This document shows, piece after piece, positions 1-64,000 of a DNA stretch of 64,000 nucleotides. Location of the stretch: positions 784,927 to 848,926 of the forward strand of contig NZ_ML974127.1 of the NCBI RefSeq assembly GCF_004765815.2, written 5' to 3'. Every line of letters begins with the position of its first letter. Within the stretch, counting starts at the first letter, position 1. This DNA is from Halorussus salinus. GTDB lineage: Archaea > Halobacteriota > Halobacteria > Halobacteriales > Haladaptataceae. Both the position numbers and the translations under genes were made by a program. The notes beneath the pieces were generated by a model. It searched no databases. It saw only the letters and a list, made by a program, of their open reading frames with translations, and was not told the DNA's origin.

Positions 1-1
1 C

Positions 2-550
2 GGCTTCGTGATGGAGCAGTTGGGCTACGAGTTCCAGATTGTCCAGCACGGCAGAGGTCTCGACGGGACGTACCGATTCGACAACCCCGTCCACGGCGTG
101 TTCACCGTCAACGTCCTGCTGGCGTGTACCGGCATCGGGAGCATGGCCATCTTCGGTGGTCTCATCGCCGCGGTGCGGGCGCCGCTCCGTCGGAAACTCA
201 AGGGCTTCGCCATCGCCATCCCCGTCATCTGGGCGTTGAACCTCGTCCGCGTCGTGTTCATCACGCTCGCGTTCAGCCAGCAGTGGCTCCAGATATTCGT
301 TGATCCGACAGTCGCGCTGCTAGGATACGAGAATCCCAACATGGTGTCGTACTTCATCTCCGACCGCGTACTCGCCCAGAGCCTCTCGGTGGTCGCGCTG
401 GTCGGAATCGCGTGGGCGGTCGCCCGCGAGGTGCCGGAACTACTGACCGTCGGCGAGGACGTACTCTACATCGTCACCGGCGACGAGTACGACCTCCACG
501 AGGCGGTCGGCACCGAGCGTACGCTGGCTACCGACGGCAAAGGCCAGTAG
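2..550 (+). CDS. artA: Archaeosortase A, C-terminal part (5' end outside window)
   Basis: A membrane transpeptidase-like enzyme that processes PGF-CTERM surface proteins such as the S-layer glycoprotein at the cytoplasmic membrane. The visible 183 or so residues hold several hydrophobic segments. Counting from the GTG at position 8, the archaeosortase active-site signatures are present: Cys40 in ACTGIGS, Arg81 in NLVRVVF and Arg120 in SDRVLAQ. Their spacing equals that of Cys173, Arg214 and Arg253 described for the Haloferax enzyme (recalled, not checked), so roughly 133 N-terminal residues should lie upstream of the window. The reading frame is open to the window edge, so the true start is missing. 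The C-terminal 40 residues are soluble and acidic. Confidence 0.9.
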   Translation, partial: GFVMEQLGYEFQIVQHGRGLDGTYRFDNPVHGVFTVNVLLACTGIGSMAIFGGLIAAVRAPLRRKLKGFAIAIPVIWALNLVRVVFITLAFSQQWLQIFVDPTVALLGYENPNMVSYFISDRVLAQSLSVVALVGIAWAVAREVPELLTVGEDVLYIVTGDEYDLHEAVGTERTLATDGKGQ

Positions 551-583
551 AAAGACCGAAGTGCGTTTCTCGGTAACTTCGAC

Positions 584-1357
584 TTATTCTACCTCGAGGA
601 GGTCCGCCGGAGCGTCCGCGAGTTCGCGGAGCGCGTCGGCCTCGATGTGATGGAGGTCGCCCGGAACGACGAGGAGGTGGAGCGGGTCGCCGAAGTCCCG
701 CGTAGCGAGCGCGGAGAGTCGGCCCGCGGTCACGAGCGGATCCGGACTCCCGGCGCGCGCGACCACGACCGCGAGCAGGTCGGGGTACTCGTCGGCGAGT
801 ACGTCCGCGGCGTGGTCGGCGGTCATGTACTCGTCGTTGCGCGCCTTGATGTCGAGGTAGACCAGCGTGTGCAGGCCGCGCTCGCGGTTCTCGTCGATGG
901 CGTCGGTGACGCTCGCCGGGACGCCGTCCGCGCCGTGGGCGTACTCGAAGGGGAGCGTCGTCGCCTTGCCGAACCGGTAGTTTTGGAGACCAGTGAGTCC
1001 GCTAGCGGCCGACTCGGCGGTCGGCGCGTGGACGACGCGGGTGTCGATACCGCGCTCCGTGGCCCGGAGTCGCAAATCGACGTGCGTGGTCGAAATCATT
1101 GTGTCGCCCGCCGTGAGGAAGACCACGTCGCCCTCCTCGGCCGCACGGAGGATGGCCTCGGGGTCCTGCTCGACGCCCGCGCGGTCCCGAACCTCGATGT
1201 CGGTGTCGTGGTACGCTTCGAGGTCCTCGACGGTCGCTCCGAGGAGCTTGCTGGTGTAGAACTCGGCGAAGACGCGGTCGGCGTCGCGGACGGCCTCGCG
1301 GCCCTCGACGGTTATCGAGCGCTCGTCGTAGAGACCGAGTCCGACGAATGTGAGCAT
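584..1357 (-). CDS. dph5: Diphthine synthase (diphthamide biosynthesis methyltransferase)
   Basis: SAM-dependent methyltransferase that methylates the modified histidine of elongation factor 2 during diphthamide synthesis in the cytosol. The 257-residue length is normal for archaeal Dph5. It begins MLTFVGLGLYDERSIT, the tetrapyrrole-methylase-type N-terminus, and shows the glycine motif FLTAGDTMISTTH near residue 80 and the substrate-side segment SGLTGLQNYRFGKATTLPF near residue 115. It converges on artA with 33 bases between stops and stands alone as a transcription unit. Long open frames on the opposite strand are GC-driven shadows. Confidence 0.93.
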   Translation of the reverse strand: MLTFVGLGLYDERSITVEGREAVRDADRVFAEFYTSKLLGATVEDLEAYHDTDIEVRDRAGVEQDPEAILRAAEEGDVVFLTAGDTMISTTHVDLRLRATERGIDTRVVHAPTAESAASGLTGLQNYRFGKATTLPFEYAHGADGVPASVTDAIDENRERGLHTLVYLDIKARNDEYMTADHAADVLADEYPDLLAVVVARAGSPDPLVTAGRLSALATRDFGDPLHLLVVPGDLHHIEADALRELADAPADLLEVE

Positions 1358-1437
1358 ACCTGCCTATAGGCGGCCGCTGTGGCTATAGCCTTTCGAGTGT
1401 AGCTGGCGGCGCTCACGAAAAAGAACGGCGTCGGGAG

Positions 1438-2091
1438 TCAGTACTGCTGAAGGCTCCCGCCCTGCTGGCCGAACTGCTGGGGCTGGCTCTGCTGACCGAA
1501 CTGCTGTTGGCCCTGCTGGCCGTGTTGCTGGGACTGCTGGCCCTGTTGTTGCTGCTGGCGCTGCTGGGCGAGCTGCTGGACCGTGTTCAGACTCTGGTCG
1601 AGCGTCTGGACCGACTCGCGGACCTGCTGGACTGCCTCCTGCACTTCCGGCTGCTGGGCGTACTGCTGGAGTTCCTGCACGTTCTGCTGGAACGTCTGCT
1701 TGACCGCCTCGCCGATGGGTCGGGCGTACGGCGACTGGCGGATGACGAGCTTCTTCTCCAAGTGCGCGATGTCCTGCAGGTCGTCGAAGGCGCGCACGGC
1801 TTGGGGCATCTGGTGCTGTGAGACCTTGGTCTTCGCCCATTCGGAGACCGACTCGATTCGGTCGAGCGTCTCGATGGTCTGCTGGACATCCTGCGGGACG
1901 CTCCGGTCGAACTGTTGGCCGATCTTCTGGCCGAGCTGGGAGATCTGTCCCATCTGGCCTTGCTGGCCGATTTGGGACTGCTGGCTCGTCTGCGGTTGCT
2001 GACTTCGCTGGCTCTGCTGGCCGAACCGCTGTTGGCCGAGCTGGGACTGTTCTTGCTGTTCTCGCTGGGGCTGTTGGTAGAGTTCTGCCAT
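1438..2091 (-). CDS. Glutamine-rich low-complexity protein of unknown function
   Basis: A 217-residue protein in three parts. Residues about 1-60 and 165-217 are almost only Q, G, S and F in repeats such as FGQQSQ and QQGQ. The middle part, about 60-160, is an ordinary soluble helical segment (for example VQQTIETLDRIESVSEWAKTK) with scattered glutamines. No signal peptide, membrane segment or catalytic motif is visible. The QG/FGQQ composition resembles prion-like or coat-type low-complexity domains of other organisms, which is only an analogy. The frame is credible because homopolymeric CAG/CAA use is confined to this frame while the middle region uses normal haloarchaeal codons. The codons for the repeat tails make the region unstable to replication slippage. 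Confidence 0.75.
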   Translation of the reverse strand: MAELYQQPQREQQEQSQLGQQRFGQQSQRSQQPQTSQQSQIGQQGQMGQISQLGQKIGQQFDRSVPQDVQQTIETLDRIESVSEWAKTKVSQHQMPQAVRAFDDLQDIAHLEKKLVIRQSPYARPIGEAVKQTFQQNVQELQQYAQQPEVQEAVQQVRESVQTLDQSLNTVQQLAQQRQQQQQGQQSQQHGQQGQQQFGQQSQPQQFGQQGGSLQQY

Positions 2092-2448
2092 TTTGGGTCA
2101 CCGACTCCGCCCGTCGCGGAGCCACATCCGGCTACGACGATTTCCGTATTCAATGACGACGCTCGTTCACCATCGTTCTGATTCTCTTTCCGATGATTTC
2201 TGTCTGCATCTGTCGAGAGGACCGTACTGTCCGGCGAATCGTGTTCTGTCGTTCAGAACTGTTTACCCCGAGAAGACGGGGGCTGTACGGTGAGTAATGC
2301 TATCACGGCGTGTGGTGCGCGCGGCCGAAAAATACCCATTTCCGGACGGTAATCGGGGATATCCGTGCCGCGGAGCGACGGTCGGTCCCTGTAGTTCGGA
2401 CGGTCCTCGAAGCGTCACGCTTACCGGCCCCTGCGAGAACCGATAGGC
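2092..2448. other. 357-base intergenic stretch, divergent promoters only
   Basis: Lies between two divergent genes (the Gln-rich gene leftward, the tRNA methyltransferase rightward). I see no gene-like frame here. The only AT-richer patches are near 2150-2260, compatible with a promoter for the leftward gene, and there is no obvious repeat. Confidence 0.5.
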
Positions 2449-3429
2449 ATGGAAGTGCCGTGCGTCCGCGTCGAGCGTGATCGAGGCGAGGAGACCCGCC
2501 GCCGGTTGGCCGACGCGGGACTCCTCGCCGCCGAGTTCGAAATCGAAGTCGAAGACGGCTACCTCTATCTCCCGGTGACCGACGCCGAGGCGGTCCCCGA
2601 GGACGTGACGGTCGTCTCGCGCGCGGTCGGCGAGCGCGACACGCCCGACACCCCGGCGGACCTGCTGGGTTTCGAACCCACGTACGAGCGACTCGGCGAC
2701 ATCGTGATTCTCGACGAGGAGGACCCCGAGACCGCCCGCGAAATCGCCGAGGCCGTGATGGACTCGGACATCCCGGCGAGGACGGTGGTCAACCGCGCCT
2801 CGAAGGTGAAAGGCGAGTTGCGCGTCCGCGACTGGGAGGTGTTGGTCGGCGAGGGAACCGAGACCGTCCACCGGGAGTACGGCTGTGAGTACCTGCTGGA
2901 CGTGGCCGAGGTGTACTTCTCGCCGCGACTCGCCACCGAACGCCACCGCGTCGCCGAGCAGGTGGAGTCGGGCGAGCATGCTTTCGACATGTTCGCCGGA
3001 GTCGGACCGTTCGTCGTCCCGTTCGCCGAGCGCGGCGCGGAAGTCGTCGGGGTTGACCTGAACGAGAAGGCCGTCGAGTACCTCCGGGAGAACGCTCGCC
3101 GGAACGACGTGGCCGAGCGCGTCACCGCGATTCAGGGAGACGTGAGGGAAGTCGCGCCCGACTACGAGGACTGGGCCGACCGCGTGGTGATGAACCTGCC
3201 CCACAGCGCCGATGAGTTCCTCGACGCGGCGGTCGAACTCGCGGGCGACGACTGCCTGCTTCACTACTACGACATCCAGCACGAGGAGGACCCCTTCGGC
3301 CCCGGCGAGGAGGCCATTCGCGCGGCGGCCGAACCGGAGTACGAGATCGAAGTCGAGACGCGCCACGTCGTCAGGTCGTACGCGCCCCACGAACTCAACG
3401 TCTGTCTCGACGTGCGACTGACTCGCTAA
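2449..3429 (+). CDS. trm5: Trm5-family tRNA (guanine-N1) methyltransferase
   Basis: Probable archaeal Trm5, which methylates N1 of G37 in tRNAs using SAM and prevents frameshifting. 326 residues. The N-terminal half has the D2-type element with VNRASKVKGELRVRDWEVL near residue 110-130, as in Trm5. The Rossmann part shows motif I FDMFAGVGPFVVPFA near 180-195, acidic motif II VVGVDLNEKAVEYL, and the catalytic-loop variant MNLPHSADEFLD near 248, where Trm5 members have NLP. The start ATG follows GATAGGC. It stands directly upstream of tRNA-Thr on the same strand. A related Taw2-like wybutosine enzyme is an alternative within the same fold. Confidence 0.85.
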   Translation: MEVPCVRVERDRGEETRRRLADAGLLAAEFEIEVEDGYLYLPVTDAEAVPEDVTVVSRAVGERDTPDTPADLLGFEPTYERLGDIVILDEEDPETAREIAEAVMDSDIPARTVVNRASKVKGELRVRDWEVLVGEGTETVHREYGCEYLLDVAEVYFSPRLATERHRVAEQVESGEHAFDMFAGVGPFVVPFAERGAEVVGVDLNEKAVEYLRENARRNDVAERVTAIQGDVREVAPDYEDWADRVVMNLPHSADEFLDAAVELAGDDCLLHYYDIQHEEDPFGPGEEAIRAAAEPEYEIEVETRHVVRSYAPHELNVCLDVRLTR

Positions 3430-3494
3430 CGGCGGGCGATTTCGGAAGTCTTAAGCACATTCTGGTGTCTACATTGGAGTGCGTACCGAAGCGC

Positions 3495-3569
3495 GCCGGT
3501 GTAGCTCAGACTGGCTAGAGCGATTCCTTCGTAAGGAATAGGCCGAGGGTTCAAATCCCTCCACCGGCT
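3495..3569 (+). tRNA. tRNA-Thr, anticodon CGU
   Basis: A 75-base cloverleaf without intron and without encoded CCA. Acceptor arm GCCGGTG pairs with CACCGGC, the D arm is GCTC/GAGC, the anticodon stem ATTCC/GGAAT carries loop TTCGTAA giving anticodon CGT, and the T arm is GAGGG/CCCTC with loop TTCAAAT. The discriminator base is T. CTTAAGC about 40 bases upstream could be its TATA element. It reads ACG threonine codons. Its 3' end is duplicated downstream (see the att-like entry). Confidence 0.97.
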
Positions 3570-3700
3570 CTTTCTGCCGAACGAAGTGAGGCTGAAGAGC
3601 CTTCTGTGGCGGATTTGAACTAGACCGGTCGCAGTCCACGCAGGGAGCGAAGCGACCGAGTAGAACCGTCCGGGCGTCGTTCACAATCCCTCCACCGGCT
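3554..3700. repeat. Direct repeat of the tRNA-Thr 3' end, att-like scar
   Basis: The 16 bases AATCCCTCCACCGGCT that close the tRNA (3554-3569) recur exactly at 3685-3700, 131 bases away, preceded in both cases by a TTCA element. Between them, GGATTTGAAC at 3611-3620 is the reverse complement of the T-arm segment GTTCAAATCC at 3549-3558. Duplication of a tRNA 3' end is the usual footprint of tyrosine-integrase insertion. Here the intervening DNA is only about 115 bases and holds no integrase, so this would be the remnant after deletion of an element, or an unoccupied tandem site. The stretch 3570-3788 contains no gene. Confidence 0.55.
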
Positions 3701-3788
3701 TCCTTTTCGGCGAACTACACGACGAGTACTGAATCTCCTCACCCGGTTCGCGCCGAACGTTTTTATCGACGGTCCGAGAGGAGCGAGT

Positions 3789-4637
3789 ATGCGAGTGTTC
3801 GTCTCCGCAGACATGGAGGGCGTCACGGGCGTCGCGGCCGCCGAGGACGTAGTTCGCGGCGAACCCGAGTACGACCGCGGCACGGAACTGCTCCACGGCG
3901 ACGTGAACGCCGCGATAGAGGGGGCGGTCGCTGGCGGCGCGACCGAGATTCTGGTCAACGACTCGCACTCCTCTATGCGGAATCTGGACCGCGAGCGACT
4001 GGACGGCCGAGCGACGCTGATCCGCGGCAACACCAAGCCCCGGTCGATGATGCAGGGACTCGGGGACCACGACTGCGCGCTCTTGGTCGGCTACCACGCG
4101 AAGGCCGGGACGCCCGAGGCGGTTCTGAACCACACCTTCTTCGGCCACGAACTCCTCCGGCTTCGGGTCGGCGACGACGAGACCGGGGAACTCGGCTGGA
4201 ACGCGCGACTCGCGGCCGCGGAGGGCGTGCCCGTCGGACTCGTCACCGGTGACGACGCGACGGTCGCCGAAGCCCGCGACGAACTCGGCGACGCGCCCGA
4301 GACCGTCGCCGTGAAGGAGGGTATCGACCGATTCACCGCGGCGTGTCGCCCGGCGAGCGAGACGGCCGACGAGATTCGGTCGGCGGCCCGGCGTGCGGTC
4401 GAACGCGCGGCGGAGGACGCGCTCGGGACCGCCGCGCTCGACGTGTCGTCGCCGACGCGAATCGAGGCCGACTGGGCGACGACCAACCTCGCGGCGCGCG
4501 CCGCGGGGTCCCCGAGCGTCGAGCGCGCGGGCGGGCGGACCACCGCCGTCGAGGCCGACTCGTACCCCGAGGCGTACGAGGAGACCGTCGCGATGCTCCG
4601 GGCGGGCGGCGCGGGCCGCGACGAGTTCTACGGTTAG
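3789..4637 (+). CDS. M55 family metallopeptidase (DppA-type D-aminopeptidase)
   Basis: Cytosolic zinc aminopeptidase family whose bacterial DppA members release D-amino acids from peptides. The 282 residues include the expected metal ligands: Asp8 and Glu10 in SADMEG, a His in VNDSHSSM (about residue 60), a His in GYHAKAG (about 105) and a Glu in ETGELGWNA (about 135). The length is typical. The start ATG follows GAGAGGAGCGAGT, giving a usable ribosome site. It converges with the next gene, their last four bases overlapping (4634-4637). The physiological substrate in haloarchaea is unknown. Confidence 0.88.
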   Translation: MRVFVSADMEGVTGVAAAEDVVRGEPEYDRGTELLHGDVNAAIEGAVAGGATEILVNDSHSSMRNLDRERLDGRATLIRGNTKPRSMMQGLGDHDCALLVGYHAKAGTPEAVLNHTFFGHELLRLRVGDDETGELGWNARLAAAEGVPVGLVTGDDATVAEARDELGDAPETVAVKEGIDRFTAACRPASETADEIRSAARRAVERAAEDALGTAALDVSSPTRIEADWATTNLAARAAGSPSVERAGGRTTAVEADSYPEAYEETVAMLRAGGAGRDEFYG

Positions 4638-5722
4638 GACTCGACGCTGACGCCCACGTCGGAGAACTCCGAAACGTCCTCGCGCTCCACGCCGTCGAAC
4701 TCCAGCGCGAACTCCGGACCGAACGCCGACGCCGGGGTCTGGTAACCCGGTTCGACCTCGCCGGAGACGACGCGCCGGGCCGCTTCGACTGCGGTCTGAG
4801 CGGTCAGGTCGTAGGTGTCTGGCGTCCGCATTCTGGCCGCGAACCGGTTTCCGTCGTCGTCCTCGACCTCGCCCCAGACGCGGGCGGAACTCTGAGCGCG
4901 CTCCTCGGCGGTCGGTCCGGAGACGGTCGCGTCGATGATAGCCTTCAGGAGGCGCTGGACCGGTTTCGAGCCGAATATCGGAGCTAACGGCTCGGTCTTG
5001 GCCATCACGTCCGCGGCGAACTCCGGGACGGTGGCGTAGGTCTCGATGTTCTCGATACCGGTGGTGTAGTACGCCGACGACACGTCGCCCCACGGAATCG
5101 TCACCGCGCTCTTCGGTCCTTGCCCGAAGTCGAGGAGCCGCCGCTTCCACGCCGCGGGGACCGTCCGAATCTCGCCGTCCTGCCGGACCGCGCCCGGTCG
5201 GGTCAACCCCTCCACGATGGACTTGGCGGTGCCCGGCGAGAACGTCCCCATCCCGTCGATGGCGAGCGTGAGACTCGTCGCAGACGGGAGTTCGGTGGCG
5301 AGGTAGCCCGCGAGGCAGTCGGTCGGCACCACGTCGAACCCGACTGCCGGGAGGAGGGTCACGTCGGCCTCCTCGGCGTCGCGGTCGCGCTCGGCGAGTT
5401 GCTCCAGCACGTCGATTTCGCCCGTGATGTCGAGGTAGTCGGTCCCCGCCCGCAGACACGCCGAGGAGAGCGGGTCGGCGGTCTGCGAGAACGGTCCGGC
5501 GCAGTTCAGCACCGCCTCGAAGTCGGCGAGGGTTCGCTCTATCACTTCGGGGTGTTGGAGACTGAACACCCGATGGTCCAGTCCGAGGTCGGTGGCCTGC
5601 CGCTCGACCTTCTCGGCGGTTCGGCCCGCGAGGACCGGCGTCATCCCCTCGTCCACCGCGGTCTGGGCGACGAGCGCGCCGGTGTAGCCGTACGACCCGT
5701 AGATGAGTAGTTCGTCGGTCAC
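4634..5722 (-). CDS. Saccharopine dehydrogenase-like / trans-acting enoyl reductase family protein
   Basis: A 362-residue oxidoreductase. The N-terminus LLIYGSYGYTGALVAQTAV is a Rossmann dinucleotide-binding turn, followed by LAGRTAEKVE (NADP-type ribose contact) and VLNCAGPFSQ at about residue 90, the hallmark of the saccharopine-reductase-like family. The segment GTDYLDITGEIDVLE and PAVGFDVVPTDCLA also match this family. Members include polyketide/lipid trans-enoyl reductases and eukaryotic SCCPDH; no lysine-pathway role is implied even though a lysine operon lies 8 kb away. Upstream DNA 5760-5830 is AT-rich and probably carries its promoter. Confidence 0.85.
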   Translation of the reverse strand: MTDELLIYGSYGYTGALVAQTAVDEGMTPVLAGRTAEKVERQATDLGLDHRVFSLQHPEVIERTLADFEAVLNCAGPFSQTADPLSSACLRAGTDYLDITGEIDVLEQLAERDRDAEEADVTLLPAVGFDVVPTDCLAGYLATELPSATSLTLAIDGMGTFSPGTAKSIVEGLTRPGAVRQDGEIRTVPAAWKRRLLDFGQGPKSAVTIPWGDVSSAYYTTGIENIETYATVPEFAADVMAKTEPLAPIFGSKPVQRLLKAIIDATVSGPTAEERAQSSARVWGEVEDDDGNRFAARMRTPDTYDLTAQTAVEAARRVVSGEVEPGYQTPASAFGPEFALEFDGVEREDVSEFSDVGVSVES

Positions 5723-5876
5723 GTTCGGAGTTGGACGGTGAGGCGTAAAACTCGCGGGGCCGACGCGCGCAAGAGACAGTTCTATCGTCGGTAGAAAAAC
5801 GAGAATATTTGTCTAGAAAATATCCTCCTTGACAAACGCCGCGCTCCCGACGAGGAGTCGGGGTCGGTACCCGTCC

Positions 5877-6539
5877 TCAGTCGTCGCCCTCGGCCGCGTT
5901 CGCCTCGTCGGCGTCGTCCGCGGTGGCCGCCGCCGAGTCGTCGGTGTCCACGTCCCCGCTCGCGGACTCGTCGTCCGCGTCACTTTGGCTCTCGGCGGCG
6001 TCTTCCGCGTCGGTCTCCTCGACGGCGTCGGCCGCGTCGGTCGAGTCGGTCACGTCCCGCTGGTCCACGTCCCCGGTGTCCGTGTCGCGCTGGACCTCCG
6101 GAGCGGTGTCGGTCTCCTCGATGTCGGCGTCGGTAGTGTCCACGACCTCCTCGCCCGTGGCGTGGTCGGCGTCGCGTTCGCCCGGTTCGACGGCTTCGCC
6201 AACGTCAGGCGACGAGGAGGCGACCGCCGAGAGGTCGGACTCGCCGGGTCCGGTAGCCGTATCGGCTCCGCCGGACTCGTCGGTCCGGCGCTGTGCGAGT
6301 GCGACGCCGACCCAGAACAGGCCAGCGACCGCCTGCACGACGCCGCGCTTGCGCTCGCCATTCAGGAACGCCCGTCCGGCGGCGACCAGCGAGACGACGC
6401 CCGAAGCGGCCGCGAGGTTGCCCGACTCTGCCTGTCGGGCCAGCCTCGGTCCGGCCTCGTCGGCGAGCGACCCGAGGAGGCCTGCGAATCCGTTGCTACC
6501 CGCGTCTCTCGTCTCGGTGGTGGCGTCGGAAGAACTCAC
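5877..6539 (-). CDS. Hypothetical protein with hydrophobic head and long acidic tail
   Basis: 220 residues of unknown function. Residues about 15-90 contain alternating small and hydrophobic residues (SGVVSLVAAGRAFL, GVVQAVAGLFWVGVALAQ), which could form one or two short membrane helices. The last 120 residues are almost wholly D, E, A, S and T, an extreme halophile-type disordered tail with repeats of the TDAAD/EETD kind. The composition of the tail is consistent with coding in this frame rather than with noise, since the acidic bias is much stronger than the genome-wide one. Confidence 0.65.
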   Translation of the reverse strand: MSSSDATTETRDAGSNGFAGLLGSLADEAGPRLARQAESGNLAAASGVVSLVAAGRAFLNGERKRGVVQAVAGLFWVGVALAQRRTDESGGADTATGPGESDLSAVASSSPDVGEAVEPGERDADHATGEEVVDTTDADIEETDTAPEVQRDTDTGDVDQRDVTDSTDAADAVEETDAEDAAESQSDADDESASGDVDTDDSAAATADDADEANAAEGDD

Positions 6540-6696
6540 GTCCGAGTCGAAGGGAGCGACCCGGATAGGCGTGGTGGCGGGTCGTCGTAGAGATTATCGT
6601 AGAACTTCGGAGATTCATCGACCAGAATGAGGGTGCTGTCGCTCGGTTACGCTGGGATTCGTCACGAGAAACGATGACTTGCGACGACAATCCCTC

Positions 6697-7011
6697 TCAG
6701 TTTATCTTCTCCCCACAGCTCTTGCACTGGACCTGCTTCTTGCCGGTCGGCGAGCGCGACACCCGCAACGCTCCGCCGGTGTTGCACTCCGGGCAGACGC
6801 TGTTGCCCGTCTCGGCGGCCTGCTGGCGGGCCATCCACGCGACCGTGCGTTCGAGTTGCGCCACTCGGTCGGTCAGTGCCGCGACAGTGGCCCGTAGCTC
6901 CTCGACGGTGGCGTCGCTTCCGGCGGACTCCTCTGTCGGGGGTTCGTCGGTCGTGGACGGTTCGTCGGTCGAAGCGGCGTCGTCTGTCGTGTGGGAGTCT
7001 GAGTTCGTCAT
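6697..7011 (-). CDS. Small protein with coiled coil and C-terminal zinc ribbon
   Basis: 104 residues. A disordered Ser/Thr/Asp/Glu N-terminus (1-33) is followed by a heptad-like helix (VEELRATVAALTDRVAQLERTVAWMARQQ, given here in part) and a zinc ribbon made of CPEC at about 75 and CKSC at about 97. This could be a dimeric nucleic-acid or protein adaptor; no specific function is recognisable. It is divergent from phytoene synthase with 188 bases between the starts, in which CGATAAAAAAGG near 7066 is the best TATA candidate for the rightward gene. Confidence 0.75.
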   Translation of the reverse strand: MTNSDSHTTDDAASTDEPSTTDEPPTEESAGSDATVEELRATVAALTDRVAQLERTVAWMARQQAAETGNSVCPECNTGGALRVSRSPTGKKQVQCKSCGEKIN

Positions 7012-7199
7012 GGAAATCGTCGAGTTCCGGTATCGAGAGGCTTGTTAACACGAAACATTTTCCAACGATAAAAAAGGTCCGCCGACTTCGGTCGGTCACG
7101 GAGTTTCCCAACGCCAAGAATTAACTCGGGCGAATCCTTAGACAGGATGCTGCGGGGCCGCTGCTGTTCGGCCGGACTCTGCACAACACAGGAGACAGA

Positions 7200-8153
7200 A
7201 TGGTCACCGACCGACAACTCCGACGAAGTAAGACGATTCAGCAGCGAACCGGCAGAACCTTCCACTTCGCGACGCGGCTACTACCGAAGCGAATTCGTCA
7301 GCCGACCTACGTCCTCTACGCGTTCTTCCGTGTGGCCGACGAGGTCGTGGACGGCGCGACGGACCTGCCCCCCGACGAACAACGCGAGCGACTCGAACGA
7401 CTCCGGGCGGAGGCGCTGGGCCGGAAAGAGACCGACGACGACGTTCTCGCCGCCTTCCAAGAAGTCAGCGACGAGCGCGGGATTCCCGACGAGGAGATAG
7501 ACATCTTCATCGACGCGATGCTCTCGGACATCGAGAAGCGTCGCTGGGAGTCCTACGACGAGCTGGAGGAGTACATGCGCGGGTCGGCCGCCGCGGTCGG
7601 TGTGATGATGAACGCCGTAATCGGCGTCGAGGAACCCGAACGAGCGAAACCGCACGCGGTCGCGCTCGGCGAGGCGTTCCAGTTGACGAACTTCCTGCGC
7701 GACGTGCGCGAGGACATCGAAGACCACGACCGCATCTACCTGCCCGGCGACACCCGCGAGCGACACGGCGTCACGGAGGCCGACGTTCGGCGTTGCAACC
7801 CGACCGACGGCTTCCGGGCCGCGATGGCCGACGAGTTGCGGCGCGCCGAGCGAAAGTACCGCGAGGGCGTCGCGGGCATCGAGTACTTGCCCGAGGACTG
7901 CCAGTTCGCGGTGCTGTACGCCGCGGTCCTCTACGCCGAGCATCACCGCCTCATCCGGGCGCTGGACTACGACGTGTTCTCGTCGCCGCCCGAGGTCGGG
8001 GCGTTCCGCGCGGCGTGGCTCTGGGCCAAGACGCGGTGGCACTGGCAGAAGTCCAAGGACCCGGTAACGGTGTTCCGGGCGGTCAGCGCCATCCCGGAGG
8101 CCGAGAGCGGCCACGCGAACCACCAACACGACTGGACACCGCAGGCCGACTGA
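7200..8153 (+). CDS. crtB: Phytoene synthase (squalene/phytoene synthase family)
   Basis: Condenses two geranylgeranyl diphosphates to phytoene, the first committed step to C50 bacterioruberin carotenoids. 317 residues with both Asp-rich Mg-diphosphate motifs: FRVADEVVD near residue 43-51 and NFLRDVREDIEDHDRIYLP near 165-183. The family segment YMRGSAAAVGVMMN near 122 and the C-terminal YRALSAIP-like segment (FRAVSAIPEA) are also present. Membrane-associated by family. No other carotenoid gene is adjacent; the flavin oxidoreductase at 29594 is not close enough to argue an operon. Confidence 0.92.
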   Translation: MVTDRQLRRSKTIQQRTGRTFHFATRLLPKRIRQPTYVLYAFFRVADEVVDGATDLPPDEQRERLERLRAEALGRKETDDDVLAAFQEVSDERGIPDEEIDIFIDAMLSDIEKRRWESYDELEEYMRGSAAAVGVMMNAVIGVEEPERAKPHAVALGEAFQLTNFLRDVREDIEDHDRIYLPGDTRERHGVTEADVRRCNPTDGFRAAMADELRRAERKYREGVAGIEYLPEDCQFAVLYAAVLYAEHHRLIRALDYDVFSSPPEVGAFRAAWLWAKTRWHWQKSKDPVTVFRAVSAIPEAESGHANHQHDWTPQAD

Positions 8154-8204
8154 CTCGGCCGAGGCGTCCCGTTTTCCGACAGAAAGAGACTGCGTAGCGC
8201 GCGC

Positions 8205-8411
8205 TCAGTCGTGCCGGAAACACCGTCAGAGGCAAGCTCTGAAGAGCCTCACCTCGCTTCGCTCGGTGAGACACCGGAAGACAAACCGCGTCTTCCGAAC
8301 TGTAGACGACTCCTTCGCTTCGCTCAGTCGTGTCTAAAGCACCGTCAGAGGCAAGCTCTGACGAGCTTCAGACGACTCCTTCCCCGACGGTCAGTCGTGT
8401 CTGAAGCACCG
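8205..8411. repeat. Degenerate triplication of the purH 3' end with hairpins
   Basis: The last codons of the PurH fusion gene (TCAGTCGTGTCTGAAGCACCG at 8391, given on the + strand, partly) recur as TCAGTCGTGTCTAAAGCACCG near 8324 and TCAGTCGTGCCGGAAACACCG near 8205. The two downstream copies are each followed by the hairpin GTCAGAG-GCAAG-CTCTGA (about 8226 and 8347). AGACGACTCC and AGTCGTGTCT flanking TTCGCTTCGCTC form another stem near 8304-8336. The 237 bases between crtB and purH contain no gene; the array probably serves as convergent terminators. Confidence 0.7.
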
Positions 8412-10016
8412 CTGGCCGGTGAACACCATCGCCATGCCGTGTTCGTCGGCGGCCTCGATTACGTCGTCGTCGTTGACCGACCCGCCGGGCTGAATCACGG
8501 CCTCGATGCCCGCCTCGGCGGCCGCCTCGATGGCGTCCGGGAACGGGAAGAAGGCGTCGGAGGCCATCACGGCACCCTCGGCGGACTTGCCCTCGGCGTC
8601 CTTCTCGGCTTTCATCTTGGCTATCTCGACGGCGTCCACGCGCGAGACCTGCCCCGCGCCGACGCCGACCGTCTCGGTCCCGTCGGCGAACAGGATGGCG
8701 TTGGACTTGACGTGCTTGATGGTCTGCCACGCGAACAGCAGCGAGTCGAGTTGGTCGTCGGTCGGTTCGCGCTCGGTGACGACCTCCAACTCGTCGCGGG
8801 TCGGCGCTTGCAGGTCGCGCTCTTGGACGAGTCGGCCCCCGACCAAATCCTTCTCGGTGGTCGTCTCCGAGATGTCCGCGAAGTCCTCCTCGTCGCCGAC
8901 ATCGAGTACGCGTAGATTGTCCTTCTCGCGGAGGGTATCGAGGGCCGCGTCGGTGTAGCCCGGCGCGACGACGACCTCCTTGAACGAGTCGATTACCTGC
9001 TCGGCCGTGGCTTCGTCGCACTCGCGGTTCAGCGCGACGATGCCGCCGAACGCGCTCTTGGCGTCGGTCGAGAGGGCGTCGGCGTAGGCGTCCGCGAGCG
9101 TGTCGGCCGTGGCACAGCCCGCGGGGTTGGTGTGCTTGATGACCGCGGCGGCGGGCCGGTCGAACTCCTTGACCAGATTCAGCGCGGCGTCGGCGTCGTT
9201 GTAGTTGTTGTAGCCCATCCCCTTCGCGCCCTCGTTGCGTTGGGGCGCGTCCACGACGCTGGCCTCGTCGCAGGTCGCGTCGCCGTAGAGCGCGGCGTCC
9301 TGATGGGGGTTCTCGCCGTACCGGAGGTCGGCCGCGCGGTCGGCGGATTCGAGCTTCCGGGCCGGGAACTGGGCGTCTTCGTCGCCCTCGACGCGGACCT
9401 CGCCCTCCTCGGCGTCCACGTCGAGGAGACCCTCGGCGAACCACTTCACCGCTCGGGGGTAGGCCTTGAACTCGCCCTCGTAGAGGACGCGCTCTTTCAG
9501 GTCCTCCTCGTCGTCGCCCGCGTAGACCGGGACCGGCTCTTGGGTGACGATGGGTCCGGCGTCTACTTCGCTCTCCACGACCGCGCCCTCGTCGTCGGTG
9601 GCATCGGTGACGACGTGGACCGTGCAACCGGTGGCCTTCACGTTCGCGTCGAGGACCTGCCCGTGAGCGTCCATGCCGGGGAACGACGGGAGGAGCGAGG
9701 GGTGAACGTTCAGCGTCGTCGGCATCTCGTCCAAGAACGCGTCCGAGAGGATGCGCATGTAGCCGTCGAGGCACACGAGGTCGAAATCGTGGGGGTCGAG
9801 CGCGGCGACGACGCGCTCCTCGTGGTCGCGTCTGCTCTCGCCCTCCTCGCGGGCGACGACTTCGGTCGGAATCCCGCGCTCCTCGGCGTCGTCCAGCACG
9901 GGCGCGTCCGGGTCGTTGGTCAGGACGACGCCCAAGTCCGCGCCGCCGGGAGTACGGTCGGCGATGTGGAGCAGGTTTCGGCCGCGATTGCTGGCGAGTC
10001 CAGCGATTCGAGTCAT
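8391..10016 (-). CDS. purH: PurN-PurH fusion: GAR formyltransferase plus AICAR formyltransferase
   Basis: A 541-residue bifunctional purine enzyme. Residues 1 to about 190 are a PurN-type formyltransferase with [18 protein letters not shown] and GCTVHVVTD. From about 200 onward is the AICAR transformylase domain of PurH with [33 protein letters not shown] and the C-terminal [12 protein letters not shown]. The IMP cyclohydrolase domain normally at the N-terminus of bacterial PurH is absent and replaced by PurN; archaea use a separate cyclohydrolase. Start chosen at [14 protein letters not shown] (10016) because the upstream extension to 10100 is AT-rich non-coding sequence. Divergent from purB, so the two purine genes share a control region. 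Confidence 0.93.
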
Positions 10017-10421
10017 GTTCGGACAACTACCTGCCTCGGCAAAAGGAGTTGCGGTCGAAGGCGGGGTAATAATGCACAGACATGGGTAGATATCTAGCAT
10101 CTGCGCTTTATATCCGTGTATTCGACCACAAACTTGTATATTCTATGTCGTAGTACATCGGCTTCGGGGCCGTATCACTATTATTAGAAAAATTTAGAAA
10201 AATTAATCTGATTAGGGCAAGATTATTTCGCGGAGGTGAAACGCATGAGATTAATCAAGGCAGTCCCGTGTGCTGGCACTTGGGAGCCGCTGCTCTGCAG
10301 GCTGTAGAAACACAGCGACGCGGGTTCTCACGTCGGCGACCCACAACAGGATTGGGCGGACGAACGACTGGAAAATCGGTACACCGACATTCTTTTAGCG
10401 TTCGCTCGGCCACCTCTCGGC
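10017..10421. other. AT-rich control region between divergent purH and purB
   Basis: 405 bases between two purine genes read away from each other. The part 10060-10260 is strikingly AT-rich for this genome (runs such as TTAGAAAAATTTAGAAAAATTAATC near 10180-10207) and must hold the promoters. It also carries a small frame with a perfect Shine-Dalgarno (separate entry). I find no convincing riboswitch fold by eye. Confidence 0.5.
10245..10307 (+). CDS. Possible 20-residue leader or micro-protein with strong Shine-Dalgarno
   Basis: GGAGGTGA at 10232-10239 is an eight-base match to the anti-Shine-Dalgarno expected at the 3' end of haloarchaeal 16S rRNA and lies five bases before ATG at 10245. 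The frame reads MRLIKAVPCAGTWEPLLCRL and stops at TAG 10305-10307. Such strong sites are rare in haloarchaea, where most starts are leaderless. It ends 114 bases before purB on the same strand, so it could be a translated leader of the purB message or an independent micro-protein. No homology can be judged at this length. Confidence 0.35.
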   Translation: MRLIKAVPCAGTWEPLLCRL

Positions 10422-11810
10422 ATGAACTCGCTCTACGCCGTATCGCCGCTGGACGGCCGGTACGCCGGTCGGACCGAGGCTTTGCGCGAGTACGCTAGCG
10501 AGGCCGCGCTGATGCGTGCCCGCGTGCAAGTCGAAGTCGAGTACCTCATCGCGCTGGCGGACCTCGACGCGACGCCGCTCGAAATCCGCGACGACCACCG
10601 CGAGTACCTCCGGGTCCTCTACGAGGAGTTCGACGAATCGGACGCCGAACTCGTCAAGCAGATAGAGACCGAGGGGTACGGCGACTACGCGGCGACCAAC
10701 CACGACGTGAAGGCCGTCGAGTACTTCGTCCGCGAGCGCGTCGGCGACCCGGAGCTGTCCCACGTTATCCCGTGGATTCACTTCGCGCTGACCAGCGAGG
10801 ACGTGAACAACCTCGCCCACCGACTGCTGGTGAAGGGCGCGGTCGAGAACGTCCTCCTGCCGAAACTCCAGTTGGTTCGGGGCCTCCTCGCGGACCTCGC
10901 CCGCGAACACCGGGACGTGCCGATGCTCGCGCGCACCCACGGCCAGCCCGCGACTCCGACCACCTTCGGCAAGGAGATGGCGGTCTTCGCCTCGCGGCTC
11001 GGCCGGGCCATCGGTCGCGTGAAGGACGCCCGCGACGGGCTACAGGGCAAACTGGCTGGCGCGTCGGGCACTTACGCGGCCCACGTCGCGGCCTACCCCG
11101 ACGTGGACTGGCCCGCGTTCGCCCGCGAGTTCGTGGACGGATTGGGACTCGAACAGGCTCCGCTGACCACGCAGGTCAACCCCTGCGACGACCTCGCGGA
11201 ACTGTTCGACGCCCTGCGAGGAGCGAACAACGTCCTGCTCGACCTCGACCGCGACGCGTGGCGCTACGTCAGCGACCGGTATCTCGGACAGGAGGCGACC
11301 GAGGGCGAGACCGGCTCCTCGACCATGCCCCACAAGGTCAACCCCATCGACTTCGAGAACAGCGAGGGCAACCTCTCGAAGGCCAACGCGGACCTCGTGT
11401 TTCTGGGCGACTACGTGACCTCCTCGCGGCTCCAGCGGGACCTCTCGGACTCCACCGTCAAGCGGAACATCGGCGCGGCGTTCGCCTACTGCCTGCTGGG
11501 CTACGTCAAGCTACAGGCCGGACTCCGCAAGGTCGTGCCCAACGAGGAGGTCATGCGCGACGACCTCGAAGCGACTCCCGAAATCATCGGCGAGGCGGTC
11601 CAGACTATCCTCCGGCGCGAGGGCCACTCCGACGCCTACGAGCGCGTCAAGGACCTCACCCGCGGCCGCCGGGTCACCTTGGAGGACTTCCACGACCTCT
11701 TCGAGGAGCTAGACGTGGACGAGGACACCCGCGAGGAGTTGCTGGGCCTGACGCCCGCGGGGTACACGGGCGTCGCCAGCGGGATGGTCGCGTCGCTGAA
11801 CGACGAGTAA
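10422..11810 (+). CDS. purB: Adenylosuccinate lyase
   Basis: Catalyses two fumarate eliminations in purine synthesis: SAICAR to AICAR and adenylosuccinate to AMP. 462 residues, normal length. Begins NSLYAVSPLDGRYAG, typical of the family. The signature loop SSTMPHKVNPIDFEN lies near residue 300, and RTHGQPATPTTFGKEM near 168-183 carries the second active-site region with the catalytic histidine. HVIPWIHFALTSEDVNN is the third conserved box. Cytosolic homotetramer by family. TTCTTTTAGCG about 30 bases upstream is a plausible TATA region. Confidence 0.96.
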   Translation: MNSLYAVSPLDGRYAGRTEALREYASEAALMRARVQVEVEYLIALADLDATPLEIRDDHREYLRVLYEEFDESDAELVKQIETEGYGDYAATNHDVKAVEYFVRERVGDPELSHVIPWIHFALTSEDVNNLAHRLLVKGAVENVLLPKLQLVRGLLADLAREHRDVPMLARTHGQPATPTTFGKEMAVFASRLGRAIGRVKDARDGLQGKLAGASGTYAAHVAAYPDVDWPAFAREFVDGLGLEQAPLTTQVNPCDDLAELFDALRGANNVLLDLDRDAWRYVSDRYLGQEATEGETGSSTMPHKVNPIDFENSEGNLSKANADLVFLGDYVTSSRLQRDLSDSTVKRNIGAAFAYCLLGYVKLQAGLRKVVPNEEVMRDDLEATPEIIGEAVQTILRREGHSDAYERVKDLTRGRRVTLEDFHDLFEELDVDEDTREELLGLTPAGYTGVASGMVASLNDE

Positions 11811-11853
11811 CGGGCGCAAAACTAATTTATACGAGCCGACACATCGGCGGGGT

Positions 11854-12294
11854 ATGAGCGATACCCTCCACTTCGGGCTGTTCTTCGCGGGCATCTTCCT
11901 GTTGACCGCCGCGATGGTCGTCGGCGTCGGCGCGTTCGAGTACGAGGTCGCGTCGCTCGGCACGACCGACGCGATCCCGGAGGACACCGAATCGCTGGTC
12001 GCCTACGACGACCTCTCGGTGCGCGACCAGCGGACCGTCGAGCGCGCCATCGCGGGCGAGCAAATCGTCGTCAGAGACCCGAACGAACTGCCGGGACCGC
12101 GCAAGACGAAGGGAAAGTTGGCGGTCGAGCGCGGCGGCGAGACGTACCTTCTTACCCGCCGCGTGTTCTTCAACTGGCGGACCGAGTTCGGCGCGAGCGC
12201 GGTGGCGATGGCGCTCGCGGGGCTGGCCGCCGTCAGCGAAGGGGTCCGGCGACACCACTTCCCTCACCGGACCGTCGCGTGGACGCGGCGGTGA
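11854..12294 (+). CDS. Small membrane protein of unknown function
   Basis: 146 residues with two hydrophobic segments, one at the N-terminus (FGLFFAGIFLLTAAMVVGVGAF, partial) and one near 110-128 (ASAVAMALAGLAAVSEG). The part between is soluble and includes a VAYDDLSVRDQRTVERAI helix and basic loop PGPRKTKGKLAV. This layout is common in uncharacterised haloarchaeal proteins. AATTTATACG just before 11835 is a TATA element 20-25 bases ahead of the ATG, pointing to a leaderless transcript separate from purB, which ends 43 bases upstream. Confidence 0.75.
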   Translation: MSDTLHFGLFFAGIFLLTAAMVVGVGAFEYEVASLGTTDAIPEDTESLVAYDDLSVRDQRTVERAIAGEQIVVRDPNELPGPRKTKGKLAVERGGETYLLTRRVFFNWRTEFGASAVAMALAGLAAVSEGVRRHHFPHRTVAWTRR

Positions 12295-12329
12295 GCGTGG
12301 CGACCGATGGTTGCGCCCCGTGAGGTCGC

Positions 12330-13373
12330 TCAGTAGTTGACCTTGACGTGGAAGGTGTGCTTGAGCGCGTGGGAGTCGGGAGTCCAGCCGCCCTCGTAGA
12401 AGGTACCCTTCGAGATGAGGTCCATCAACTGGTACTGGCCGCTTCCGGTGGCCTCTTGGTCTATCCAGCAGGAGCTACCGGGCTTCATGCCGTTGGTGTA
12501 CTGGCGGGCGTCGCTGGTGTTGAACTCCTCGTTCCACGTCGCGTAGTTGCCGCTCGGACTCGACTCGTCCGTGGTCGTGACCGCGGGTTGGGTGTAGCTC
12601 CAGCCGAGGTTCACGCCGCTCGTACCGACCGAGACGTTGATGCTCTGGCTCCCGTCGTGGGTGCCGAGCGGGTCGTACTCGTTGAGGTCGGCGCTGCCCA
12701 TGTCGTTTTTGCTCCAGTCGTGTTTCGGTTCGCCCACGTCGTTCTCCCAGCCCGACCCGTACTTCTGCGTGCCGGGTTCCATCACGAAGAAGTGCTTGAC
12801 GGCGTAGGCGTCCTGCGTCGGGTCGCCGTCGCTGTCCAACTGCTTCAAATCGAGATTGTTCGTGACACAGCCGTAGGGGTCCGAGCAGAAGTCGGCCTCG
12901 TCGTGGAGGACGTTGCTCCACGACTTGCTCTGGGTCGTAGCTTCGTCGGTCGTCGCGGCCGACGTGCGGTCGAAGGCCGTCGCGCGCTCGGCGGCCTTCC
13001 CGTGGAGTCTCGCGGCCGAACCGGCGTCGCCCGCGATACCGGTGTACTGGCGGGGCACGCCGTTCGCGTCTATCTTGTACGAATACGCGACGATGGTTCC
13101 GTCTTCGGGGTCGGGGTCCGAGACCACGGGCGTCACGTCGAGGTCCCCGCCGCGGGCGTTGTACTCCGCGCGGGCCGACCGGCGAATCTCGGCGATGCGG
13201 TCGGCCGAGATGCCGTTCGAGAAGTCGGCCTCGGCGACGTGGGCGTCGCTCTCGGGCGGGCCGCGGGCGGCCGCGCCGCTCGCGGTGACTGCCGCGCCGC
13301 TCAGCGCGACGCCGGTCGCGCGTAGGAACGTTCGACGGTCGGTGCGGTTCGAGTGAGAGGAGTCGTCTGTCAT
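12330..13373 (-). CDS. Tat-exported protein of unknown function
   Basis: 347 residues starting MTDDSSHSNRTDRRTFLRATGVALSG, a clear twin-arginine signal with DRRTFLR and hydrophobic core, cleaved probably after the Ala-rich stretch near residue 40. The mature part is rich in Asp, Asn, Ser and Trp and has a likely disulfide or metal segment EADFCSDPYGCVTNN near 165. Repeated aromatic beta-type segments (for example SINVSVGTSGVNLGWSY) suggest an extracellular beta-rich fold. No catalytic motif was recognised. An in-frame ATG seven codons upstream is possible, but the chosen start fits the n-region. AT-rich DNA at 13380-13440 provides the promoter. Confidence 0.75.
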   Translation of the reverse strand: MTDDSSHSNRTDRRTFLRATGVALSGAAVTASGAAARGPPESDAHVAEADFSNGISADRIAEIRRSARAEYNARGGDLDVTPVVSDPDPEDGTIVAYSYKIDANGVPRQYTGIAGDAGSAARLHGKAAERATAFDRTSAATTDEATTQSKSWSNVLHDEADFCSDPYGCVTNNLDLKQLDSDGDPTQDAYAVKHFFVMEPGTQKYGSGWENDVGEPKHDWSKNDMGSADLNEYDPLGTHDGSQSINVSVGTSGVNLGWSYTQPAVTTTDESSPSGNYATWNEEFNTSDARQYTNGMKPGSSCWIDQEATGSGQYQLMDLISKGTFYEGGWTPDSHALKHTFHVKVNY

Positions 13374-13453
13374 GCGACGAAATAAATTCCACACCGACTA
13401 AACTTATAATTAACTACTAGCGTTGTTGTTAGATTAAGTCGCGCGACGAGCAG

Positions 13454-13687
13454 TCAGGGGAGGAGAAAACCCAACACGTCGAGGAGCGTCTGTCTCGCGC
13501 GTTCGCTCGACAACCGAACTGCGACCGCCGTGACGACGAACGTGACGAGACCGGACGCCAGCGACGACGCGACCCGCGAGGAGGTCGGTTCGGTCAGATA
13601 CCACGTCGCCGCCGTCGCGGCGGCGAACCCCGTCAGAAACAGCCACTCTCGGCTCGTGTAGCCGACTATTTGGCTCTCGTTTGTCAC
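13454..13687 (-). CDS. Small two-helix membrane protein
   Basis: 77 residues from the GTG at 13687, reading VTNESQIVGYTSREWLFLTG. Two hydrophobic segments: about 14-32 (WLFLTGFAAATAATWYL) and 38-56 (VASSLASGLVTFVVTAVAV). GTTTACG on the minus strand about 25 bases before the GTG acts as a TATA element, supporting a leaderless start there rather than at the upstream ATG (13726). It follows dapE by about 70 bases on the same strand but seems to have its own promoter. Confidence 0.6.
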   Translation of the reverse strand: MTNESQIVGYTSREWLFLTGFAAATAATWYLTEPTSSRVASSLASGLVTFVVTAVAVRLSSERARQTLLDVLGFLLP

Positions 13688-13759
13688 GTTTCCCCGTCGC
13701 GCCCGACTGGGCGTAAACCTTCTCACGTCGTCGCTCGCCGCCCGTCGCTCTACCGACGG

Positions 13760-14908
13760 CTACGACAGGAGCGCCGCCAGCGTCTCCTCGATGGCCTCGC
13801 CCGCGCGCTCGACTTCGGCGACCCGGACGTACTCCCGAGGAGCGTGGGCGACCGCGCCCTCGTCGTCGGCGAGCGAACCCGGTCCAAACACGACCGTCGG
13901 CGCGAGGTCCGCGAAGTACGACGCTTCGGTCGCGGCACCGAACGGCCGGACCGTCCCGCCGCTGGCCTCCCGGAGCGTCCGCGCCACCTCGGCGTCGGCG
14001 GGCGTCTCGAACGCCGCCAGAAACGGCGTGTCGCGCTCGGCCAGCGCCACCTCGACGGACACCCCGTCCGGCGCCTGCGCCCGGAGGTGGGTTTCCAGCG
14101 CCGACCGGAACCCCTCGGCGGTCTCGGGCGGGATACTCCGGCGGTCCACGACGAACGAACACTCGGCGGGCACCTGATTCGTGGCGGTGCCGCCCTCGAT
14201 TGTCGTCGGCGTCAGCGTCGAGTCGCCGAGCGCGTCGCTCGCGTCCGGGCGGTCCTCGCGGTCGTCGAAGGAGTCGAGCGCCGAGAGCAGATCGCCCGCG
14301 GCGCGGACCGCGTTGACGCCCGACTCGGGTTCCGCGGCGTGGGCGTTCGCGCCCCGGACCGTGACCGTCGCCTGAAATCGACCCTTGGCGGCGTTGCACA
14401 CGTCCAGTTCCGTGGGTTCGCCGACGATGACGGCGTCGGGTTCCGGGTCGAAGTTCAGGGCGGCCGCGCCGGTCGAGGCGGTCTCCTCGTCGGGCGTGAC
14501 CGCCAACGTCACCCGCCCGCGCTCGACCTCGACGCGCAAGAACGCCGCGACCATCGCCGCGAGCGGTCCCTTCGCGTCGCAGGACCCCCGCCCGCGAATC
14601 GTCTCGTCGTCTCGGGAGTACTCGATGTGAGGCGGTACGGTGTCGATGTGGGTGTTCAGGACGACGTGTGGTCCTTCTCGCCCCGAATCGCGGACTGCGA
14701 GCGTGTTCCCGGCGTCGTCCACCGAGACATCCACCTCGGGGTCGGTTTCGGAGTCCGGGTCAGCGTCGCCGTCGGAATCGGTATCGGGGTCGGGGTCGCT
14801 CCCCGCGGATTCGAGGGTCTCGACCAGTAGGTTTCGCATCTCGGCTACGTCCTCGTGTGAGGGTGTCTGTACTGCCGCTTCGAGGAAGTCGATTGGGTCG
14901 AATGTCAT
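13760..14908 (-). CDS. dapE: M20 family deacylase, probable succinyl-diaminopimelate desuccinylase
   Basis: Di-zinc hydrolase that would free LL-diaminopimelate from its succinyl form. 382 residues with the M20 metal and catalytic motifs: LNTHIDTVPP near 83, GRGSCDAKGPLAAM near 105 and VTPDEETASTGA near 138. The dimerisation domain carries GANAHAAEPESG. Its place as last gene of the dap operon, 18 bases behind dapF, supports DapE over ArgE or other M20 members. Oddity: residues about 35-62 are an acidic Asp/Pro/Ser run (SDPDPDTDSDGDADPDSE, partial) inserted in the first domain and not needed for catalysis. Confidence 0.85.
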   Translation of the reverse strand: MTFDPIDFLEAAVQTPSHEDVAEMRNLLVETLESAGSDPDPDTDSDGDADPDSETDPEVDVSVDDAGNTLAVRDSGREGPHVVLNTHIDTVPPHIEYSRDDETIRGRGSCDAKGPLAAMVAAFLRVEVERGRVTLAVTPDEETASTGAAALNFDPEPDAVIVGEPTELDVCNAAKGRFQATVTVRGANAHAAEPESGVNAVRAAGDLLSALDSFDDREDRPDASDALGDSTLTPTTIEGGTATNQVPAECSFVVDRRSIPPETAEGFRSALETHLRAQAPDGVSVEVALAERDTPFLAAFETPADAEVARTLREASGGTVRPFGAATEASYFADLAPTVVFGPGSLADDEGAVAHAPREYVRVAEVERAGEAIEETLAALLS

Positions 14909-14926
14909 GAATCGGGTCGCGTGCTG

Positions 14927-15868
14927 TCAGGCGTCGGTGGCGCGCCACGGTTCGGGCGTCGAGGAGACCTCTCCCTCGAACTCCCGTTCGACCGGGCCGG
15001 TGAGACTGGCGCGCTCGCCGTGGAAGGTGACGCCGAGGCGACCGCCCGGCGGGAAGACCTCGACCGACTCCGCGTCGGCCGCGACGAGTCCGAGTCGTCG
15101 CGCGACCGTCGCGATTGCGACCGCGCCGGTGCCGCAGGCGCGGGTCTCGCCCTCGACGCCGCGCTCGTAGGTGCGCTGGTCGAACCCGCCGTCGTCTCGC
15201 GGGGACGCGATGTTGACGTTCGCGCCCTCGGGGAAGGCGTCGGCGTGGCGAATCGCCGGTGCGAGTTCGTCGAGGTCAACGTCGTCTACGTCCTCGACGA
15301 ACGCGACGGCGTGGGGAACGCCGGTGTTCACCGCGGTCACCTCGACGCCTTCGACGGTCTCCTGTACGAGCGGTTCGTCGCGGTCGGCGTCGAGCGGCAC
15401 CTCGTCGGGCGCGAACGACGGCTCGCCCATCTCGATAGTCACTTCGTCGTCCGAAATCTCGGCCCGGCGGGTCCCGGCCTGCGTGTCGAGCATCACGGTG
15501 TCGGCACCGGTCCGCTCGGCGGCCCACTTCGCGGCACAGCGCGCGCCGTTGCCGCACATCGCCGCGGTCGAACCGTCCGGTTGGACCAGCGTCATCACTG
15601 CTCGGGGCGGCGAGAATTTGGGTTCGAGCGCCAGAAACAGGGTTCCGTCGGCTCCGACGGCGGGGGCGTTTCCGGTCCGCTCGGCGGACGGACCGCCGTC
15701 GGCCCCCTCGCCCTGCTCGGCGGCCACGCCGCCGTCTGTGACGCACACGCCGTCGCGTCGGTCGCACACTTCGCGGGCGAACGCGCCCCGGTCTGGGACG
15801 TACTCGTCCGCGTCTACTACTACGAAATCGTTGCCGGTGCCGTGAAACTTCTCGAATTCGATGCTCAT
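14927..15868 (-). CDS. dapF: Diaminopimelate epimerase
   Basis: PLP-independent epimerase converting LL- to meso-diaminopimelate. 313 residues. N-terminus FEKFHGTGNDFVVVD, first catalytic cysteine in MCGNGARCAAK near 108, second in ACGTGAVAIA near 250, each the standard thiol of the family. HAVAFVEDVD and the FPEGANVN box are also present. The ATG at 15868 overlaps the lysA stop by four bases, the spacing seen throughout this operon. A much longer open frame upstream is a shadow of lysA. Residues about 45-75 contain a halophile-type acidic, glycine-rich loop. Confidence 0.94.
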   Translation of the reverse strand: MSIEFEKFHGTGNDFVVVDADEYVPDRGAFAREVCDRRDGVCVTDGGVAAEQGEGADGGPSAERTGNAPAVGADGTLFLALEPKFSPPRAVMTLVQPDGSTAAMCGNGARCAAKWAAERTGADTVMLDTQAGTRRAEISDDEVTIEMGEPSFAPDEVPLDADRDEPLVQETVEGVEVTAVNTGVPHAVAFVEDVDDVDLDELAPAIRHADAFPEGANVNIASPRDDGGFDQRTYERGVEGETRACGTGAVAIATVARRLGLVAADAESVEVFPPGGRLGVTFHGERASLTGPVEREFEGEVSSTPEPWRATDA

Positions 15869-17154
15869 CTGTCTCCCTCGGGTTCGACCGCCGTCACGTC
15901 CGCAATCGTTTCGCGTCGCCGCGCCAGTCGGGCGTCGTCGCCGTCGAGGACGACCGACGCCGGGCGGGGACGGGAGTTGTACTGACTCGCCATCTCGTAG
16001 CCGTAGGCTCCAGCGTTGCCGACCGCCAGCAGGTCGCCGCGCTCGGGGTCCGGGAGCCAATGGTCGCCCAGCGAGTCGCCGCTCTCGCAGACCGGTCCGG
16101 CGACCGTCACCTCGCGCGCGGGACGCTCGCTCGCGTCGAGCGCGAGGTTCCGAATCTCGTGGTGGGCGTCGTATATCGCGGGGCGCGCGAGGGTCGTCAT
16201 CCCCGCGCCGACCCCGACCACGACGCCCGACGGCGTCTCCTTGACCGTGTTGGTCGTGGTCAGCAGGACGCCCGCGTCCGCGACGAGATAGCGGCCGGGT
16301 TCGACCGCCAGCGTCGCCCCGGTCTCGCCGAGCGCCTCGCGGGTCGCTTCGGCGACCGCTCGCAGGTCGAGGGGGTCCTCGTCGGGCGAGTAGGGCACGC
16401 CGAAGCCACCGCCCACGTCCACGAAGTCGAGGTCGAGACCGCGCTCCTCGATGTCGCGGGCCAACTCGCCCATCCGACCCACGAGGTCCCGATGGGCCGA
16501 GAGGTCCTCGCCCGAGATGCCGCTTCCCGCGTGGGCGTGGATGCCGACGACATCGAACTCGGCGGCCGCCGATTCCGCGATATTCGCCGCGCGCTCGTAT
16601 GGCACCCCGAACTTCGCGTCCCCGCCGGTCGTCACCTTCTCGTGGTGGCCCGCGCCGACGCCGGGATTGACTCGGAGGCAGACCCGGCCGTCGTACCCGC
16701 GGTCGGCGAGTCGGTGGAAAGTGTCCTCGGCCCCGACCGTAATCGTCACGCCGGGATGCTCCTCGGCGAGTCGGACCGCCACGTCGAGGTCCCTCGCGGG
16801 CGGGTTGACCGCGGTGTAGTGGACGCGCGACCCGTCTACTCCGGCGTCGAGCGCCCGCGCCAACTCGCCCGCCGAGGCGCACTCGATGCCAGCGCCCTCG
16901 TCGGCGAGGGCTTGCAGGACCGGCCGGGCGGTGTTGGCCTTCGCGGCGTAGTAGATATGGGCGTCGGGGAACTCCTCGGCCATCCGGCGGTAGTTCTCGC
17001 GGGCGCGGTCCACATCGAAGACGTAGAGGGGCGTCTCGTACTCGTCGGCCAGCGCCCGCAGGCGCTGGGCGGACCAGTCGGCGAGGCGTCGTACGGGCGG
17101 GTTTCCGGCGGTCGGCTCGCTCTCTCCGCTGGTCGGCCCGCTCTCTCCGCTCAT
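15865..17154 (-). CDS. lysA: Diaminopimelate decarboxylase
   Basis: PLP enzyme for the last step to lysine, decarboxylating meso-diaminopimelate. 429 residues in alanine-racemase fold. The PLP lysine lies in IYYAAKANTA near 72, glycine loop DVGGGFGVPYS near 255, phosphate segment AVEPGRYLVADAG near 295, and the partner-subunit cysteine in GPVCESGDSLG near 360, followed by GAYGYEMASQYNSRPRP. The 20-residue N-terminal extension with two GES repeats is unusual but short. Overlaps dapD upstream (four bases) and dapF downstream (four bases). Confidence 0.95.
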   Translation of the reverse strand: MSGESGPTSGESEPTAGNPPVRRLADWSAQRLRALADEYETPLYVFDVDRARENYRRMAEEFPDAHIYYAAKANTARPVLQALADEGAGIECASAGELARALDAGVDGSRVHYTAVNPPARDLDVAVRLAEEHPGVTITVGAEDTFHRLADRGYDGRVCLRVNPGVGAGHHEKVTTGGDAKFGVPYERAANIAESAAAEFDVVGIHAHAGSGISGEDLSAHRDLVGRMGELARDIEERGLDLDFVDVGGGFGVPYSPDEDPLDLRAVAEATREALGETGATLAVEPGRYLVADAGVLLTTTNTVKETPSGVVVGVGAGMTTLARPAIYDAHHEIRNLALDASERPAREVTVAGPVCESGDSLGDHWLPDPERGDLLAVGNAGAYGYEMASQYNSRPRPASVVLDGDDARLARRRETIADVTAVEPEGDR

Positions 17155-17987
17155 TCTCGCAGTGCCTCCTCGCGCTCGACGGCCTCCATCGTGGTCTCTT
17201 CCACGTCCATCGCCACGACCGCGGGCTTGTAGGCCCCGCCGTCGAACAGGTCGTGGTCGCCGACCGACGACTCCACGAACCGAGTGAACGCTCTGCGCTC
17301 GGGCGGCAGGTGGCCGTAGACGACTTCCTCCTCGACCAAATCGTAGACCGGAATCCGAGGAGTGAGAAGTGTATTCTCCGCGACCACCGAGTTCTCGCCG
17401 ACGACGAACCCCGACGTGACCCGACAGCCAGCGCCGAGCGACGCGCCGTCTTCGACCACGACCGGCGCGTCTTCGACCGGTTCCAACACGCCGCCGACGA
17501 GCGTGTTCGCGCCCAGCTTCACGTCCGCGCCGATTTGGGCACAGGACCCCACGGTGTCACACGAGTCCACCAAGGTCCCGTCGCCGACGTACGCGCCGAT
17601 ATTCACGAAACTCGGACTCATCAGGATGGCGTCGCTCCCGACGTAGGCCCCGCGCCGGAGGACGGTCCCGTCGGGCGTGTTTCGGGTTCCCCTCTCGGGC
17701 AGGTCGTCGGTCTCGCGCAGGGGCAACACGTCGTGGTAGGTCACGTCGCCGTACTCCCGTCCCGCAATCTCGCGCAGGCCGAAGTTGAGCAGGATGCCGC
17801 GCTTGACCCACTCGTTCGATTGCCAGTCGCCGTCGCCGTCGGGTTCGGCGGCCCGGACCTCGCCTGTTTCGAGCGCGGTCAGGAACGCGTCGAGGAGGTC
17901 CAACTCCTCGCGCCCCGCCGCGTCGGCGGTGAGGTCGCCCTCGTCGTAGCGATGCCACAGGTCGTCGATGTCGGATTCTACACTCAT
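17151..17987 (-). CDS. dapD: 2,3,4,5-tetrahydropyridine-2,6-dicarboxylate N-succinyltransferase
   Basis: Succinylates tetrahydrodipicolinate, committing the pathway to the succinylase branch. 278 residues, the normal size. The central part is a left-handed beta helix with hexapeptide repeats (YVGDGTLVDSCDTVGSCAQI, partial; IGADVKLGANTLVGG), preceded by the helical N-domain and followed by the C-terminal tail with VVYGHLPPERRAF. This gene identifies the branch used by this organism. Translationally coupled by four-base overlaps to dapB and lysA. Confidence 0.93.
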   Translation of the reverse strand: MSVESDIDDLWHRYDEGDLTADAAGREELDLLDAFLTALETGEVRAAEPDGDGDWQSNEWVKRGILLNFGLREIAGREYGDVTYHDVLPLRETDDLPERGTRNTPDGTVLRRGAYVGSDAILMSPSFVNIGAYVGDGTLVDSCDTVGSCAQIGADVKLGANTLVGGVLEPVEDAPVVVEDGASLGAGCRVTSGFVVGENSVVAENTLLTPRIPVYDLVEEEVVYGHLPPERRAFTRFVESSVGDHDLFDGGAYKPAVVAMDVEETTMEAVEREEALRE

Positions 17988-18829
17988 CGGTCGTCTCCTC
18001 GGTCGGTTGCTTCTCGGTCGGTCGCGCCGTCGTCCCCGCCCTCTACTACGTCCGCGAAGTCGTACCAGCCCGGTTCGCGGCCAGCCAGCCAGACCGCCGC
18101 GTCCAAGGCTCCTTCGGCGAAGACGCCGCGGTCCTCGGCGCGGTGGGTGAGTCGAAGCTCCTCGTGGTTGTTCGCCAGCAGGACCTCGTGTTCGCCCGTG
18201 ATGGTCCCCGCACGGCGCGCGTGAACGCCGATTTCGCCCGCCTCGCGCGGGGCCTCGCCCTCGCGGCCGTGGACGCGCTCGCCCGACTCTCCGTCCGCCG
18301 GACCGCTTGCTTCCCGCGCGTCTTCGATGGTCTCCAGAATCGCGTTGGCGGTCCCGCTCGGGGCGTCGCGCTTCCGGTTGTGGTGGGTCTCGGTCACTTC
18401 CGCGTCGTAACCCGGCAGGTCGGCCACCGCCGACTCGACCGCCGAGAGGAGAGCGTGGACGCCTCGCCCGAAGTTCGCGGCCTTCAGGACGGGGGCGTAC
18501 TCCGCGAGTTCGCGGAGGGCCTGCTCGCCGTCGTCGCCGAATCCGGTGGTGCCGACGACGCTGGCGACTCCCGCTTCCGTGGCGACCGCGACGTAGTTCT
18601 GACTGCTCGCCGGGCCGGTGAAGTCCACGAGAACGTCGGGGTCGCGGTCGGCCAGCAGGCGGTCGAACTCGCGGGCCGGTTCGACGGGGACGCCCTCGAC
18701 CGACGCGTCTTCGTCGGGGTCGCGGTTGACCGCGAACGCGACCGACACCTCCTCGCGGTCCCCGGCCGCGTCGAGGACCGCCCGCCCCATCTCGCCGGTC
18801 GCGCCCGTGACTGCAACTGACACGCTCAT
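17984..18829 (-). CDS. dapB: 4-hydroxy-tetrahydrodipicolinate reductase
   Basis: NAD(P)H-dependent reductase, second pathway-specific step. 281 residues. Rossmann start VAVTGATGEMGRAVL, the VDFTGPASSQ segment near 93, and the family signature VTETHHNRKRDAPSGTA near 150 with the catalytic His and Lys. Overlaps dapA by four bases upstream. The C-terminus ends in a short Asp/Arg-rich tail (DREATDRGDDR) which is probably just a halophile extension. Confidence 0.95.
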   Translation of the reverse strand: MSVSVAVTGATGEMGRAVLDAAGDREEVSVAFAVNRDPDEDASVEGVPVEPAREFDRLLADRDPDVLVDFTGPASSQNYVAVATEAGVASVVGTTGFGDDGEQALRELAEYAPVLKAANFGRGVHALLSAVESAVADLPGYDAEVTETHHNRKRDAPSGTANAILETIEDAREASGPADGESGERVHGREGEAPREAGEIGVHARRAGTITGEHEVLLANNHEELRLTHRAEDRGVFAEGALDAAVWLAGREPGWYDFADVVEGGDDGATDREATDRGDDR

Positions 18830-19734
18830 TGGTGTACCTCAGTCGGTTCGCCCTCTAACTCTCCGAGGATACCCGCAAGTTCTGCGCGGTTCTGCTCGGA
18901 GAGCCGATTCAGCGGCGAGCGGAGCCGCGCCGGGCCGTAGTCCCGAATCGCCATCGCCTCCTTGACCGGAATCGGGTTCGTCTCCGAGAAGAGCGCGCGG
19001 ACGAGCGGGGCCAACTCCTCGTGGACCTCGCGGGCCGCGGCGAACTCGTCCGAGCGCGCGGCCTCGACCAGTTCGACGGTGCGCTCCGGTTCGACGTTCG
19101 CCGCGACGCTGATGGTGCCGGTCGCGCCCAGCGAGAGCATCGGCAGGGTGAGGAAGTCGTCGCCCGAGAGGACGGCGAACTCCTCGTCGCGGGTCCGCTC
19201 GATTACCTCGCCGATTCGGTTCAGGTCGCCGCTGGCGGCCTTGTAGCCCACGACGTTCTCGTGTTCCGCGAGCGAGACCGCCGTCTCGACGGCGACGTTT
19301 CGCCCGGTGCGCGACGGGACGTTGTAGACGATTTGGGGTACGTCCACCTCGTCGGCGACGGTCCGGTAGTGGCGTTCCATCCCCTCGGGTTCGGGCTTGT
19401 TGTAGTACGGCGAGATGAGGAGCAAGGCGTCGGCCCCGGCGTCGGCCGAGCGCCGGGAGAGTTCGAGGGCCTCGTGCGTGGAGTTACTGCCCGAGCCTGC
19501 GATTACCGGCACGTCCACCGCGTCGGTCACGGCGTCCACGACCTCGACGTGTTCGTCGTGGGTCAGGGTCGCGCTCTCGCCGGTCGAACCGACCGCCAGC
19601 AGGCCCTCGACCCCCGCATCCGCGAGGCGTCGGGCGTCCGTTCGGAGCTGTTCGAAGTCGATACTGTCGTCGGAATCGAAGGGGGTCGTCATCGCCGGGT
19701 AGACCCCGCTGAGAGGTTCGTCGGTGCGTGTCAT
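18826..19734 (-). CDS. dapA: 4-hydroxy-tetrahydrodipicolinate synthase
   Basis: First gene of the operon; condenses pyruvate with aspartate semialdehyde. 302 residues, TIM barrel. The Schiff-base lysine sits in VVGYKAASGDLNR near 160, the catalytic tyrosine in QIVYNVPSRTGRN near 135 and GSTGESATLTHDE near 48. N-terminus GVYPAMTTPFDSDDSID is typical. No dapC aminotransferase is present in the cluster, so that step must be encoded elsewhere. The 289 bases upstream (19735-20023) hold no gene and should contain the operon promoter. Confidence 0.95.
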   Translation of the reverse strand: MTRTDEPLSGVYPAMTTPFDSDDSIDFEQLRTDARRLADAGVEGLLAVGSTGESATLTHDEHVEVVDAVTDAVDVPVIAGSGSNSTHEALELSRRSADAGADALLLISPYYNKPEPEGMERHYRTVADEVDVPQIVYNVPSRTGRNVAVETAVSLAEHENVVGYKAASGDLNRIGEVIERTRDEEFAVLSGDDFLTLPMLSLGATGTISVAANVEPERTVELVEAARSDEFAAAREVHEELAPLVRALFSETNPIPVKEAMAIRDYGPARLRSPLNRLSEQNRAELAGILGELEGEPTEVHQ

Positions 19735-19995
19735 GTGGTTCGGGACTGATTGGTTCGCTGGTAACTGGTCGGTGGGTGATGCAGAACGAAGGTGGCCCGC
19801 GACGGGTCGCCACGCCGCCGAGGACCTAGCAATAACCGCGTTTTGTGCGTTTCAGCCCCGAAAAACCGACCGACCCACCGCTGGCCGAACGGCCGCGGGC
19901 GACAGCGGTGGCGTCGTGGTGCATGTGCGTGTCACTCATCCCCGGCGACTTAACTGTTGTGCCGAGCGCGATACCTGCCACTCATCAGCCAGCCG

Positions 19996-20002
19996 TTATT
20001 TA
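19996..20002 (+). promoter_or_regulatory. TATA element for the leaderless gene at 20024
   Basis: TTATTTA centred about 25 bases before the ATG, which is the usual TATA-to-start distance for leaderless haloarchaeal transcripts. It supports the short frame as a real gene. Confidence 0.5.
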
Positions 20003-20023
20003 CGCCGAGCGGTGATTTCTACC

Positions 20024-20227
20024 ATGGCCGATTGGGAACTCGTCGCACGCTCCGGCGGCCGCTACTCCGTGGTCTACGGCGGCGGCACCGCCCTCCTCGT
20101 CGCGCTGACCGGACGGTCGATGCTCCAACTACTAGCGTTGGTGTCCGGTCTCCTGCTGTTGCTGTTCGTCGCGGGCGGCCTGCTGGTCTTCGACTTCGCC
20201 GCGATGGTCGTCGGGAGCATGGTCTGA
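20024..20227 (+). CDS. Small membrane protein, 67 residues
   Basis: Starts MADWELVARSGGRYSVVYGG and contains two hydrophobic stretches, about 22-45 and 46-62, dominated by Leu, Val and Gly. Function unknown. The ATG is favoured over upstream in-frame starts because a TATA box lies 22-28 bases before it and the preceding sequence is non-coding in composition. It stands between the lysine operon and the accessory cassette and shares no evident role with either. Confidence 0.6.
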   Translation: MADWELVARSGGRYSVVYGGGTALLVALTGRSMLQLLALVSGLLLLLFVAGGLLVFDFAAMVVGSMV

Positions 20228-20260
20228 CTCGCTCCCGGAGTTGCCCGCAGCGACGACACG

Positions 20261-20743
20261 TCAACTCGAATCGGCGTCGTCGGCCACGGACGATTCGGCG
20301 AGCGCATCCCCCGCACGCAGGCGAGGGACTAAGCCCCGGTAGGAGGGACGCAAAAGACCCGCTATCGGAACGACGACTTCGTCCGTTATTCCCTCTTCGA
20401 GGTGCGAGCGAAAGTCCGCGGACACCGCGTCGTATCCGTCTCGTTTCCACTTGTCGAGAATCGACTCGAACTCCGACTCGTCGCCCTCCACGATTGCGAG
20501 GAACTGACACTCGATGGTTCCGGTCGGCTCGTCGGACTCCGCTATCTGGGCCTCGGGGACGTTGCTCTCGTACAGTCGCACTTCGAGTTCGAAGGGCGTC
20601 ACGAACGCTCCGATTTCGGCTTCGTACCGCGGATTACTCCCGTGGGAGATGCCGAATTTCGTTCGTGCGGGCCGGGTCTGGCCCGGTGAGATTTCCGAGA
20701 GAAAGAGGTCCAAGTCCGTGATGTGGTACTCGGTCGGCCTCAT
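20261..20743 (-). CDS. Third gene of accessory cassette; possible SecB-like chaperone
   Basis: 160 residues, not firmly recognised. The middle reads as long beta strands (GAFVTPFELEVRLYESN; GTIECQFLAIVEG) and then an amphipathic helix leading to FRSHLEEGITDEVVVPIAGLLRP. That order (beta strands, helix ending in a proline-bearing PIAGL or PP-type loop) is loosely like SecB and SecB-like antitoxin chaperones, but no diagnostic motif proves it. It begins at the very base after the stop of the preceding gene (20744), so the two are co-translated. GC content looks lower than in flanking housekeeping genes. Confidence 0.65.
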   Translation of the reverse strand: MRPTEYHITDLDLFLSEISPGQTRPARTKFGISHGSNPRYEAEIGAFVTPFELEVRLYESNVPEAQIAESDEPTGTIECQFLAIVEGDESEFESILDKWKRDGYDAVSADFRSHLEEGITDEVVVPIAGLLRPSYRGLVPRLRAGDALAESSVADDADSS

Positions 20744-21322
20744 CTATCCTCTGCTGTTCAGTCGGGTTCGGTTCTCCGCGACCGACTCGTCTCGCCGCCG
20801 CGTCAACACTCTGTCCGAAACCCAACTGGTTTCCGTTCGAGGAGTATCGGTGTCGAACTTCTTCGTATCGAGGACCGCCCGCTCTTTCTCCAACAGGAGG
20901 TCGGCCAAGCTTCGAATTTCGGCCTTCCCCACCGCCTCCTCGACGAGATGCGCCGCCGTCGCCTCCCGCGTTCGCTCGGGAAGGTCGAACGGCGACACGT
21001 CTTCGTCCGCCCGGAGTCGCTCTTGGACGCCTTCGCGAATCGCTTCGACGTTTCGCCCGCGTCGGACGACGAGGCCCGCTAACTCGTCCAACAACTGTTC
21101 GTCGTAGAGCGCGAATCGCTTGTCCACGTCGAGGATGTCGTTGTCGAGCGCTTCGAGATAGTCGTACACCGCTTGCCGGAGCTTCCGTCTCGTGTCGGCT
21201 TCGAGCGACTGGTCGTCGCTGTCGATTTCCGAGGAGGGCCGGTTTCGGTTCCGCGCGTACTGCACCCACTCTTCGTCCTCGTCGCTGAGGTCAACCCGAA
21301 TAGAGAAATTCTTGTCGGACAT
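20744..21322 (-). CDS. Second gene of accessory cassette; helical protein of unknown function
   Basis: 192 residues, strongly charged and predicted helical by eye (EADTRRKLRQAVYDYLEALD; LLDELAGLVVRRGRNVEAIR, each in part). No membrane segment, metal site or known catalytic motif. The first 25 residues (FSIRVDLSDEDEEWVQYARN) could form a short beta strand plus helix as in small DNA-binding antitoxins, which is an inference only. Preceded by 51 bases containing TATAAG-like and ATATAA-like sequences on the minus strand, so it may have its own promoter in addition to read-through from the first gene. Confidence 0.7.
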   Translation of the reverse strand: MSDKNFSIRVDLSDEDEEWVQYARNRNRPSSEIDSDDQSLEADTRRKLRQAVYDYLEALDNDILDVDKRFALYDEQLLDELAGLVVRRGRNVEAIREGVQERLRADEDVSPFDLPERTREATAAHLVEEAVGKAEIRSLADLLLEKERAVLDTKKFDTDTPRTETSWVSDRVLTRRRDESVAENRTRLNSRG

Positions 21323-21373
21323 GAGTGGGTCTCTTGTGGTTATATTCCTCTGCCACAGTCTTATAGGTTTTGT

Positions 21374-22435
21374 TCAAATCTTGTTCTCCCCGAACTTCGC
21401 CGCTACGCCGTCTCTCCAGTCGTTCGGGAGGTCGCTCGTTCGTCCGACGACGTAGTTCACGACCTCCTCGATTGCCTCCGCGAACTCGTACTCGTCCGCG
21501 ACCAGCGTCCCGTACCAGTCCGCGATTCGGGAGTAGCCGGGGTCGTTCGTGATGCGCTCGCCGTCGGCCGCCAAGTGCCGTATCGCATCGACGTAACAGC
21601 GGTGTTCCGCTCTCGTGAACGACGCTTTGTGAGCGAAAAAATCGAACAGCGGCGTTCGGTTTCCGTCCGCGAGGACGTAGATATCGTCGTACGATGCGGA
21701 CCCGATTTCGTCGCCGAAGACGCGATATTCGGCGTCGCGCTCCGTCGGATTCCCGCCTTCGCGGTACTTGGCGAGGTGGTCGGCGGCGACGGCGACGGCG
21801 GTACGCGAGAGGCGGACTCGAAACACGAGCGGACTGTAGTACGACGTGAACGCCTCGGAAGCCGTGAAGTTCTTCAGCACGCTCGCGGGTACCTCGTAGG
21901 TCGGTTTCGATTCGGCTCGGAGCGTTCGAGCGATCAGGTGTGGCGCGTGACGGGAGAGTCCGCGGTAGACGGTCACTTCCGGTCCCTCCGTCCGGTCGAG
22001 AAACGCCTGCGTGACACAGTAGAGGTCCCTGGCGACCGCTCGGTGGTCGGGGTCCGTTCGGTAGGTCGGTGGGTCCTCGCCCCGAACGTCGCACTCGACG
22101 CCGAACGTCTGCTTGAAGAGGAGTTCGTGGCGCTGTGGATACCCGTACTTCGGGTGCGACGAGACCTTCCACCGGTAGTGTGGGTCGAGGACCGCACAGA
22201 CGTTCTCGGCCCCGTGAACGTCGCCGAGTGCGCCGAGGAGACGACACTCTTGGTCGAACGACAGCGCTCGGTACTCTACCCGTTCGCCGACCTCCGCACA
22301 GAATTCCGAACGGTACGACAGAGGCTCCAAGTCGGTGAAGTCGAGACCGTATTCGGCCTCGTAGTCCGTCCGACTCGGACAGTCGAAGCGGGAAGCGAGA
22401 CCGTCACCGCCGGAGTCGTCTTCTGTGTCTGGCAC
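21374..22435 (-). CDS. Putative ADP-ribosyltransferase-fold protein (first gene of accessory cassette)
   Basis: 353 residues. The second half follows the order of R-S-E type ADP-ribosyltransferases: a strand with arginine VTVYRGLS (Arg158), the NAD-binding strand LKNFTASEAFTS (189-198, in place of the classical STS), strand VFRVRLSRTAVAVA, then TERDAEYRVFGDEI with Glu236 in a D-A-E arrangement and a closing DDIYVL strand. Residues 1-150 are a separate, unrecognised domain with several Cys and Tyr. These features suggest NAD-dependent modification of a macromolecule, but this is fold recognition by eye. No signal peptide, so any toxin would act inside the cell. Confidence 0.6.
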   Translation of the reverse strand: MPDTEDDSGGDGLASRFDCPSRTDYEAEYGLDFTDLEPLSYRSEFCAEVGERVEYRALSFDQECRLLGALGDVHGAENVCAVLDPHYRWKVSSHPKYGYPQRHELLFKQTFGVECDVRGEDPPTYRTDPDHRAVARDLYCVTQAFLDRTEGPEVTVYRGLSRHAPHLIARTLRAESKPTYEVPASVLKNFTASEAFTSYYSPLVFRVRLSRTAVAVAADHLAKYREGGNPTERDAEYRVFGDEIGSASYDDIYVLADGNRTPLFDFFAHKASFTRAEHRCYVDAIRHLAADGERITNDPGYSRIADWYGTLVADEYEFAEAIEEVVNYVVGRTSDLPNDWRDGVAAKFGENKI

Positions 22436-22471
22436 GGTTCTCTGCGTTCGTCCGTGACTACCTACTCGGCC

Positions 22472-22481
22472 TATTTATATT
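22472..22481 (-). promoter_or_regulatory. TATA element upstream of the accessory cassette
   Basis: On the minus strand ATATAAATAG lies about 37-45 bases before the ATG at 22435, allowing a leader of roughly 10-20 bases. On the plus strand, TTTTATC at 22576-22582 lies 26-32 bases before the ATG of the divergent phosphoesterase gene, so the two units are controlled separately. Confidence 0.5.
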
Positions 22482-22607
22482 ACGGTGTCCGCCGGGTGAC
22501 TTTAGACCGTCCCCGCCCTCGGTAAACGCGGTTTCGGCGGGGTCGTGTTCTCGACGGCGAGTCTCCGAGAGTGGGTTTTATCTTTCCGACGGCCGAAACG
22601 AGGATTA

Positions 22608-23249
22608 ATGCTCGTTCTGGGAGACGCCCACGCCGACGACCCCGACAACCGGCGCGCGCTGTTCGCCGCGTATCGGGAGGCCGACGCCGACGTTGCGTTG
22701 CAGTTGGGCGACCTACTCTACTACGACCTGCCGATTCCGACCTACTTCATCGCCGGTAACAACGAAGACTTCGACGTTATCGACGCGCTCAGACACGGCC
22801 GCGTCGAGAGTTCCGACGTGACGAACGCCCGCCTGTTGGGCGACGAAGCCGTCGAAGTCGAGGGCCTGCGCGTGGCTGGCCTGTCGGGCAACTACGCGCC
22901 GACCCAGTACGAACGCCCCCGGCCGAACCTGCAAGGCGAGCGCAGGCGGCACTTCGTCCGCGGGGACGTGGAGACCGTCAAGCGAATCGAAGACGTGGAC
23001 GTTCTCCTCACCCACGAAGCGCCCCACGGCCTGCCGGTCGCCGAGGAGTACGAGGTCGGCTGTCAGTACATCGACGAACTCCTCGAAGCGGTCCAACCGC
23101 GGCTCTGTCTGGTCGGCCACCACCACCAGCACGCCGAGACGACCTACGGCGACACCCGCGTCGTCAGCGTTGCGTCGGTAGACCAGCGGTACTACGAACT
23201 CGACCCCGAGACGTTGGAACTCACGTCGCATCCGACGCCGCCGTCCTGA
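22608..23249 (+). CDS. Metallophosphoesterase, tandem paralogue 1
   Basis: 213 residues of the calcineurin-like phosphoesterase fold: MLVLGDAHADDP (first metal Asp/His), LQLGDLLYYD (bridging Asp), FIAGNNEDFDV (GNHD variant with Asn-Asn-Glu), VLLTHEAPHG and LVGHHHQHAE for the remaining histidines. The start at 22608 is chosen because it gives the same N-terminus as the paralogue and sits about 28 bases after a TATA element; the longer frame to 22545 is non-conserved. Substrate unknown; such short family members act on cyclic or diester phosphates. Confidence 0.88.
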   Translation: MLVLGDAHADDPDNRRALFAAYREADADVALQLGDLLYYDLPIPTYFIAGNNEDFDVIDALRHGRVESSDVTNARLLGDEAVEVEGLRVAGLSGNYAPTQYERPRPNLQGERRRHFVRGDVETVKRIEDVDVLLTHEAPHGLPVAEEYEVGCQYIDELLEAVQPRLCLVGHHHQHAETTYGDTRVVSVASVDQRYYELDPETLELTSHPTPPS

Positions 23250-23318
23250 GGCGGCGAAAGAGTCGGGCCCGGACGACCAGCCACAGCCCTTACCACCGCT
23301 CGCGTCGATACTCCGGGA

Positions 23319-23960
23319 ATGCTCGTCCTCGGAGACGCCCACGCCGACGACCCCGACAACCGCCGCGCCCTGCTGGCGGCCTACGACGAGAGCGACGCCG
23401 CGGTCGCGCTCCAAACCGGCGACCTGCTCTACTATGACCTGCCCGTTCCGACCTACTTTATCGCTGGCAACAACGAGGAGTTCGACGTTATCGACGCGCT
23501 CCGTCGCGGCGAGACGGTCGCGGGGCCGACGGTCCGGAACGCGACGCTCCTCGCCAGTTCGGTCGCCGAGGTCGAGGGCCTGCGCGTGGCTGGCCTGTCG
23601 GGCAACTACGCGCCGACCAAGTACGACGAGCCCCGCGCGGACCTCTCGGGCGAGCGCCGCCGTCACTTCGTCCGCGAGGAGGTCGAGCGCCTGAAGCGGG
23701 TCGAGGACGTGGACGTGCTGGTCACTCACGAGGCTCCTCGCGGCCTGATTTACTACGGCTACGACGCCGGATGCGAGCGAATCGACGAACTGTTGGACGC
23801 GCTCGACCCCGACCTCTGTCTGGTCGGCCACCACGAGCGCCACGCCGAAGCGACCTACGACGAGACGCGGGTCGTGAGCCTCGCGCCCGCGTGGAAACGA
23901 TACTACTACCTGAACCCCGAGACGCTGGAACTCTCGGACCGAGCGACCCCGGTCGAGTGA
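23319..23960 (+). CDS. Metallophosphoesterase, tandem paralogue 2
   Basis: 213 residues, the same length as its neighbour and alignable without large gaps: both share LGDAHADDPDNRRAL, GDLLYYDLP, PTYFIAGNNE, VEGLRVAGLSGNYAPT and LVGHH. Metal-binding residues are retained in both, so neither copy looks decayed. The middle segment differs (YYGYDAGCERIDELLDAL against PVAEEYEVGCQYIDELLEAV), as expected for diverging substrates. The 69-base spacer carries a possible promoter for this copy. Confidence 0.88.
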   Translation: MLVLGDAHADDPDNRRALLAAYDESDAAVALQTGDLLYYDLPVPTYFIAGNNEEFDVIDALRRGETVAGPTVRNATLLASSVAEVEGLRVAGLSGNYAPTKYDEPRADLSGERRRHFVREEVERLKRVEDVDVLVTHEAPRGLIYYGYDAGCERIDELLDALDPDLCLVGHHERHAEATYDETRVVSLAPAWKRYYYLNPETLELSDRATPVE

Positions 23961-24050
23961 GCGATTCGGGGCGCACGCCACCGATTCGACCGCGAACGAC
24001 CGCCCACCAGCCAACCACATTTATACCGTAGGGGGTACCAAACATGCGCT

Positions 24051-24548
24051 ATGACGGAAATTCACCCGCACCAGCGGGTCGCCGTTCTCGCGGACGCTCA
24101 AAACCTCTATCATACTGCCCAGAGCGTCTACAGTCGGAACATCGACTACTCCGCGCTGTTAGAGAAGTCGGTGCAGGACCGCGAACTGACGCGGGCTATC
24201 GCCTACGTGATTCAGGCCGATAGCCCGGACGAGGAGCGATTCTTCGAGGCGCTGGGCGACATCGGCTTCGAGACGAAAATAAAGGAACTCAAGACGTTCG
24301 GCGACGGGTCGAAGAAGGCCGACTGGGACGTGGGAATGAGCTTAGACGCGGTGACGCTGGCCAACCACGTCGATACGGTCATCCTCTGTACCGGCGACGG
24401 CGACTTCTCGCGGCTCTGTTCGCACCTCCGCCACGAGGGCGTCCGGACCGAGGTCACGAGTTTCGCTGAGTCCACGTCCGAGGAGCTAACCGAGGCCGCG
24501 GACGCCTTTATCGACATGTCCGAGCGGCCAGACACCTTCCTGCTGTGA
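24051..24548 (+). CDS. NYN domain protein (LabA/DUF88-type PIN-like nuclease)
   Basis: 165 residues. NYN hallmarks: VAVLADAQNLYH at 10-21 (first Asp), KKADWDVGMSLDAV near 87-100 (central Asp cluster) and VILCTGDGDFSRLCSHLRHEGVRTEV (partial) near 108-130. These acidic residues form a Mg-dependent RNase-like centre in the PIN/NYN superfamily. CATTTATACC at about 24018-24027 is a TATA box 25 bases before the start. Probably an RNA-processing or RNA-decay factor; targets unknown. Confidence 0.87.
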   Translation: MTEIHPHQRVAVLADAQNLYHTAQSVYSRNIDYSALLEKSVQDRELTRAIAYVIQADSPDEERFFEALGDIGFETKIKELKTFGDGSKKADWDVGMSLDAVTLANHVDTVILCTGDGDFSRLCSHLRHEGVRTEVTSFAESTSEELTEAADAFIDMSERPDTFLL

Positions 24549-24595
24549 AATCGTCGTAGAAATCCTGCCGCGCCTCGGTCGAGTTTCGACTGCGC

Positions 24596-24766
24596 TCAGA
24601 CCGGGCGACCGTCTTCGTCGGCGGTGCCGCTGAGGAGCGCCCCCGCCGCCATGACGAGGACCGCGACCGACGACAGGAGGTAGGTCGTGAACGTCTGGGT
24701 GGTCGCGATGGCGAAGACGAGCGCGCCAGCCACGACGACGAGTGCGAGACCGAGGTTTGCTTTCAT
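24596..24766 (-). CDS. Small membrane protein, 56 residues
   Basis: Starts MKANLGLALVVVAGALVFAI. Two transmembrane helices of about 20 residues each (5-22 and 30-48) and a short charged tail GTADEDGRPV. The ATG at 24766 is preferred because GATTTATATTC on the minus strand lies about 27 bases ahead (around 24792). Function unknown; such proteins are abundant in haloarchaea. Confidence 0.7.
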   Translation of the reverse strand: MKANLGLALVVVAGALVFAIATTQTFTTYLLSSVAVLVMAAGALLSGTADEDGRPV

Positions 24767-24937
24767 GGTAATCGCCGCTAGACGCTCCAAGAATATAAAT
24801 CAAACCGTAGCCGCCGATAATTAGGATAATAAATCGTTAAATTGACTCTCGGTATCGAGTCACACGGCACCGAGAGACGTGATTCCGTCGCCCCCGAGAA
24901 CGAAGCCTTTTCGCCGCGGCACGCCAACTCGCGGCCG

Positions 24938-25414
24938 ATGAGTACGACTCAGACCGACGACCTCTCGAAACTCCGGACGACCGCGGACTACCAGTTCGGG
25001 GCGGGCGTCGGCGCGGCGCTGTTCCCCGAGGACGAGGACCTCGAAGTCAAACGCTCGTCGTCGGGGCGGCCACAGCAGGTCGTCGCCGACTCGGGACGAC
25101 TCGTGACCTACGGCACCGACGGCCGGTTCACCCTCGGACTGGAAGGCGGTCGCCGGGTCGCGGCCGCCCTCGACGCTCCGGCGGGCCGGGTCGTCGTCGG
25201 CGACGAGAGCGAACCGTTCGTCCGCGAGGGCAAGAACGTCTTCGCGAAGTTCGTCGCCGCGGTCGGTTCCGAGATTCGTCCCGGCGACGAGGTGGCAATC
25301 GTCCACGAGGACGGCCCGATTCTGGGAGTCGGTCGCGCCGAACTTTCCGCTGACGCGATGACCGACTTCGACACCGGGATGGCCGTGATGGTCCGCGAGG
25401 GCGCGGACGAGTAG
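24938..25414 (+). CDS. Stand-alone PUA domain protein
   Basis: 158 residues. The C-terminal 75 residues are a PUA domain: [25 protein letters not shown] (partial), [23 protein letters not shown]. The N-terminal part, ADYQFGAGVGAALFPEDED with RQV-like [19 protein letters not shown], matches the domain preceding PUA in archaeal tRNA-guanine transglycosylase-type proteins. Likely binds structured RNA or helps a tRNA modification enzyme. Start MSTTQTDD is chosen since the preceding 32 codons have non-coding composition. Its 3' half overlaps the open frame of the gene on the opposite strand. Confidence 0.8.
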   Translation: MSTTQTDDLSKLRTTADYQFGAGVGAALFPEDEDLEVKRSSSGRPQQVVADSGRLVTYGTDGRFTLGLEGGRRVAAALDAPAGRVVVGDESEPFVREGKNVFAKFVAAVGSEIRPGDEVAIVHEDGPILGVGRAELSADAMTDFDTGMAVMVREGADE

Positions 25415-26400
25415 CCGAGCGCGCTGGCGGTACTGCCGGTCTCCCCACTGCCCCTGCCATCGACCACGCTCGCGTCACTACCGACGCCACCGACCGCGCT
25501 CGCGTTACCGTCCCCGTCACCGACTCCAATTCCGGTCGCCAGCCACGCCTCCTCGTGGACGTTTCCGAGCGAGTCGCGGTAGGTCGCCGTCCCCGAGACG
25601 AGGTAGGTGCCGGGCGGGGTCGCGTCGTCGGCCCCCATCGGCACCGTGACCCTCTCGGTCTCGCCGGGTTCGAGCGCCGAGAAGTAGAATCCGACCCGCG
25701 CCCGGCGGTCGAGTCGCGTCCCGAGGTACACCGAGCCGTTGTCCGCCGAGAGCGTCAGGCCGACCTCGGTGGCGGTCTCGGTGCCCGCGTTCGTCACCGC
25801 GAACGCGACCTCCTCGCTCTCGCCCGGCGCGAGCGACTGGTCGCCGGGCGTCTCGATTCGGAGTCGGGGCGTGGGCCGGACGACCAGCGAGGCGTTCAGC
25901 ACGTCGGTTCTGGTCCGGAGCGTCGCGGTCTGATTTCCCTCTGCGGTGGCGGCGTACGAGTACGTCACCTCGAAGGGAATCCGGTACGTACCGGGCGCGA
26001 GTTGCCCGACCGCGACCCGGAACTCGACGGGGTCCGAGACCCCCGACGGCACCGTCCCCACCGGAACCCGGCCGGTCCGGAAGGCGAGTTCGTCTGCGAG
26101 ACGGTCGGGGAACCGCTCGGTTCGGGGTCGAACCGAGACGTTGTAGGCCGTCGTCACGCGGGCCTCCTCGCGAGGAGCGCCGCCGCGAACCACGCGGGCG
26201 TCGTTGACCAACACCGCCGAGAGCGTCGCCGTCTCGCCGGGCGAGACGCTGTCGTTCGGGACGACGAGGAGGAAGTTCGGCCGCCCGACGACCGTCCCCT
26301 CCTGCGCGGGCCGTCCGTCTCGCAGGCCCGCAGACGGGACCGTCGCGAGACCGGCGACGAGACAGACCGCGAGCGCGAGCGCGACCCAAACTCGGGACAT
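25108..26400 (-). CDS. Secreted NEW3/COG1361-like protein, 3' end abnormal
   Basis: Starts [20 protein letters not shown], a Sec signal peptide, followed by two extracellular beta domains of the NEW3/COG1361 kind ([26 protein letters not shown], partial; [24 protein letters not shown], partial). After about residue 330 the sequence loses domain character. No stop occurs in frame until 25108, so the predicted 430-residue product runs 307 bases antisense into the PUA gene. Proteins of this type normally end with a membrane anchor, which is absent. This suggests loss of the original 3' end, leaving read-through into unrelated DNA. The N-terminal 330 residues are credible. Confidence 0.65.
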
Positions 26401-26542
26401 ACACCCCGTCTCGGCGTCTGCGACCAGAAAGCTGTCGGCGAGTCCTCCTCGGACCTCGATTCCGACTGGCCGACCCGACCGACCCGACCTGCGTCGGTGC
26501 CGGTCCGCCAACCTTATTTCTCCACGCTCCGACGAGTCGAGT

Positions 26543-26944
26543 ATGTTTGGAGGAGGAGGCGGCGGCGGTGGACTCGACCCGCGCAAGATGCAACAGATGA
26601 TGAAGCAGATGGGTATCGACGTGGACGAACTCGACGCCGAGGAGGTCGTCATCACGAAGAGCGACGGCGAACAACTCGTCTTCGACAACCCGGAGATTAC
26701 CGTGATGGACGCCCGCGGTCAGGAGACCTATCAGGTCGTCGGCGAACCCGAGACCCGCGACGCGAGCAACGCGAGCGCGGTCGAGTCGGGCGACGCCGAC
26801 GCGGGCGGCGACGCCGGGAGCGCGATTCCCGACGACGACATCGAAATCGTCGCCATGCGGACCGGCGCGAGCGAGGACGAGGCTCGTGAGGCCCTCGAAG
26901 CGACCGACGGCGACCTCGCGGCCGCAGTCGAGCGCCTAGAGTGA
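26543..26944 (+). CDS. nac: Nascent polypeptide-associated complex protein
   Basis: Archaeal NAC, a homodimeric chaperone binding ribosomes and emerging chains. 133 residues: a glycine run [20 protein letters not shown] at the N-terminus, the NAC beta barrel [20 protein letters not shown], an acidic linker around 75-95, and a C-terminal UBA domain ([20 protein letters not shown]) near 97-133. Its stop overlaps the GTG start of the tRNA methyltransferase by four bases, the standard archaeal gene order. Confidence 0.93.
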
Positions 26945-27723
26945 CGGTCCTGCTGGTTCACGGCGACCGGGAGTACCTCCGGGAACCGGGCGAGGAGCTA
27001 CAGACCGACCTCGGGGTCCTCGACGTACCCGACGACGTGGAACCCGGCCAGACGCTGGAGACCCACCTCGGCGAACCGTTCGAGGTCCGGCGGTTGCGCG
27101 GTCCCGATTTGTTCAACCACTTCGAGCGCACCGGCGCGCCGATGATGCCCCGCGACGTGGGACTCATCGTCGGTCACACCGGCGTCGCCGCGGGTGACCG
27201 CGTGCTGGACGCCGGGACCGGAACGGGCGTCCTCTCGGCGTACCTCGGCCGAATGGGTGCGGACGTGACCACCTACGAGCGCGACTCCGACTTCGCCGAC
27301 GTGGCGCGCGAGAACATGAAACTGGCCGACGTGGCCGACTCCGTGGAGGTCCGTACCGGCGACCTGACCGCGGAGCTAGCTGGCACGGGCGACCAATCGA
27401 CCGACGCGAGCGACGGGTCGGACTCTCCCGCGGCCGATTCGGACCTCGGCGAGTTCGACGTGCTGACCCTCGACACCGAGGACGCGCCCGAGGTCGTCGC
27501 TCGCGCGCCCGACCTGCTGGCCCGCGGGGGCTACGTCGCGGTCTACTCGCCGTTCGTGGAGGCGACCCGCGAGGTCGTGGAGGCGGCCCGCGAGGTCGGA
27601 CTCGCCGACGTGGAGACGTTCGAGACCATCCAGCGCCGGATGGACTTCGACGACCGGGGGTCGCGGCCTTCCACCGCTGGCGTCGGGCACACGGGGTATC
27701 TGACCTTCGCGCGGCGGCCGTAA
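26941..27723 (+). CDS. trmI: tRNA (adenine-N1)-methyltransferase TrmI
   Basis: Archaeal enzyme making m1A at positions 57/58 of tRNA. 260 residues starting from GTG. N-terminal beta domain, then [24 protein letters not shown] motif [19 protein letters not shown] near 82-99, [16 protein letters not shown] and the catalytic-loop region [17 protein letters not shown] 25-residue acidic Ser/Asp insert ([19 protein letters not shown], partial) lies between motifs. C-terminal [17 protein letters not shown] is typical. Translationally coupled to nac. Confidence 0.92.
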
Positions 27724-27858
27724 CGGAATCGGAACCCGCCCGACGCCCCGTGTTCGGCCGGTTCACACACCACCTATTCTCTCGTAGGCCGGGCCTCGGT
27801 CCGCGAAGTCGGGCCATAACAAAGCCGACGGTCGCCCTCCTTGGAGACGACACTCCGC

Positions 27859-28662
27859 ATGTCCGAGACACTATCAGCCGCGCTCCTCGTTCGCGGTCCA
27901 GACGTTCCCGCGTGGCAGGCCCGCGCCGTCGAGTCGATGCTCGCCCGGACCGACGCCGAGGTCTCGCTCGTCGTCCGGTGTACCGAAGCGACCGGCGGGA
28001 AGGCGGGCGGTCTGAGCCACTACCTCGACCGCTTCCGGGAGTACCCGCTCTGGACGCCGGTCGGCGCGGCGGTCCGACTCGGCGACCCGCCCGCCTACCA
28101 GCGACCGCGCGACGTGGCGGCTATCGAGGGACTCGGCGACCCGGAGACGCTGGCGGTCGAACCCCGACCGGCCCCGGACTTCGGCAACGTCCTGCCCGAC
28201 CGCGCGGTCGAAGCGGTCGGCGAGACGGACGTGGCGATTCGCTTCGGATTCGGCATCCTGAAAGGCGACGTGCTGGACGCGCCCGAACACGGCGTCCTGA
28301 GCTTTCACCACGGCGACCTCCGGGAGTACCGCGGGATGCCCTGTGGCTTCTGGGAGTTTCTCCACGACGAGGAGACCGGCGGCGTGACGCTCCAACGACT
28401 CACCGAGACGTTGGACGGCGGGGAGGTCGTCGCCTACGAACCGGTGGACCTCGCCGACGCCCGAACGTGGTCGGCGGTCCGCGAGCGCCTGTTCGCGGTC
28501 TCCGACGACGTGCTGGTGGAGGGCGTCCGGAACGTCGCGTCGGGCGTCGAACCGGAGTCGCCCGATGAGTTGGGCGACCTCTACTCGCTTCCGGAGGGCG
28601 GCGACGTGCTGAAGTACGTCTTCAAGGAAGGGACGGGGCGAGTCCGGCGGGTCGTGGGGTAG
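27859..28662 (+). CDS. Formyltransferase-fold protein (GART/FMT-like)
   Basis: 267 residues. The formyltransferase pattern is visible: IRFGFGILKGDVLDAPEHGVLSFHHGDLREYRGM (partial), corresponding to the HPSLLPRYRG loop, and GGVTLQRLTETLDGGEVVAYE, corresponding to GVTLH..D.GLDTG. The usual Asn-His pair is replaced by FHHGDL, so catalysis needs caution. Related haloarchaeal proteins may formylate sugars or be paralogues of methionyl-tRNA formyltransferase. ATG at 27859 follows GACACTCCGC; upstream 135 bases are non-coding. Confidence 0.75.
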   Translation: MSETLSAALLVRGPDVPAWQARAVESMLARTDAEVSLVVRCTEATGGKAGGLSHYLDRFREYPLWTPVGAAVRLGDPPAYQRPRDVAAIEGLGDPETLAVEPRPAPDFGNVLPDRAVEAVGETDVAIRFGFGILKGDVLDAPEHGVLSFHHGDLREYRGMPCGFWEFLHDEETGGVTLQRLTETLDGGEVVAYEPVDLADARTWSAVRERLFAVSDDVLVEGVRNVASGVEPESPDELGDLYSLPEGGDVLKYVFKEGTGRVRRVVG

Positions 28663-28783
28663 TCTCCTCGAATCGCCGACGAACCGCGAGCCAGCGAGCC
28701 GGAGGCTCGCGCACCAGCTAATTCTCTCGTACCAGTAGTTCTACCGCGAGTGAGGGAGCGAAGCGACCGAGCGAGCGGCCCTT

Positions 28784-28866
28784 TTTTGATCCACATTTTT
28801 TCGAGGAGGGGTGCCCGCAGGACGCGACCACAGGTCGCGTCCGAGGACACCCGACGAAGAAAAAAG
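28784..28866. terminator. Convergent terminator region with T runs and long hairpin
   Basis: On the + strand TTTTTT runs at about 28784-28789 and 28796-28801 follow the formyltransferase gene. On the minus strand six Ts at about 28861-28866 follow the transcription factor S gene. Between them GGACGCGACC (28820-28829) pairs perfectly with GGTCGCGTCC (28833-28842) across a three-base loop, and flanking GGGTG/CACCC extends the stem. U tracts are the known archaeal termination signal; the hairpin is inferred to help. Confidence 0.65.
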
Positions 28867-28873
28867 GTGGTCG

Positions 28874-29191
28874 TTAGTTGTCGTCTTCCCGCCACTTGTG
28901 TTCGCACTCGGTACAGATGAAGAAGCGCGTCTCGCTCTCGTCGGCCGCGCGAATCTGTTGCATGTACCAGCGCGCGCGGTCGTTGCCACACTCCGGGCAG
29001 TGGGCGTCCGTGGTCGGGAGCGCGCTCTCCTCGTCGCCCTTGCTGGTCTCGATGAGTTCGGTGGCCTCCTGATCTTCGGTCACGACGTAGTTGGCGTCGG
29101 GGTCTTTCGGCGTCTTGTTGCCACAGCTCCCACAGACCCACAGCTCGTCCTCTGCCTTCATCATCGAACCGCACTCGTCACAGAACTCCAT
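28874..29191 (-). CDS. tfs: Transcription factor S (TFIIS/RPB9-like)
   Basis: RNA polymerase cleavage factor rescuing backtracked complexes. 105 residues. N-terminal zinc ribbon MEFCDECGSMMKAEDELWVC with a CGSCG, C-terminal ribbon CPECGNDRARWYMQQIR and FFICTECEHKW. The acidic AADE loop between the last two cysteine pairs, needed for cleavage in TFIIS, is present (IRAADESETRF). The start at 29191 gives the standard N-terminus; a GTG three codons earlier is possible. Confidence 0.93.
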   Translation of the reverse strand: MEFCDECGSMMKAEDELWVCGSCGNKTPKDPDANYVVTEDQEATELIETSKGDEESALPTTDAHCPECGNDRARWYMQQIRAADESETRFFICTECEHKWREDDN

Positions 29192-29239
29192 TGTTGTCAC
29201 GCCGTAGCCGACCCGGCAAGTTAAGCGACCGGTTTTGGC

Positions 29240-29497
29240 TTACCCCTCGCCCTCCGACTGGTACGGTTCGCCCACCGCCTCCCGCGGCAGGGCGTTGTTG
29301 ATCTCCGACTGAAGCTCCTCGTTCGAGTCGAACTCGTTGGCCGGAACGTCGGCGATCAGTTCCCCCAAGTTACGCTCCCCGTCGGCGAGCAGCAGCGTCA
29401 CGTCCTCGAACTCGCTGGCCGCGGTCTCCCGCGTAGCTGGATACGACAGTTCGCCGAGGACCGACTCGACGCGGCTGAGTTTGACCTCCCGTGCCAT
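29240..29497 (-). CDS. DUF5789-type small protein
   Basis: 85 residues starting MAREVKLSRVESVLGELSYP and ending LPREAVGEPYQSEGEG, a pattern I recall from the haloarchaeal DUF5789 family. Predicted to be helical with a short beta hairpin around VTLLLADGERNLGELI. Function unknown. The long frame upstream is the shadow of the divergent oxidoreductase. Confidence 0.82.
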   Translation of the reverse strand: MAREVKLSRVESVLGELSYPATRETAASEFEDVTLLLADGERNLGELIADVPANEFDSNEELQSEINNALPREAVGEPYQSEGEG

Positions 29498-29593
29498 GGT
29501 CCGGGCTACGACGAGTCGGCCCTTAGGTGTTGTCGGCGATTTCCGTCGCCGCGGAGCAGAGAAAATTTGTTCCGTGCGCCCGAACTGCCCGGC

Positions 29594-30862
29594 ATGACCG
29601 AAGTCGTCGTCGCTGGCGGAGGACTGGCCGGACTGGTCGCGGCGCGTCACTTGGCCGACGCGGGCGCGGACGTGCGACTCTACGAGCGCCACCGCGAGTT
29701 GGGCGGGCGGGTCCGGAGCCTGCGTCGCGACGGGTTCGTCTTCGACCGCGGGTTTCAGGTGCTGTTCACCGCCTACCCGGCGGTCCGCCGGGAGTTGGAC
29801 CTCGATTCGCTCGACCTGCGCTACTTCAAGCCCGGTGCCGTAATCGCCCGGCCCGGCGAGCGCGCGACGCTCTCGGACCCCTTCCGGGACGTGGACGCCG
29901 CGCTGGAGTCGGCGCTCAACCGCGACGTGACGTGGCGAGACAAGCTGAAGGTCCTTGGACTCCGACGGGAACTCGCCGACAAGCCCGACCGCGAGATTTT
30001 CGACGGCCGCGACGCTTCGACCCGCGAGTACCTCCGCGAACGGGGCTTCTCCGAGCAATTCCTCGACAACTTCGCCGGGCCGTTCTACGGCGGCATCACG
30101 CTCGACCGGAGTCTGGAGACCTCGAAGAAGGTCTTCGAGTTCACGTTCAAGATGCTCACGGTCGGGCGCATCGCGGTCCCCGCCCGCGGGATGGCCGCGA
30201 TAAGCGAGCGACTGGCCGAGGCCGCCCGCGAGGAGGGCGTCGAGGTCGTGACCGACGAGACCGTGACCGACCTCCGCGCGAACGGCCGCGACCCGCAACT
30301 CGAACTCGGCCGGGACTCGACCACCGCCGACGCCGTGGTGGTCGCCACCGACCCGAAGGAAGCCCGCGAGCTGACCGGCGTCGAGTCGATTCCGACCGAC
30401 GCGAAGGGCTGTGTCACGCAGTACTACGCCTTCGACGGCCCGGAACTCGACGTGGGTAAGCGACTCCTGCTCAACGCCGAATCCAACGCGCCGAACCAAA
30501 TCGCCCAACTCTCGTCGGTCGCCCCCGAGTACGCGCCGGACGACCGCAACCTCCTGAGCGCGACGTTCCTCGGCGTCCCCGACGACCCGGACGAGGAGCT
30601 AGCCGCCCAGACGGCCCGGACGCTCGACGCGTGGTACCCCGAGCGGCGCGTCGAGTTGGAACCCCTGCACACGAGTCGCGTGGAGTTCGCGCAGTTCGCC
30701 CAACCGCCGGGGGTCCACCGGCGTCTGCCCGACGTGGACGCGCCGGAGGGGCCGGTCTACCTCGCGGGCGAGTTCACCGAGGCGTCGTCGCTGAACGCCG
30801 CGATGATGAGCGGGCGGAAGGCCGCGAAGACGGTGGCGAGCGACTTCGATTTGGACTCGTGA
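29594..30862 (+). CDS. FAD-dependent amine oxidase/phytoene desaturase-like oxidoreductase
   Basis: 422 residues. N-terminal dinucleotide fold VVVAGGGLAGLVAARHL with Glu in LYERHRELGGRVRS, the GG-box of amine-oxidase-type flavoproteins. FVFDRGFQVLFTAYP and the C-terminal FAD segment PVYLAGEFTEASSLNAAMMSG (partial) near 390-410 complete the pattern. The substrate is unknown; family members oxidise amines or desaturate isoprenoids. Starts 97 bases from the divergent DUF5789 gene. Confidence 0.85.
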   Translation: MTEVVVAGGGLAGLVAARHLADAGADVRLYERHRELGGRVRSLRRDGFVFDRGFQVLFTAYPAVRRELDLDSLDLRYFKPGAVIARPGERATLSDPFRDVDAALESALNRDVTWRDKLKVLGLRRELADKPDREIFDGRDASTREYLRERGFSEQFLDNFAGPFYGGITLDRSLETSKKVFEFTFKMLTVGRIAVPARGMAAISERLAEAAREEGVEVVTDETVTDLRANGRDPQLELGRDSTTADAVVVATDPKEARELTGVESIPTDAKGCVTQYYAFDGPELDVGKRLLLNAESNAPNQIAQLSSVAPEYAPDDRNLLSATFLGVPDDPDEELAAQTARTLDAWYPERRVELEPLHTSRVEFAQFAQPPGVHRRLPDVDAPEGPVYLAGEFTEASSLNAAMMSGRKAAKTVASDFDLDS

Positions 30863-31229
30863 AACCCGAAGCTACTCCCGGACTCTCGGAACTCGAATCG
30901 GACTCCTCCACCCCGGCGCGTGCGGCGCGGCGCTCTCGTGCGCCGCGCCCGTCCGCGCGAGGTCTGCACGAGCGGACGTGAGTGCAGGCTCGGGAGACGC
31001 GGTTTGTCTCCCGGTGGCCGAGGACCGCAACGCAGTGAGGACCGCAGGCGGTTGGGGAGGACGAGGAGCGGTGCCGTGCGGTTGCGGTAGACTCCTTGGC
31101 GTCGGTAATAGTTCGCTTCTCTCGACAGCGGTCGTCCGTCTCGCAAGTAGCGTCAATACCAACTCGCGTCTCCGTCGCATTCACTGTCTCGCAGACAGCG
31201 AAACCCACGGAAGTAACTACTTCACCGAT
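30863..31229. other. 367-base convergent spacer with several perfect GC hairpins
   Basis: No gene is seen. It holds GGCGCGGCGC/GCGCCGCGCC (30924-30949, loop of six), GGGAGAC/GTCTCCC near 30992-31012, and CGTCCG/CGGACG near 30949-30980. Both flanking genes point into it, so these stems likely act in termination or RNA 3'-end stability. Confidence 0.55.
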
Positions 31230-31952
31230 TCAAAGCATCCGTCGAAACTCGCCTAGCGGCGGGAACGACAGCACTTCTTCGCCATCCGAATCCCACACGA
31301 CCGGCCGAAACGCGTCCGCGTCCCGAACCAGTGGCGACTGGAAGTCCCGCGCCGACATCCCGTTGACCGCGACGCCGGGCGCGAGGCGGTTGAAGGCGGG
31401 CACCATCACCACGTCGCCGCCCCGGTAGGCCTCCGGCCCGTACAGCAGACAGGGGTGGCGCGTCCCCTCGATTTCGATGGCCGGGTGGTCGTGGCCGACG
31501 ACGTACCGGTCGGCCCTCTCGTCGGGCGCGGCGTGGCCGTGGACGACGAGGGTGTCGCCGACGCGGTACTCCTCGGGTGTCGGCACGGACGCCCAGTCGC
31601 ACGCCGCGCTCGCGGGCGACTCCTCGAGGAGACCGTCGAGCATCGAATCGTGGTTCCCGCGGACGACGACCAGCTCTGCGCCCGCGTCGGCGACGGTCCC
31701 GCCGAGCGCGGCCACCGTCTCGGCGACGCCCTCGGGAATCCGGTCGAAGGCGTGGAGGAGGTCGCCCGCGACCACGACCTCGGCGGGCGAGAAGTCGGTC
31801 AGCAGGGCGGCCAGCCGGTCGGTCAGGTCGGCGCGCTCGCCCAGCGGGAGTTCGACGGCCGAGGAGGCGTCCCGGCCGACGTGGAGGTCGGCGACCACGA
31901 GGGTCTCCTCGGCGGGGAGGTAGACCGCCCGGTCGCGGAACTGCGCGTCCAT
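31230..31952 (-). CDS. Metallophosphoesterase (MJ0037-like)
   Basis: 240 residues with all calcineurin-like motifs: LVVADLHVGRD, VVVAGDLLHAFD, VVVRGNHDSML, LVVHGHAAP and YVVGHDHPAIEI. The start MDAQFRDRAVYLPAEETLVV is typical for the archaeal family often encoded beside Lhr-type helicases, but no helicase is adjacent here. Cytosolic; substrate unknown. Unrelated in detail to the tandem pair at 22608 and 23319. Confidence 0.9.
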   Translation of the reverse strand: MDAQFRDRAVYLPAEETLVVADLHVGRDASSAVELPLGERADLTDRLAALLTDFSPAEVVVAGDLLHAFDRIPEGVAETVAALGGTVADAGAELVVVRGNHDSMLDGLLEESPASAACDWASVPTPEEYRVGDTLVVHGHAAPDERADRYVVGHDHPAIEIEGTRHPCLLYGPEAYRGGDVVMVPAFNRLAPGVAVNGMSARDFQSPLVRDADAFRPVVWDSDGEEVLSFPPLGEFRRML

Positions 31953-32071
31953 CGGCGCGGTGTAGGTGGCCGGGTGTCTTCGTGGTTGCGATTGCGACGC
32001 TTCGGTGTCGTATTTTCCCGGTCACTGAATCCGTCGAGACGGGCAGTCGGCTCCCGTCGAGGTCCCTATAC

Positions 32072-32111
32072 CGTTCTTAGAGAACGAGAAAAATGTGCTA
32101 TAAGATTATAG
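32072..32111. repeat. Two adjacent short palindromes in an AT-rich spacer
   Basis: CGTTCT-TAG-AGAACG at 32072-32086 and CTATAA-GA-TTATAG at 32098-32111 are perfect inverted repeats 11 bases apart. They lie 17 bases after the stop of the PIN gene and about 120 bases upstream of the phosphoesterase, both leftward, so they may be a terminator for the first or an operator for the second. Confidence 0.45.
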
Positions 32112-32128
32112 ATACGGCTCGAAGGAGC

Positions 32129-32545
32129 CTAGAGGTGGCCCGCGTCACGGTCGAGGAACGCCTCTCGCGTGCGGACGGCAACGCCCGCGACGCCGTCGCA
32201 GTCCCGCAGGTGGTGGTCGTCCGAGACCACGCCGTCCGCGGCGGCCGCGACCGCGCATTCGAGGACGGCATCGTCGTCGGGGTCGGCCGCGGCGTCGATT
32301 TCGACCGCGGGTTCGACCACGTGGGCGAACGCGACGACTCGCTCGACCGTCTCGGCGCGCCGGTCGGCCGGGTGCGGCAGGCGGTCGTCGGCGAGGACCG
32401 CGGCGAACTCCCGGCAGAGTGACGGCGAGAGGGCGGCCTCCACCGCTCCGTCCTCGGCGAGCGCGACGCAATCGGGGGACTCCTCGGGGAAGGCGAGTTC
32501 CGCCACGAGGACGTTCGTGTCGAAGACGACGGTCGGCCGGTTCAC
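32129..32545 (-). CDS. PIN domain protein (COG1569-like)
   Basis: 138 residues. Acidic PIN residues appear in VVFDTNVLVAELAFPEE (Asp9), DAAADPDDDAVLECAV near 90 and VSDDHHLRD near 110, the typical RNase centre. Usually the toxin of a toxin-antitoxin pair, but no antitoxin-like frame is adjacent on either side, so it is an orphan PIN or a housekeeping RNase. Divergent from the regulator at 32680. Confidence 0.85.
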   Translation of the reverse strand: MNRPTVVFDTNVLVAELAFPEESPDCVALAEDGAVEAALSPSLCREFAAVLADDRLPHPADRRAETVERVVAFAHVVEPAVEIDAAADPDDDAVLECAVAAAADGVVSDDHHLRDCDGVAGVAVRTREAFLDRDAGHL

Positions 32546-32679
32546 GCCGAGGAGTCCGGCCCGACCGACGAAAAGCGTCCCGAACCGCGTTCGGTCCCCA
32601 CCGAACCGGCCCCCATCACCGACCGCTCGAAACCGCCAACCGCCGGGGATTTATGTCCGTCGTCCCGAAATACGGCAGT

Positions 32680-33462
32680 ATGGCCGACGTTTTGGAGAAC
32701 AAACGCGCCGCGACGCGGTTTCGCATCCTCACCGAGATCGCCGAGCGCCAACCCGCGGTGAGTCAGGGCGAAATCGCGGACGCGGTCGGGGTGACGAGTC
32801 AGGCCGTCAGCGAGTACATCCGGGCGCTGGTCGAAGAGGAGTTAGTCGAGAAGGAGGGCCGGTCGCGCTACACCGTCACCAAGGAGGGCGTCGATTGGCT
32901 GTTGCAGGAGGCCGCCGACGTGCGCCGGTACGCCGACCACGTCACCGACGACGTGTTGGGGAGCGTCCAAGAGGAGGCCGCCATCGCCACCGACGACGTG
33001 ACCGAGGGCGAACCCGTCACGCTCTCGCTCCGGGCGGGACTCCTCCACGCGACGCCCGGCGAGGAGGGACCGGCGACCGGCGTCGCCACCACCGACGCCG
33101 AGGCGGGCGCGGACGTGGGCGTCACCGGGTTCGAGGGCATCATCGACTTCGACCCCGGCACGGTGACGGTGTATCAGGTGCCGCCGGTCCGGTCGGGCGG
33201 CGCGTCGGCCACCGACACCCCAACGCTCGCCGACGCCTGCGAGGCGGCCGACCTCGTGGCCGCGACGGGCGTCGAGGCCGTGGTGGCGCTCCGGCGGGCC
33301 GACTGCGACCCCGCGACGACGTTCGCCGCGGGCGAGGTCGCCGCCGAGGCCGCGGGTCGGGGTCTCGACGTGGTGGTCGTCGCCACCGCCGACATCGTGG
33401 GCCGAGTCACCGACGCGCTCCGCGACGGCAACGTCACCTACGAGGTCTCGGAACTCGGCTAA
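32680..33462 (+). CDS. Winged-helix transcriptional regulator with C-terminal ligand-type domain
   Basis: 260 residues. An N-terminal winged helix (RFRILTEIAERQPAVSQGEI, partial; VTSQAVSEYIRALVEEELVEKEGRSRYTVT, partial) spans about 10-75. The rest forms alternating beta/alpha segments with ATGVEAVVALRRADCDPATT and DVVVVATADIVGRV near the end, which resembles a substrate-sensing domain. ATG at 32680 is chosen because GATTTATG 30 bases upstream reads as the TATA element; the alternative ATG at 32653 would lie inside that element. Confidence 0.8.
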   Translation: MADVLENKRAATRFRILTEIAERQPAVSQGEIADAVGVTSQAVSEYIRALVEEELVEKEGRSRYTVTKEGVDWLLQEAADVRRYADHVTDDVLGSVQEEAAIATDDVTEGEPVTLSLRAGLLHATPGEEGPATGVATTDAEAGADVGVTGFEGIIDFDPGTVTVYQVPPVRSGGASATDTPTLADACEAADLVAATGVEAVVALRRADCDPATTFAAGEVAAEAAGRGLDVVVVATADIVGRVTDALRDGNVTYEVSELG

Positions 33463-33503
33463 TTACGGAGTCGAAAAAGTACGGTTCTCCTCGTCGCTCG
33501 ATT

Positions 33504-33602
33504 TCAGTCCTCGTTTTCGTCTTCGTTCTCGTTGAAGTCTCCCTTGAAGACCGTCTGTCCTTCGAAGCTAGGTTTCTCTTCGTCTTCGGTGTGGTCGGTC
33601 AT
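33504..33602 (-). CDS. Small acidic protein, 32 residues
   Basis: Reads MTDHTEDEEKPSFEGQTVF then KGDFNENEDENED, highly acidic with a central SFEGQTVFKGDF segment. A TATA element lies 27 bases ahead on the same strand, the leaderless distance. It follows the GC-poor membrane protein gene by 38 bases. Function unknown; such a small acidic peptide could be an antitoxin-like or regulatory partner, which is speculation. Confidence 0.5.
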   Translation of the reverse strand: MTDHTEDEEKPSFEGQTVFKGDFNENEDENED

Positions 33603-33628
33603 AGCGTCTAGCAATATCTTCGGCGTCA

Positions 33629-33635
33629 TATAAAT
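33629..33635 (-). promoter_or_regulatory. TATA element for the 32-residue acidic gene
   Basis: On the minus strand TTTATAT, 27 bases before the ATG at 33602. It immediately follows the stop of the upstream gene, indicating independent transcription. Confidence 0.5.
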
Positions 33636-33640
33636 TCGGT

Positions 33641-34405
33641 TCACGCACCTTGCTCGTCGTCGGGATTCTCGTTCTCGCACTCGGTCTGATTTTTTGCGTC
33701 GTCTCGATTCGTCGCTTCGTTCTTCTCGGGTTCTTCACTATCAGTCCCGAACCGTGCCGTCCAATCCCTGAGCCAGCCGAAAAATCGGTCCTGTGGGCTC
33801 GTTTCGCAGTACCATCGCTTCGACTGTCCCGGCAGTCCGCTAATCCTTGCAACGACTAAGAACAGCCCGAATACTCCGAGATTCGTATACCATGGCAGTG
33901 ATGCACGATAGATTTCGACCGCACCGACGAAGAAGTAACAAATTGCCATCACCGTCGTAAGAAGCGTCGTCGTAAACAGGAGCGCATTCTGGACGTTTGA
34001 CCGGTAGTTAGCTGCAATCCACCTGCTGTACTCTTCGGCCAACCCTTCTTCGACAAGATGGTACTCGTACCGTTCGTTCAAGATACTCTCCGTAACATCG
34101 TCCGCATTTACGCCGATTTCTTCACTGGTAGACGTGTACGTGACGGCAGATAGAACCGTCCCAGTGAACAAAAGGACTACTCCGAACTTCGTAAACGGGT
34201 TGAGAATGGCCGTGGTAGGAGTTTCGTTCGCTTGCACCGCGATAGAGATACCACTCACGGTAATTCCGGCGAGGACCACGTTCGCCCGGAATATCTGCAT
34301 CGCTTTCTCGTCAATGTCCGAGAGCGTCGCCGATTGTTTGTCTATCGTCTCTCTTGCCTCTTCGCGAGCCAATTTCGCCCTCCGTATCCGGTCCTCATCG
34401 GGCAT
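33641..34405 (-). CDS. Four-helix membrane protein, GC-poor, possibly of defence or SLATT-like type
   Basis: 254 residues. A cytosolic charged helix (REEARETIDKQSATLSDIDE) leads into four hydrophobic segments at about 42-58, 68-88, 140-160 and 170-186. A C-terminal acidic tail of about 55 residues follows. The layout, with an N-terminal helix containing DIDEKAMQIFRANVVL, resembles uncharacterised membrane proteins in haloarchaeal accessory islands and loosely the SLATT effectors, but no motif proves it. GC content is visibly lower than its neighbours, suggesting recent acquisition. Confidence 0.75.
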   Translation of the reverse strand: MPDEDRIRRAKLAREEARETIDKQSATLSDIDEKAMQIFRANVVLAGITVSGISIAVQANETPTTAILNPFTKFGVVLLFTGTVLSAVTYTSTSEEIGVNADDVTESILNERYEYHLVEEGLAEEYSRWIAANYRSNVQNALLFTTTLLTTVMAICYFFVGAVEIYRASLPWYTNLGVFGLFLVVARISGLPGQSKRWYCETSPQDRFFGWLRDWTARFGTDSEEPEKNEATNRDDAKNQTECENENPDDEQGA

Positions 34406-34534
34406 ACGCCGTTGTTCCCATACACGACTTAATAGTCATTCGATACTAATATAGACTATTCAGGTGATTGATACAGTAGACGTATCTCGCTTTACGTCTG
34501 CTACTACAGAAAACTCCGATTGTAAGTCACCTGC

Positions 34535-35110
34535 CTAACTCACGCGATTCTTCGCCGCGGTGTACGCCTCCCGGACCTGCTGGAACTCCTCGCGGTCGCC
34601 GCCGTGGTCGGGGTGGACCTCCTTAACTTTCCGCCGGTAGGCGCGCTTGACCTCCGACAGCGACGCGCCGTGGGGCACGCCCAAGATGGCGAACGCGGCC
34701 TCGGTGGGGTCCACGCGCTCCTCGTCGTCGTCGTCGGAGATGTCCGGCGTCTCGAACGGCAGGCGGTCGCCCAGATGCATGCCGGGCATCTCGTGTTCCA
34801 CGAGGACGGCGTAGGTCGGCGACCGCTCGATGCGGAAGTACGCCCGCGCGTCGAAGGTGATGGCCACGTCGCGTTTCGGCAGGTAGAACGCGACGTGCTG
34901 GCCCTCCACGAAGTGGTCCTCGGCGAACTCCTCGCCGATGGCCGAGAGGTACTGGCGGATTTCGACGCGGCGGCGACCTTCGCCCGCGGTGTAGGTCGCG
35001 TTCGAGGGCTGGTGCGGGTAGAGGCGCGACCCCGCGACGAAGATGACGCCGATGAGGACGCCGACCCCGACCGACAGCCAGAGACCGACGACCAGCCATT
35101 CGGGCAACAC
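34535..35110 (-). CDS. Membrane-anchored J-domain protein
   Basis: 191 residues. One N-terminal transmembrane helix (VVGLWLSVGVGVLIGVIFVA) is followed by a soluble middle domain and a C-terminal J domain: AFAILGVPHGASLSEVKRAY, then KVKEVHPDHGGDREEF with the HPD tripeptide near residue 168. J domains recruit and stimulate DnaK; here recruitment would be at the membrane. No DnaK or GrpE gene is adjacent. The start follows a region with CGTAAAGAATC that may hold the promoter. Confidence 0.87.
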   Translation of the reverse strand: MLPEWLVVGLWLSVGVGVLIGVIFVAGSRLYPHQPSNATYTAGEGRRRVEIRQYLSAIGEEFAEDHFVEGQHVAFYLPKRDVAITFDARAYFRIERSPTYAVLVEHEMPGMHLGDRLPFETPDISDDDDEERVDPTEAAFAILGVPHGASLSEVKRAYRRKVKEVHPDHGGDREEFQQVREAYTAAKNRVS

Positions 35111-35250
35111 GCGAGGGCGTACGGGCCGTATCGTAAAGAATCTCTCGCAACCCCCTCTCGCGTATTTCGCTTCGAAATGATGCCAACATTAATGTCCGTC
35201 CACTTAGATTGACCGAACGGTATGTCAGGTCGGTGCCGATATTCGAACAA

Positions 35251-35790
35251 ATGACAGTACAGGACCAGACTCCCGACCGCGAGGACGAACTCGACCCCGG
35301 CGAGATTCACAACGTCCTCCGGAACGACCGACGCCGACGCGCCCTACAGCGATTGCGAGAGTCCGATGGGCCGATTTCGGTGGACGAACTCGCCGAACAC
35401 ATCGCCTCCGCCGAGACCGGCGAGTCGCCGCCGCCCCGCGATGTCCGAAAGAGCGTCTACGTCTCGCTCCACCAGACCCACCTGCCGAAACTCGACGACC
35501 TCGACATCATCGACTACGACCAGCGCGACCAGCAACTCGAACTCCGCGACCGGGCCGAGGAGGTCGAAGTGTACATGGAGGTCGTCTCCGAGGACGACAT
35601 CTCGTGGTCCACGTACTATCTCGGCGTGAGTTTGCTGGGTCTCCTCACGCTCGTCGCGGTCCGGTTCGACCTGCTTTTCGTCTCGTCGTTCGGCGTCGGG
35701 TTCTGGGCGTGGTACTTCCTCGCCCTGTTCGCGGTCTCGGCGGCGTATCACGCCTACTCCGAGCGAAACCGACAGCTGTTCGGGTCCTGA
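35251..35790 (+). CDS. DUF7344-like winged-helix protein with two membrane helices
   Basis: 179 residues. The first 110 form a winged-helix-like domain (EIHNVLRNDRRRRALQRLRE, PISVDELAEHIASAETGE, LPKLDDLDIIDYDQRDQQLEL in part), common in haloarchaeal transcription regulators. Two transmembrane helices follow at about 128-146 (YYLGVSLLGLLTLVAV) and 150-168 (FGVGFWAWYFLALFAVSAAY). This arrangement suggests a membrane-tethered regulator. ATG at 35251 is preferred over an upstream alternative start at 35209. Confidence 0.8.
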   Translation: MTVQDQTPDREDELDPGEIHNVLRNDRRRRALQRLRESDGPISVDELAEHIASAETGESPPPRDVRKSVYVSLHQTHLPKLDDLDIIDYDQRDQQLELRDRAEEVEVYMEVVSEDDISWSTYYLGVSLLGLLTLVAVRFDLLFVSSFGVGFWAWYFLALFAVSAAYHAYSERNRQLFGS

Positions 35791-35820
35791 AAACTGTCTC
35801 GCGGCGAGGAGTAGCGCCGT

Positions 35821-36579
35821 TCAGCCGATGTACCGCAGGTTCTCGTCGGTCGGCATGTTCGACTGCTGGTTTTCCATCTCTTGGATCTTGTTGGCCACGT
35901 CCTCCATGTCGTCGGCGCGCTCCTCCAGCGAGTCGAAGTCGACCTCGAAGTCGAGGAGTTCTTCCAGCACTTCGAGGACCGCGCGTGCGCTCTTGGGGTC
36001 CACGAGGTAGCCGCTGGTCTCGCCCATCAGGCAGGTCGCCCGGAAGCCCCGGCGCTCGCCCAGTCCCAGTAGCAGTCCGCTCGTGCCGACGATGCCGCCC
36101 GCGGGTTCGTCCTCGCGGAACTCGACATCGACCGCTTCGAGTTCTTCGACGAACTCCTCGTCGGTGGCCGCGCCCAACACGTCGTACTCGTCCATGAGTT
36201 CGCCCGTGGGGACGCCGCCGAGCGCGTAGACCGTCTCGACGCCGAACTCCTCGGCTACGTCCAGAAAGGCGTCGGTCAGTCGGTAGTGGCCGGTGTTGTC
36301 GCTGGCTTGGTGCTTGCCGGTCAACACCAGCAGGTCCCGGTCGTCGAGTTCGACCGCGTGAATCTTCGCGCAGGCCAGACCGGTCGTCCCGTCGTCTTCG
36401 ACGCTGACCTGCGGCGGGAAGTGTTCCGAGTAGACCCGTCGCACCAACTCGCTTTCTTTCTCCTCGAGGAGGTGTTCGGCCGCCAGCTTTCCGACGTGGC
36501 CGACGCCCGGCAGGCCCTCGACCAGCACCGGGTCCTGTAGGTCGGGGTCGGCGACTACCTCGATGTCGAGTTCGTCCAT
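35821..36579 (-). CDS. PAC2 family protein (proteasome assembly chaperone-like)
   Basis: 252 residues. The N-terminus DPVLVEGLPGVGHVGKLAAE carries the GxPGxGxVG motif of the archaeal PAC2/PbaB family. Central segments VLTGKHQASDNTGHYRL and ALGGVPTGEL are typical, and a coiled-coil tail follows (VANKIQEMENQQSNMP). It probably assists proteasome assembly or related complexes. It is the last gene of the L44e-S27e-aIF2alpha-Nop10 group, starting 6 bases after nop10 ends. Confidence 0.88.
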   Translation of the reverse strand: MDELDIEVVADPDLQDPVLVEGLPGVGHVGKLAAEHLLEEKESELVRRVYSEHFPPQVSVEDDGTTGLACAKIHAVELDDRDLLVLTGKHQASDNTGHYRLTDAFLDVAEEFGVETVYALGGVPTGELMDEYDVLGAATDEEFVEELEAVDVEFREDEPAGGIVGTSGLLLGLGERRGFRATCLMGETSGYLVDPKSARAVLEVLEELLDFEVDFDSLEERADDMEDVANKIQEMENQQSNMPTDENLRYIG

Positions 36580-36585
36580 GTGGTG

Positions 36586-36768
36586 TTACTCGCGGGCGCG
36601 CCGCTTAAGTGCCCGTCGGTACTCTCCGTGCGGGTCCTCGGGGTTGAACGGCGCGGGCGCGCTGTTGACGGCCTCGGCTCCGCACTCGGGACACGTCGCA
36701 GAAAGGGAGTACACCGGCCGCGAGTGTTCGTCGCGCCACGCCGAGCAGACGAGGATGTCGGATTTCAT
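36586..36768 (-). CDS. nop10: H/ACA ribonucleoprotein protein Nop10
   Basis: 60 residues, matching the family length. Zinc-type N-terminus KSDILVCSAWRDEHSRPVYSL, then CPECGAEAVNSAPAPFNPED, which is the conserved APAPFNPEDP contact to Cbf5. It is part of the pseudouridine-guide RNP. Four bases separate it from aIF2 alpha. Only one CxxC (CPEC) plus an earlier single Cys are visible. Confidence 0.95.
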   Translation of the reverse strand: MKSDILVCSAWRDEHSRPVYSLSATCPECGAEAVNSAPAPFNPEDPHGEYRRALKRRARE

Positions 36769-36772
36769 CCGG

Positions 36773-37576
36773 CTACTGCTCTTCTTCGGTCTGGCGCTCG
36801 CGGTGGAACGACCCGGTGCCGCCGACCGACTCGATGGCCTTCTCCGCGCGGGCCGCGCTTTCCTTGAGTTGGTCTTCGGCGGTCTTGTAGTTGGGCGCTT
36901 TCACTCGGATGCGGTACTCGGGCGCACCGACGTAGGTCACTTCGAGGTCGATCTCGTCGGGGATGTCGCCGTTCCCCTCGGCGGCCTGAAGCGCCTCCTT
37001 GATGTCGTCCACGCCGCCGCTCGACGCGCTTTCGAGGTCCACGTACCCCGTGACCGTGACGTAGGGCACCGAGACGTTCTCGCGGGCGGTGTCCACGATT
37101 TGGGTGACCTCGTCGTCGGTGAGGTCGGTGTCGGTGAGCGCCTCGGGACCGTGAATCGCGGCCTGCTCGAAGCCGCCGTAGAGGCCGCCGAACTCCGCGA
37201 GGAGTTCGTTGGCGACGTGCGAGTACTTCTCGTCGCCCATATCTTCGCCGAAGGCCAGTTCCATCCAGTTGCCAGCCTTCTGCTCGTTTTTCCACTCCTG
37301 AATCTTCTCGGACCGTTGGTGGTCGTTAACGTCTTTGAGCGAGAGGTCGATCTGCTGTGCGCCCGTGTCCACGTCCAGCACCTTGCAGACGACCGTCTGG
37401 CCCTCGTTGACGTGGTCGCGGATGTTCTTTATCCATCCGCTCGCGACTTCGCTGACGTGGATGAGACCGCGCTTGTCCTCGTACTCCGAGAGGTCTACGA
37501 AGACGCCGAAGTCCTCTATCTCGTCTATCTTGCCGACGACGAGTTCGCCGGTGTCGGGCCAGCCGCTGTATTTCAT
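36773..37576 (-). CDS. eif2a: Translation initiation factor aIF2 subunit alpha
   Basis: 267 residues. N-terminal S1/OB domain [20 protein letters not shown] (partial) and [30 protein letters not shown] (partial), then the helical domain and C-terminal alpha-beta domain with [13 protein letters not shown]-like tail ([15 protein letters not shown]). It binds initiator tRNA together with the gamma subunit. The start ATG overlaps the S27e stop by four bases. Confidence 0.96.
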
Positions 37577-37791
37577 TGAGCTTCCACTGTCTCGTCGGAG
37601 TCGGTCCGACTACTCGCGGAGCGACGCTCCACGGTCTCGATTACTTCGCCTTCGAACTCGGCGTCGCCGCCGGTCGGCCGGGCGAGGGTCGCGCCGCAGA
37701 CGGCGCAGGCGGCCTCGGTCGCGGCCTTGCCGAAGACGACCTGTTCGTTGTCGCAGTCGGGACACTGAACCTTGTAGAAGTTTCCTGCCAT
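37573..37791 (-). CDS. rps27e: Ribosomal protein S27e
   Basis: 72 residues. Zinc ribbon with [13 protein letters not shown] and [19 protein letters not shown], the archaeal eS27 pattern. The C-terminus has a 20-residue acidic extension ([18 protein letters not shown]). Located between L44e and aIF2 alpha, as in most archaea. Confidence 0.96.
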
Positions 37792-37794
37792 GAT

Positions 37795-38076
37795 TTACTC
37801 CTGGAACTCCAGTCGTCCGGCGCGCCATCCCTCGCGGAGGTGGGCCTTGCCACACTCGCTGCAGCGGTACTTGAGGTCGGTCTTCTTGGTCGGCTTGTCG
37901 CCACCGGGGACCTTCGAGAAGCGACCGCGGTTCCCGATACCTTTCGAACCCTCGCGCTGCTTGCGCTGGTCCCACTTCATGCCGGTCGAGCGACCGGTTC
38001 GTACCTTTTCGACTTCGTGTTCTTCGTGTGCCTTACAGTGCGGGCAGTACGTATTGAACCGTCGTGGCATCTGCAT
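37795..38076 (-). CDS. rpl44e: Ribosomal protein L44e
   Basis: 93 residues starting [20 protein letters not shown]. Zinc ligands come from CPHC and CSECG near the C-terminus ([15 protein letters not shown]). Conserved KRGGSKG-like basic stretch is present ([18 protein letters not shown]). First gene of the translation operon. On the minus strand TTTTAAG at 38112-38118 lies 36 bases ahead, giving a short leader. Confidence 0.96.
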
Positions 38077-38511
38077 AGATATCTACCTTGCCGTCCAGTA
38101 GGGCCACGGGGCTTAAAACCCGTTTGGTTCACGACCGACCCCGAGAGGGCGCGACTCCGAGGAGGCCCGTTCCGCGACGGTCCCTCCTCGACCGGTGCCG
38201 GGTCGGTCTCGTCGCCGACTTTTACTTTCGCCCCGCGTGGCACGATTTTAAGTTCGTTCCGTGTGAACTGTTGTGTAACGACCGTCGCAAGGCGGGTGCG
38301 TAGTGGTGTGACGACGCCCTCGACGGTCGCCGGAGGATACGATGTTAGGCGCTCACTCGAATCGGTTCGACCGATACGGAATGGACGGGCAGGGGGACGC
38401 GACGAGAGCGACGGTGCCGACGGGAACCACGGTACCGACGCGGGCACCGACGGCACCGGCGAGAACGCTGGCACCGCCGCAAACGACATCACGCGTCCGA
38501 GGAGGTCTCCG
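38077..38511. other. 435-base divergent promoter region
   Basis: Contains the TATA element TTTTAAG (38112-38118, minus strand) for the ribosomal operon and a second AT patch ACGATTTTAAGTTCG near 38242-38256. A 44-codon Thr/Pro/Ala-rich frame from 38381 ends in an ATGA overlap with the next gene, but it looks like a composition artefact. Nothing else was found. Confidence 0.5.
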
Positions 38512-39351
38512 ATGACCGACATCGCGCGACTGCTGGCGTCGGTCCCGGCGAGCGCGCCGGTCCAGCGCGTCCGCGACTACCACCTCACCGACCGGGCCGC
38601 GAGTCCCCGGCCGCGGGACTTCCTGACCGCGGTCAGGCGGACCGACGGCGAGGTCTGTCTCCGCTGGACCGACGCCGCCGGAGAGCGGTTCGTTCGGTGG
38701 GTCGGTCCCGACTGGGAGTGTGCCACGTTCGACCGTCACCGCGGTCGAAAGCGAGTCGAGACCTGCGAGGAGGGCCGCGTGGTGGCCCTCCTCGGCGAGA
38801 CGCGCCCGGAACTCGTGGCGGCCGACGAGGTTCCCGGCGCGTTCGCGGCGTCGGCGGGGACGGACGCCCCGCCCGAAACGACCGGTGTCGGCGACACGAC
38901 TCCCGATGTCGGCGAAACCGTCTTCGGCGTCGGTGGCTCCCCGTCGTCGCCGAGCGCCGTCGCCACCGACGGCGGGTCGGAACCGAGCGACGACGGGCGA
39001 ACCGTCACCGCCGAGCGCGTGCGCGTCGAGCGGCGGACCGACCTGTCGGCCGACCCGGACGTGAACCGACGCGAGGCGGACGCGCTCGCGGCCGCGCTTC
39101 CGGCCGGGCCGCGCGAGGTCGTCTTCCGACTCCCGCCGGTGCTGGCCGAGGAGACCGTCCTCGAACCGGTCGCCGGGAGCGACCGGGTGTTCGTCGCCGA
39201 ACTCGTGGCCGAGCGCGAGACCGACCGGGCCTACTACGTCCGGCAGGAGCGCCGGGCGTGCCGCGTCTCGAAGGCCGCGACGACGATTTACGAACTCGCC
39301 GACGGGGCCGTATCGGACCCAGACCGACCGGAGGCGGTCGAGTCCGCATAA
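38512..39351 (+). CDS. Hypothetical protein, 279 residues
   Basis: Not recognised. N-terminal 100 residues are compact (TDIARLLASVPASAPVQRVR; RWVGPDWECATFDRHRGRKR), the middle 100-165 is a Gly/Ser/Thr/Asp linker and the last 110 are again folded (VFRLPPVLAEETVLEPVAGS). A ribosome site GGAGG 7-8 bases before the ATG fixes the start. The stop codon shares its last base with the next gene's ATG (TAATG), so the pair is co-translated. Confidence 0.7.
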   Translation: MTDIARLLASVPASAPVQRVRDYHLTDRAASPRPRDFLTAVRRTDGEVCLRWTDAAGERFVRWVGPDWECATFDRHRGRKRVETCEEGRVVALLGETRPELVAADEVPGAFAASAGTDAPPETTGVGDTTPDVGETVFGVGGSPSSPSAVATDGGSEPSDDGRTVTAERVRVERRTDLSADPDVNRREADALAAALPAGPREVVFRLPPVLAEETVLEPVAGSDRVFVAELVAERETDRAYYVRQERRACRVSKAATTIYELADGAVSDPDRPEAVESA

Positions 39352-39752
39352 TGGTCCAGCATCGCTTCGAGTGCGTCCACTGCGGGCATCGGGTCCGCGG
39401 GACCGGCGAGGACTGCGAGGCCGCACGGCAGGACGCCCGCGAACGGGGTGCGGTTCACGTCAGCGAGGCCCACGCCGACCGACTCGCTCGGGACCCCGAC
39501 TGGCCAGACGACCTCTCGCCAGACGACCTGTTGACCGGCGAAGCGGCCTACGGGTCGCTCCGGGGCTTCCTCGGTCCGGCCGACGACCTCCTCGTCTGCG
39601 ACGACTGTGGCTACTACTTCGGCCACGAGTCCGCCGACGAGGACCGCTCGCCGGTCGGACGGAAGGGACTGGTCTGTAAGACTTGCTACGAGCGTCGCGT
39701 CCGCAATCACGACGACTCGGTGTCCGAAGCAATCGACGACTTCTTCCGGTGA
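39351..39752 (+). CDS. Zinc-ribbon protein of unknown function
   Basis: 133 residues. Zinc-binding pairs: CVHCGH at 8-13, CDDCGYYFGH near 83-92 and CKTCYERR near 112. Between them is the charged segment RGTGEDCEAARQDARERGAV. Likely a nucleic-acid or protein-binding module. It is coupled to the preceding hypothetical gene through a one-base overlap. Confidence 0.8.
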   Translation: MVQHRFECVHCGHRVRGTGEDCEAARQDARERGAVHVSEAHADRLARDPDWPDDLSPDDLLTGEAAYGSLRGFLGPADDLLVCDDCGYYFGHESADEDRSPVGRKGLVCKTCYERRVRNHDDSVSEAIDDFFR

Positions 39753-39848
39753 ATCTCTCTCACCGACATTTCCACCCTCTCGATTTCATTTATAAATTTA
39801 TTACTATAAAAGTAATAATTAAGTAAACTCGGTTCGAGGATTGATTCG

Positions 39849-40748
39849 ATGACGGTGAATCGACGCACCTTCCTCAAGCGTAGCGCCGTAGCAACGACCG
39901 GGGCCGCCGCCCTCGTCGGCTCCTCGGGTTCCGCCGCGGCCTACGACGTGCCGCTCGTCTCGACGCGCGACCACTACAGCGGCACGTCGCTGGTCTCTGG
40001 CGAAACCCAGTACAGCTACGACACCAACGGTCTCGTCCCCGGCGTGGACACCGGTTGTGTCGGCGACCTGACCGTGTTCATCCACGGGTGGGACAAGAAG
40101 AGTAGCGAGTCCGACGCCGAACAAGCGGCCCGCGACAAAATCCAGCTCGCTCGTGACGAACTCACCGCGGCCGGATACGGCGGCCAAGTCGTCGGCTACA
40201 CGTGGGACAACGACGTTGGCGGCGGCGTGGACTTCGGCTGGGGCGAGGCCCAGACCGTCGCCCAGAAGAACGGCGTCAAACTCGCGCAGTTCCTCGTGGA
40301 CTACAAGTACCAGTGTCCGAACTCGACAGTCCGACTCGTCAGTCACTCGCTCGGTGCCCAAGTCCTACTGAGTTCGCTCCGGTCGCTGAACGGTTCGTGG
40401 TTCACGGACAACGGCTACGAAGTGTACTCGACGCATCTGCTCGGCGCGGCGCAGGACAACGAAGCGCCGACGCAGGAGTCCATCGACACCTACAACGCCA
40501 TCCGCGACGTGGTCACTGGCGCGTTCAACTACCACAGCCACGAGGACGACGTTCTCCAGTGGGTCTACAACACCATCGAGTTCGACCAAGCCCTCGGCGA
40601 AACGGGCTACGAGGAGGGCAACACGCCCGCGCCGAACTACACCGAGTTCGACGGCACCTCGCAGGTCGGCGACGACCACTCGGGCTACCTGACGAACCTC
40701 TCGGATGAGGTCGTCTACCACATGGAGAACGTCAGTTCGTACGTCTGA
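39849..40748 (+). CDS. Tat-exported alpha/beta hydrolase
   Basis: 299 residues. Twin-arginine signal NRRTFLKRSAVATTGAAALV with cleavage near AAA-Y at about residue 36. The mature enzyme has the oxyanion-hole segment VFIHGWDKKS near 77, the nucleophile elbow LVSHSLGAQVLL near 165 (GxSxG variant SHSLG), a later Asp and a C-terminal His in AFNYHSHEDDVLQ. This points to an extracellular esterase or lipase. TATAAA-rich DNA at 39790-39820 holds the promoter. Confidence 0.87.
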   Translation: MTVNRRTFLKRSAVATTGAAALVGSSGSAAAYDVPLVSTRDHYSGTSLVSGETQYSYDTNGLVPGVDTGCVGDLTVFIHGWDKKSSESDAEQAARDKIQLARDELTAAGYGGQVVGYTWDNDVGGGVDFGWGEAQTVAQKNGVKLAQFLVDYKYQCPNSTVRLVSHSLGAQVLLSSLRSLNGSWFTDNGYEVYSTHLLGAAQDNEAPTQESIDTYNAIRDVVTGAFNYHSHEDDVLQWVYNTIEFDQALGETGYEEGNTPAPNYTEFDGTSQVGDDHSGYLTNLSDEVVYHMENVSSYV

Positions 40749-40858
40749 GTCGGTCTCGCGGCTCCCGCTTTTTTGCAATCGCGCGACGAGGAGACTCCCG
40801 AACTCGCCGCCGAGGCCGTCCCGAAGCGCTTAAACGCGCTCCTTCCGAATCGCCGAGC

Positions 40859-41128
40859 ATGAAGCGACTCATCATCCACGGGAACCCCGGCATCCGGAAG
40901 AACGCCATCATCGACTACGATGGCGAGGAGGTCGTCTGCTTTTCGGTCAGTCGGCAGGGCGACTGGCACGGCCCGGACGAACCCCAACTGTGGTGCGTCA
41001 TCGGCACCGAAGACGAACGGGAGGACTTCGCGAAGCGCAACTACGTGCCCCACTGGCTCGACACCGAGTCCGTGGACGCCGACGCCATCGACATCGTCAA
41101 GCGCGCCGACGAACTCGCCGTGTCGTAA
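40859..41128 (+). CDS. HAH_0734-type small conserved protein
   Basis: 89 residues: MKRLIIHGNPGIRKNAIIDY and CFSVSRQGDWHGPDEPQLWC. I recall this as the HAH_0734 family of haloarchaea, function unknown. No membrane segment. GCTTAAACGC is a TATA element about 28 bases upstream. Confidence 0.82.
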   Translation: MKRLIIHGNPGIRKNAIIDYDGEEVVCFSVSRQGDWHGPDEPQLWCVIGTEDEREDFAKRNYVPHWLDTESVDADAIDIVKRADELAVS

Positions 41129-41152
41129 TCCTTCGGTTCGGAGTTCGCGTTT

Positions 41153-41920
41153 TCAGCCTTCTATGATTTCCGCGGAATCGTCTCGCGGTCGGTAGTCCAG
41201 TTTTCGCATCGTCTCGGTCAGCGAGAGGTAGCGGTCGTCGTTCCACGAGATAGCGTGGGCGACGACGGGTGACTCCGGCAGGTCGGCGTCTACCGCGCGC
41301 TGGATGACCTCCCGGCAGTCGCCGGGACTCAGCCACATTGCGCGAGCGAACCGCCGGGCCGCGTCGCTCTCGTCGGCCGTCTGTGTCTCGCGCAGTTCCT
41401 CCTCGTCCATCAGCCAGCCGATTCGCAGGTTCACGACCTCGATACCGTGACGGTCGGCGTAGAAATCCCCGAGGGCTTCGGCCGCGACCTTGCTGACGCC
41501 GTAGTAGGAGTCGGGTCGAGTCGGGTCGTCGGGGCGGACGGCACGGGCCTCCTCGCGCATCGACTCCGGTTCGGCCGGGTCGGCGACGTTGTGCATCTGG
41601 ACCGCGTGGTTCGAGGAGGCGAAGACCACTCGGTCGAGGTCGTTCCGGCGGGCGGCCTCGTAGGCGTTGTGCGTCCCGCCGATGTTGGATTCGAAGACAC
41701 CGTCCCAGTCGGCGTCGGGCGAGGCGTTGCCCGCGAGGTGGACCAGCGCGTCCTGTCCGTCGAGCGCGTCGGCGAACGCCTCGCGGTCGGTCACGTCGAG
41801 GGTCGGTCCCTCCAACTCGTCGTGGTCGCGGTGGGTGATGGGCGTCACCTCGTGGCCACAGAGCGCCAGCAACGCCTCGCGGCCGACGGTACCGGCGGCT
41901 CCCGTGATGGCGACGTTCAT
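41153..41920 (-). CDS. NAD-dependent epimerase/dehydratase; possibly Azf glucose-6-phosphate dehydrogenase
   Basis: 255 residues. Rossmann start MNVAITGAAGTVGREALLAL, then LDVTDREAFADALDGQDALVHLAGNAS, catalytic Ser-Ser in VVFASSNHAVQ near 112 and YYGVSKVAAEALG (YxxxK) near 150. The length and SSNHA box resemble haloarchaeal NAD-dependent glucose-6-phosphate dehydrogenase (Azf), an alternative oxidative route. Sugar-nucleotide or uronate dehydrogenases share this pattern, so the substrate is an inference. The start ATG at 41920 gives the correct Rossmann N-terminus. Confidence 0.8.
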   Translation of the reverse strand: MNVAITGAAGTVGREALLALCGHEVTPITHRDHDELEGPTLDVTDREAFADALDGQDALVHLAGNASPDADWDGVFESNIGGTHNAYEAARRNDLDRVVFASSNHAVQMHNVADPAEPESMREEARAVRPDDPTRPDSYYGVSKVAAEALGDFYADRHGIEVVNLRIGWLMDEEELRETQTADESDAARRFARAMWLSPGDCREVIQRAVDADLPESPVVAHAISWNDDRYLSLTETMRKLDYRPRDDSAEIIEG

Positions 41921-42018
41921 GTCGGGGGTACCACGGGCGACCGGAAATAGGTACTTGCACCGGTCGCCCGCGTCGGTCGTCTGCGGGCGCGACGGTCGGC
42001 CGTTGACGGGCGGGGCGG

Positions 42019-43314
42019 TCAGTCGTCGGCGGGCGTAGCGACGTGTTCGGGCGCGGGTTCCATCGTGAACATCGCGGCGAACACGACCGCGGAGACGACG
42101 ATGAACGCCGCGGCGGTCCAGAACGCGACGAGGACCGAGGTCGCGTCCCAGATAGCTCCGACCATCACCGGGCCGCCGACCTGTCCGACCTTCCACGCGA
42201 TGGAGCGCAACGAGAGGCTCGACCCCACCGCGTCGAAGTGTTCGCCCTCCTCGACGAACAGCGCCATGCTGGCGGGAAGCCGGAGGCTGTCCGCGATACC
42301 GAGAATCGCGTACGCCGCGAACAGGACGAAAAAGGCCCCCGGCAGGGCGAGCGACCCCCCGAACGCCGAGAGCGTCATCGACGGGACGTAGCCCTCGGCG
42401 TACTTCGCCAGCGGGATGAGCGCGGTGCCGACCGCGTAGGTCAGCGCGCCCACGAGGATGAACCGATACTTCTCGCCGACACGGTCGGTCAGGTCGCCGA
42501 CCTTCCCCTGCGTGAGCGACTTGGTGAGCTTGCCGCCCGCCATGATGCCCCCGATGACGAAGGCGTTGATGCCGAACTCGGTCCGCGCGAAGATGGGTAG
42601 GAAGATGATGACCGCCATCTTCCCGACGCTGAACGCGCCCCGGAAGAACACGAGCGCCTTGATGGCCCGGCGCTCCATCAGGTCCCGGATGGTCTCGTAG
42701 CCGCTGGCCTCCTCGGGGTCGGCCCGGCCGCCGGGGTTGTCCCGGAGGAACGCGAAGACGGCGAAGAACGCGCCGATGGTGATGACCGACAGAATCGCGT
42801 AGGTGACTTTGAAGTCGTAGAGAAACAGGAGGAGTCCCCCGAACACGTCGCCGAGCAGACTGGAGAACGCGCCGACTTGATTGTACGTGCCTATCCACAA
42901 TCCGCGCGACTCGTCGGGGCTGATTTCGCCGACGACGGTGGTCCCGGTCAGCCAGAGGATGCTCGCGGAAAAGCCCTGCACGATTCGCAGGAGGATGACG
43001 TGTTCGACGTTGGCGACGAACGCGAACCCGACGAACACGACGACGTTGAGCGCCAAGCCCGCCAAGAGGAACTTTTTGGAGTCGCGCAGGTCCACGTAGC
43101 GACCGAGCGGCAGGACGATGAGCAGTTGGACCGCGGCGAACGCCGTACCGAACAGTCCCTCGACGCTGGCGGAGGTCCCGAACATGTCGGCGTACAGCGC
43201 CAGCGCGATGAGAATCGTGGAGTAGGCCTGACTTCGGGCGAACGCGGTGCTGGCGAGCGCCACGAACTCGCGGTTCCCGAAGAGGCGGAGCGACCCGCCG
43301 CTCGACTCGGACAC
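42019..43314 (-). CDS. MFS transporter
   Basis: 431 residues, about 12 hydrophobic segments. MFS-type A-loop LGRYVDLRDSKKFLLAG follows helix 2, and a second VGDLTDRVGEKYRFILVG follows helix 8. The GTG at 43314 (VSESSGGSLRLFGNREF) begins just before the first helix and is favoured over the longer frame. Substrate unknown; overall resembles drug or solute exporters. Confidence 0.87.
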   Translation of the reverse strand: MSESSGGSLRLFGNREFVALASTAFARSQAYSTILIALALYADMFGTSASVEGLFGTAFAAVQLLIVLPLGRYVDLRDSKKFLLAGLALNVVVFVGFAFVANVEHVILLRIVQGFSASILWLTGTTVVGEISPDESRGLWIGTYNQVGAFSSLLGDVFGGLLLFLYDFKVTYAILSVITIGAFFAVFAFLRDNPGGRADPEEASGYETIRDLMERRAIKALVFFRGAFSVGKMAVIIFLPIFARTEFGINAFVIGGIMAGGKLTKSLTQGKVGDLTDRVGEKYRFILVGALTYAVGTALIPLAKYAEGYVPSMTLSAFGGSLALPGAFFVLFAAYAILGIADSLRLPASMALFVEEGEHFDAVGSSLSLRSIAWKVGQVGGPVMVGAIWDATSVLVAFWTAAAFIVVSAVVFAAMFTMEPAPEHVATPADD

Positions 43315-43514
43315 TGTTACGATTCGAAATAGCTGGACCCGCCGTAATAAGTTCACGGCTCCCGGAAAGACACGAGGGTTCGAGGCGCTCGCTACTCGTT
43401 CAAATCGCCCGACAGCGCGATGTTCGACTGCGCTCGGTGAACGTTTGCCTTTCCCCGTCGCTATTCGTCCGTAACGTCACAAAAAACAAAACGCGATTCC
43501 CGAAACCGGAGTCC

Positions 43515-43946
43515 TCAGTCGTCGAGGTCTTCGACCGCGTCGGCGATGCGCTGGAGCTGTCGGGTCGCGTCCCGAACCTCGTCGCGGAGCTGTCGGACCT
43601 CGCGGACGAGTTCCTCGTTGCCGCCCGATTCGCTCTCGCCGGGTCGGCCGCCGGGGCCAGCGCCGCCCGGTCCGGCACCGCCGCCGGGGCCGCCGCCCAT
43701 CATGCCGCTCATCATCTGCGCGAACGGGTTGCCGCCGCCGCCGGGACCGCCGCCCATGCCGCCGGGGCCGCCGCCCATCATCTCTTCCATCTTCTCGCGT
43801 CGCTCGTCGTCGCCTTCGCCCTCGCCCTCCTCGGCGCGCTTCTCTCGAATCTCCTCGACGCGCTCGCGGAAGGACTTCTCCTCTCCGTCCTCGCCCTCGG
43901 ATTCGGTTTCGTCAGGTGCGTTCTCGTTGGATTCGTCGTCTGCCAT
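43515..43946 (-). CDS. Gly/Met-rich protein with flanking charged helices
   Basis: 143 residues of unknown function. Residues 1-55 are very acidic then helical (EEKSFRERVEEIREKRAEEG). The centre is a Gly/Met/Pro run with repeats of MMGGGPGG type, and the end is a coiled coil (EELVREVRQLRDEVRDATRQ). The MMGGGPGG run resembles hinge-like linkers in haloarchaeal Get3-type proteins, but no partner is evident. The start is fixed by ATG after CGAGTC; the 80 residues upstream in frame are non-coding. Confidence 0.7.
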   Translation of the reverse strand: MADDESNENAPDETESEGEDGEEKSFRERVEEIREKRAEEGEGEGDDERREKMEEMMGGGPGGMGGGPGGGGNPFAQMMSGMMGGGPGGGAGPGGAGPGGRPGESESGGNEELVREVRQLRDEVRDATRQLQRIADAVEDLDD

Positions 43947-44084
43947 GACTCGGGATTCGGGGTGGAAGTGGAAAAACGTGGTGTCTCGGGAAGGCGATGA
44001 CTTCCGGTCGCCGCACCCGACTTCGGAGAGCGACCGACGAGCGTCTGACGCAACGTTTACTTGTTCGCGTGCGATGACCCGTCC

Positions 44085-45086
44085 ATGACAAGCCTCGCGG
44101 AGGCCTACGAGGAGAACGTCGGCGAGGTCGGGAACGTCCGACTCCTCTACCTCGGGGTGGGGCTGTTCGCCGCCGGGGCCTTGCTCGTCGTTCTCGGCAT
44201 CCTCCTCGCCACGACGAGTCTCCACACGGCCCTCGGTCTCGACACGTTCGGTGCCCGAGAAGTCGCGGGCGTCCTCGCGGGACTCGGCGTCCCGGCGGTG
44301 TTCGTCGGTATCTTCAGCGTCCTACCCGCAAGCCAGCGCGTCCGAGCGGCGGCCGCAATCGGCGCGGGCGTCTCGATGCTGGGCGTCGCGCTGTTCACCT
44401 ACGCCTACCCGAGACACTGGGCGGGCTACAACCGACAGTTGACGCTCCCGGTCGTCGCCGTCTACTTCTTCGGCGTGCTGGTCACGTTCGGCTGTCTGTT
44501 CGTCGCCGTGGTCAACTTCAAGACGCGCAACGACCCCGGCGGCACCGTCACGCTCGAAGTCGCCCACGAGGGCGAGGTCCGGACCGTCGAGGTCCAGAAG
44601 GGCGAACTCGACGAGTTCGAGGACATCGAGAACCTGAACGCGTTCCAGACGGAACTGGCCTCATCGGCCGCTGGCGACCCGGAGAACGACCCCGACCCCG
44701 TCTCCGCCGACCCGAGCGAGACGGGACTGGGCGGCGTCGCGTTCATGGGCGACACGCCCGACGGCGAGACCCCGACCCAGACCAACCAGCCGAGCGGTCG
44801 GTCGGCCAGCGGGCAATCTACGAGCGGCGGGTCGGTGGGCGGCGGACCGGGTCGCGGCGCGCGCCCGACCAGCGACGGCGGCACCGCCGCGAACGACATC
44901 CGGTCGCCGCTGGACGACGCCGACGCGCCGAGTCGGTCGCAGGGCACCACCGACGCCTACTGCGGCAACTGCCAGTACTTCCAGTACGTCCGGACTAACG
45001 AGGGGATGAAACCTCACTGCGGCTTCTACGGCCGCGAGATGGACGACATGGACGCCTGCGACGAGTGGCGACCCAACAGCAATTAG
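44085..45086 (+). CDS. Four-helix membrane protein with Cys-rich C-terminal tail
   Basis: 333 residues. Four hydrophobic segments lie between 20 and 150 (LLYLGVGLFAAGALLVVLGI; VAGVLAGLGVPAVFVGIFSV; AAAAIGAGVSMLGVALFTYA; LPVVAVYFFGVLVTFGCLFV). A long acidic Ser/Gly/Thr linker leads to the tail CGNCQYFQYVRTNEGMKPHC then MDDMDACDEW, four Cys that could bind zinc or iron. Related haloarchaeal proteins (DUF7139-like) are uncharacterised. Its stop overlaps the convergent gene by four bases. Confidence 0.8.
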   Translation: MTSLAEAYEENVGEVGNVRLLYLGVGLFAAGALLVVLGILLATTSLHTALGLDTFGAREVAGVLAGLGVPAVFVGIFSVLPASQRVRAAAAIGAGVSMLGVALFTYAYPRHWAGYNRQLTLPVVAVYFFGVLVTFGCLFVAVVNFKTRNDPGGTVTLEVAHEGEVRTVEVQKGELDEFEDIENLNAFQTELASSAAGDPENDPDPVSADPSETGLGGVAFMGDTPDGETPTQTNQPSGRSASGQSTSGGSVGGGPGRGARPTSDGGTAANDIRSPLDDADAPSRSQGTTDAYCGNCQYFQYVRTNEGMKPHCGFYGREMDDMDACDEWRPNSN

Positions 45087-45559
45087 AGTTCTCGAAGTGT
45101 CTCCTCGACGGACTCCCAGTGGCTCCCCTTCCAGAAGTGTTTTCCGCAGTTCGGACACCGCCAGACATCGACTTCTGACGCGCCCGGCGCGTACTCAGGC
45201 GTCGATTCCGCCTCGCCTACGGCGACTAACTCCCCGTTGCACTCCGCACAGCGCGACGGTTCCGTGAGGTCGAGCGCGAACCCGGCCGCGGCTAGTTCCC
45301 GCAACTGGTCGGCCACCGGCTTCGCGGTGAGCAGGAGTCCGTCGCTCCGGTCGGCCAGTTGGGCGTCGCGGGTCACGAGCAGGCGGGCCTCCTCGCGGGC
45401 CAGTTCGGCCAACTCGTCGTCGGCCTCGATGCCGCGGTCCAGCGCGTAGGCCGCGTCGTAGCCGCACATCCGGAGGTAGGTCGCCAGTTTGCCGAGCATC
45501 ACGTCGAGGAGAAGAGGCGCGTCGGCGGGACTGCGCTTCGGCGTGGCGTCGTCGGCCAT
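45083..45559 (-). CDS. Mut7-C RNAse domain protein
   Basis: 158 residues. PIN-like start LLLDVMLGKLATYLRMCGYD, LLVTRDAQLADRSDG and a C-terminal zinc ribbon CAECNGELVAVG with CPNCGKHFWKGSHWESV, the standard Mut7-C layout. Predicted RNase in RNA turnover or quality control. It lies 4 bases downstream of polX on the same strand. Confidence 0.92.
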   Translation of the reverse strand: MADDATPKRSPADAPLLLDVMLGKLATYLRMCGYDAAYALDRGIEADDELAELAREEARLLVTRDAQLADRSDGLLLTAKPVADQLRELAAAGFALDLTEPSRCAECNGELVAVGEAESTPEYAPGASEVDVWRCPNCGKHFWKGSHWESVEETLREL

Positions 45560-45563
45560 CGGG

Positions 45564-47303
45564 TCAGTGCAGGAACTCGCGCACGCCCTCGGCGTTGCGC
45601 GCGTTCAGCACGTCGTCGGTCTCGGTCCACCCGCGTCGAGCGGTGTGGACGCCGTACCGGACGTTCGCGTACTCGGGCGGGGAGTGAGCGTCGGTGTCGA
45701 TGGCGATAGTCGCGCCCTCCTCGACGGCCTGCTTGACCGCGCTCCCCCACAAATCGAGGCGGTGTGGGTTGCTGTTGATTTCGAGCGCGGTGTCGTTCTC
45801 GGCGGCGACGCGGGCCACTGTGTCCACGTCTAGTTCGAGACCGGGGCGTTGGTGTATCATCCGGCCGCTCGGATGGCCGATGATATCGACGCTCGGGTGT
45901 TCGGCGGCCGCGACGAGGCGGTCGGTCCCGTCGCCCTCCAGTTTGCTGTGGGGGGAGGCGACCACGCAGTCGAGGTCCGCCAGCAGGTCGTCGGCGACGC
46001 TGATTTCGCCGTCGGCGGCGATGTTGGCCTCGACGCCCGCGAAGACGGTCACGGGGAGGTCCTCGGCGATGGCTCGAATCTCGGCCAGTTGCTCGCGCAA
46101 CTCCTCGTCGTCCAGTCCGACGCCGCCGACCATCCCCGGTCCGGTCGCGTGGTCCGAGACGCAGATGTAGTCGTGACCGAACTCGGCGGCGGCCTCGGCC
46201 ATCTCCGCAATCGTGAACCCGCCGTCGGACCAGTGGGTGTGGAGGTGGAGGTCGCCACGAATCTCGCCGTCTTCCACGAGGTCCGGCAGGGCGTCGGCGG
46301 CCGCGGCGTCGATTTCGCCTCGGTCCTCGCGCATCTCCGGTTCGACGTAGGGCAGGCCGAGCGCGTCGTACATGCCCTCCTCGGTCTCGCCCGCGACGCG
46401 CTCGCCGACGCGCTGGCCCGCGTCCGGGTCGTCTACCCCGCTCACGTCGAAGACGCCGTACTCGTTGACCTTGAACTCGCGCTCGATGGCGTAGTTGCGC
46501 AGGCGGATGTTGTGTTCCTTGCTCCCGGTGAAGTACTGGAGCGCGCTCCCGAACTCGTCGGGGACGACGACGCGCAAATCGACGCGCTGGCCGTCCGAGC
46601 GTACGCTGGCCTTGTCGGTCCCGGCCTCGATTACCTCGTCGGCGTTCTCCCAGTCGGTGAACGCGTCGATGACAGCCTCCCGGTCGTCGCTTCCGACCAG
46701 CACGTCGATGTCGCCGATGGTCGGCTTCCAGCGTCGTAGCGACCCGGCGAGTTCGCACCGGCCCGCCTCCGGAATCGCCTCGAAGAAGTCGAGGGCGGCC
46801 TCGCCGACCGGTCGGGCGTCGCCCAGCAGTTCCCGGCCTTGAGACTGGCGGGCGAACTCGATGCCCTCCAAGATGTTCTGCTCGGTCTTCTCGCCGAACC
46901 CCGACACGTCTCGAATCTCCTCCTCGCGGGCGGCGCGTTCGAGGTCGTCCAAGTCCCGCACGTCGAGCGCCCGGTAGAGGTCCCCGACCGTCTTCGGGCC
47001 GACGCCCTCGACGCTGGTGAGTTCGGCCATCTCGACGGGCATCTCGGCGCGCTTCTCCTCCAGTTGCTCGAAGGTGCCGGTCTCGACGGCCTCCACGACC
47101 TTCTCGGAGATGGACTCGCCCACGTCCTGAATCCGCTGGACCGCCTCGGGTCCCTCGGCGGCCAATTCTTCGATATCCTCCGGGGAGTCGCGGATGCTCT
47201 CGGCAGCCCGCTCGTACACCTTCGGCTTGTAATCGACGCCTTGGGCGGCCAGCAGGTCGGCGTACGCTTCGAGTAAGTCGGCGATTTCGGCGTTTCGTGA
47301 CAT
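45564..47303 (-). CDS. polX: Family X DNA polymerase with PHP domain
   Basis: 579 residues. N-terminal helix-hairpin-helix domain (VEGVGPKTVGDLYRALDVRD), nucleotidyltransferase core with LAGSLRRWKPTIGDIDVLVG (catalytic Asp pair) near 190, and a C-terminal PHP phosphoesterase domain with GDLHLHTHWSDGGFTIAEMA (metal His) near 345 and AHSPPEYANVRYG. It fills short gaps in base-excision repair and has 3'-5' exonuclease activity. Start ATG at 47303; the earlier frame is the shadow of the upstream gene. Confidence 0.95.
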   Translation of the reverse strand: MSRNAEIADLLEAYADLLAAQGVDYKPKVYERAAESIRDSPEDIEELAAEGPEAVQRIQDVGESISEKVVEAVETGTFEQLEEKRAEMPVEMAELTSVEGVGPKTVGDLYRALDVRDLDDLERAAREEEIRDVSGFGEKTEQNILEGIEFARQSQGRELLGDARPVGEAALDFFEAIPEAGRCELAGSLRRWKPTIGDIDVLVGSDDREAVIDAFTDWENADEVIEAGTDKASVRSDGQRVDLRVVVPDEFGSALQYFTGSKEHNIRLRNYAIEREFKVNEYGVFDVSGVDDPDAGQRVGERVAGETEEGMYDALGLPYVEPEMREDRGEIDAAAADALPDLVEDGEIRGDLHLHTHWSDGGFTIAEMAEAAAEFGHDYICVSDHATGPGMVGGVGLDDEELREQLAEIRAIAEDLPVTVFAGVEANIAADGEISVADDLLADLDCVVASPHSKLEGDGTDRLVAAAEHPSVDIIGHPSGRMIHQRPGLELDVDTVARVAAENDTALEINSNPHRLDLWGSAVKQAVEEGATIAIDTDAHSPPEYANVRYGVHTARRGWTETDDVLNARNAEGVREFLH

Positions 47304-47307
47304 AGCT

Positions 47308-47745
47308 CTATAATCGTCCGCGACTGCTGGCGTCTTCCCGGCCGAGCGCCTGCTTGAGGAACGACACCCACCGCTTCTGGTCGGCGGCCTCTTGGGCCTC
47401 GCTCTCGCGTTCGAGGTCGGTCGGCCCGAGGCTTTCGAGGGCGTTGAGCGCCCGGTCGATGCCGACGACGGCGGCCACGAGGTCCTCGCCTTCGTCGTAG
47501 GTGATGTCGCCCTCCTCCAGTCGCTGCCTGCGCTGGAGGCGTTCCCGGCGGAGGTTCTTCTTGGCCTCGTCAACCCGGTCGCGCTCGCCCGCGGGAATCG
47601 TGTCGCGGCGCTTTATCTCGAAGACGAACTCCCGGAGATTTAGCTCCTCGCCCTGCACGTCGATGGTCTCGGGAATCGTCGCGCCGACCGTCGCGCCCTC
47701 GCGCTCGACGCGCTCCAGCAGTTGCTTGCGCTCGTACTCCTTCAC
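47308..47745 (-). CDS. DUF5788-type protein
   Basis: 145 residues starting from GTG (VKEYERKQLLERVEREGATV). Helical, highly charged, with LEEGDITYDEGEDLVAAVVG near 90, a pattern I associate with haloarchaeal DUF5788. It sits 4 bases ahead of polX on the same strand, so the two may be co-expressed with Mut7-C, hinting at a nucleic-acid role. Function unknown. Confidence 0.78.
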   Translation of the reverse strand: MKEYERKQLLERVEREGATVGATIPETIDVQGEELNLREFVFEIKRRDTIPAGERDRVDEAKKNLRRERLQRRQRLEEGDITYDEGEDLVAAVVGIDRALNALESLGPTDLERESEAQEAADQKRWVSFLKQALGREDASSRGRL

Positions 47746-47968
47746 GGCTACTCCTCGGGTCGCCACCGACAAAAATTCGCCGGGAATCGCGGGTCGAACG
47801 TCCCGCGACGCGCCGGACCGGCCGACGCGGGTCGCCTCGAACGCCACTCGATGACGCGCCGTCACAGATACGGGCGACGACTGCCGGGGGATGCACTCGG
47901 GAAATAATCGCGGGGTGGCGCTATGATTCGATTCAAAGCATAGGTAGGTGCAGTGTTTACGGGGGTGC

Positions 47969-48658
47969 ATGAAGAAGCCCGGAGAGGTGTTCGCGGACGC
48001 GAGCGTCTACGACCCCGGTATCGAGGCCATCGTCCCGCGATACGACGAACTCCACGACACCATCCTCAACGCACCGCCACACGACCGCGACGAACCCGTC
48101 AGCGTCCTCGAACTCGGCGCTGGGACCGGCGAACTCACGAGTAAACTCCTCACGCGGTTCCCCGAGAGCGAGGTGCTGGTCGTGGACCACAGCGACCAGA
48201 TGCTCGCGCAGGCCGAGCGCAAACTGGAGACGTTCGGCGACCGGGTGGCTCTCGAATCGGGAGCCTTCCCCGACGACTACCCGCAGGCCGAGGAGCGATA
48301 CGATCTCGTGGTCTCCTCGCTCGCGGTCCACCACTTGGACGAGGAGGGCAAACGCGACCTCTTCGACGCCATCTACGACTCGCTCGCGCCCGGCGGGTGG
48401 TTCGTCAACGGCGACGTGGTGCGGTTCGACGCGCCCCACCTCGAAACCCTCTCGGAGGAGATGATACAGAACTGGGTCCGCTCGAAAGGCTGGGAGGAGT
48501 CCGAGTTCATGGACGAGTGGGAGGCCAGCGACGACTACGACGACCCCTCGACGCTGACCGACCAGTTGGTCTGGCTCCGCGAATCCGGTTTCGAGTCGGT
48601 CACGTCAATCTGGCAGTACTACAACTTCGCGGTGTACGGCGGCGGAAAACCTTCTTAA
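47969..48658 (+). CDS. Class I SAM-dependent methyltransferase
   Basis: 229 residues. Motif I VSVLELGAGTGELTSKLL near 45-60, acidic motif II VLVVDHSDQMLAQAE, motif III YDLVVSSLAVHHLDEEGKRD, and GWFVNGDVVRFD. The substrate is unknown (small-molecule type by the AVHHLD box). The start follows GGGGGTGC. The last codons run into the AT-rich island that begins at 48659. Confidence 0.88.
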   Translation: MKKPGEVFADASVYDPGIEAIVPRYDELHDTILNAPPHDRDEPVSVLELGAGTGELTSKLLTRFPESEVLVVDHSDQMLAQAERKLETFGDRVALESGAFPDDYPQAEERYDLVVSSLAVHHLDEEGKRDLFDAIYDSLAPGGWFVNGDVVRFDAPHLETLSEEMIQNWVRSKGWEESEFMDEWEASDDYDDPSTLTDQLVWLRESGFESVTSIWQYYNFAVYGGGKPS

Positions 48659-48737
48659 TCACTAAATTATTATAAAATAATATATTTGTATAAGGGATTA
48701 AGAAAAATACATATTTAACGAGGTTGTCTAACCAAAT

Positions 48738-49510
48738 ATGAGGAGAAGACAAATCCTCAAGAAAAGTGGTGTCGGAATTGCAACTGCTATTGTGGGTTCG
48801 TCCACTGTGTCAGCAAGAGATGAATCCCCACCCGGAATGGAAGAAACCGGAATAAAGAAGCCCGTAAAAAACTCTTACACAAAGGGAAAATCGAACAAGC
48901 ACACAACCTCTTGGAGAAACACAACGTCCCGAACTCACGAAAAAAGACGGTCTCATTTCACGCACAGAAGAAAAACGAGTCCTCTGGGGATGTGTCCACA
49001 GAAAAGATCTACCTTGACCCGGATGAAAGTTCCTCCGAGATGAGCCAAACTATCTCGAAGGTCAATGATACGGACGATTACTACTCGTTCCTCTATCTGA
49101 ATTTGGACGTCGCGGGTAATGCAAATCTTGATGGACCCGGTCCCGACGATGGCCTTTCAATCTCGTATAGTGACGTCGCATATCGAACTCTTCCTGATAC
49201 AGTTGGTTCCTCTCAATACGTCACTACTGGGGACTCCGACACCAACCAGTACGGAGCAAAAGGTCGGTTCAATGATGATACGTTGGGAAGCCGCAACGAG
49301 GCGTGGCTTGAGCTTGAGATGGATACTCGGAGTGGTTACAGCGGTGAGACTACCGTGTACGGCGATTACATCCACAATTGGAATCCGGGCGACATCCCTC
49401 AGAACCTTGGAGCAACCTACACTCTTAAAGGAGCGGGAACACTCGCAATCTCTGTTACAGGAACGGTCAATAAGTATCGTGCTGAGAGTTATGTATACCA
49501 AACTGTGTAA
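48738..49510 (+). pseudogene. Frameshifted Tat-exported protein in an AT-rich island
   Basis: Two open frames together make one protein. The first (from MRRRQILKKSGVGIATAIVG at 48738) is a twin-arginine signal. The second resumes near RKKLLHKGKIEQAHNLLEKH and runs to 49510 with a beta-rich extracellular domain (YSFLYLNLDVAGNANLDGPG). They join if one A is added to the six-A run at 48866-48871, giving a protein of about 257 residues. So one A seems to have been lost (or miscalled). GC content from 48659 to about 49560 is far lower than in the genome, consistent with transfer. Function unknown. Confidence 0.75.
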
Positions 49511-49612
49511 TTCGGTCTACTGAGTATTCCTTTTTTAGATTTTGTACTCCACGCTAGATTGCACCGCTGAAGACCCAAATCCCTTTCAGGTCCCGCCCCA
49601 AAGACTCCCCCA

Positions 49613-50539
49613 ATGGCGCAGTGCGACGAGTGTGGCGAACACGAGAACATGCCGTACAAGTGCCGACGCTGTGGCGGCACCTACTGTTCGTCCCATCGAC
49701 TGCCGGAGAGTCACGACTGTCCGGGGCTGAACCAGTGGGACGACCCGGAGGGCGTGTTCGACAGCGGGTTCGACGACAGCGTGAACGACCGCGGTGGGTC
49801 CGGAAGCATCTCCGACCGCATCGGCGTGAACACGGGACCGGGCGGCCCGCTGGGCTACTTCCGGAACAACATGACGTTCGTGTTCCTCGGACTGATGTGG
49901 GTCACATTCGCTTTACAGTGGCTCGTCTTGCTCACCGCTCCGGGTCTTCACGACACGTTGTTCGTCCTTCAGTCTAATCACATTCCACGAGTCTGGACGT
50001 GGCTAACTTCCGTGTTCAGCCATAGTCCAGTCAACTTCTTCCACATTGCCTTCAACTCCATCGTGCTGTACTTCTTCGGCCCGGTGGTCGAGCGCCGCAT
50101 CGGGACCAAGAAGTTCGTCGCGCTGTTCCTCGTCGCCGGGATGGCGGCGGGACTCGCGCAGGTCGGCGTCTCGGCCATCATGTCGCCGGGCGTCGTGAGC
50201 GGCGTGGTCGGCGCGAGCGGTGCCATCGCCGCAATCTTGGGCGTGCTGACCGTCCTGAACCCGAACCTGACCATCTACCTCTACTTCATCCTCCCGATGC
50301 CGCTGTGGCTGGCGACGATGCTGTTCGTCGGCTACTCGGTGTTCGTCTCCGCGACCGGCGGCATCGGCGCTGGCGGCGTCGCCCAACTGGCCCACCTCGC
50401 GGGCGTCGGCATCGGACTGGCCTACGGCGCGAAACTCAAACGCGAGGGCGAGCGCGCCCCGCAGGAACTCCAACTCGGCGGTGGCGGCGGACCGGGCGGT
50501 CCCGGCAGGGGGCCGGGCGGTCCGGGCGGACGATTCTAA
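49613..50539 (+). CDS. Rhomboid intramembrane serine protease with N-terminal AN1-type zinc finger
   Basis: 308 residues. N-terminal Cys/His finger (CDECGEHENMPYKCRRCGGT, then CSSHRLPESHDCPG) of AN1 type, followed by six membrane segments. Rhomboid motifs: NFFHIAFNSIVLYFFG (His/Asn helix), GVVGASGAIAAILG with catalytic Ser (GASG) and VAQLAHLAGVGIGLAYG with catalytic His. C-terminal Gly/Pro tail. The finger suggests binding of ubiquitin-like SAMP or partner proteins at the membrane, an inference. Confidence 0.93.
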   Translation: MAQCDECGEHENMPYKCRRCGGTYCSSHRLPESHDCPGLNQWDDPEGVFDSGFDDSVNDRGGSGSISDRIGVNTGPGGPLGYFRNNMTFVFLGLMWVTFALQWLVLLTAPGLHDTLFVLQSNHIPRVWTWLTSVFSHSPVNFFHIAFNSIVLYFFGPVVERRIGTKKFVALFLVAGMAAGLAQVGVSAIMSPGVVSGVVGASGAIAAILGVLTVLNPNLTIYLYFILPMPLWLATMLFVGYSVFVSATGGIGAGGVAQLAHLAGVGIGLAYGAKLKREGERAPQELQLGGGGGPGGPGRGPGGPGGRF

Positions 50540-50563
50540 ACCCTCGCGCTCCTCTCTTCTCTC

Positions 50564-51379
50564 ATGACGCCAGTTCGTCCCGAGTTCACGCCGGACTCCT
50601 CGCTCTCGCGCGCCGAGATGGAACAGCTTCAGCGCGACCTCGCCGCGGAGGCCGTCTTCGAAGACGACCTCGGCTTCGACCCGATCGCGATTTCCGCGAC
50701 CGCGAGCGATTCGACCCAGACGACCCTCGGCGGCTCGGTATCTGAAAACGAGAGCGCCGCGCCCGTCGTCGCGGGCGTGGACCAAGCGTTCGCCGCCGAC
50801 GGCCAGCAAGCCGTCAGCGCCATCGTCGTCTCGCGGGGCGGCGAGGTTATCGAGCGCGTCCACGCGGTCGAACCGACCGAGATACCCTACATCCCCGGCC
50901 TGCTCTCGTTCCGCGAGGGCGGAGCCATCCTCTCGGCGTTCGAGGAGCTAACCGCCGACCCGGACCTCGCGGTCGTGGACGGGAGCGGGCGCATCCACTT
51001 CCGGCAGGCCGGAATCGCCACCCACATCGGGGTCATGCTCGATTTGCCCGCAATCGGGGTCGCCAAGAACCTCCTGTGCGGGACTCCTCGGGAATCGCTG
51101 GACGGCTACCTGCGGGAAGGCGAGCGCGTCGCCATCGAGGCCGACGACGGCGTGACCGCGCCCGCGGGGACCGTCATCGGCCACGCCTACCAGTCCCGCC
51201 AGTACGACACCCCCGAGAAGCGCCACGTCAACCCCCTCTACGTGAGTCCGGGCCACCGCGTGAGCGCCGCCACCGCGACCGACATCGTGGGTCTCCTCTG
51301 TGCGGGCTACAAACTCCCGGAGCCGACCCGCCTCGCCGACCAGTTCGCCGACGAGGTGAAGGCGGAGGTCAGCGATTGA
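50564..51379 (+). CDS. nfi: Endonuclease V
   Basis: 271 residues. Metal Asp in VVAGVDQAFAADG near 70, PYIPGLLSFREGG near 110 (wedge), VVDGSGRIHFRQAGIATHIG near 140 and KNLLCGTPRE. It cleaves near deoxyinosine in DNA and acts in repair. The N-terminal 60 residues are a halophile-type extension. It starts 24 bases after the rhomboid gene, possibly in one transcript. Confidence 0.94.
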   Translation: MTPVRPEFTPDSSLSRAEMEQLQRDLAAEAVFEDDLGFDPIAISATASDSTQTTLGGSVSENESAAPVVAGVDQAFAADGQQAVSAIVVSRGGEVIERVHAVEPTEIPYIPGLLSFREGGAILSAFEELTADPDLAVVDGSGRIHFRQAGIATHIGVMLDLPAIGVAKNLLCGTPRESLDGYLREGERVAIEADDGVTAPAGTVIGHAYQSRQYDTPEKRHVNPLYVSPGHRVSAATATDIVGLLCAGYKLPEPTRLADQFADEVKAEVSD

Positions 51380-51491
51380 GGCCGCGACGCTCGACTCGCT
51401 GTCCCGGTCGTGGTAAAACGTAACACTCTCGAAGCCGTCACGACGCCGCGAAGCGGCGAAATTTAACTGTTTGCGCCGCGACAGTGGAAGC

Positions 51492-52325
51492 GTGACCGAA
51501 ACCGTTCTCATCACTGGTTGCTCGTCGGGTATCGGGCGCGAGACGGCCCACGCCTTCCTCGAAGACGGGTGGGAAGTGTACGCGACCGCCCGGAACCCCG
51601 CCGACGTGGAGGCGCTCGGCGAGGCCGGGGCCAACATCGCCTCGCTCGACGTGACCGACGAAGACGACGTGGAGCGCGTGGTCGAGCGCATGATAGACGA
51701 GGAGGGCCGCGTGGACTGCCTCGTGAACAACGCGGGGTACGCCCAACTCGGCCCGGTCGAAGACGTGCCCGTCGAGAGCGTCGAAGACCAGTTCGAAGTG
51801 AACGTCTACGGCCCGCACCGACTCGCCCGCGAGGTCCTGCCCCACATGCGCGAGCGACAGACCGGCACCATCGTCAACGTCTCCAGCGTCGCGGGGCGAC
51901 TCGCCACGCCCGGCATGGGCATCTACAACGGCTCGAAGTTCGCCGTCGAGGGTATCAGCGACGCGCTCCGGCCCGAGGTCTCCGAGTACGGCATCGACGT
52001 GGTGCTGGTCGAACCCGGCCCAGTTGACACCGCGTTCGTGGAGCGCGCGAGCGACGAGATAGACGGACTGGAGCGGTCGGGCGCTTACGAGACGCTCTAC
52101 TCGATTCTGGACGACACCGAAGCCATCGGCGGCGGCGGTCCCGGCGCAGTCGCGCCCCGCGAGGTCGCCGAGACAATTCTCGACGCCGCGAACCTGACCG
52201 ACCCCGCCGACCGCTACCCCGTCGGCCAAGTGGCGAAGATAGCGATGCTCGGACGGTTCGTGCCCGCGAAGTTGCGCGACAAGTTCTACCGACTCGCGTT
52301 CTCGCTGGTGTCGAAAGTGAACTGA
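51492..52325 (+). CDS. Short-chain dehydrogenase/reductase
   Basis: 277 residues from the GTG at 51492. TGCSSGIGRETA (cofactor), NNAGYAQLG, IVNVSSVAGRLAT (catalytic Ser) and YNGSKFAVEG (YxxxK), all in order. VEPGPVDTAF is also typical. Substrate unknown. The upstream A/T-rich patch GAAATTTAACTG near 51459-51470 is a TATA element about 25 bases ahead. Confidence 0.92.
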   Translation: MTETVLITGCSSGIGRETAHAFLEDGWEVYATARNPADVEALGEAGANIASLDVTDEDDVERVVERMIDEEGRVDCLVNNAGYAQLGPVEDVPVESVEDQFEVNVYGPHRLAREVLPHMRERQTGTIVNVSSVAGRLATPGMGIYNGSKFAVEGISDALRPEVSEYGIDVVLVEPGPVDTAFVERASDEIDGLERSGAYETLYSILDDTEAIGGGGPGAVAPREVAETILDAANLTDPADRYPVGQVAKIAMLGRFVPAKLRDKFYRLAFSLVSKVN

Positions 52326-52354
52326 GGCGACCGACGACGCGGCTCTACTCGGAA

Positions 52355-52846
52355 CTACTCCGAAAACAGTTCTTTCGCCTGCCGGTAGATGGGCGACCCG
52401 AGCCAATCCCTATCGGTAGCGATTTGCTCCAGTTTCCGAGTGGCCTCCTCCCGAGTGTAGACCTCTCGCTTGACGAGTGCTTTTAGCACGAGAGGCGAAA
52501 TAGCGACGGTTCCGGGAACGAGCGGCTTCAGTTCGGGCAACGCTCGAAAGTCGTCGGTGACGAGAAAGTCCGCGTCTTCCTTCCGAGCGAGCGTGACGCA
52601 GGTCCCTTCACCGGCGTCGATTCGGGAGGTCTCGAACTCCGGACTCGAAACCGTACGCACCGTCAACGCTTCTCGCCGAGCGAGTACGGTTTCGGCGGCC
52701 TCGCCGGACGGGTCGTCGTAGTCGGCCGTCTCTTTCAGTTCCTCCACGACGACTTCGGTGGTGAATACGTCGAACTCGCCGAGAACGACAGCGAGCGCGT
52801 CCGCCGTGGCGAGCGAAACCAACGCGCTCGTATCTGCGACGATCAT
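52355..52846 (-). CDS. PIN domain toxin
   Basis: 163 residues. Acidic centre: MIVADTSALVSLATADALAV (Asp5), VVVEELKETAD, DAGEGTCVTLARKEDADFLVTDDFRAL near 77-103. It is paired with the antitoxin that ends at the base before its start, which is the normal antitoxin-toxin order. Predicted RNase acting on tRNA or mRNA. Confidence 0.88.
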   Translation of the reverse strand: MIVADTSALVSLATADALAVVLGEFDVFTTEVVVEELKETADYDDPSGEAAETVLARREALTVRTVSSPEFETSRIDAGEGTCVTLARKEDADFLVTDDFRALPELKPLVPGTVAISPLVLKALVKREVYTREEATRKLEQIATDRDWLGSPIYRQAKELFSE

Positions 52847-53149
52847 CTACAGGTCGGCGAGTTCGTCGGCGAGTTCGTCACCGCGGTCGAGGAGGTCCTT
52901 GGACGCGCTGACGGCTTCGGCGTCCTGACGCCCGACGAACTCGACTAACGTGTCGAAGCTAATCTGGTCGTCGAGGTAGAGGTTGACGACGGCTTCCTTG
53001 AACTTCTCGTCGTCTTCGACCTCTCGAAGGTACTCTCCGAGCGCCTCTTTGACGATCTCGGTCCGGTTCTTGTGGGTGATTTCGGCGGCCACGTCCGCCT
53101 TTTCGAGCAAGTCGTCGGGAAGTCGGAAGTTGACGCGAGTCGTCCCCAT
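52847..53149 (-). CDS. Ribbon-helix-helix antitoxin
   Basis: 100 residues. N-terminal RHH DNA-binding domain TTRVNFRLPDDLLEKADVAA followed by helix and a longer acidic C-terminus which would bind the toxin. Stop and toxin start are contiguous at 52846/52847, so the pair is co-translated. It probably represses its own promoter at the TGTGTACA repeats upstream. Confidence 0.88.
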   Translation of the reverse strand: MGTTRVNFRLPDDLLEKADVAAEITHKNRTEIVKEALGEYLREVEDDEKFKEAVVNLYLDDQISFDTLVEFVGRQDAEAVSASKDLLDRGDELADELADL

Positions 53150-53162
53150 CGGTCGATTCCTC

Positions 53163-53183
53163 TGTGTACACGTCGTGTGTACA
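53163..53183 (-). promoter_or_regulatory. Operator-like direct repeat upstream of the toxin-antitoxin pair
   Basis: TGTGTACA occurs at 53163-53170 and again at 53176-53183, 13 bases apart, each containing the palindrome TGTACA. On the minus strand AAGTTTAACT (53186-53195) upstream reads as a TATA box, so the repeats cover the expected start of transcription, a usual site for RHH autoregulation. Confidence 0.6.
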
Positions 53184-53209
53184 GAGAGTTAAACTTTTTC
53201 AGCGCCCCG

Positions 53210-54358
53210 CTACTCCAGACAGTTCGCCACGAGCGCCAGCATGCGCTCGCCGCGTACCTCGTCGGCCAGCAGAGGCACGCGCTTCACGTCGTGACCGCGG
53301 AAGACCTCCTGTGCTTCCGCCAATGCACCCTGTTGTACGTCCCACCGCCGCTGGCAGAACTCGCAGGTGTCGAGGTTCGGCGAGACGAAGGCGTCGGTGT
53401 CGGTGCCTCCACCGCCCGCCACGTCGGTCAGGTCCTCCATCACCTTGTTGACGACGACGGTCCCGACCGGGACGCCGAACTCCGAGAGCTGACCGAGGAG
53501 CCGTTTGGACTCGAAGACACTCATCTCCTCGGGGACCATCACGACTCGGAAGTCGGTCTGGCTCGGGTCGCGCAGGGTCGCGCGCAGTCGCTCGATGCGC
53601 TCGCTCAGTTCTTCGAGGTCGTCGAGTCCCTGCTCGGGGTCGGCCTCCTCGCCGCCGAACATCCCCTTCATCCCCTCCATCATGCCCTCGAACTTCTGTT
53701 TGAGTTGCATGATGCGCCCGACCACCGTGTCCATCAGTTCGGGCAGTTCGAGGAGCCGAAGGGTGTGGCCGGTCGGCGCGGTGTCCACGACCACGCGGTC
53801 GAACCGCGGGTCGTCCATGAACTCCAAGAGCTTCTGCATCGCGGCGGTCTCGTCCGCGCCGGGCATCGGCCCGCCGAGCATCGCGTCCATCGGGTTGTCG
53901 CCGCCGAGGAGGTCGCCGAGACCGCCCATCGGCCCGGACTGGTCGCCGCTCGTCGGTCCGGACTGGCCGTTCGTCGGTCCCGCGTTCGGCCCGCCGACGC
54001 CCGCGTCGGCCTCCTCGCCACCCGCTCCGCCCGCAGCCCCGCCGAGCATCGTCTCGCCCGCCTCCATCGCGGCCTCGGGGTCTATCTCCGCGGCGTAGAG
54101 GGGCACGTCCTCCCGGATGCGCTCTGGGTCGGCCGGAATCTCGGTCTCGAAGGTGTCCGACAGCGAGTGGGCGGGGTCGGTCGAGACCACCAGCGTCGCG
54201 GTGCCGTCGCGGGCGCTCGCCAGCCCCGTCGCGGCCGCCATCGTGGTCTTACCGACGCCGCCTTTCCCCCCGTAGAGGACGTACTCGGGCGCGTCCACGC
54301 CCTCCGGCAGGTCGGCCTCGTCGATGCGTTCGACCGGCTCCACGTCGAGTTCGCTCAT
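53210..54358 (-). CDS. get3: Get3/ArsA-type ATPase
   Basis: 382 residues. Deviant P-loop VLYGGKGGVGKTTMAAATGL near 28-44, switch I STDPAHSLSD, switch II DTAPTGHTLRLLELP near 205, and CEFCQRRWDVQQ (zinc-type CxxC) near 333. It resembles the tail-anchored protein targeting factor. Unusual insert: a 60-residue Gly/Pro/Asp/Met-rich linker (GGPNAGPTNGQSGPTSGDQ, partial) between switch I and switch II. Start MSELDVEPVERID at 54358; the longer frame crosses the minisatellite. Confidence 0.92.
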   Translation of the reverse strand: MSELDVEPVERIDEADLPEGVDAPEYVLYGGKGGVGKTTMAAATGLASARDGTATLVVSTDPAHSLSDTFETEIPADPERIREDVPLYAAEIDPEAAMEAGETMLGGAAGGAGGEEADAGVGGPNAGPTNGQSGPTSGDQSGPMGGLGDLLGGDNPMDAMLGGPMPGADETAAMQKLLEFMDDPRFDRVVVDTAPTGHTLRLLELPELMDTVVGRIMQLKQKFEGMMEGMKGMFGGEEADPEQGLDDLEELSERIERLRATLRDPSQTDFRVVMVPEEMSVFESKRLLGQLSEFGVPVGTVVVNKVMEDLTDVAGGGGTDTDAFVSPNLDTCEFCQRRWDVQQGALAEAQEVFRGHDVKRVPLLADEVRGERMLALVANCLE

Positions 54359-54550
54359 TGCCGAGGGGTAGTCAGTCGGGACTTGTGTACTCGTCGGTCC
54401 CGAGCGTCGTGAGAATTGAACTGTGGCGACTCCTTGTCGAGGAGCAACGGCGAAGTCGAACGAAAGGGAGCGACTACCGACAGCACGGCAAGCGCCGACA
54501 GCACGACGAACAGCACTATCGCCGATGCCTATCAGACCGCCACTGCATAG

Positions 54551-54825
54551 CACCGTCCCGCACAGCCCTGTCCCGCACCGTCCCGCACAGCCCTGTCCCG
54601 CACCGTCCCGCACAGCCCTGTCCCGCACCGTCCCGCACAGCCCTGTCCCGCACCGTCCCGCACAGCCCTGTCCCGCACCGTCCCGCACAGCCCTGTCCCG
54701 CACCGTCCCGCACAGCCCTGTCCCGCACCGTCCCGCACAGCCCTGTCCCGCACCGTCCCGCACAGCCCTGTCCCGCACCGTCCCGCACAGCCCTGTCCCG
54801 CACCGTCCCGCACAGCCCTGTCCCG
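54551..54825. repeat. Minisatellite: eleven identical 25-bp units
   Basis: Eleven copies of a 25-base unit (CACCGTCCCG followed by CACAGCCCTGTCCCG) without any difference between them, then a partial unit at 54826-54840. The bottom strand has three GGG tracts per unit, 33 in all, so it may form G-quadruplexes. Frames across it stay open on both strands only because the unit lacks stops; they are not genes. There are no spacers, so it is not CRISPR. It lies in the 601 bases (54359-54959) upstream of get3 and downstream of the glycosyltransferase. The rest of that spacer (54359-54550) shows nothing. Confidence 0.95.
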
Positions 54826-54917
54826 CACCGCCCCGCACCGCAGACCGCGCCCCGTGCCTCCCCGCTTCCGCACTCGGCCGCGCAGAACCGCGAGCGCGGC
54901 CGAGCGCGCGGCGCATC

Positions 54918-54959
54918 CCGTGGTCCGTGAAGATTCGCTCGCTCCGTGGTCCGTGAAGA
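54918..54959. repeat. 16-bp direct repeat ending at the glycosyltransferase stop
   Basis: CCGTGGTCCGTGAAGA occurs at 54918-54933 and 54944-54959, 26 bases apart. The second copy ends directly next to the stop codon of the leftward glycosyltransferase gene. It is unrelated in sequence to the 25-bp minisatellite but close in period. Confidence 0.6.
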
Positions 54960-56063
54960 CTACTCGCCCCGGAGGTCGGCCACGTCGCGCCGGGAGGCCG
55001 CCAGCACCTCGTCGGGAGCCAGTTCCACCTCGCGCCACGCCGGGAGTCGTCGGTCGTCGCCCGGCGGCGCGACCGCCTCGGCGTAGCGGTCCACCTGCTC
55101 GCGCTCCTCGGCCCGGTCGTAGTCGAGGCCGTTGAACCCCGCGTCGGCGGCGTACTGGTCGAGGAACTCCTCGGCGGTCTCCCGGTAACGTTCCGGTAGC
55201 GTGTCGTAGTCGGGCGCGACGCCGTGGGACTCGACCGCCCGGAGGAGCGCGGTCCCGACGTGGCGGCTCATGTCCGAGAGTCCGGTCGGTCCCGACACCG
55301 CCCGGTGGTCGTGTTCGTAGCGCCCGAGGTCTACCTGCGCGGTCTCCTCGAACCCGGCGTGGCCGAACGCCTCGCCCAAGGTACCGACCTCCAGCCCCCA
55401 GTGGCGTTCGACCCGGAGCGAGGTCACGAGGTCGTCGGTCGCGGCGAACTCCCCGGCCAGCGCGTACCGGAACGCCCCGAGGTAGTCGAGTATCGCCGCG
55501 TCGGGGGTAGCGTCCGCCAGCGCCCGTACCAGCGGCGCGTAGAAGAGCCGACAGAGCCGCCCGTAGAGCTTCCCGTTCTCGACGCGGGCGTAGTAGCCCT
55601 TCGCGAACTCGTAGCCCGACGCGAGCGGGTAGAGCAGTCGCGCCACGTCCGCGGCCTCGTAGGTCTTGGCGTCGGCGTCGTGGACCACCACGAACTCCCG
55701 GCGCGCGGCGGCGACCCCCAGCGCCAGCCACACGTCCCGCCCCTTCCCGGCCTCGCCGTCGAGGCCCCGGTCGGCCAGCAGGTCGGTCACGCCCGGTCCG
55801 TTACACCAGACGACCGACAACGGCAGGTCGAAGCCGTCGAGCCAGTCCAAGAACGGCCCGACCTTCTCGGGGGGCGCGCGGAGGGGCACGACGACTTCGC
55901 CGGGGGCGACCGCCTCCAACTCCGAGAGGACGCGCTCGGCGGCGAGTCCGGCGTACTCGCGCTCGGTCATCGGCACGACCACCGCGGCGCGGTCGGTCGG
56001 CGCGTCCGGCACGTGTCCCGTCAGGTCGTGGAGGGTAGCGACTCGCTCCTGTCCGTACTCCAT
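54960..56063 (-). CDS. Glycosyltransferase, GT81-like
   Basis: 367 residues. GT-A type nucleotide-sugar site FVVVHDADAKTYEAADV (DxD variant HDADA) near 125, RLFYAPLVRALADATP and LDYLGAFRYALAGEFAATDD downstream resemble glucosyl-3-phosphoglycerate/mannosylglycerate synthases. Such enzymes make compatible solutes or glycolipid head groups. Exact donor and acceptor are unknown. Start MEYGQERVATLHDL; no membrane segment. Confidence 0.8.
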   Translation of the reverse strand: MEYGQERVATLHDLTGHVPDAPTDRAAVVVPMTEREYAGLAAERVLSELEAVAPGEVVVPLRAPPEKVGPFLDWLDGFDLPLSVVWCNGPGVTDLLADRGLDGEAGKGRDVWLALGVAAARREFVVVHDADAKTYEAADVARLLYPLASGYEFAKGYYARVENGKLYGRLCRLFYAPLVRALADATPDAAILDYLGAFRYALAGEFAATDDLVTSLRVERHWGLEVGTLGEAFGHAGFEETAQVDLGRYEHDHRAVSGPTGLSDMSRHVGTALLRAVESHGVAPDYDTLPERYRETAEEFLDQYAADAGFNGLDYDRAEEREQVDRYAEAVAPPGDDRRLPAWREVELAPDEVLAASRRDVADLRGE

Positions 56064-56135
56064 CGGCCGGGGGTTAGGACGGAGGGGTTGAAAACCCCCG
56101 GAAACGCACGCGGCGTGCCGTCGCCGACCCCCGAA

Positions 56136-56143
56136 TATATAAT
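56136..56143 (+). promoter_or_regulatory. TATA element for the gene at 56166
   Basis: TATATAAT lies 23-30 bases before ATG 56166, the leaderless spacing. It supports 56166 over the later ATG at 56196. Confidence 0.6.
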
Positions 56144-56165
56144 TCGGCCTACTAGTAGCGAAAAT

Positions 56166-56567
56166 ATGATGCGCTCGGGGCGGGTCCAGTCGGTCATGGA
56201 TTCCGAATCACCGTCTGCTCTCACCGACGGCCTCAGAACCAACGTCGGCGACGGTTTGCGGACCGTCGCCGTCGGGCGGGTTCCCGAAGAGGAGTACGAC
56301 GTGACGTACATGCGGTCGGACATAGACGACCTGTACACCGACGAGATGCGGGAGAACATTCTCGAAGAGATCGTTCTCGAACACATCGCGGAGGCGCGAA
56401 AAGAGGGACTGTTCCCGCCGCTCGGGGCGCTGGAGTACACGATTCGGGTCTTCGAGGAGGGAATCAACCTCGTGGGGTGGACCGACGAGACGGCCGTGTT
56501 CGTCGGTCTCGACGCCGACCCGGAACTGATCGCCCCGGCGGTCGCCGCCTGTCGCCGCGAACTCTAA
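56166..56567 (+). CDS. Conserved small haloarchaeal protein
   Basis: 133 residues from 56166; 123 if the ATG at 56196 is used. Sequence DGLRTNVGDGLRTVAVGRVP and DVTYMRSDIDDLYTDEMREN indicates a compact alpha-beta fold with several acidic helices and a final beta strand (TAVFVGLDADPEL). No recognised motif. Its stop overlaps the stop of the convergent MFS gene by four bases. Confidence 0.75.
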   Translation: MMRSGRVQSVMDSESPSALTDGLRTNVGDGLRTVAVGRVPEEEYDVTYMRSDIDDLYTDEMRENILEEIVLEHIAEARKEGLFPPLGALEYTIRVFEEGINLVGWTDETAVFVGLDADPELIAPAVAACRREL

Positions 56568-57796
56568 TCTCCTCGCGCCACGCTCGGGTCCCGACCACCG
56601 GCCGGGAGCGAGTCGGTCGCGTAGAGGACGACCAGCACTGCCAGCACCACGACCAACACGCCGCCGAACGTCCGGAAGATGGTGTCGTAGGCGAACCCCG
56701 CGTCCACCAGCGTCCCGACGGCGACGCTCCCGGTCGCCTGCACTATCATCATCGACCCGCTGTACAGCGAGTAGGCGCTCGCGCGGTTCTCGTCGGGGAG
56801 CGAGTCGAGCAGGTAGGTGTCGAGCGCGGGAAAGAGGCTGTGGATGACGTAGCCCAGTATCGCCGTGACGACCGCGAGTGCGACCAGTCCCTGCACGACG
56901 GTCAGCGCGAACAGGCAGGCGACGAACGCGGCCAGAATCGACAGCATCAGGGGCACGTGGGGCAGTCGGTCGGCGAGTCGTCCCGTGAGCCAGAAGGCGG
57001 GCACGCCAGCCGCGAACACGACCGTCAGGAGGGTGTTGGCGGTTGCCGGGTCCACGGCCTTCGTCGCCGTGACGTACTTGATGTAGAAGTTGAACAACCC
57101 CTGCCAGACGAATCCGGTCAACCCGAGGATGGCGACGCCGCTGACGATGATGGGCCACTGCTTGCGCGCCGCGTCCAACAGCGCCCGGTCCTCGGACCCC
57201 GCGTCGGGCAGGTCGGTCCGCTTGGCGGTCCAGTAGAACACCGCGGTCGCGGTCGCCGCGACGAGGGCGACGACGACGAATACGCCGCGCCACGGCGCGA
57301 ACGGGACGGTCCCGAACGCCCCGCGCCAGAGGCTCGCGGTCAGGACCGCGCCGACGAACAGCGGCGCGGCGACCGCGGCGAGTTGGCTCGCGGTACCGTG
57401 AATCCCGAGCGTCCGGCCGACTCGCTCGGGGTAGAGTTCCGAGATGAGCGGGTTCGCGGCGATGAAGTACGCGCCGCTGGCGACGCCCATCAGGAACGCG
57501 CCGACGCCGAGGACGACCACCGAGTTCGCGAACGCGATGAACGTCGCCGCGCCGGTCAGGACCGCTCCGGCCCCGAGGACGACCTTGTGGCGCTCGACGC
57601 GGGTCAGCAGGTAGCCGGTCGGGATTCGAGGAGTCGCGCTCCCCAACCACGCCAGCGTCGCTATCAGCCCCGCCGTCGAGGCCGAGAGCGCGAACGCCGC
57701 CGACAGCGGTTCCAACAGCGGCGCGAACACCACCCGACCGAGGTTGACGAGAAACACCATCGAACACATCGACAGGAAGACCCGACCACGTGACAC
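56564..57796 (-). CDS. MFS transporter
   Basis: 410 residues, about 12 hydrophobic segments. The loop after helix 2 reads YLLTRVERHKVVLGAG, with the family arginine pattern, and GRLADRLPHVPLMLSIL follows the central loop. The GTG at 57796 begins VSRGRVFLSMCSMVFLVNLG and enters helix 1 directly. Substrate not inferable. It is not closely similar to the carrier at 42019. Confidence 0.87.
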   Translation of the reverse strand: MSRGRVFLSMCSMVFLVNLGRVVFAPLLEPLSAAFALSASTAGLIATLAWLGSATPRIPTGYLLTRVERHKVVLGAGAVLTGAATFIAFANSVVVLGVGAFLMGVASGAYFIAANPLISELYPERVGRTLGIHGTASQLAAVAAPLFVGAVLTASLWRGAFGTVPFAPWRGVFVVVALVAATATAVFYWTAKRTDLPDAGSEDRALLDAARKQWPIIVSGVAILGLTGFVWQGLFNFYIKYVTATKAVDPATANTLLTVVFAAGVPAFWLTGRLADRLPHVPLMLSILAAFVACLFALTVVQGLVALAVVTAILGYVIHSLFPALDTYLLDSLPDENRASAYSLYSGSMMIVQATGSVAVGTLVDAGFAYDTIFRTFGGVLVVVLAVLVVLYATDSLPAGGRDPSVARGD

Positions 57797-57888
57797 ACAC
57801 GAGGCTACTTCGAGGGCACAGTCAAACCTTCCGAATCCGGCGCGTCGGCCCCCAAACTTTTGATTCTTCTCGTCGTAGCTGTCGGGCC

Positions 57889-58173
57889 ATGAAATCAATT
57901 CGTCGCGGGCTCTGGGACGGCGAAGTCGGCAAGGACGCCCGCGGCCGGTTCTCGTGTCGCATCTGCCGCGAGTCGCTGACGCCCTCCGAGTCGGCGGTGG
58001 CGGGTGAACCGTCGGTGTCGAGTGAATCGGCCGTGTCCGGCGATTCGCCGGACGCGGCCGACGCCGTGGACGCCGGTGAGTCGCCGGAAACCGACGGGGA
58101 AATCCGGTCCTGCCCGGAGTGCGGTCGGGCGTGGCGAGCGACCGCGCCGCGCTGGCGGACGACCGGCGGGTAG
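57889..58173 (+). CDS. Small zinc-finger protein
   Basis: 94 residues. Cys pairs CRICRE near 23 and CPECGRAW near 74 are separated by an acidic Ser/Asp/Glu spacer of about 45 residues. They could form one zinc site. Similar small zinc-finger proteins are common and unassigned in haloarchaea. The N-terminus MKSIRRGLWDGEVGKDARGR is basic. Confidence 0.7.
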   Translation: MKSIRRGLWDGEVGKDARGRFSCRICRESLTPSESAVAGEPSVSSESAVSGDSPDAADAVDAGESPETDGEIRSCPECGRAWRATAPRWRTTGG

Positions 58174-58192
58174 GCGACGACGGGCCGCCGGC

Positions 58193-59281
58193 TCACTCGA
58201 ACACCGCGTCGAAGGCGTCCGCGCCGAGCGGGTCGAACCGACCCGCCTCGACGTTCTCCTCGACGTGTTCCGGGCGGCTCATCCCCACGAGCGAGGAGGT
58301 CACGCCGGGCGCGCTCCGGGCGAAGTTGATGGCGCGCTGGACCGTCGTGTCGCCCGCCAGTCGCTCGCTCACGTCGTCGGGAATCTCGCTGGCCAACTCG
58401 CCCTGCGCGATGCTGGCGCTGGTGAAGACGTTCAGGCCCGCCTCGTGGGCGAACCAGAGCGCGCTCTGCGGTCCCTCGGGGCCTTCCTGCGCTTCGACGG
58501 TGAACGCATCGGCCATGAAGACGTTGAATGGCAACTGAATCGCGCGGAGGTGGGTCGCGGTGTTCTCGGCGGCCTTGGCGGCCTTCCGGGCGCGCGAGAC
58601 GATTTCGGGGAGCGAGAGGTACTGGTCGTCGGCTTCGGGAACGCGGAAGGCGTTCCACGTCGCCACGCCGTACTTCGAGATGTCGCCCTCGGCGGCGCGC
58701 TCTTCGAGGCGCGTGAAGGTGGCTTCGAGTTGGTCGTACACTTCTTCGCGCGAGTTCGCGTGGAGTTGCGTCTCGGGGTTGTGGACGTAGTAGAGGTCGA
58801 TTTCGTCCACGCCGAGGTTGTCGAGCGACCGGTCTAGCTGGTCGTCGATGAAGTCGGGCGCGATGCAGTGACTTCCGCGGGCTAACTCCTCGCGCTCGAT
58901 TAGCCCGGAGTCCACGAACTCGCGCTTGACGTACTCGCCGGGGTTCTCCGGGCGGGTCTCCTCGAAGGGGACGAACCCGCCCTTCGTGGCGACGAAGACG
59001 GCTTCGCGGTCAACGTCGGCCTCCTCGATTGCTTGCCCGACCGCGCGCTCGCTCCGCTGGCACCGGTAGTTGATGGCCGTGTCCACGACGTTGACGCCGC
59101 TTTCCAGCGCAGTGGCGATAGCGTCGCGGTACCGCGAATCCACTGCGTCGGTCGGGTCGCGGAGGTACGTCCCGACTCCGAGCGACGAGATGGCGAGACC
59201 ATCGAACAGCCGGAAGTAGGTCCGGCCGAAGTCGTCGCCGTGCTGAAGTTTGTACTCGTAGGTGCCGTCGTCGGTGGCCAT
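58193..59281 (-). CDS. Aldo/keto reductase
   Basis: 362 residues, TIM barrel. Catalytic tetrad: Asp and Tyr in VNVVDTAINYRCQRSE near 65-78, Lys in VFVATKGGFV near 100 and His in DLYYVHNPETQ near 168. NADPH-dependent by family; substrate unknown. Start MATDDGTYEYKLQHG. Divergent from the cupredoxin-lipoprotein gene, whose control boxes lie in the 129-base spacer. Confidence 0.9.
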   Translation of the reverse strand: MATDDGTYEYKLQHGDDFGRTYFRLFDGLAISSLGVGTYLRDPTDAVDSRYRDAIATALESGVNVVDTAINYRCQRSERAVGQAIEEADVDREAVFVATKGGFVPFEETRPENPGEYVKREFVDSGLIEREELARGSHCIAPDFIDDQLDRSLDNLGVDEIDLYYVHNPETQLHANSREEVYDQLEATFTRLEERAAEGDISKYGVATWNAFRVPEADDQYLSLPEIVSRARKAAKAAENTATHLRAIQLPFNVFMADAFTVEAQEGPEGPQSALWFAHEAGLNVFTSASIAQGELASEIPDDVSERLAGDTTVQRAINFARSAPGVTSSLVGMSRPEHVEENVEAGRFDPLGADAFDAVFE

Positions 59282-59353
59282 GTCCGGACGTAGCGGTTCC
59301 GTCGGGATAAGAACGGAGGGTTCAAACCCGGAAACCGAACGAGTTCGGCCAGA

Positions 59354-59405
59354 TTTTAGGTGTGCCAAAAACAGAACGTTTTTCTAATTTAGGCGGACCT
59401 AAATT
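59354..59405 (+). promoter_or_regulatory. Two tandem DtxR-type palindromic boxes
   Basis: Box 1 is TTTTAGG-TGTG-CCAAAAA at 59354-59371 (one mismatch in symmetry). Box 2 is AATTTAGG-CGGA-CCTAAATT at 59386-59405, a perfect inverted repeat. TTAGG-N4-CCTAA is the pattern known for DtxR/SirR-type metal-dependent repressors in haloarchaea (recalled). Box 2 ends six bases before the ATG at 59411, where it would block transcription. Confidence 0.7.
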
Positions 59406-59410
59406 CTAGC

Positions 59411-61879
59411 ATGGCGACGAACCGACGCGACCTGTTGAAAGCGGGAAGCGCACTGCTCGCAGGCGTCTCGCTGGCTGGCTGTGGGGGACGGCTCGAAGAA
59501 GGTACTAGCACGACGACCTCTCGGGTGACCGTGACGACCGACGCCGAGGAGACGACCACGACCGGCGGTGACCCGCCGAGTGCCGCCGAACTCGCGGTCG
59601 CGGCCGAGTGGAACGTCTACCGGGCGATGGCCCACGACGCGCTCGCGCTCGGTCTCGCCGGAGAGTTCGACGCCGCGGCCACCGTCGCGGGCGACACCTT
59701 CGAGAAGTTCGAGAAAGCCTCCGGCGAGTGGGGTGCCCACGAAGCCCTCGAATCGACCGGCAAGGAGTACTACGAGGAGTTCGAGGAAGCCCTCGGCCAA
59801 CTCCGGGAGCGCGCCGGGGGCGAGAACGTCGAGGAGATGCGCGTCGAGACGGGTCTCGTCTCCGAACACCTCTCGGCGGCCCAGACGGCGCGGGCGGGAA
59901 CGGCGAACGCCCACGCGCTGGACCTGCTGGCGCTCGGGTCGCGGGCCTCGACCGCCGCCGCGCTCGCGGGTGCCGAGAAGTTCGACGCGGCCGCGACGGT
60001 GGCCGGTGACGCCTACGCGGCCTTCGAGGAGGCCGACGCCCACGCTGCGCTCGAAGAGGCCGACGGGGAGAGCTACGACGCCTTCGAGACGGCGCTCGAA
60101 GACGCGCAGAAAGCGGCGAAGAACGGAAGGCCGAAGCGAGTCCGCGAGCAGGCCAGCGCCGCGCTCGACGCCGCGGCGACCGGAGCCTACGCCGTGGCCG
60201 ACGGCGAGGAGGCGGCCGGTGCGGGCTACATCGCGGCGATGCAGGCCCGCGGCTACGACGCCGGGGCGCTCTCGTCGCTTGGCGGTCCCTCGACGGACTT
60301 CGCCCACGCCGCCGCCCTGAACGTCTACCGGGCGCGAGCCTACGACGCGGCGTGGCTGACCGCCCGCGGGCGGTCCGACCGCGCGAAGGCGGTCGCGCAG
60401 GACACCTTCGCGCACTTCGAGGGCGCGAAGTCCCACGAAGCACTCGAGGAGGCCGACGGCGAGGCCTACAAGGGCTTCGAGGCCGGGCTGAAGGACCTCG
60501 CCAGCGCGGCCGGGAACGGCGACGCGGAGGCCGCCCGGAAGGCCGCCGATGCCGTCGAAAGGCACCTCCGCGCGGGCATCTCGGCGCTCGCCACCCCGAC
60601 CGAGGCCGCGATGCTACAGGCCGCCTTCTTCCGCGCGCGGTTCGGCGACGCCCGCGAACTGTACGCGCTCGGCGACGGCGCGGCCGCCGCGAGCGTCGCG
60701 CAGGGTCTCTTCGAGCGGTTCGAGAAGGACCACCTCGGTTTCCACGAGGCGCTGGAGAGCGCGAGCGAAGACCTCTACGAGGGCTTCGAACACGAACACC
60801 TTCAGAAAGGGTTGATTCCGGCCTTCGAGAGCGGGAACGACGAGGAGGTCGAAACCCACTTCGCTGGCGTGAACGACGCGCTGTTCGAGTTCGAGACGAA
60901 GGTTGGTTCGACCGCGCGGGTCAGCGCGGCCGAGAGCGGACTGATGAGCGCCCGCGTGTTCGACGCCGCGGCGCTCTCGGCGCTCGGGCGGTCGAGTCGC
61001 GCCCGGTCGGTCGTCCAGTCGGCCTTCCAGCACTTCGAGGAGGGCGCGGGCGGCTTCCACGAAGCACTCGAAGGGGCCGACCGCGAGCTGTACGAGTCCT
61101 TCGAGAGCAGACTGAACGCGGTCGGCGGTGCGGCCAGCGGGTCGGGCGACGCCTACGCGAGAGCCAAGGAGTTCGACGCCGACGCGGTGGCCGGAATCTA
61201 CGCGGTCGTCGCAAACGCGGGCGGGGACTTCGGCGGCGCGGCCGCGAGCGTCGCGCGGGACGCCTTCGCCGGGTTCGAGGAGGCGAGAGTTCACGAGATG
61301 CTGGAGGAGGCCGACCGGGAGACCTACGAGAGCTTCGAGAGCAAGCTGAACGAACTCGTCGGCGCGCTGGACGACGGAACCGGCGTCTCGGGCGCGCTCG
61401 GAGCGTTCGCCCGCGCGTCGGTCCGCGCGGAGTTCGCCGTGGCCGGAGCGCCCGAGAAGGCCCCGGTCGGCGAGGGCGGCGGGGAGTCCGGGGGCGAGTC
61501 CGAGAAGCAACTCGAAGGCGGTCCGAACGTCGTGACGGGCGTGCCTGACGACGCCGACCACGTGGTGGACATGACGGCCGTCGCGTTCGAGCCAGCCGAA
61601 CTGACCGTGAAGAAGGGCGACACGGTGGCCTTCGAACACGTCGGCGGCGAACCCCACTCCGTCACGGCCGACGACGAGAAGATACCCGACGGCGCGGACT
61701 ACTGGGCGTCCGGCGGCTTCGACTCCCAAGAGAAGGCCGTGAAGGGCTGGGAGAGTGGGAGAGGCGCGGTCCAGTCCGGCCAGTCGTACGTCCACACCTT
61801 CGAGACGAAGGGGACTCACGAGTACTACTGCATCCCCCACGAGGCCGCGGGGATGGTCGGCACAATCGTCGTAGAGTAG
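59411..61879 (+). CDS. Lipoprotein with six helical repeats and C-terminal blue-copper domain (DUF5059-like)
   Basis: 822 residues. Tat lipoprotein signal NRRDLLKAGSALLAGVSLAGC with lipobox Cys24, then a Thr-rich linker. About 60-700 consists of six repeats, each with a core like DTFAHFEGAKSHEALEEADG and YKGFEAGL (HEALE core, conserved Glu/His/Tyr). The last 110 residues are a halocyanin-like cupredoxin with copper ligands His in GEPHSVTAD, Cys and His in YYCIPHEAAG and Met in AAGMVG. Predicted to sit outside the membrane and bind copper or transfer electrons. Two DtxR-type boxes upstream suggest metal-responsive expression. Confidence 0.85.
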   Translation: MATNRRDLLKAGSALLAGVSLAGCGGRLEEGTSTTTSRVTVTTDAEETTTTGGDPPSAAELAVAAEWNVYRAMAHDALALGLAGEFDAAATVAGDTFEKFEKASGEWGAHEALESTGKEYYEEFEEALGQLRERAGGENVEEMRVETGLVSEHLSAAQTARAGTANAHALDLLALGSRASTAAALAGAEKFDAAATVAGDAYAAFEEADAHAALEEADGESYDAFETALEDAQKAAKNGRPKRVREQASAALDAAATGAYAVADGEEAAGAGYIAAMQARGYDAGALSSLGGPSTDFAHAAALNVYRARAYDAAWLTARGRSDRAKAVAQDTFAHFEGAKSHEALEEADGEAYKGFEAGLKDLASAAGNGDAEAARKAADAVERHLRAGISALATPTEAAMLQAAFFRARFGDARELYALGDGAAAASVAQGLFERFEKDHLGFHEALESASEDLYEGFEHEHLQKGLIPAFESGNDEEVETHFAGVNDALFEFETKVGSTARVSAAESGLMSARVFDAAALSALGRSSRARSVVQSAFQHFEEGAGGFHEALEGADRELYESFESRLNAVGGAASGSGDAYARAKEFDADAVAGIYAVVANAGGDFGGAAASVARDAFAGFEEARVHEMLEEADRETYESFESKLNELVGALDDGTGVSGALGAFARASVRAEFAVAGAPEKAPVGEGGGESGGESEKQLEGGPNVVTGVPDDADHVVDMTAVAFEPAELTVKKGDTVAFEHVGGEPHSVTADDEKIPDGADYWASGGFDSQEKAVKGWESGRGAVQSGQSYVHTFETKGTHEYYCIPHEAAGMVGTIVVE

Positions 61880-61942
61880 CACGCAGAACGGGACTCGCAG
61901 AACAGACCCCACAGAACGGAACTCGCGGCATGGAACTGCGGG

Positions 61943-63133
61943 CTACACGTCGCCGTTGAGCGCGGCGAACACGTCGTCGGCGAGTTCGGCTTGGGACCAC
62001 ATCGCGGCCTCCCCGCCGTTGGCGTAGACCGCGCCGTCTACCGGGACCTGTCCGCCGCCCATGCGAGCGTGGCCGCCCGCGCTCGCGCCGGGAACGTCGT
62101 CGGCGACGGTTTCGAGCGCCTTCCCCATGTGGACCCGGTCGTCGCGCGACCGGCCGGAGACGTGGACCGTCTCGTCGCGCCGCCCGTAGACGACCACCGC
62201 GGTCACGCCCTCCAACTGGAGGAGTTCGTCGGCGGCCTGCGGGATGGCATCGACGTTGTTCACTCGGCCCACGTCGCTGACCGCGAACGACCCGCGAACG
62301 TCGCGCTGGGAGATGGCGCGGGACTTGACTTCCAGCACCTCGGCGCTGACCTGCGGGTTGGCGATGCGGTCCAGCAGGTCCTCGTCCACTCCCTCGTAGA
62401 GGTACGCCGCGGCCTCGAACTCCGCGCCGGTACAGCCGTTGGTGAGGTGCTTGGTGTCGCTCTGGACGCCGTAGAGCAGGCCCGTCGAGATTTCCGGGGG
62501 AACCGTCATGCCGTCCACGTCGCCGGGGTCGTCGTCGGGAGCGACCGGCGTCCCGCCCACGTCTTCGAGGTATTCGGCGACGATTGTCGCGCAGGCCCCG
62601 TAGTCGGTGCGCTGGTCGGTGAACCGCTCGCCGGTCCCGTTTCCGGGGTGGTGGTCAACGACCGCGTAGGGTTCGAGTCGCTCGGCCTCCTCGAAGCCCC
62701 GCGGCGTGTTGTGGTCCACCAAGACGACCTCCTCGCAGGCCAGTTCCCGCACGTGGTCTATCTGCTCGAAGTCGAGGTCGAGGACGGTCCGGAACGCGCG
62801 GTTCTGCTGGTGGCGAATCTGGCCTGCGAACTGGAGACTCGCGTCGGTGCCGACCTCGCTGGCCAAGTGCGCGACCCCGATGGCGCAGGCCATCGCGTCC
62901 GGGTCCGGATTGGGGTGCATCAGGATTGCAACCTCGTCGCGCTTGGCCAGCGCGCGCTTGAGCTTGGCACCCATCGGCCGCCGAATCCAGCGGACGACCA
63001 GCCACAGCGACGCGACCAACGCTATCGCTCCGAGCGCGGCGGCCCCCGCGAGTTCGGGCGAACTCAGGCCGTACGTCTCGGCGGCCCGTACGACTTCCCG
63101 AACCCGGAGTTCCGGGACGACCGGCAGTTGCAT
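61943..63133 (-). CDS. DHH family phosphoesterase
   Basis: 396 residues. An N-terminal membrane helix (GAAALGAIALVASLWLVVRW) precedes the DHH domain: HPNPDPDAMACAIG, VVLVDHNTPRGFEE, VVDHHPGNGTGERF, and the DHHA1 part with SAGGHARMGGGQVPV. Members hydrolyse c-di-AMP, nanoRNA or polyphosphate; the substrate is unknown here. ATG at 63133 is chosen; an in-frame TTG five codons upstream is possible. Confidence 0.9.
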   Translation of the reverse strand: MQLPVVPELRVREVVRAAETYGLSSPELAGAAALGAIALVASLWLVVRWIRRPMGAKLKRALAKRDEVAILMHPNPDPDAMACAIGVAHLASEVGTDASLQFAGQIRHQQNRAFRTVLDLDFEQIDHVRELACEEVVLVDHNTPRGFEEAERLEPYAVVDHHPGNGTGERFTDQRTDYGACATIVAEYLEDVGGTPVAPDDDPGDVDGMTVPPEISTGLLYGVQSDTKHLTNGCTGAEFEAAAYLYEGVDEDLLDRIANPQVSAEVLEVKSRAISQRDVRGSFAVSDVGRVNNVDAIPQAADELLQLEGVTAVVVYGRRDETVHVSGRSRDDRVHMGKALETVADDVPGASAGGHARMGGGQVPVDGAVYANGGEAAMWSQAELADDVFAALNGDV

Positions 63134-63194
63134 GGCTCGCACTGACAACCCCGACGAACAAGAAATTTTCCCGAGATGTAGAAATTTGAGAGGT

Positions 63195-64000
63195 CTACAC
63201 CGATTGGTTCCGGTACGCGTCGATTTCGGCCCGGTAACCCTCCCGATAGGTCGGGTAGCTGAACTCGTAGCCGAGGTCCCGCAACTTCGCGTTGTCGCAT
63301 CGCTTGCTGGTCAGAATCCGGCGCTCGACGCGCTCGGAGAGGTCGTCGTCGGCCAGTCGCTCGTCGGTGGTCTGCTTTGGCGGGGCGGGTTCGCCGCACT
63401 CGTCGGCGAGCCAGTCGGCCAACTCCCACTTCGAGACCGGTTCGTCGTCCACGACCAGCACGACTTCGCCGCGGGCGCGGTCCTCATCCAAGAGGAACCG
63501 GACCGCGCCCGCGGCGTCGTCGCGGTGAATCATGTTCAGATACCCCTCCGTGACCGGTCCCTCCAGATACCGCTCCAGTCGGGTCCGGCCCGGCCCGTAG
63601 ATTCCGGCGAGGCGCGCGACGGTGCCGTCGATGCCGCGGTCCGCGCTCGCTTCGAGGGCCACGCGCTCGGCCTCGGCCAACACTTCGGTCTTGTCGGTCT
63701 GGGGGTCCAGCGGAGTCTCCTCGTCCACCCAGTCGCCGCCGTGGTCGCCGTAGACGCCCGTGCTGGACGTGTAGACCAGTCGTTCCGGCGGGTCGTCTCG
63801 CTCGCCGAACTCTTCGATAGCGGTGTGTAACCCCTCCACGTACACCTCGCGGGCGGCCGCCGCGTCGCGCCCGCCGGAACTCGCCGCGAAGACGAGGGCG
63901 TCGGCGTCGGGCACCGCGGCCAGCGAATCGGCGTCGGTCACGTCGGCCTGCACCGCCTCGAAGCCCGCGTCTTCGATTTCGGCGAGGCCCTCCTCGGAGC
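63195..64000 (-). CDS. NAD(P)-binding SDR/epimerase family protein (5' end outside window)
   Basis: The frame is open to the window end, so the N-terminal Rossmann motif is missing. Visible: DADALVFAASSGGRD, VYTSSTGVYGDHGGDWVDEE (catalytic Ser plus YGD), RLAGIYGPGRTRLER and MIHRDDAAGAVRFLLDEDRA. The family is that of extended SDRs of the YeeZ kind. The missing part should be about 30-40 residues. Confidence 0.85.
   Translation of the reverse strand, partial: SEEGLAEIEDAGFEAVQADVTDADSLAAVPDADALVFAASSGGRDAAAAREVYVEGLHTAIEEFGERDDPPERLVYTSSTGVYGDHGGDWVDEETPLDPQTDKTEVLAEAERVALEASADRGIDGTVARLAGIYGPGRTRLERYLEGPVTEGYLNMIHRDDAAGAVRFLLDEDRARGEVVLVVDDEPVSKWELADWLADECGEPAPPKQTTDERLADDDLSERVERRILTSKRCDNAKLRDLGYEFSYPTYREGYRAEIDAYRNQSV

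Follow-up and report, generated by a model that had tools for sequence, protein, structure and literature searches.

A pair of palindromes of the TTAGG-N4-CCTAA type lies in front of a gene for a copper-domain lipoprotein of the DUF5059 family in the haloarchaeon Halorussus salinus, and we put at about 0.88 the probability that they serve as operators in the iron regulon of haloarchaea, at which a DtxR-family protein represses the gene whilst iron is sufficient and from which it is released when iron runs short. Iron is the most likely metal and repression the most likely sign of control, and we infer that both boxes are occupied by the repressor. There is a strong case that the two boxes form an operator pair of this regulon, most likely bound by a repressor, and that the pair has been deeply conserved with the DUF5059 gene; this suggests that the copper-domain protein helps the cell to cope with iron shortage. 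Coordinates are those of the window, by which is meant the whole stretch of 64,000 nucleotides that was analysed, and the features of the promoter and its gene are as follows.

59354-59371, no strand assigned: distal operator box TTTTAGG-TGTG-CCAAAAA (core 59356-59369), from the sequence, with one core mismatch.
59372-59388, plus strand: core promoter with BRE/TATA-like elements (AGAACG, TTTTTCTAAT), lying between the two boxes, from the sequence and from conserved columns in 77 aligned upstream regions.
59386-59405, no strand assigned: proximal operator box, a perfect palindrome AATTTAGG-CGGA-CCTAAATT (core 59389-59402), from the sequence and from orthologue conservation.
59411-61879, plus strand: DUF5059/copper-bind TAT lipoprotein gene, an open reading frame of 822 aa (PF16502, E=1.9e-221; PF00127, E=1.6e-17).

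The core of the distal box, TTAGG-TGTG-CCAAA, departs at one of its ten bases from the pattern, and that of the proximal box, TTAGG-CGGA-CCTAA, is exact and forms with its flanks a perfect palindrome with arms of eight bases. The two boxes start 33 bases apart in an intergenic stretch of 129 bp, on the far side of which a divergent aldo/keto reductase gene most likely starts at 59281. The original prediction of one near-perfect and one perfect palindrome, the second ending 5 bases before the start codon, was borne out (59405 against an ATG at 59411), and what it says of their overlap with the promoter stands once refined. Relative to the proximal box, the aligned upstream regions have conserved columns of CGAA type at -18 to -15 and TT[T/A] at -9 to -7, which we take to be a BRE and a TATA element; across orthologues this BRE/TATA-like stretch lies between the two boxes, with the proximal box directly after its TATA-like part, and the boxes would thus flank the predicted core promoter of the DUF5059 gene on both sides. 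Such a layout could help in reading iron regulons from sequence.

Under iron sufficiency a metal-loaded dimer of a DtxR-family protein would sit on the proximal box, the stronger of the two, which separates the TATA element from the start codon, and a second dimer would occupy the weaker distal box on the upstream side of the BRE, the two dimers together blocking access of TBP/TFB and RNA polymerase. On iron shortage the dimers would be released and the DUF5059 lipoprotein would be made together with the siderophore synthesis proteins, the ferri-siderophore binding lipoproteins and SufBCD.

The evolutionary record of the box is the first line of evidence. Of the 292 genomes sampled from the class, 77 have DUF5059 with a score over the cut-off; they are distributed over 27 of its 77 genera, one further match below the cut-off (in genome G146) being left out of the set. 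The gene is dispensable, since within Halorussus it was present in three of the seven sampled genomes and absent from the other four. When the regions upstream of 78 gene copies from the 77 genomes were compared, a script located a proximal box with no more than one mismatch 17 - 22 bases before the start codon in 77 copies, 70 of them with an exact box, and the remaining copy (L094), a split gene, was seen on inspection to have an exact box at the start of its first piece, which brings the figure to 78/78. A distal box, again with at most one mismatch, was found 33 - 37 bases from the proximal one in 63/78 copies. The other 15 comprise four with a two-mismatch distal box (L045, L061, L067, L091), three with a second box near -140 instead (L086, L088, L097) and eight with the proximal box only, five of these being short 500-aa forms. 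The background in the same loci (660 kb) was 26 exact boxes elsewhere, 14 of which represent a single site downstream of the DUF5059 gene in genus g10 (Haloarcula).

A second set of 72 loci from named genomes (L125-L196), which overlaps the 78 copies and is not added to them, gave a similar picture. The script set aside six loci without a clear start and found a proximal box in 64 of the 66 that were counted; inspection added L133 and L158 and, from those set aside, L162, L165 and L176, with one mismatch in L158 and L176, and three loci that are partial or unclear (L180, L183, L188) were left out. Named genomes with a box before the DUF5059 gene include Halobacterium salinarum (L175) and six Haloferax loci (L148, L149, L156, L166, L187, L193).

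Three minor observations on these loci may be recorded. In Haloarcula an exact box lies some 50 - 60 bases past the DUF5059 stop codon (L153, L155, L159, L165, L174, L179, and L161 and L171 too), followed in most by a short conserved reading frame of about 38 codons (MPDxQ...). Some DUF5059 copies match the profile in two pieces (L094:4708-5613; L112, genome G267), the frames differing or an insertion intervening, with the boxes intact. In Halorutilus salinus (L189:4819-5821) the box pair separates a DUF5059 gene of the short form from a divergently oriented gene for cation efflux (CDF).

Gene neighbourhood was tried as a functional clue and discarded. Three neighbours of the gene in the window were sought across 117 loci, 30 loci with flanks of only 1.5 kb (L039-L068) being left out, and the flanking aldo/keto reductase and DHH genes recurred only in the Halorussus-like loci L091, L102, L125 and L126 (L102 and L126 being the same stretch), the flanking MFS gene in these four and, at 52% identity, in L097. 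When neighbours were clustered over the 72 named loci, amongst the 15 largest groups DUF5059 itself accounted for 65 loci, a frame antisense to it for 25, and the rest for 16 or fewer each. The gene and its box promoter have been kept together across 27 genera, while the flanking genes of the window have not, and this places the DUF5059 family in a firm physiological context. Co-occurrence with siderophore synthesis is only moderately pronounced: IucA/IucC was found in 32 of 77 genomes with DUF5059 against 45 of 215 without (p=8e-4, with no phylogenetic correction, and leaving out G180, where the match is below the cut-off). A strict link between the two was rejected, 45 of the 77 DUF5059 genomes having no IucA/IucC over the cut-off.

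The second line of evidence is the frequency of the box. In the window alone the count at up to two mismatches is that expected by chance (5 sites against 5.4), so the evidence on which the original prediction drew was weak in itself. In the 4.75-Mb genome there are 22 exact TTAGG-N4-CCTAA sites against an expectation of 0.03, calculated from how often TTAGG occurs in the window. When all spacers from 0 to 14 were tested genome-wide there were 24 exact matches, of which 22 had a spacer of 4 and the other 14 spacers together supplied two. A control in which the pattern was read backwards proved commoner than the real one, both at up to one mismatch (50 against 36 per strand in the genome) and in exact matches summed over the 15 spacers (40 against 24), and we read this excess as a word-frequency effect, AATCC/GGATT words being commoner here than TTAGG/CCTAA. 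Despite the higher counts of the control, the confinement of the excess to one spacer makes the case against chance. Of the 22 exact sites, 18 end no more than 26 bases from a plausible start codon and 19 no more than 40, the distances for sufC and one DUF7552 gene having been read directly from the sequence. Pairs with a similar spacing occur at other promoters of the genome (C5:405725/405761), including two whose distal box has one mismatch (C1:210213/210247 and C1:205185/205219).

The same counts bear on the notion that the palindromes arose by chance or have a non-regulatory role, for instance as an RNA hairpin in which the two boxes pair in a leader transcript. The stretch does fold as RNA somewhat better than its shuffles (z -2.7), and the chance-like count in the window and the abundance of the backwards-read control could be cited in its favour. 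However, a chance origin was rejected on spacer specificity and on conservation of the box in all 78 orthologous copies, and the hairpin was rejected since the 4-base spacers of the two boxes show no co-variation over 63 loci (1.70 of 4 positions complementary, against 1.66 when shuffled) and there is no Rfam match. Haloarchaeal transcripts are mostly leaderless, so the boxes would mostly not be transcribed, which also counts against a hairpin. A chance or RNA-level origin is accordingly given very little credence.

The third line of evidence is the nature of the genes that the box precedes. Counting sites that share one intergenic region once, there are 18 box promoters in the genome, and behind 11 of them are iron-type genes, namely those for siderophore synthesis, for siderophore- or iron-type binding lipoproteins and for SufC. 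The targets include a diaminobutyrate aminotransferase, the first gene of a cluster with IucA/IucC proteins, eight Peripla_BP_2 lipoproteins, of which five are grouped about a FecCD permease and an ATPase, an SBP_bac_6 lipoprotein adjoining an ABC permease, and SufC, whose cluster also encodes two SufBD proteins and a DtxR-family protein of 142 aa. A genome scan had been proposed to see whether the box belongs to metal genes, and the box proves to be enriched at them. Since both the Peripla_BP_2 and the SBP_bac_6 families also include members that bind other ligands, the attribution to iron is based on SufC, on the cluster for siderophore synthesis and on the published work discussed below. 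The other seven box promoters serve genes of no obvious iron role: DUF5059 itself, two DUF7552 genes, LplA-like, GSDH-like and RGP-like genes and one for a 125-aa protein with no Pfam match.

With regard to these latter genes, both DUF7552 genes, one of which is fused to DUF7551, start 1 - 3 bases past an exact box (L025:5409-5855, equivalent to G000:C1:1300408, and L028:4310-5221, equivalent to G000:C3), and judged from sequence DUF7552 looks like another uncharacterised family that is iron-regulated. The gene for the GSDH-type lipoprotein (L021:5767-7176) has an exact box 14 bases upstream and the LplA-like gene (L022:5906-6751) one 90 bases upstream.

It might instead be argued that the operators serve manganese, with an MntR-like member of the DtxR family repressing DUF5059 when manganese is sufficient. 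There are box targets with no known iron role, a one-mismatch box of TTAGG-N4-CCAAA type is found 53 bases upstream of a gene for a ZIP-family metal transporter (L033, G000:C2:163477-163490), and the nearest NCBIfam models of the three DtxR-family proteins described below are all MntR models, each match falling below its cut-off. Against this stand the iron genes amongst the targets of exact boxes and the co-variation of a DUF5059 gene, HVO_1228, with the iuc cluster in Haloferax volcanii (PMC7714728), and we regard manganese as an improbable effector.

An operator of this kind calls for a regulator, and nine proteins of the genome match PF01325, six of them over the cut-off, three of which barely reach it. 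The three strongest, which were scanned further, are DtxR-family proteins, namely one of 260 aa that carries a FeoA domain, the 142-aa protein of the suf cluster and one of 181 aa; PF01325 is well over its cut-off in all three and PF02742 over its cut-off in two, and the 260-aa and 142-aa proteins match DtxR, IdeR and MntR structures by sequence. In Haloferax volcanii the suf genes presumably lie near HVO_0863, and on account of this synteny the first candidate for the repressor is most likely the short TroR-type protein beside sufCBD, the FeoA-domain protein or the third paralogue being less likely. TroR (HVO_0863) is one of the members of the family described in Haloferax volcanii along with Idr and SirR (PMC11349517), and a title in the reference list of that paper names TroR as the primary regulator of the iron network. 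The original prediction of control by a metal-responsive repressor of the DtxR/SirR kind is therefore supported, as a prediction, by the iron-gene targets, the DtxR-family genes and an operator before each DUF5059 copy examined, with the refinement that the regulator is not necessarily SirR.

Of the elements to be looked for in an iron-regulon operator, four are found here: a site of TTAGG-N4-CCTAA type, its position at the core promoter, sites at iron genes in the same genome and a gene of the DtxR family. The closest parallel, compared by description, is the ferR regulon signal of haloarchaea, which likewise is a DtxR-type palindrome before the start codon with fhu-type binding proteins amongst its targets, and the iuc cluster of Haloferax volcanii, which is also iron-responsive, belongs to a target class shared with the present box. 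The bacterial DtxR/IdeR box is 19 bp long and consists of two overlapping dyads. It has the same TTAGG half-site, and TTAGGTTAGCCTAA, with which the DtxR consensus begins, is present at two of the 22 exact sites. In contrast, the operator described here has one 14-bp dyad per box, and a second, separate dyad lies 33 - 37 bases away across the TATA region with no overlap. Assignment to the bacterial 19-bp box was therefore rejected, there being a single 14-bp core dyad in each box and starts 33 bases apart.

Published data from Haloferax offer some independent support. In a knock-down of the splicing endonuclease in Haloferax volcanii, HVO_1228, which has a DUF5059 domain, is listed amongst the ten most induced genes (log2 4.2), and the same top-ten table holds HVO_B0042-B0047, which make up the siderophore cluster, as well as an iron ABC gene (PMC7714728). 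HVO_1228 thus appears to be co-induced with the iuc genes, under a condition other than iron starvation. It is absent from the main text of an iron-starvation proteome (PMC11349517), and the part of a Haloferax mediterranei iron table that lists siderophore and ABC genes does not include DUF5059 (PMC11218638). For the fhu genes of haloarchaea a 'ferR regulon signal' is already on record (PMC11349517, citing Leyn and Rodionov 2015), and the UniProt name of the DUF5059 protein of Haloferax mediterranei is given as hcpG (PMC9240420). Amongst the literature matches listed, with supplements outside the scope, DUF5059, HVO_1228 or hcpG is nowhere named as a member of an iron regulon. The kind of operator is therefore known already, and DUF5059 as its conserved target looks new; published lists of regulon targets may already include it.

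What the protein itself might do was approached through its architecture, the elements of which are listed with residue numbers of the protein. The conservation figures refer to an alignment of 59 sequences that are 46 - 74% identical to the protein of the window, and the division of the solenoid into repeats is our own reading of the helix pattern.

59411-59482, plus strand: twin-arginine signal peptide and lipobox (RRDLLKAG...LAGC; residues 1-24), R5, R6, G23 and C24 being invariant in the 59 sequences.
59582-61444, plus strand: helical solenoid, residues 58-678, with six motif-bearing repeats, from an AlphaFold2 model.
59711-59785, plus strand: repeat 1 set, E101 H110 E114 Y121 E125, all at 100% in the 59 sequences.
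60026-60088, plus strand: repeat 2, a degenerate set, E206 H211 E215 Y222 E226, at 92, 67, 72, 80 and 83%.
60419-60481, plus strand: repeat 3 set, E337 H342 E346 Y353 E357, all at 100% of sequences with the repeat.
60722-60790, plus strand: repeat 4 set, E438 H445 E449 Y456 E460, all at 100% of sequences with the repeat.
61037-61105, plus strand: repeat 5 set, E543 H550 E554 Y561 E565, all at 100% of sequences with the repeat.
61277-61339, plus strand: repeat 6 set, E623 H628 E632 Y639 E643, at 100, 100, 98, 100 and 100%.
61520-61876, plus strand: plastocyanin-like blue-copper domain, residues 704-822, with putative ligands H749, C807, H810 and M815, from PF00127, a structure match and conserved columns.

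We take the first 24 residues to be a TAT signal with a lipobox. PF16502 (DUF5059) covers residues 62-685 with 737.6 bits against a gathering cut-off of 25, and PF00127 scores 64.2 bits against 21.2. The AlphaFold2 model has a pLDDT of 90.2 over the full protein and of 95.2 over the solenoid alone. The best structural matches of the copper domain are plastocyanins (2plt, Z 15.2, rmsd 1.0 over 91 residues), and of the putative ligands H749, C807 and H810 show no variation and M815 is kept at 97%, which amounts to a complete predicted type-1 set, His-Cys-His-Met. The protein thus shares a blue-copper domain and an archaeal lipoprotein nature with halocyanin and plastocyanin and differs from them in its extra solenoid of 620 residues, and its scores with the corresponding NCBIfam models fall below the cut-offs (plastocyanin, 70.8 against 87.85; halocyanin domain TIGR03102, 42.1 against 93.8). 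A halocyanin name would imply copper metabolism or denitrification, whereas the control of DUF5059 implies iron.

The solenoid is less readily placed. A search for sequence relatives in the PDB gave nothing convincing, the best match being a designed bundle (E 0.027). Its fold matches are weak helical bundles, of which the best by VIA-align, the small metal-binding protein SmbP (3u8v, Z 11.9, rmsd 2.2 over 83 residues), is below the level that can be trusted for helical models. What stands out is the Glu-His-Glu-Tyr-Glu set, kept at 98 - 100% in five of the six repeats (of sequences having the repeat) and at 67 - 92% in repeat 2. Histidine, glutamate and tyrosine are typical ligands of ferric iron, and the sets could instead be structural.

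Two versions of DUF5059 function are accordingly proposed, capture of iron or iron-sparing electron transfer. In the first, DUF5059 would represent a new class of archaeal surface protein for iron capture, made only under iron shortage, in which a lipid-anchored solenoid binds ferric iron through the Glu-His-Glu-Tyr-Glu sets of five of its six repeats and the blue-copper domain changes the redox state of the iron for hand-over to uptake, so that the job of EfeO would be done by an unrelated architecture without an FTR1 permease. Iron capture is favoured because of the conserved repeat sets, and this full version of it is offered as a doubtful, though possible, scheme. In the second, the plastocyanin-like domain would replace an iron-containing electron carrier when iron is scarce and the solenoid would be only a spacer or docking scaffold. 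The complete type-1 copper ligand set, conserved at 97 - 100%, the plastocyanin-like structure of the copper domain and the lack of a match in the genome to the FTR1/EfeU permease (PF03239) that an EfeUOB-like system would use all speak for an electron carrier, but it leaves unexplained both the need for a solenoid of 620 residues and five near-invariant Glu/His/Glu/Tyr/Glu sets in proteins of about 50% overall identity. With a complete copper site and no known permease the electron carrier stays a live possibility, to which we would give somewhat less than even odds.

The comparison with EfeO that underlies iron capture deserves qualification. EfeO of the EfeUOB iron transporters combines a cupredoxin and an imelysin domain (PMC3143127). 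Both EfeO and DUF5059 join a cupredoxin domain to a helical region outside the cytoplasm and occur in an iron context, and DUF5059 differs in having the cupredoxin domain at the C-terminus (the order being reversed), more repeats, a complete type-1 copper site and a lipoprotein anchor. When the solenoid was compared with the imelysin fold, which consists of two four-helix bundles, its match to Escherichia coli EfeO (7wgu, Foldseek E 1.3) was weak and within the noise for helical models, as is that to imelysin (3n8u, Z 9.1, rmsd 3.0 over 109 residues), and the solenoid gave no match to the M75 profile in hmmscan (limit E 5, with filters that drop most matches above about 0.1), PF16502 being the only one found. 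An EfeO-like system with FTR1 was rejected, there being no FTR1 gene in this genome; DUF5059 itself may work like EfeO.

Elsewhere in the window, at 54550-54838, there is a near-perfect tandem repeat of 25 bp in 11.6 copies (99% matches), which falls within a long reading frame of the minus strand, in its 5' part; a GKGGVGKTT ATPase motif can be made out by eye in that frame.

Follow-up and report, generated by a model that had tools for sequence, protein, structure and literature searches.

The window analysed here is a 64-kb stretch of the Halorussus salinus genome. Near its end lies a gene for an exported multidomain protein, which the initial annotation had delimited exactly as we do, preceded by two operators of the DtxR type:

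59355..59370, no strand: distal DtxR-type operator TTTAGGTGTGCCAAAA, 1 mismatch, resembling the proximal operator closely and placed 33 bp further upstream
59388..59403, no strand: proximal DtxR-type operator TTTAGGCGGACCTAAA, perfect match, 7 bp before the ATG
59411-61879, plus strand: open reading frame, ATG start, 822 aa
59411..59482, plus strand: Tat signal with twin Arg and lipobox LAGC (Cys24), from sequence and ortholog alignment
59579..59899, plus strand: repeat 1, residues 57-163, with D76, E101, H110, E114, Y121, E125
59900..60199, plus strand: repeat 2, residues 164-263, degenerate, with His211 kept in no more than 28/49 orthologs
60206..60280, plus strand: extra helix 266-290 from predicted secondary structure, resembling a lone helix A (likeness by eye, 6.3-bit match only)
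60290..60592, plus strand: repeat 3, residues 294-394, with D312, E337, H342, E346, Y353, E357
60593..60907, plus strand: repeat 4, residues 395-499, with D413, E438, H445, E449, Y456, E460 and the extra invariant H463 and H483
60908..61150, plus strand: repeat 5, residues 500-580, seemingly without its own helix D, with D518, E543, H550, E554, Y561, E565
61145..61450, plus strand: repeat 6, residues 579-680, without the helix-A Asp, with E623, H628, E632, Y639, E643
61553..61876, plus strand: plastocyanin/halocyanin-like type-1 copper domain, Copper-bind match, ligands H749, C807, H810 and M815

Elsewhere in the window, at positions 54550-54838, a 25-bp unit (GCACCGTCCCGCACAGCCCTGTCCC) is repeated in near-perfect tandem, with 11.6 copies at 99% match. 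The array lies just upstream of a minus-strand gene for a probable ArsA/GET3-like ATPase, the name being read from its translation.

The protein is a member of a known haloarchaeal family, DUF5059 + Copper-bind (Haloferax HVO_1228/hcpE). Pfam DUF5059 (PF16502) matches residues 62-685 along its entire profile (1-619/619; E 1.9e-221, 737.6 bits against a cut-off of 25). Of 391 genomes in the class, 100 carry the domain, as does the control genome of Haloferax volcanii, and H. mediterranei HFX_RS06015 has the identical domain set (PMC9240420). Archaeal DtxR-regulon surveys aside, the literature searched contained no function, repeat reading or regulation for DUF5059 + Copper-bind; the family is already known, and the six-unit dissection and the operators come out of the present analysis. 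Other lineages carry a shorter form (497-525 aa) with exactly three repeats followed by the copper domain. One genome (G207) encodes two full-length DUF5059 copper proteins (L067, L068), with operators at both.

R5 and R6 of the twin-Arg motif and the lipobox Cys24 are invariant in all 49 full-length orthologs, in agreement with the initial annotation of a Tat-exported lipoprotein. Copper-bind (PF00127) covers residues 719-822 (E 1.6e-17, 64.2 bits against a cut-off of 21.2), the type-1 ligands H749, C807, H810 and M815 are likewise invariant (49/49), and a fold search with this domain returned plastocyanin at a Z of about 12. The TIGR03102 halocyanin model scored below its NCBIfam cut-off (42.1 bits against 93.8). 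Many of the short three-repeat forms (L058-L065) have His or Gln in place of the axial Met (CIPHEAAGH, CIPHEAAGQ), a substitution that, judged from sequence, should shift the redox potential.

Homology among the repeats was assessed with HMMs, each built from the orthologs of one repeat and scored on the other five, with 1000 shuffled copies as the control. Single-repeat HMMs detect the remaining five repeats at 19-63 bits; shuffled copies reach at most 8.1 bits, a difference that rules out chance repeats. Six homologous helical repeats of ~100 residues thus precede an intact C-terminal type-1 copper domain, as initially described. Across 54 repeat sequences, the only positions conserved at 90% or more are F, E, H, E, Y, F and E. 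The set E..H...E......Y...E (Glu/His/Glu/Tyr/Glu) is invariant in repeats 1, 3, 4, 5 and 6 of 49 distinct full-length orthologs. The acidic residues of the motif are 99% conserved in these orthologs, whereas the other 92 D/E residues are 48% conserved, so that conservation of the motif reflects more than haloarchaeal acidity. Repeat 2 has lost the conserved His, leaving at most five fully conserved candidate sites. The initial proposal of conserved His/Glu in every repeat and of up to six bound metal ions therefore stands for five repeats and fails for repeat 2. From the invariance of these residues, the repeats likely bind metal. Beyond DUF5059, a search of 197 genomes of the phylum gave no credible repeat relative outside the haloarchaea; its one match (L113), to what looks like a HEAT-like protein of tandem repeats, was taken as chance.

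Structure prediction, which had been suggested at the outset, was run with AlphaFold2 and models the repeats as helical bundles. With 17 orthologs, pLDDT exceeds 90 over most of the repeat region, and repeat 3 in isolation, modelled with 54 sequences, reaches 98.1. The repeat unit is predicted to be a four-helix bundle, each unit in the model comprising helices A and B, then a short helix that carries the HExLE motif, then helices C and D. Fold searches with the repeat returned only common up-down bundles (PsbQ, NarQ, cytochrome c', SmbP), and we therefore assign it to no family. The best sequence match in the PDB (E 3e-4) is a single 39-residue stretch of a designed helical protein and was taken as chance.

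The two operators occupy the 129-bp gap between the DUF5059 gene and a divergent aldo/keto reductase gene, whose start we read as 59281. They match TTAGGNNNNCCTAA, the IdeR/DtxR operator consensus (PMC8464063), at the promoter of the DUF5059 gene, and account for every hit in the window when up to 2 mismatches are allowed (0.12 expected). We scanned the ortholog loci at ≤1 mismatch in 12, counting a duplicate of the window's own locus once. An operator lies within 200 bp of the called start in 59 of 59 distinct loci, short forms included, compared with 23 of 1966 control segments of 300 bp; at L058, where the called start lies too far upstream, the operator falls just inside the called frame. 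A second operator lies 33-37 bp upstream of the proximal one in about 49 of the 59. Iron-type regulation of the DUF5059 gene is strongly supported by these predicted sites.

The same palindrome occurs 22 times in the H. salinus genome, against 2 for the reversed pattern. Most of these operators precede genes for siderophore synthesis (diaminobutyrate aminotransferase/decarboxylase), for siderophore-binding lipoproteins (Peripla_BP_2), for an SBP_bac protein, for an ABC ATPase or for DUF7551/DUF7552; FecCD belongs to the same cluster. One operator precedes a gene of the GSDH family, so a connection with iron is not evident at every site. Fe_dep_repress matches nine places in this genome, six counted over the cut-off. 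In one region (L094:239-10095), one FecCD permease and one ATPase are surrounded by several siderophore-binding lipoprotein paralogs of 400-426 aa, every one of which has a DtxR-type operator of its own in front.

Gene neighbourhoods in other genomes point to the same system. In Natrinema/Haloterrigena (L010, L025, L011) and in L076, the DUF5059 gene is the last in a same-strand siderophore ABC run; in the Natrinema/Haloterrigena relatives the gene is preceded by a FecCD-type ABC transporter. A Fe_dep_repress gene lies close downstream in L013 and L067; in L013 it is accompanied by genes for DUF7552/7551 and DUF7260. DUF7551/DUF7552 and DUF7260 recur beside DUF5059 genes or behind DtxR-type operators (L013, L014, L022, L098, L101) and are additional candidate members, as yet uncharacterised, of the iron regulon in haloarchaea. 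Co-occurrence of IucA/IucC with DUF5059 is weak (38 observed against 28 expected, p 0.014, phylogeny ignored), and a tight link to siderophore biosynthesis was dropped on these numbers.

In two published H. volcanii transcriptomes, HVO_1228 varies along with siderophore genes. It rises with iucA/B/D upon endA knock-down, which is not an iron-starvation experiment (log2 +4.2; PMC7714728), and changes by -2.92 together with the iucA/bdb/dat iron genes in another study that is not an iron-starvation experiment (PMC9051519). The ten-fold table of an iron-starvation proteome does not include HVO_1228, which counts against the explanation we favour (PMC11349517). Operators, regulon, siderophore-transporter neighbours and co-expression, all of them evidence outside the initial annotation, give strong independent support to its guess of a role in iron uptake.

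The invariant, likely metal-binding residues, the copper domain and an iron-repressor-type switch of the kind that precedes siderophore genes suggest that the protein probably takes part in archaeal iron uptake, a role not recognised before. The reading we favour, and hold to be somewhat more probable than its negation, is that of a lipid-anchored haloarchaeal protein induced by iron starvation, in which the repeats bind iron, the copper domain alters its oxidation state and the metal is handed over to ABC transporters. When iron is ample, the two operators, which overlie the promoter, would be occupied by a repressor of the DtxR family and the gene would be silent; at low iron, the protein would be made together with the siderophore system. 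It would be exported by Tat and anchored by Cys24, as the invariant motifs suggest. In five four-helix-bundle repeats, each Glu-His-Glu-(Tyr)-Glu cluster may bind a metal ion, most likely iron. The type-1 copper domain would then take electrons from the bound metal or give electrons to it, changing the oxidation state of what we infer to be iron, before the metal passes to ferric/siderophore ABC transporters. The protein could thereby do an EfeO-like job in organisms without EfeU. A bolder form of this proposal, which we regard as possible and advance tentatively, holds that the tandem bundles with Glu3-His(-Tyr) sites and copper-domain redox constitute a new multi-site iron protein, a haloarchaeal route that evolved in the place of EfeUOB.

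The intact type-1 copper site and the DtxR-type control would also suit a halocyanin carrier made at low iron to replace iron carriers, its repeats serving as a spacer or docking scaffold away from the membrane. Halocyanin is the haloarchaeal one-electron carrier (PMC8305020), and the iron-starvation proteome shows a drop in respiratory subunits (PMC11349517). A spacer, however, would not require the E/H/E/Y/E set to stay invariant across 49 orthologs in five of the repeats, and the motif is largely kept while the repeat number shifts from six to three; we consider this carrier unlikely. The motif itself might be explained without metal. Repeats 1, 3, 4 and 5 keep a conserved Arg and Asp in helix A, and in four repeats it could be this Arg, in place of a metal, that pairs with the Glu residues. 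The E/H/Y/E residues would then form buried structural polar networks with them, and the protein would serve iron uptake through protein-protein contacts. Repeat 6 retains E/H/E/Y/E although it lacks the helix-A Asp, and we judge this explanation to be quite unlikely.

Copper or divalent metals in general are a further candidate for the ligand, the repeats acting as an SmbP-like buffer that supplies or protects the copper domain. SmbP (3u8v) is the top Foldseek match for the isolated repeat (E 0.037), superposes on repeat 2 with a Z of 11.7 (rmsd 2.3, 83/83 residues) and gives a Pfam match (PF16785) below the gathering cut-off (13.3 bits against 29, E 0.099). On the isolated repeat, however, its Z of 10.4 (rmsd 2.5, 83 residues) ranks 15th among unrelated helical bundles, within the background for such folds. 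The regulon is moreover of the iron type, and Glu-rich sites fit Fe/Mn better than Cu. We regard a copper buffer as very unlikely. Should binding of iron by the repeats and its hand-over to ABC transporters prove correct, DUF5059, which roughly one in four of the sampled haloarchaeal genomes carries, would gain a function, and archaea with siderophore systems and without EfeU would gain an extracytoplasmic iron-handling component. The repeat scaffold would hold a new metal-site motif that is readily testable in Haloferax volcanii.

Among known systems, the full-length match is to DUF5059 + Copper-bind proteins (HVO_1228/hcpE; HFX_RS06015), which share the architecture of the Halorussus protein. 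Its C-terminal domain has the His-Cys-His-Met ligands of halocyanin/plastocyanin but is joined to a ~620-residue repeat domain. The repeat unit as modelled resembles SmbP in being an extracytoplasmic up-down four-helix bundle of similar size; SmbP, however, is a single domain, the sequence match has an E of 0.099 and the fold score lies within the helical background. The similarity to EfeO proposed in the initial annotation does not extend to family membership: the Halorussus protein has no Peptidase_M75 (PF09375) match, 0/97 haloarchaeal genomes have one (controls positive), and the FTR1/EfeU permease is found in 0/391 haloarchaeal genomes and in the 4 control genomes. The missing M75 domain and the missing FTR1/EfeU partner rule out membership in EfeO/EfeUOB, and an EfeO-like job would be done without homology to EfeO. 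What holds is the domain logic, in reversed order and with repeats in place of M75: like EfeO, with its cupredoxin and M75 helical domain, the Halorussus protein is exported, combines a cupredoxin with a His/Glu-rich helical domain, and is linked to iron.
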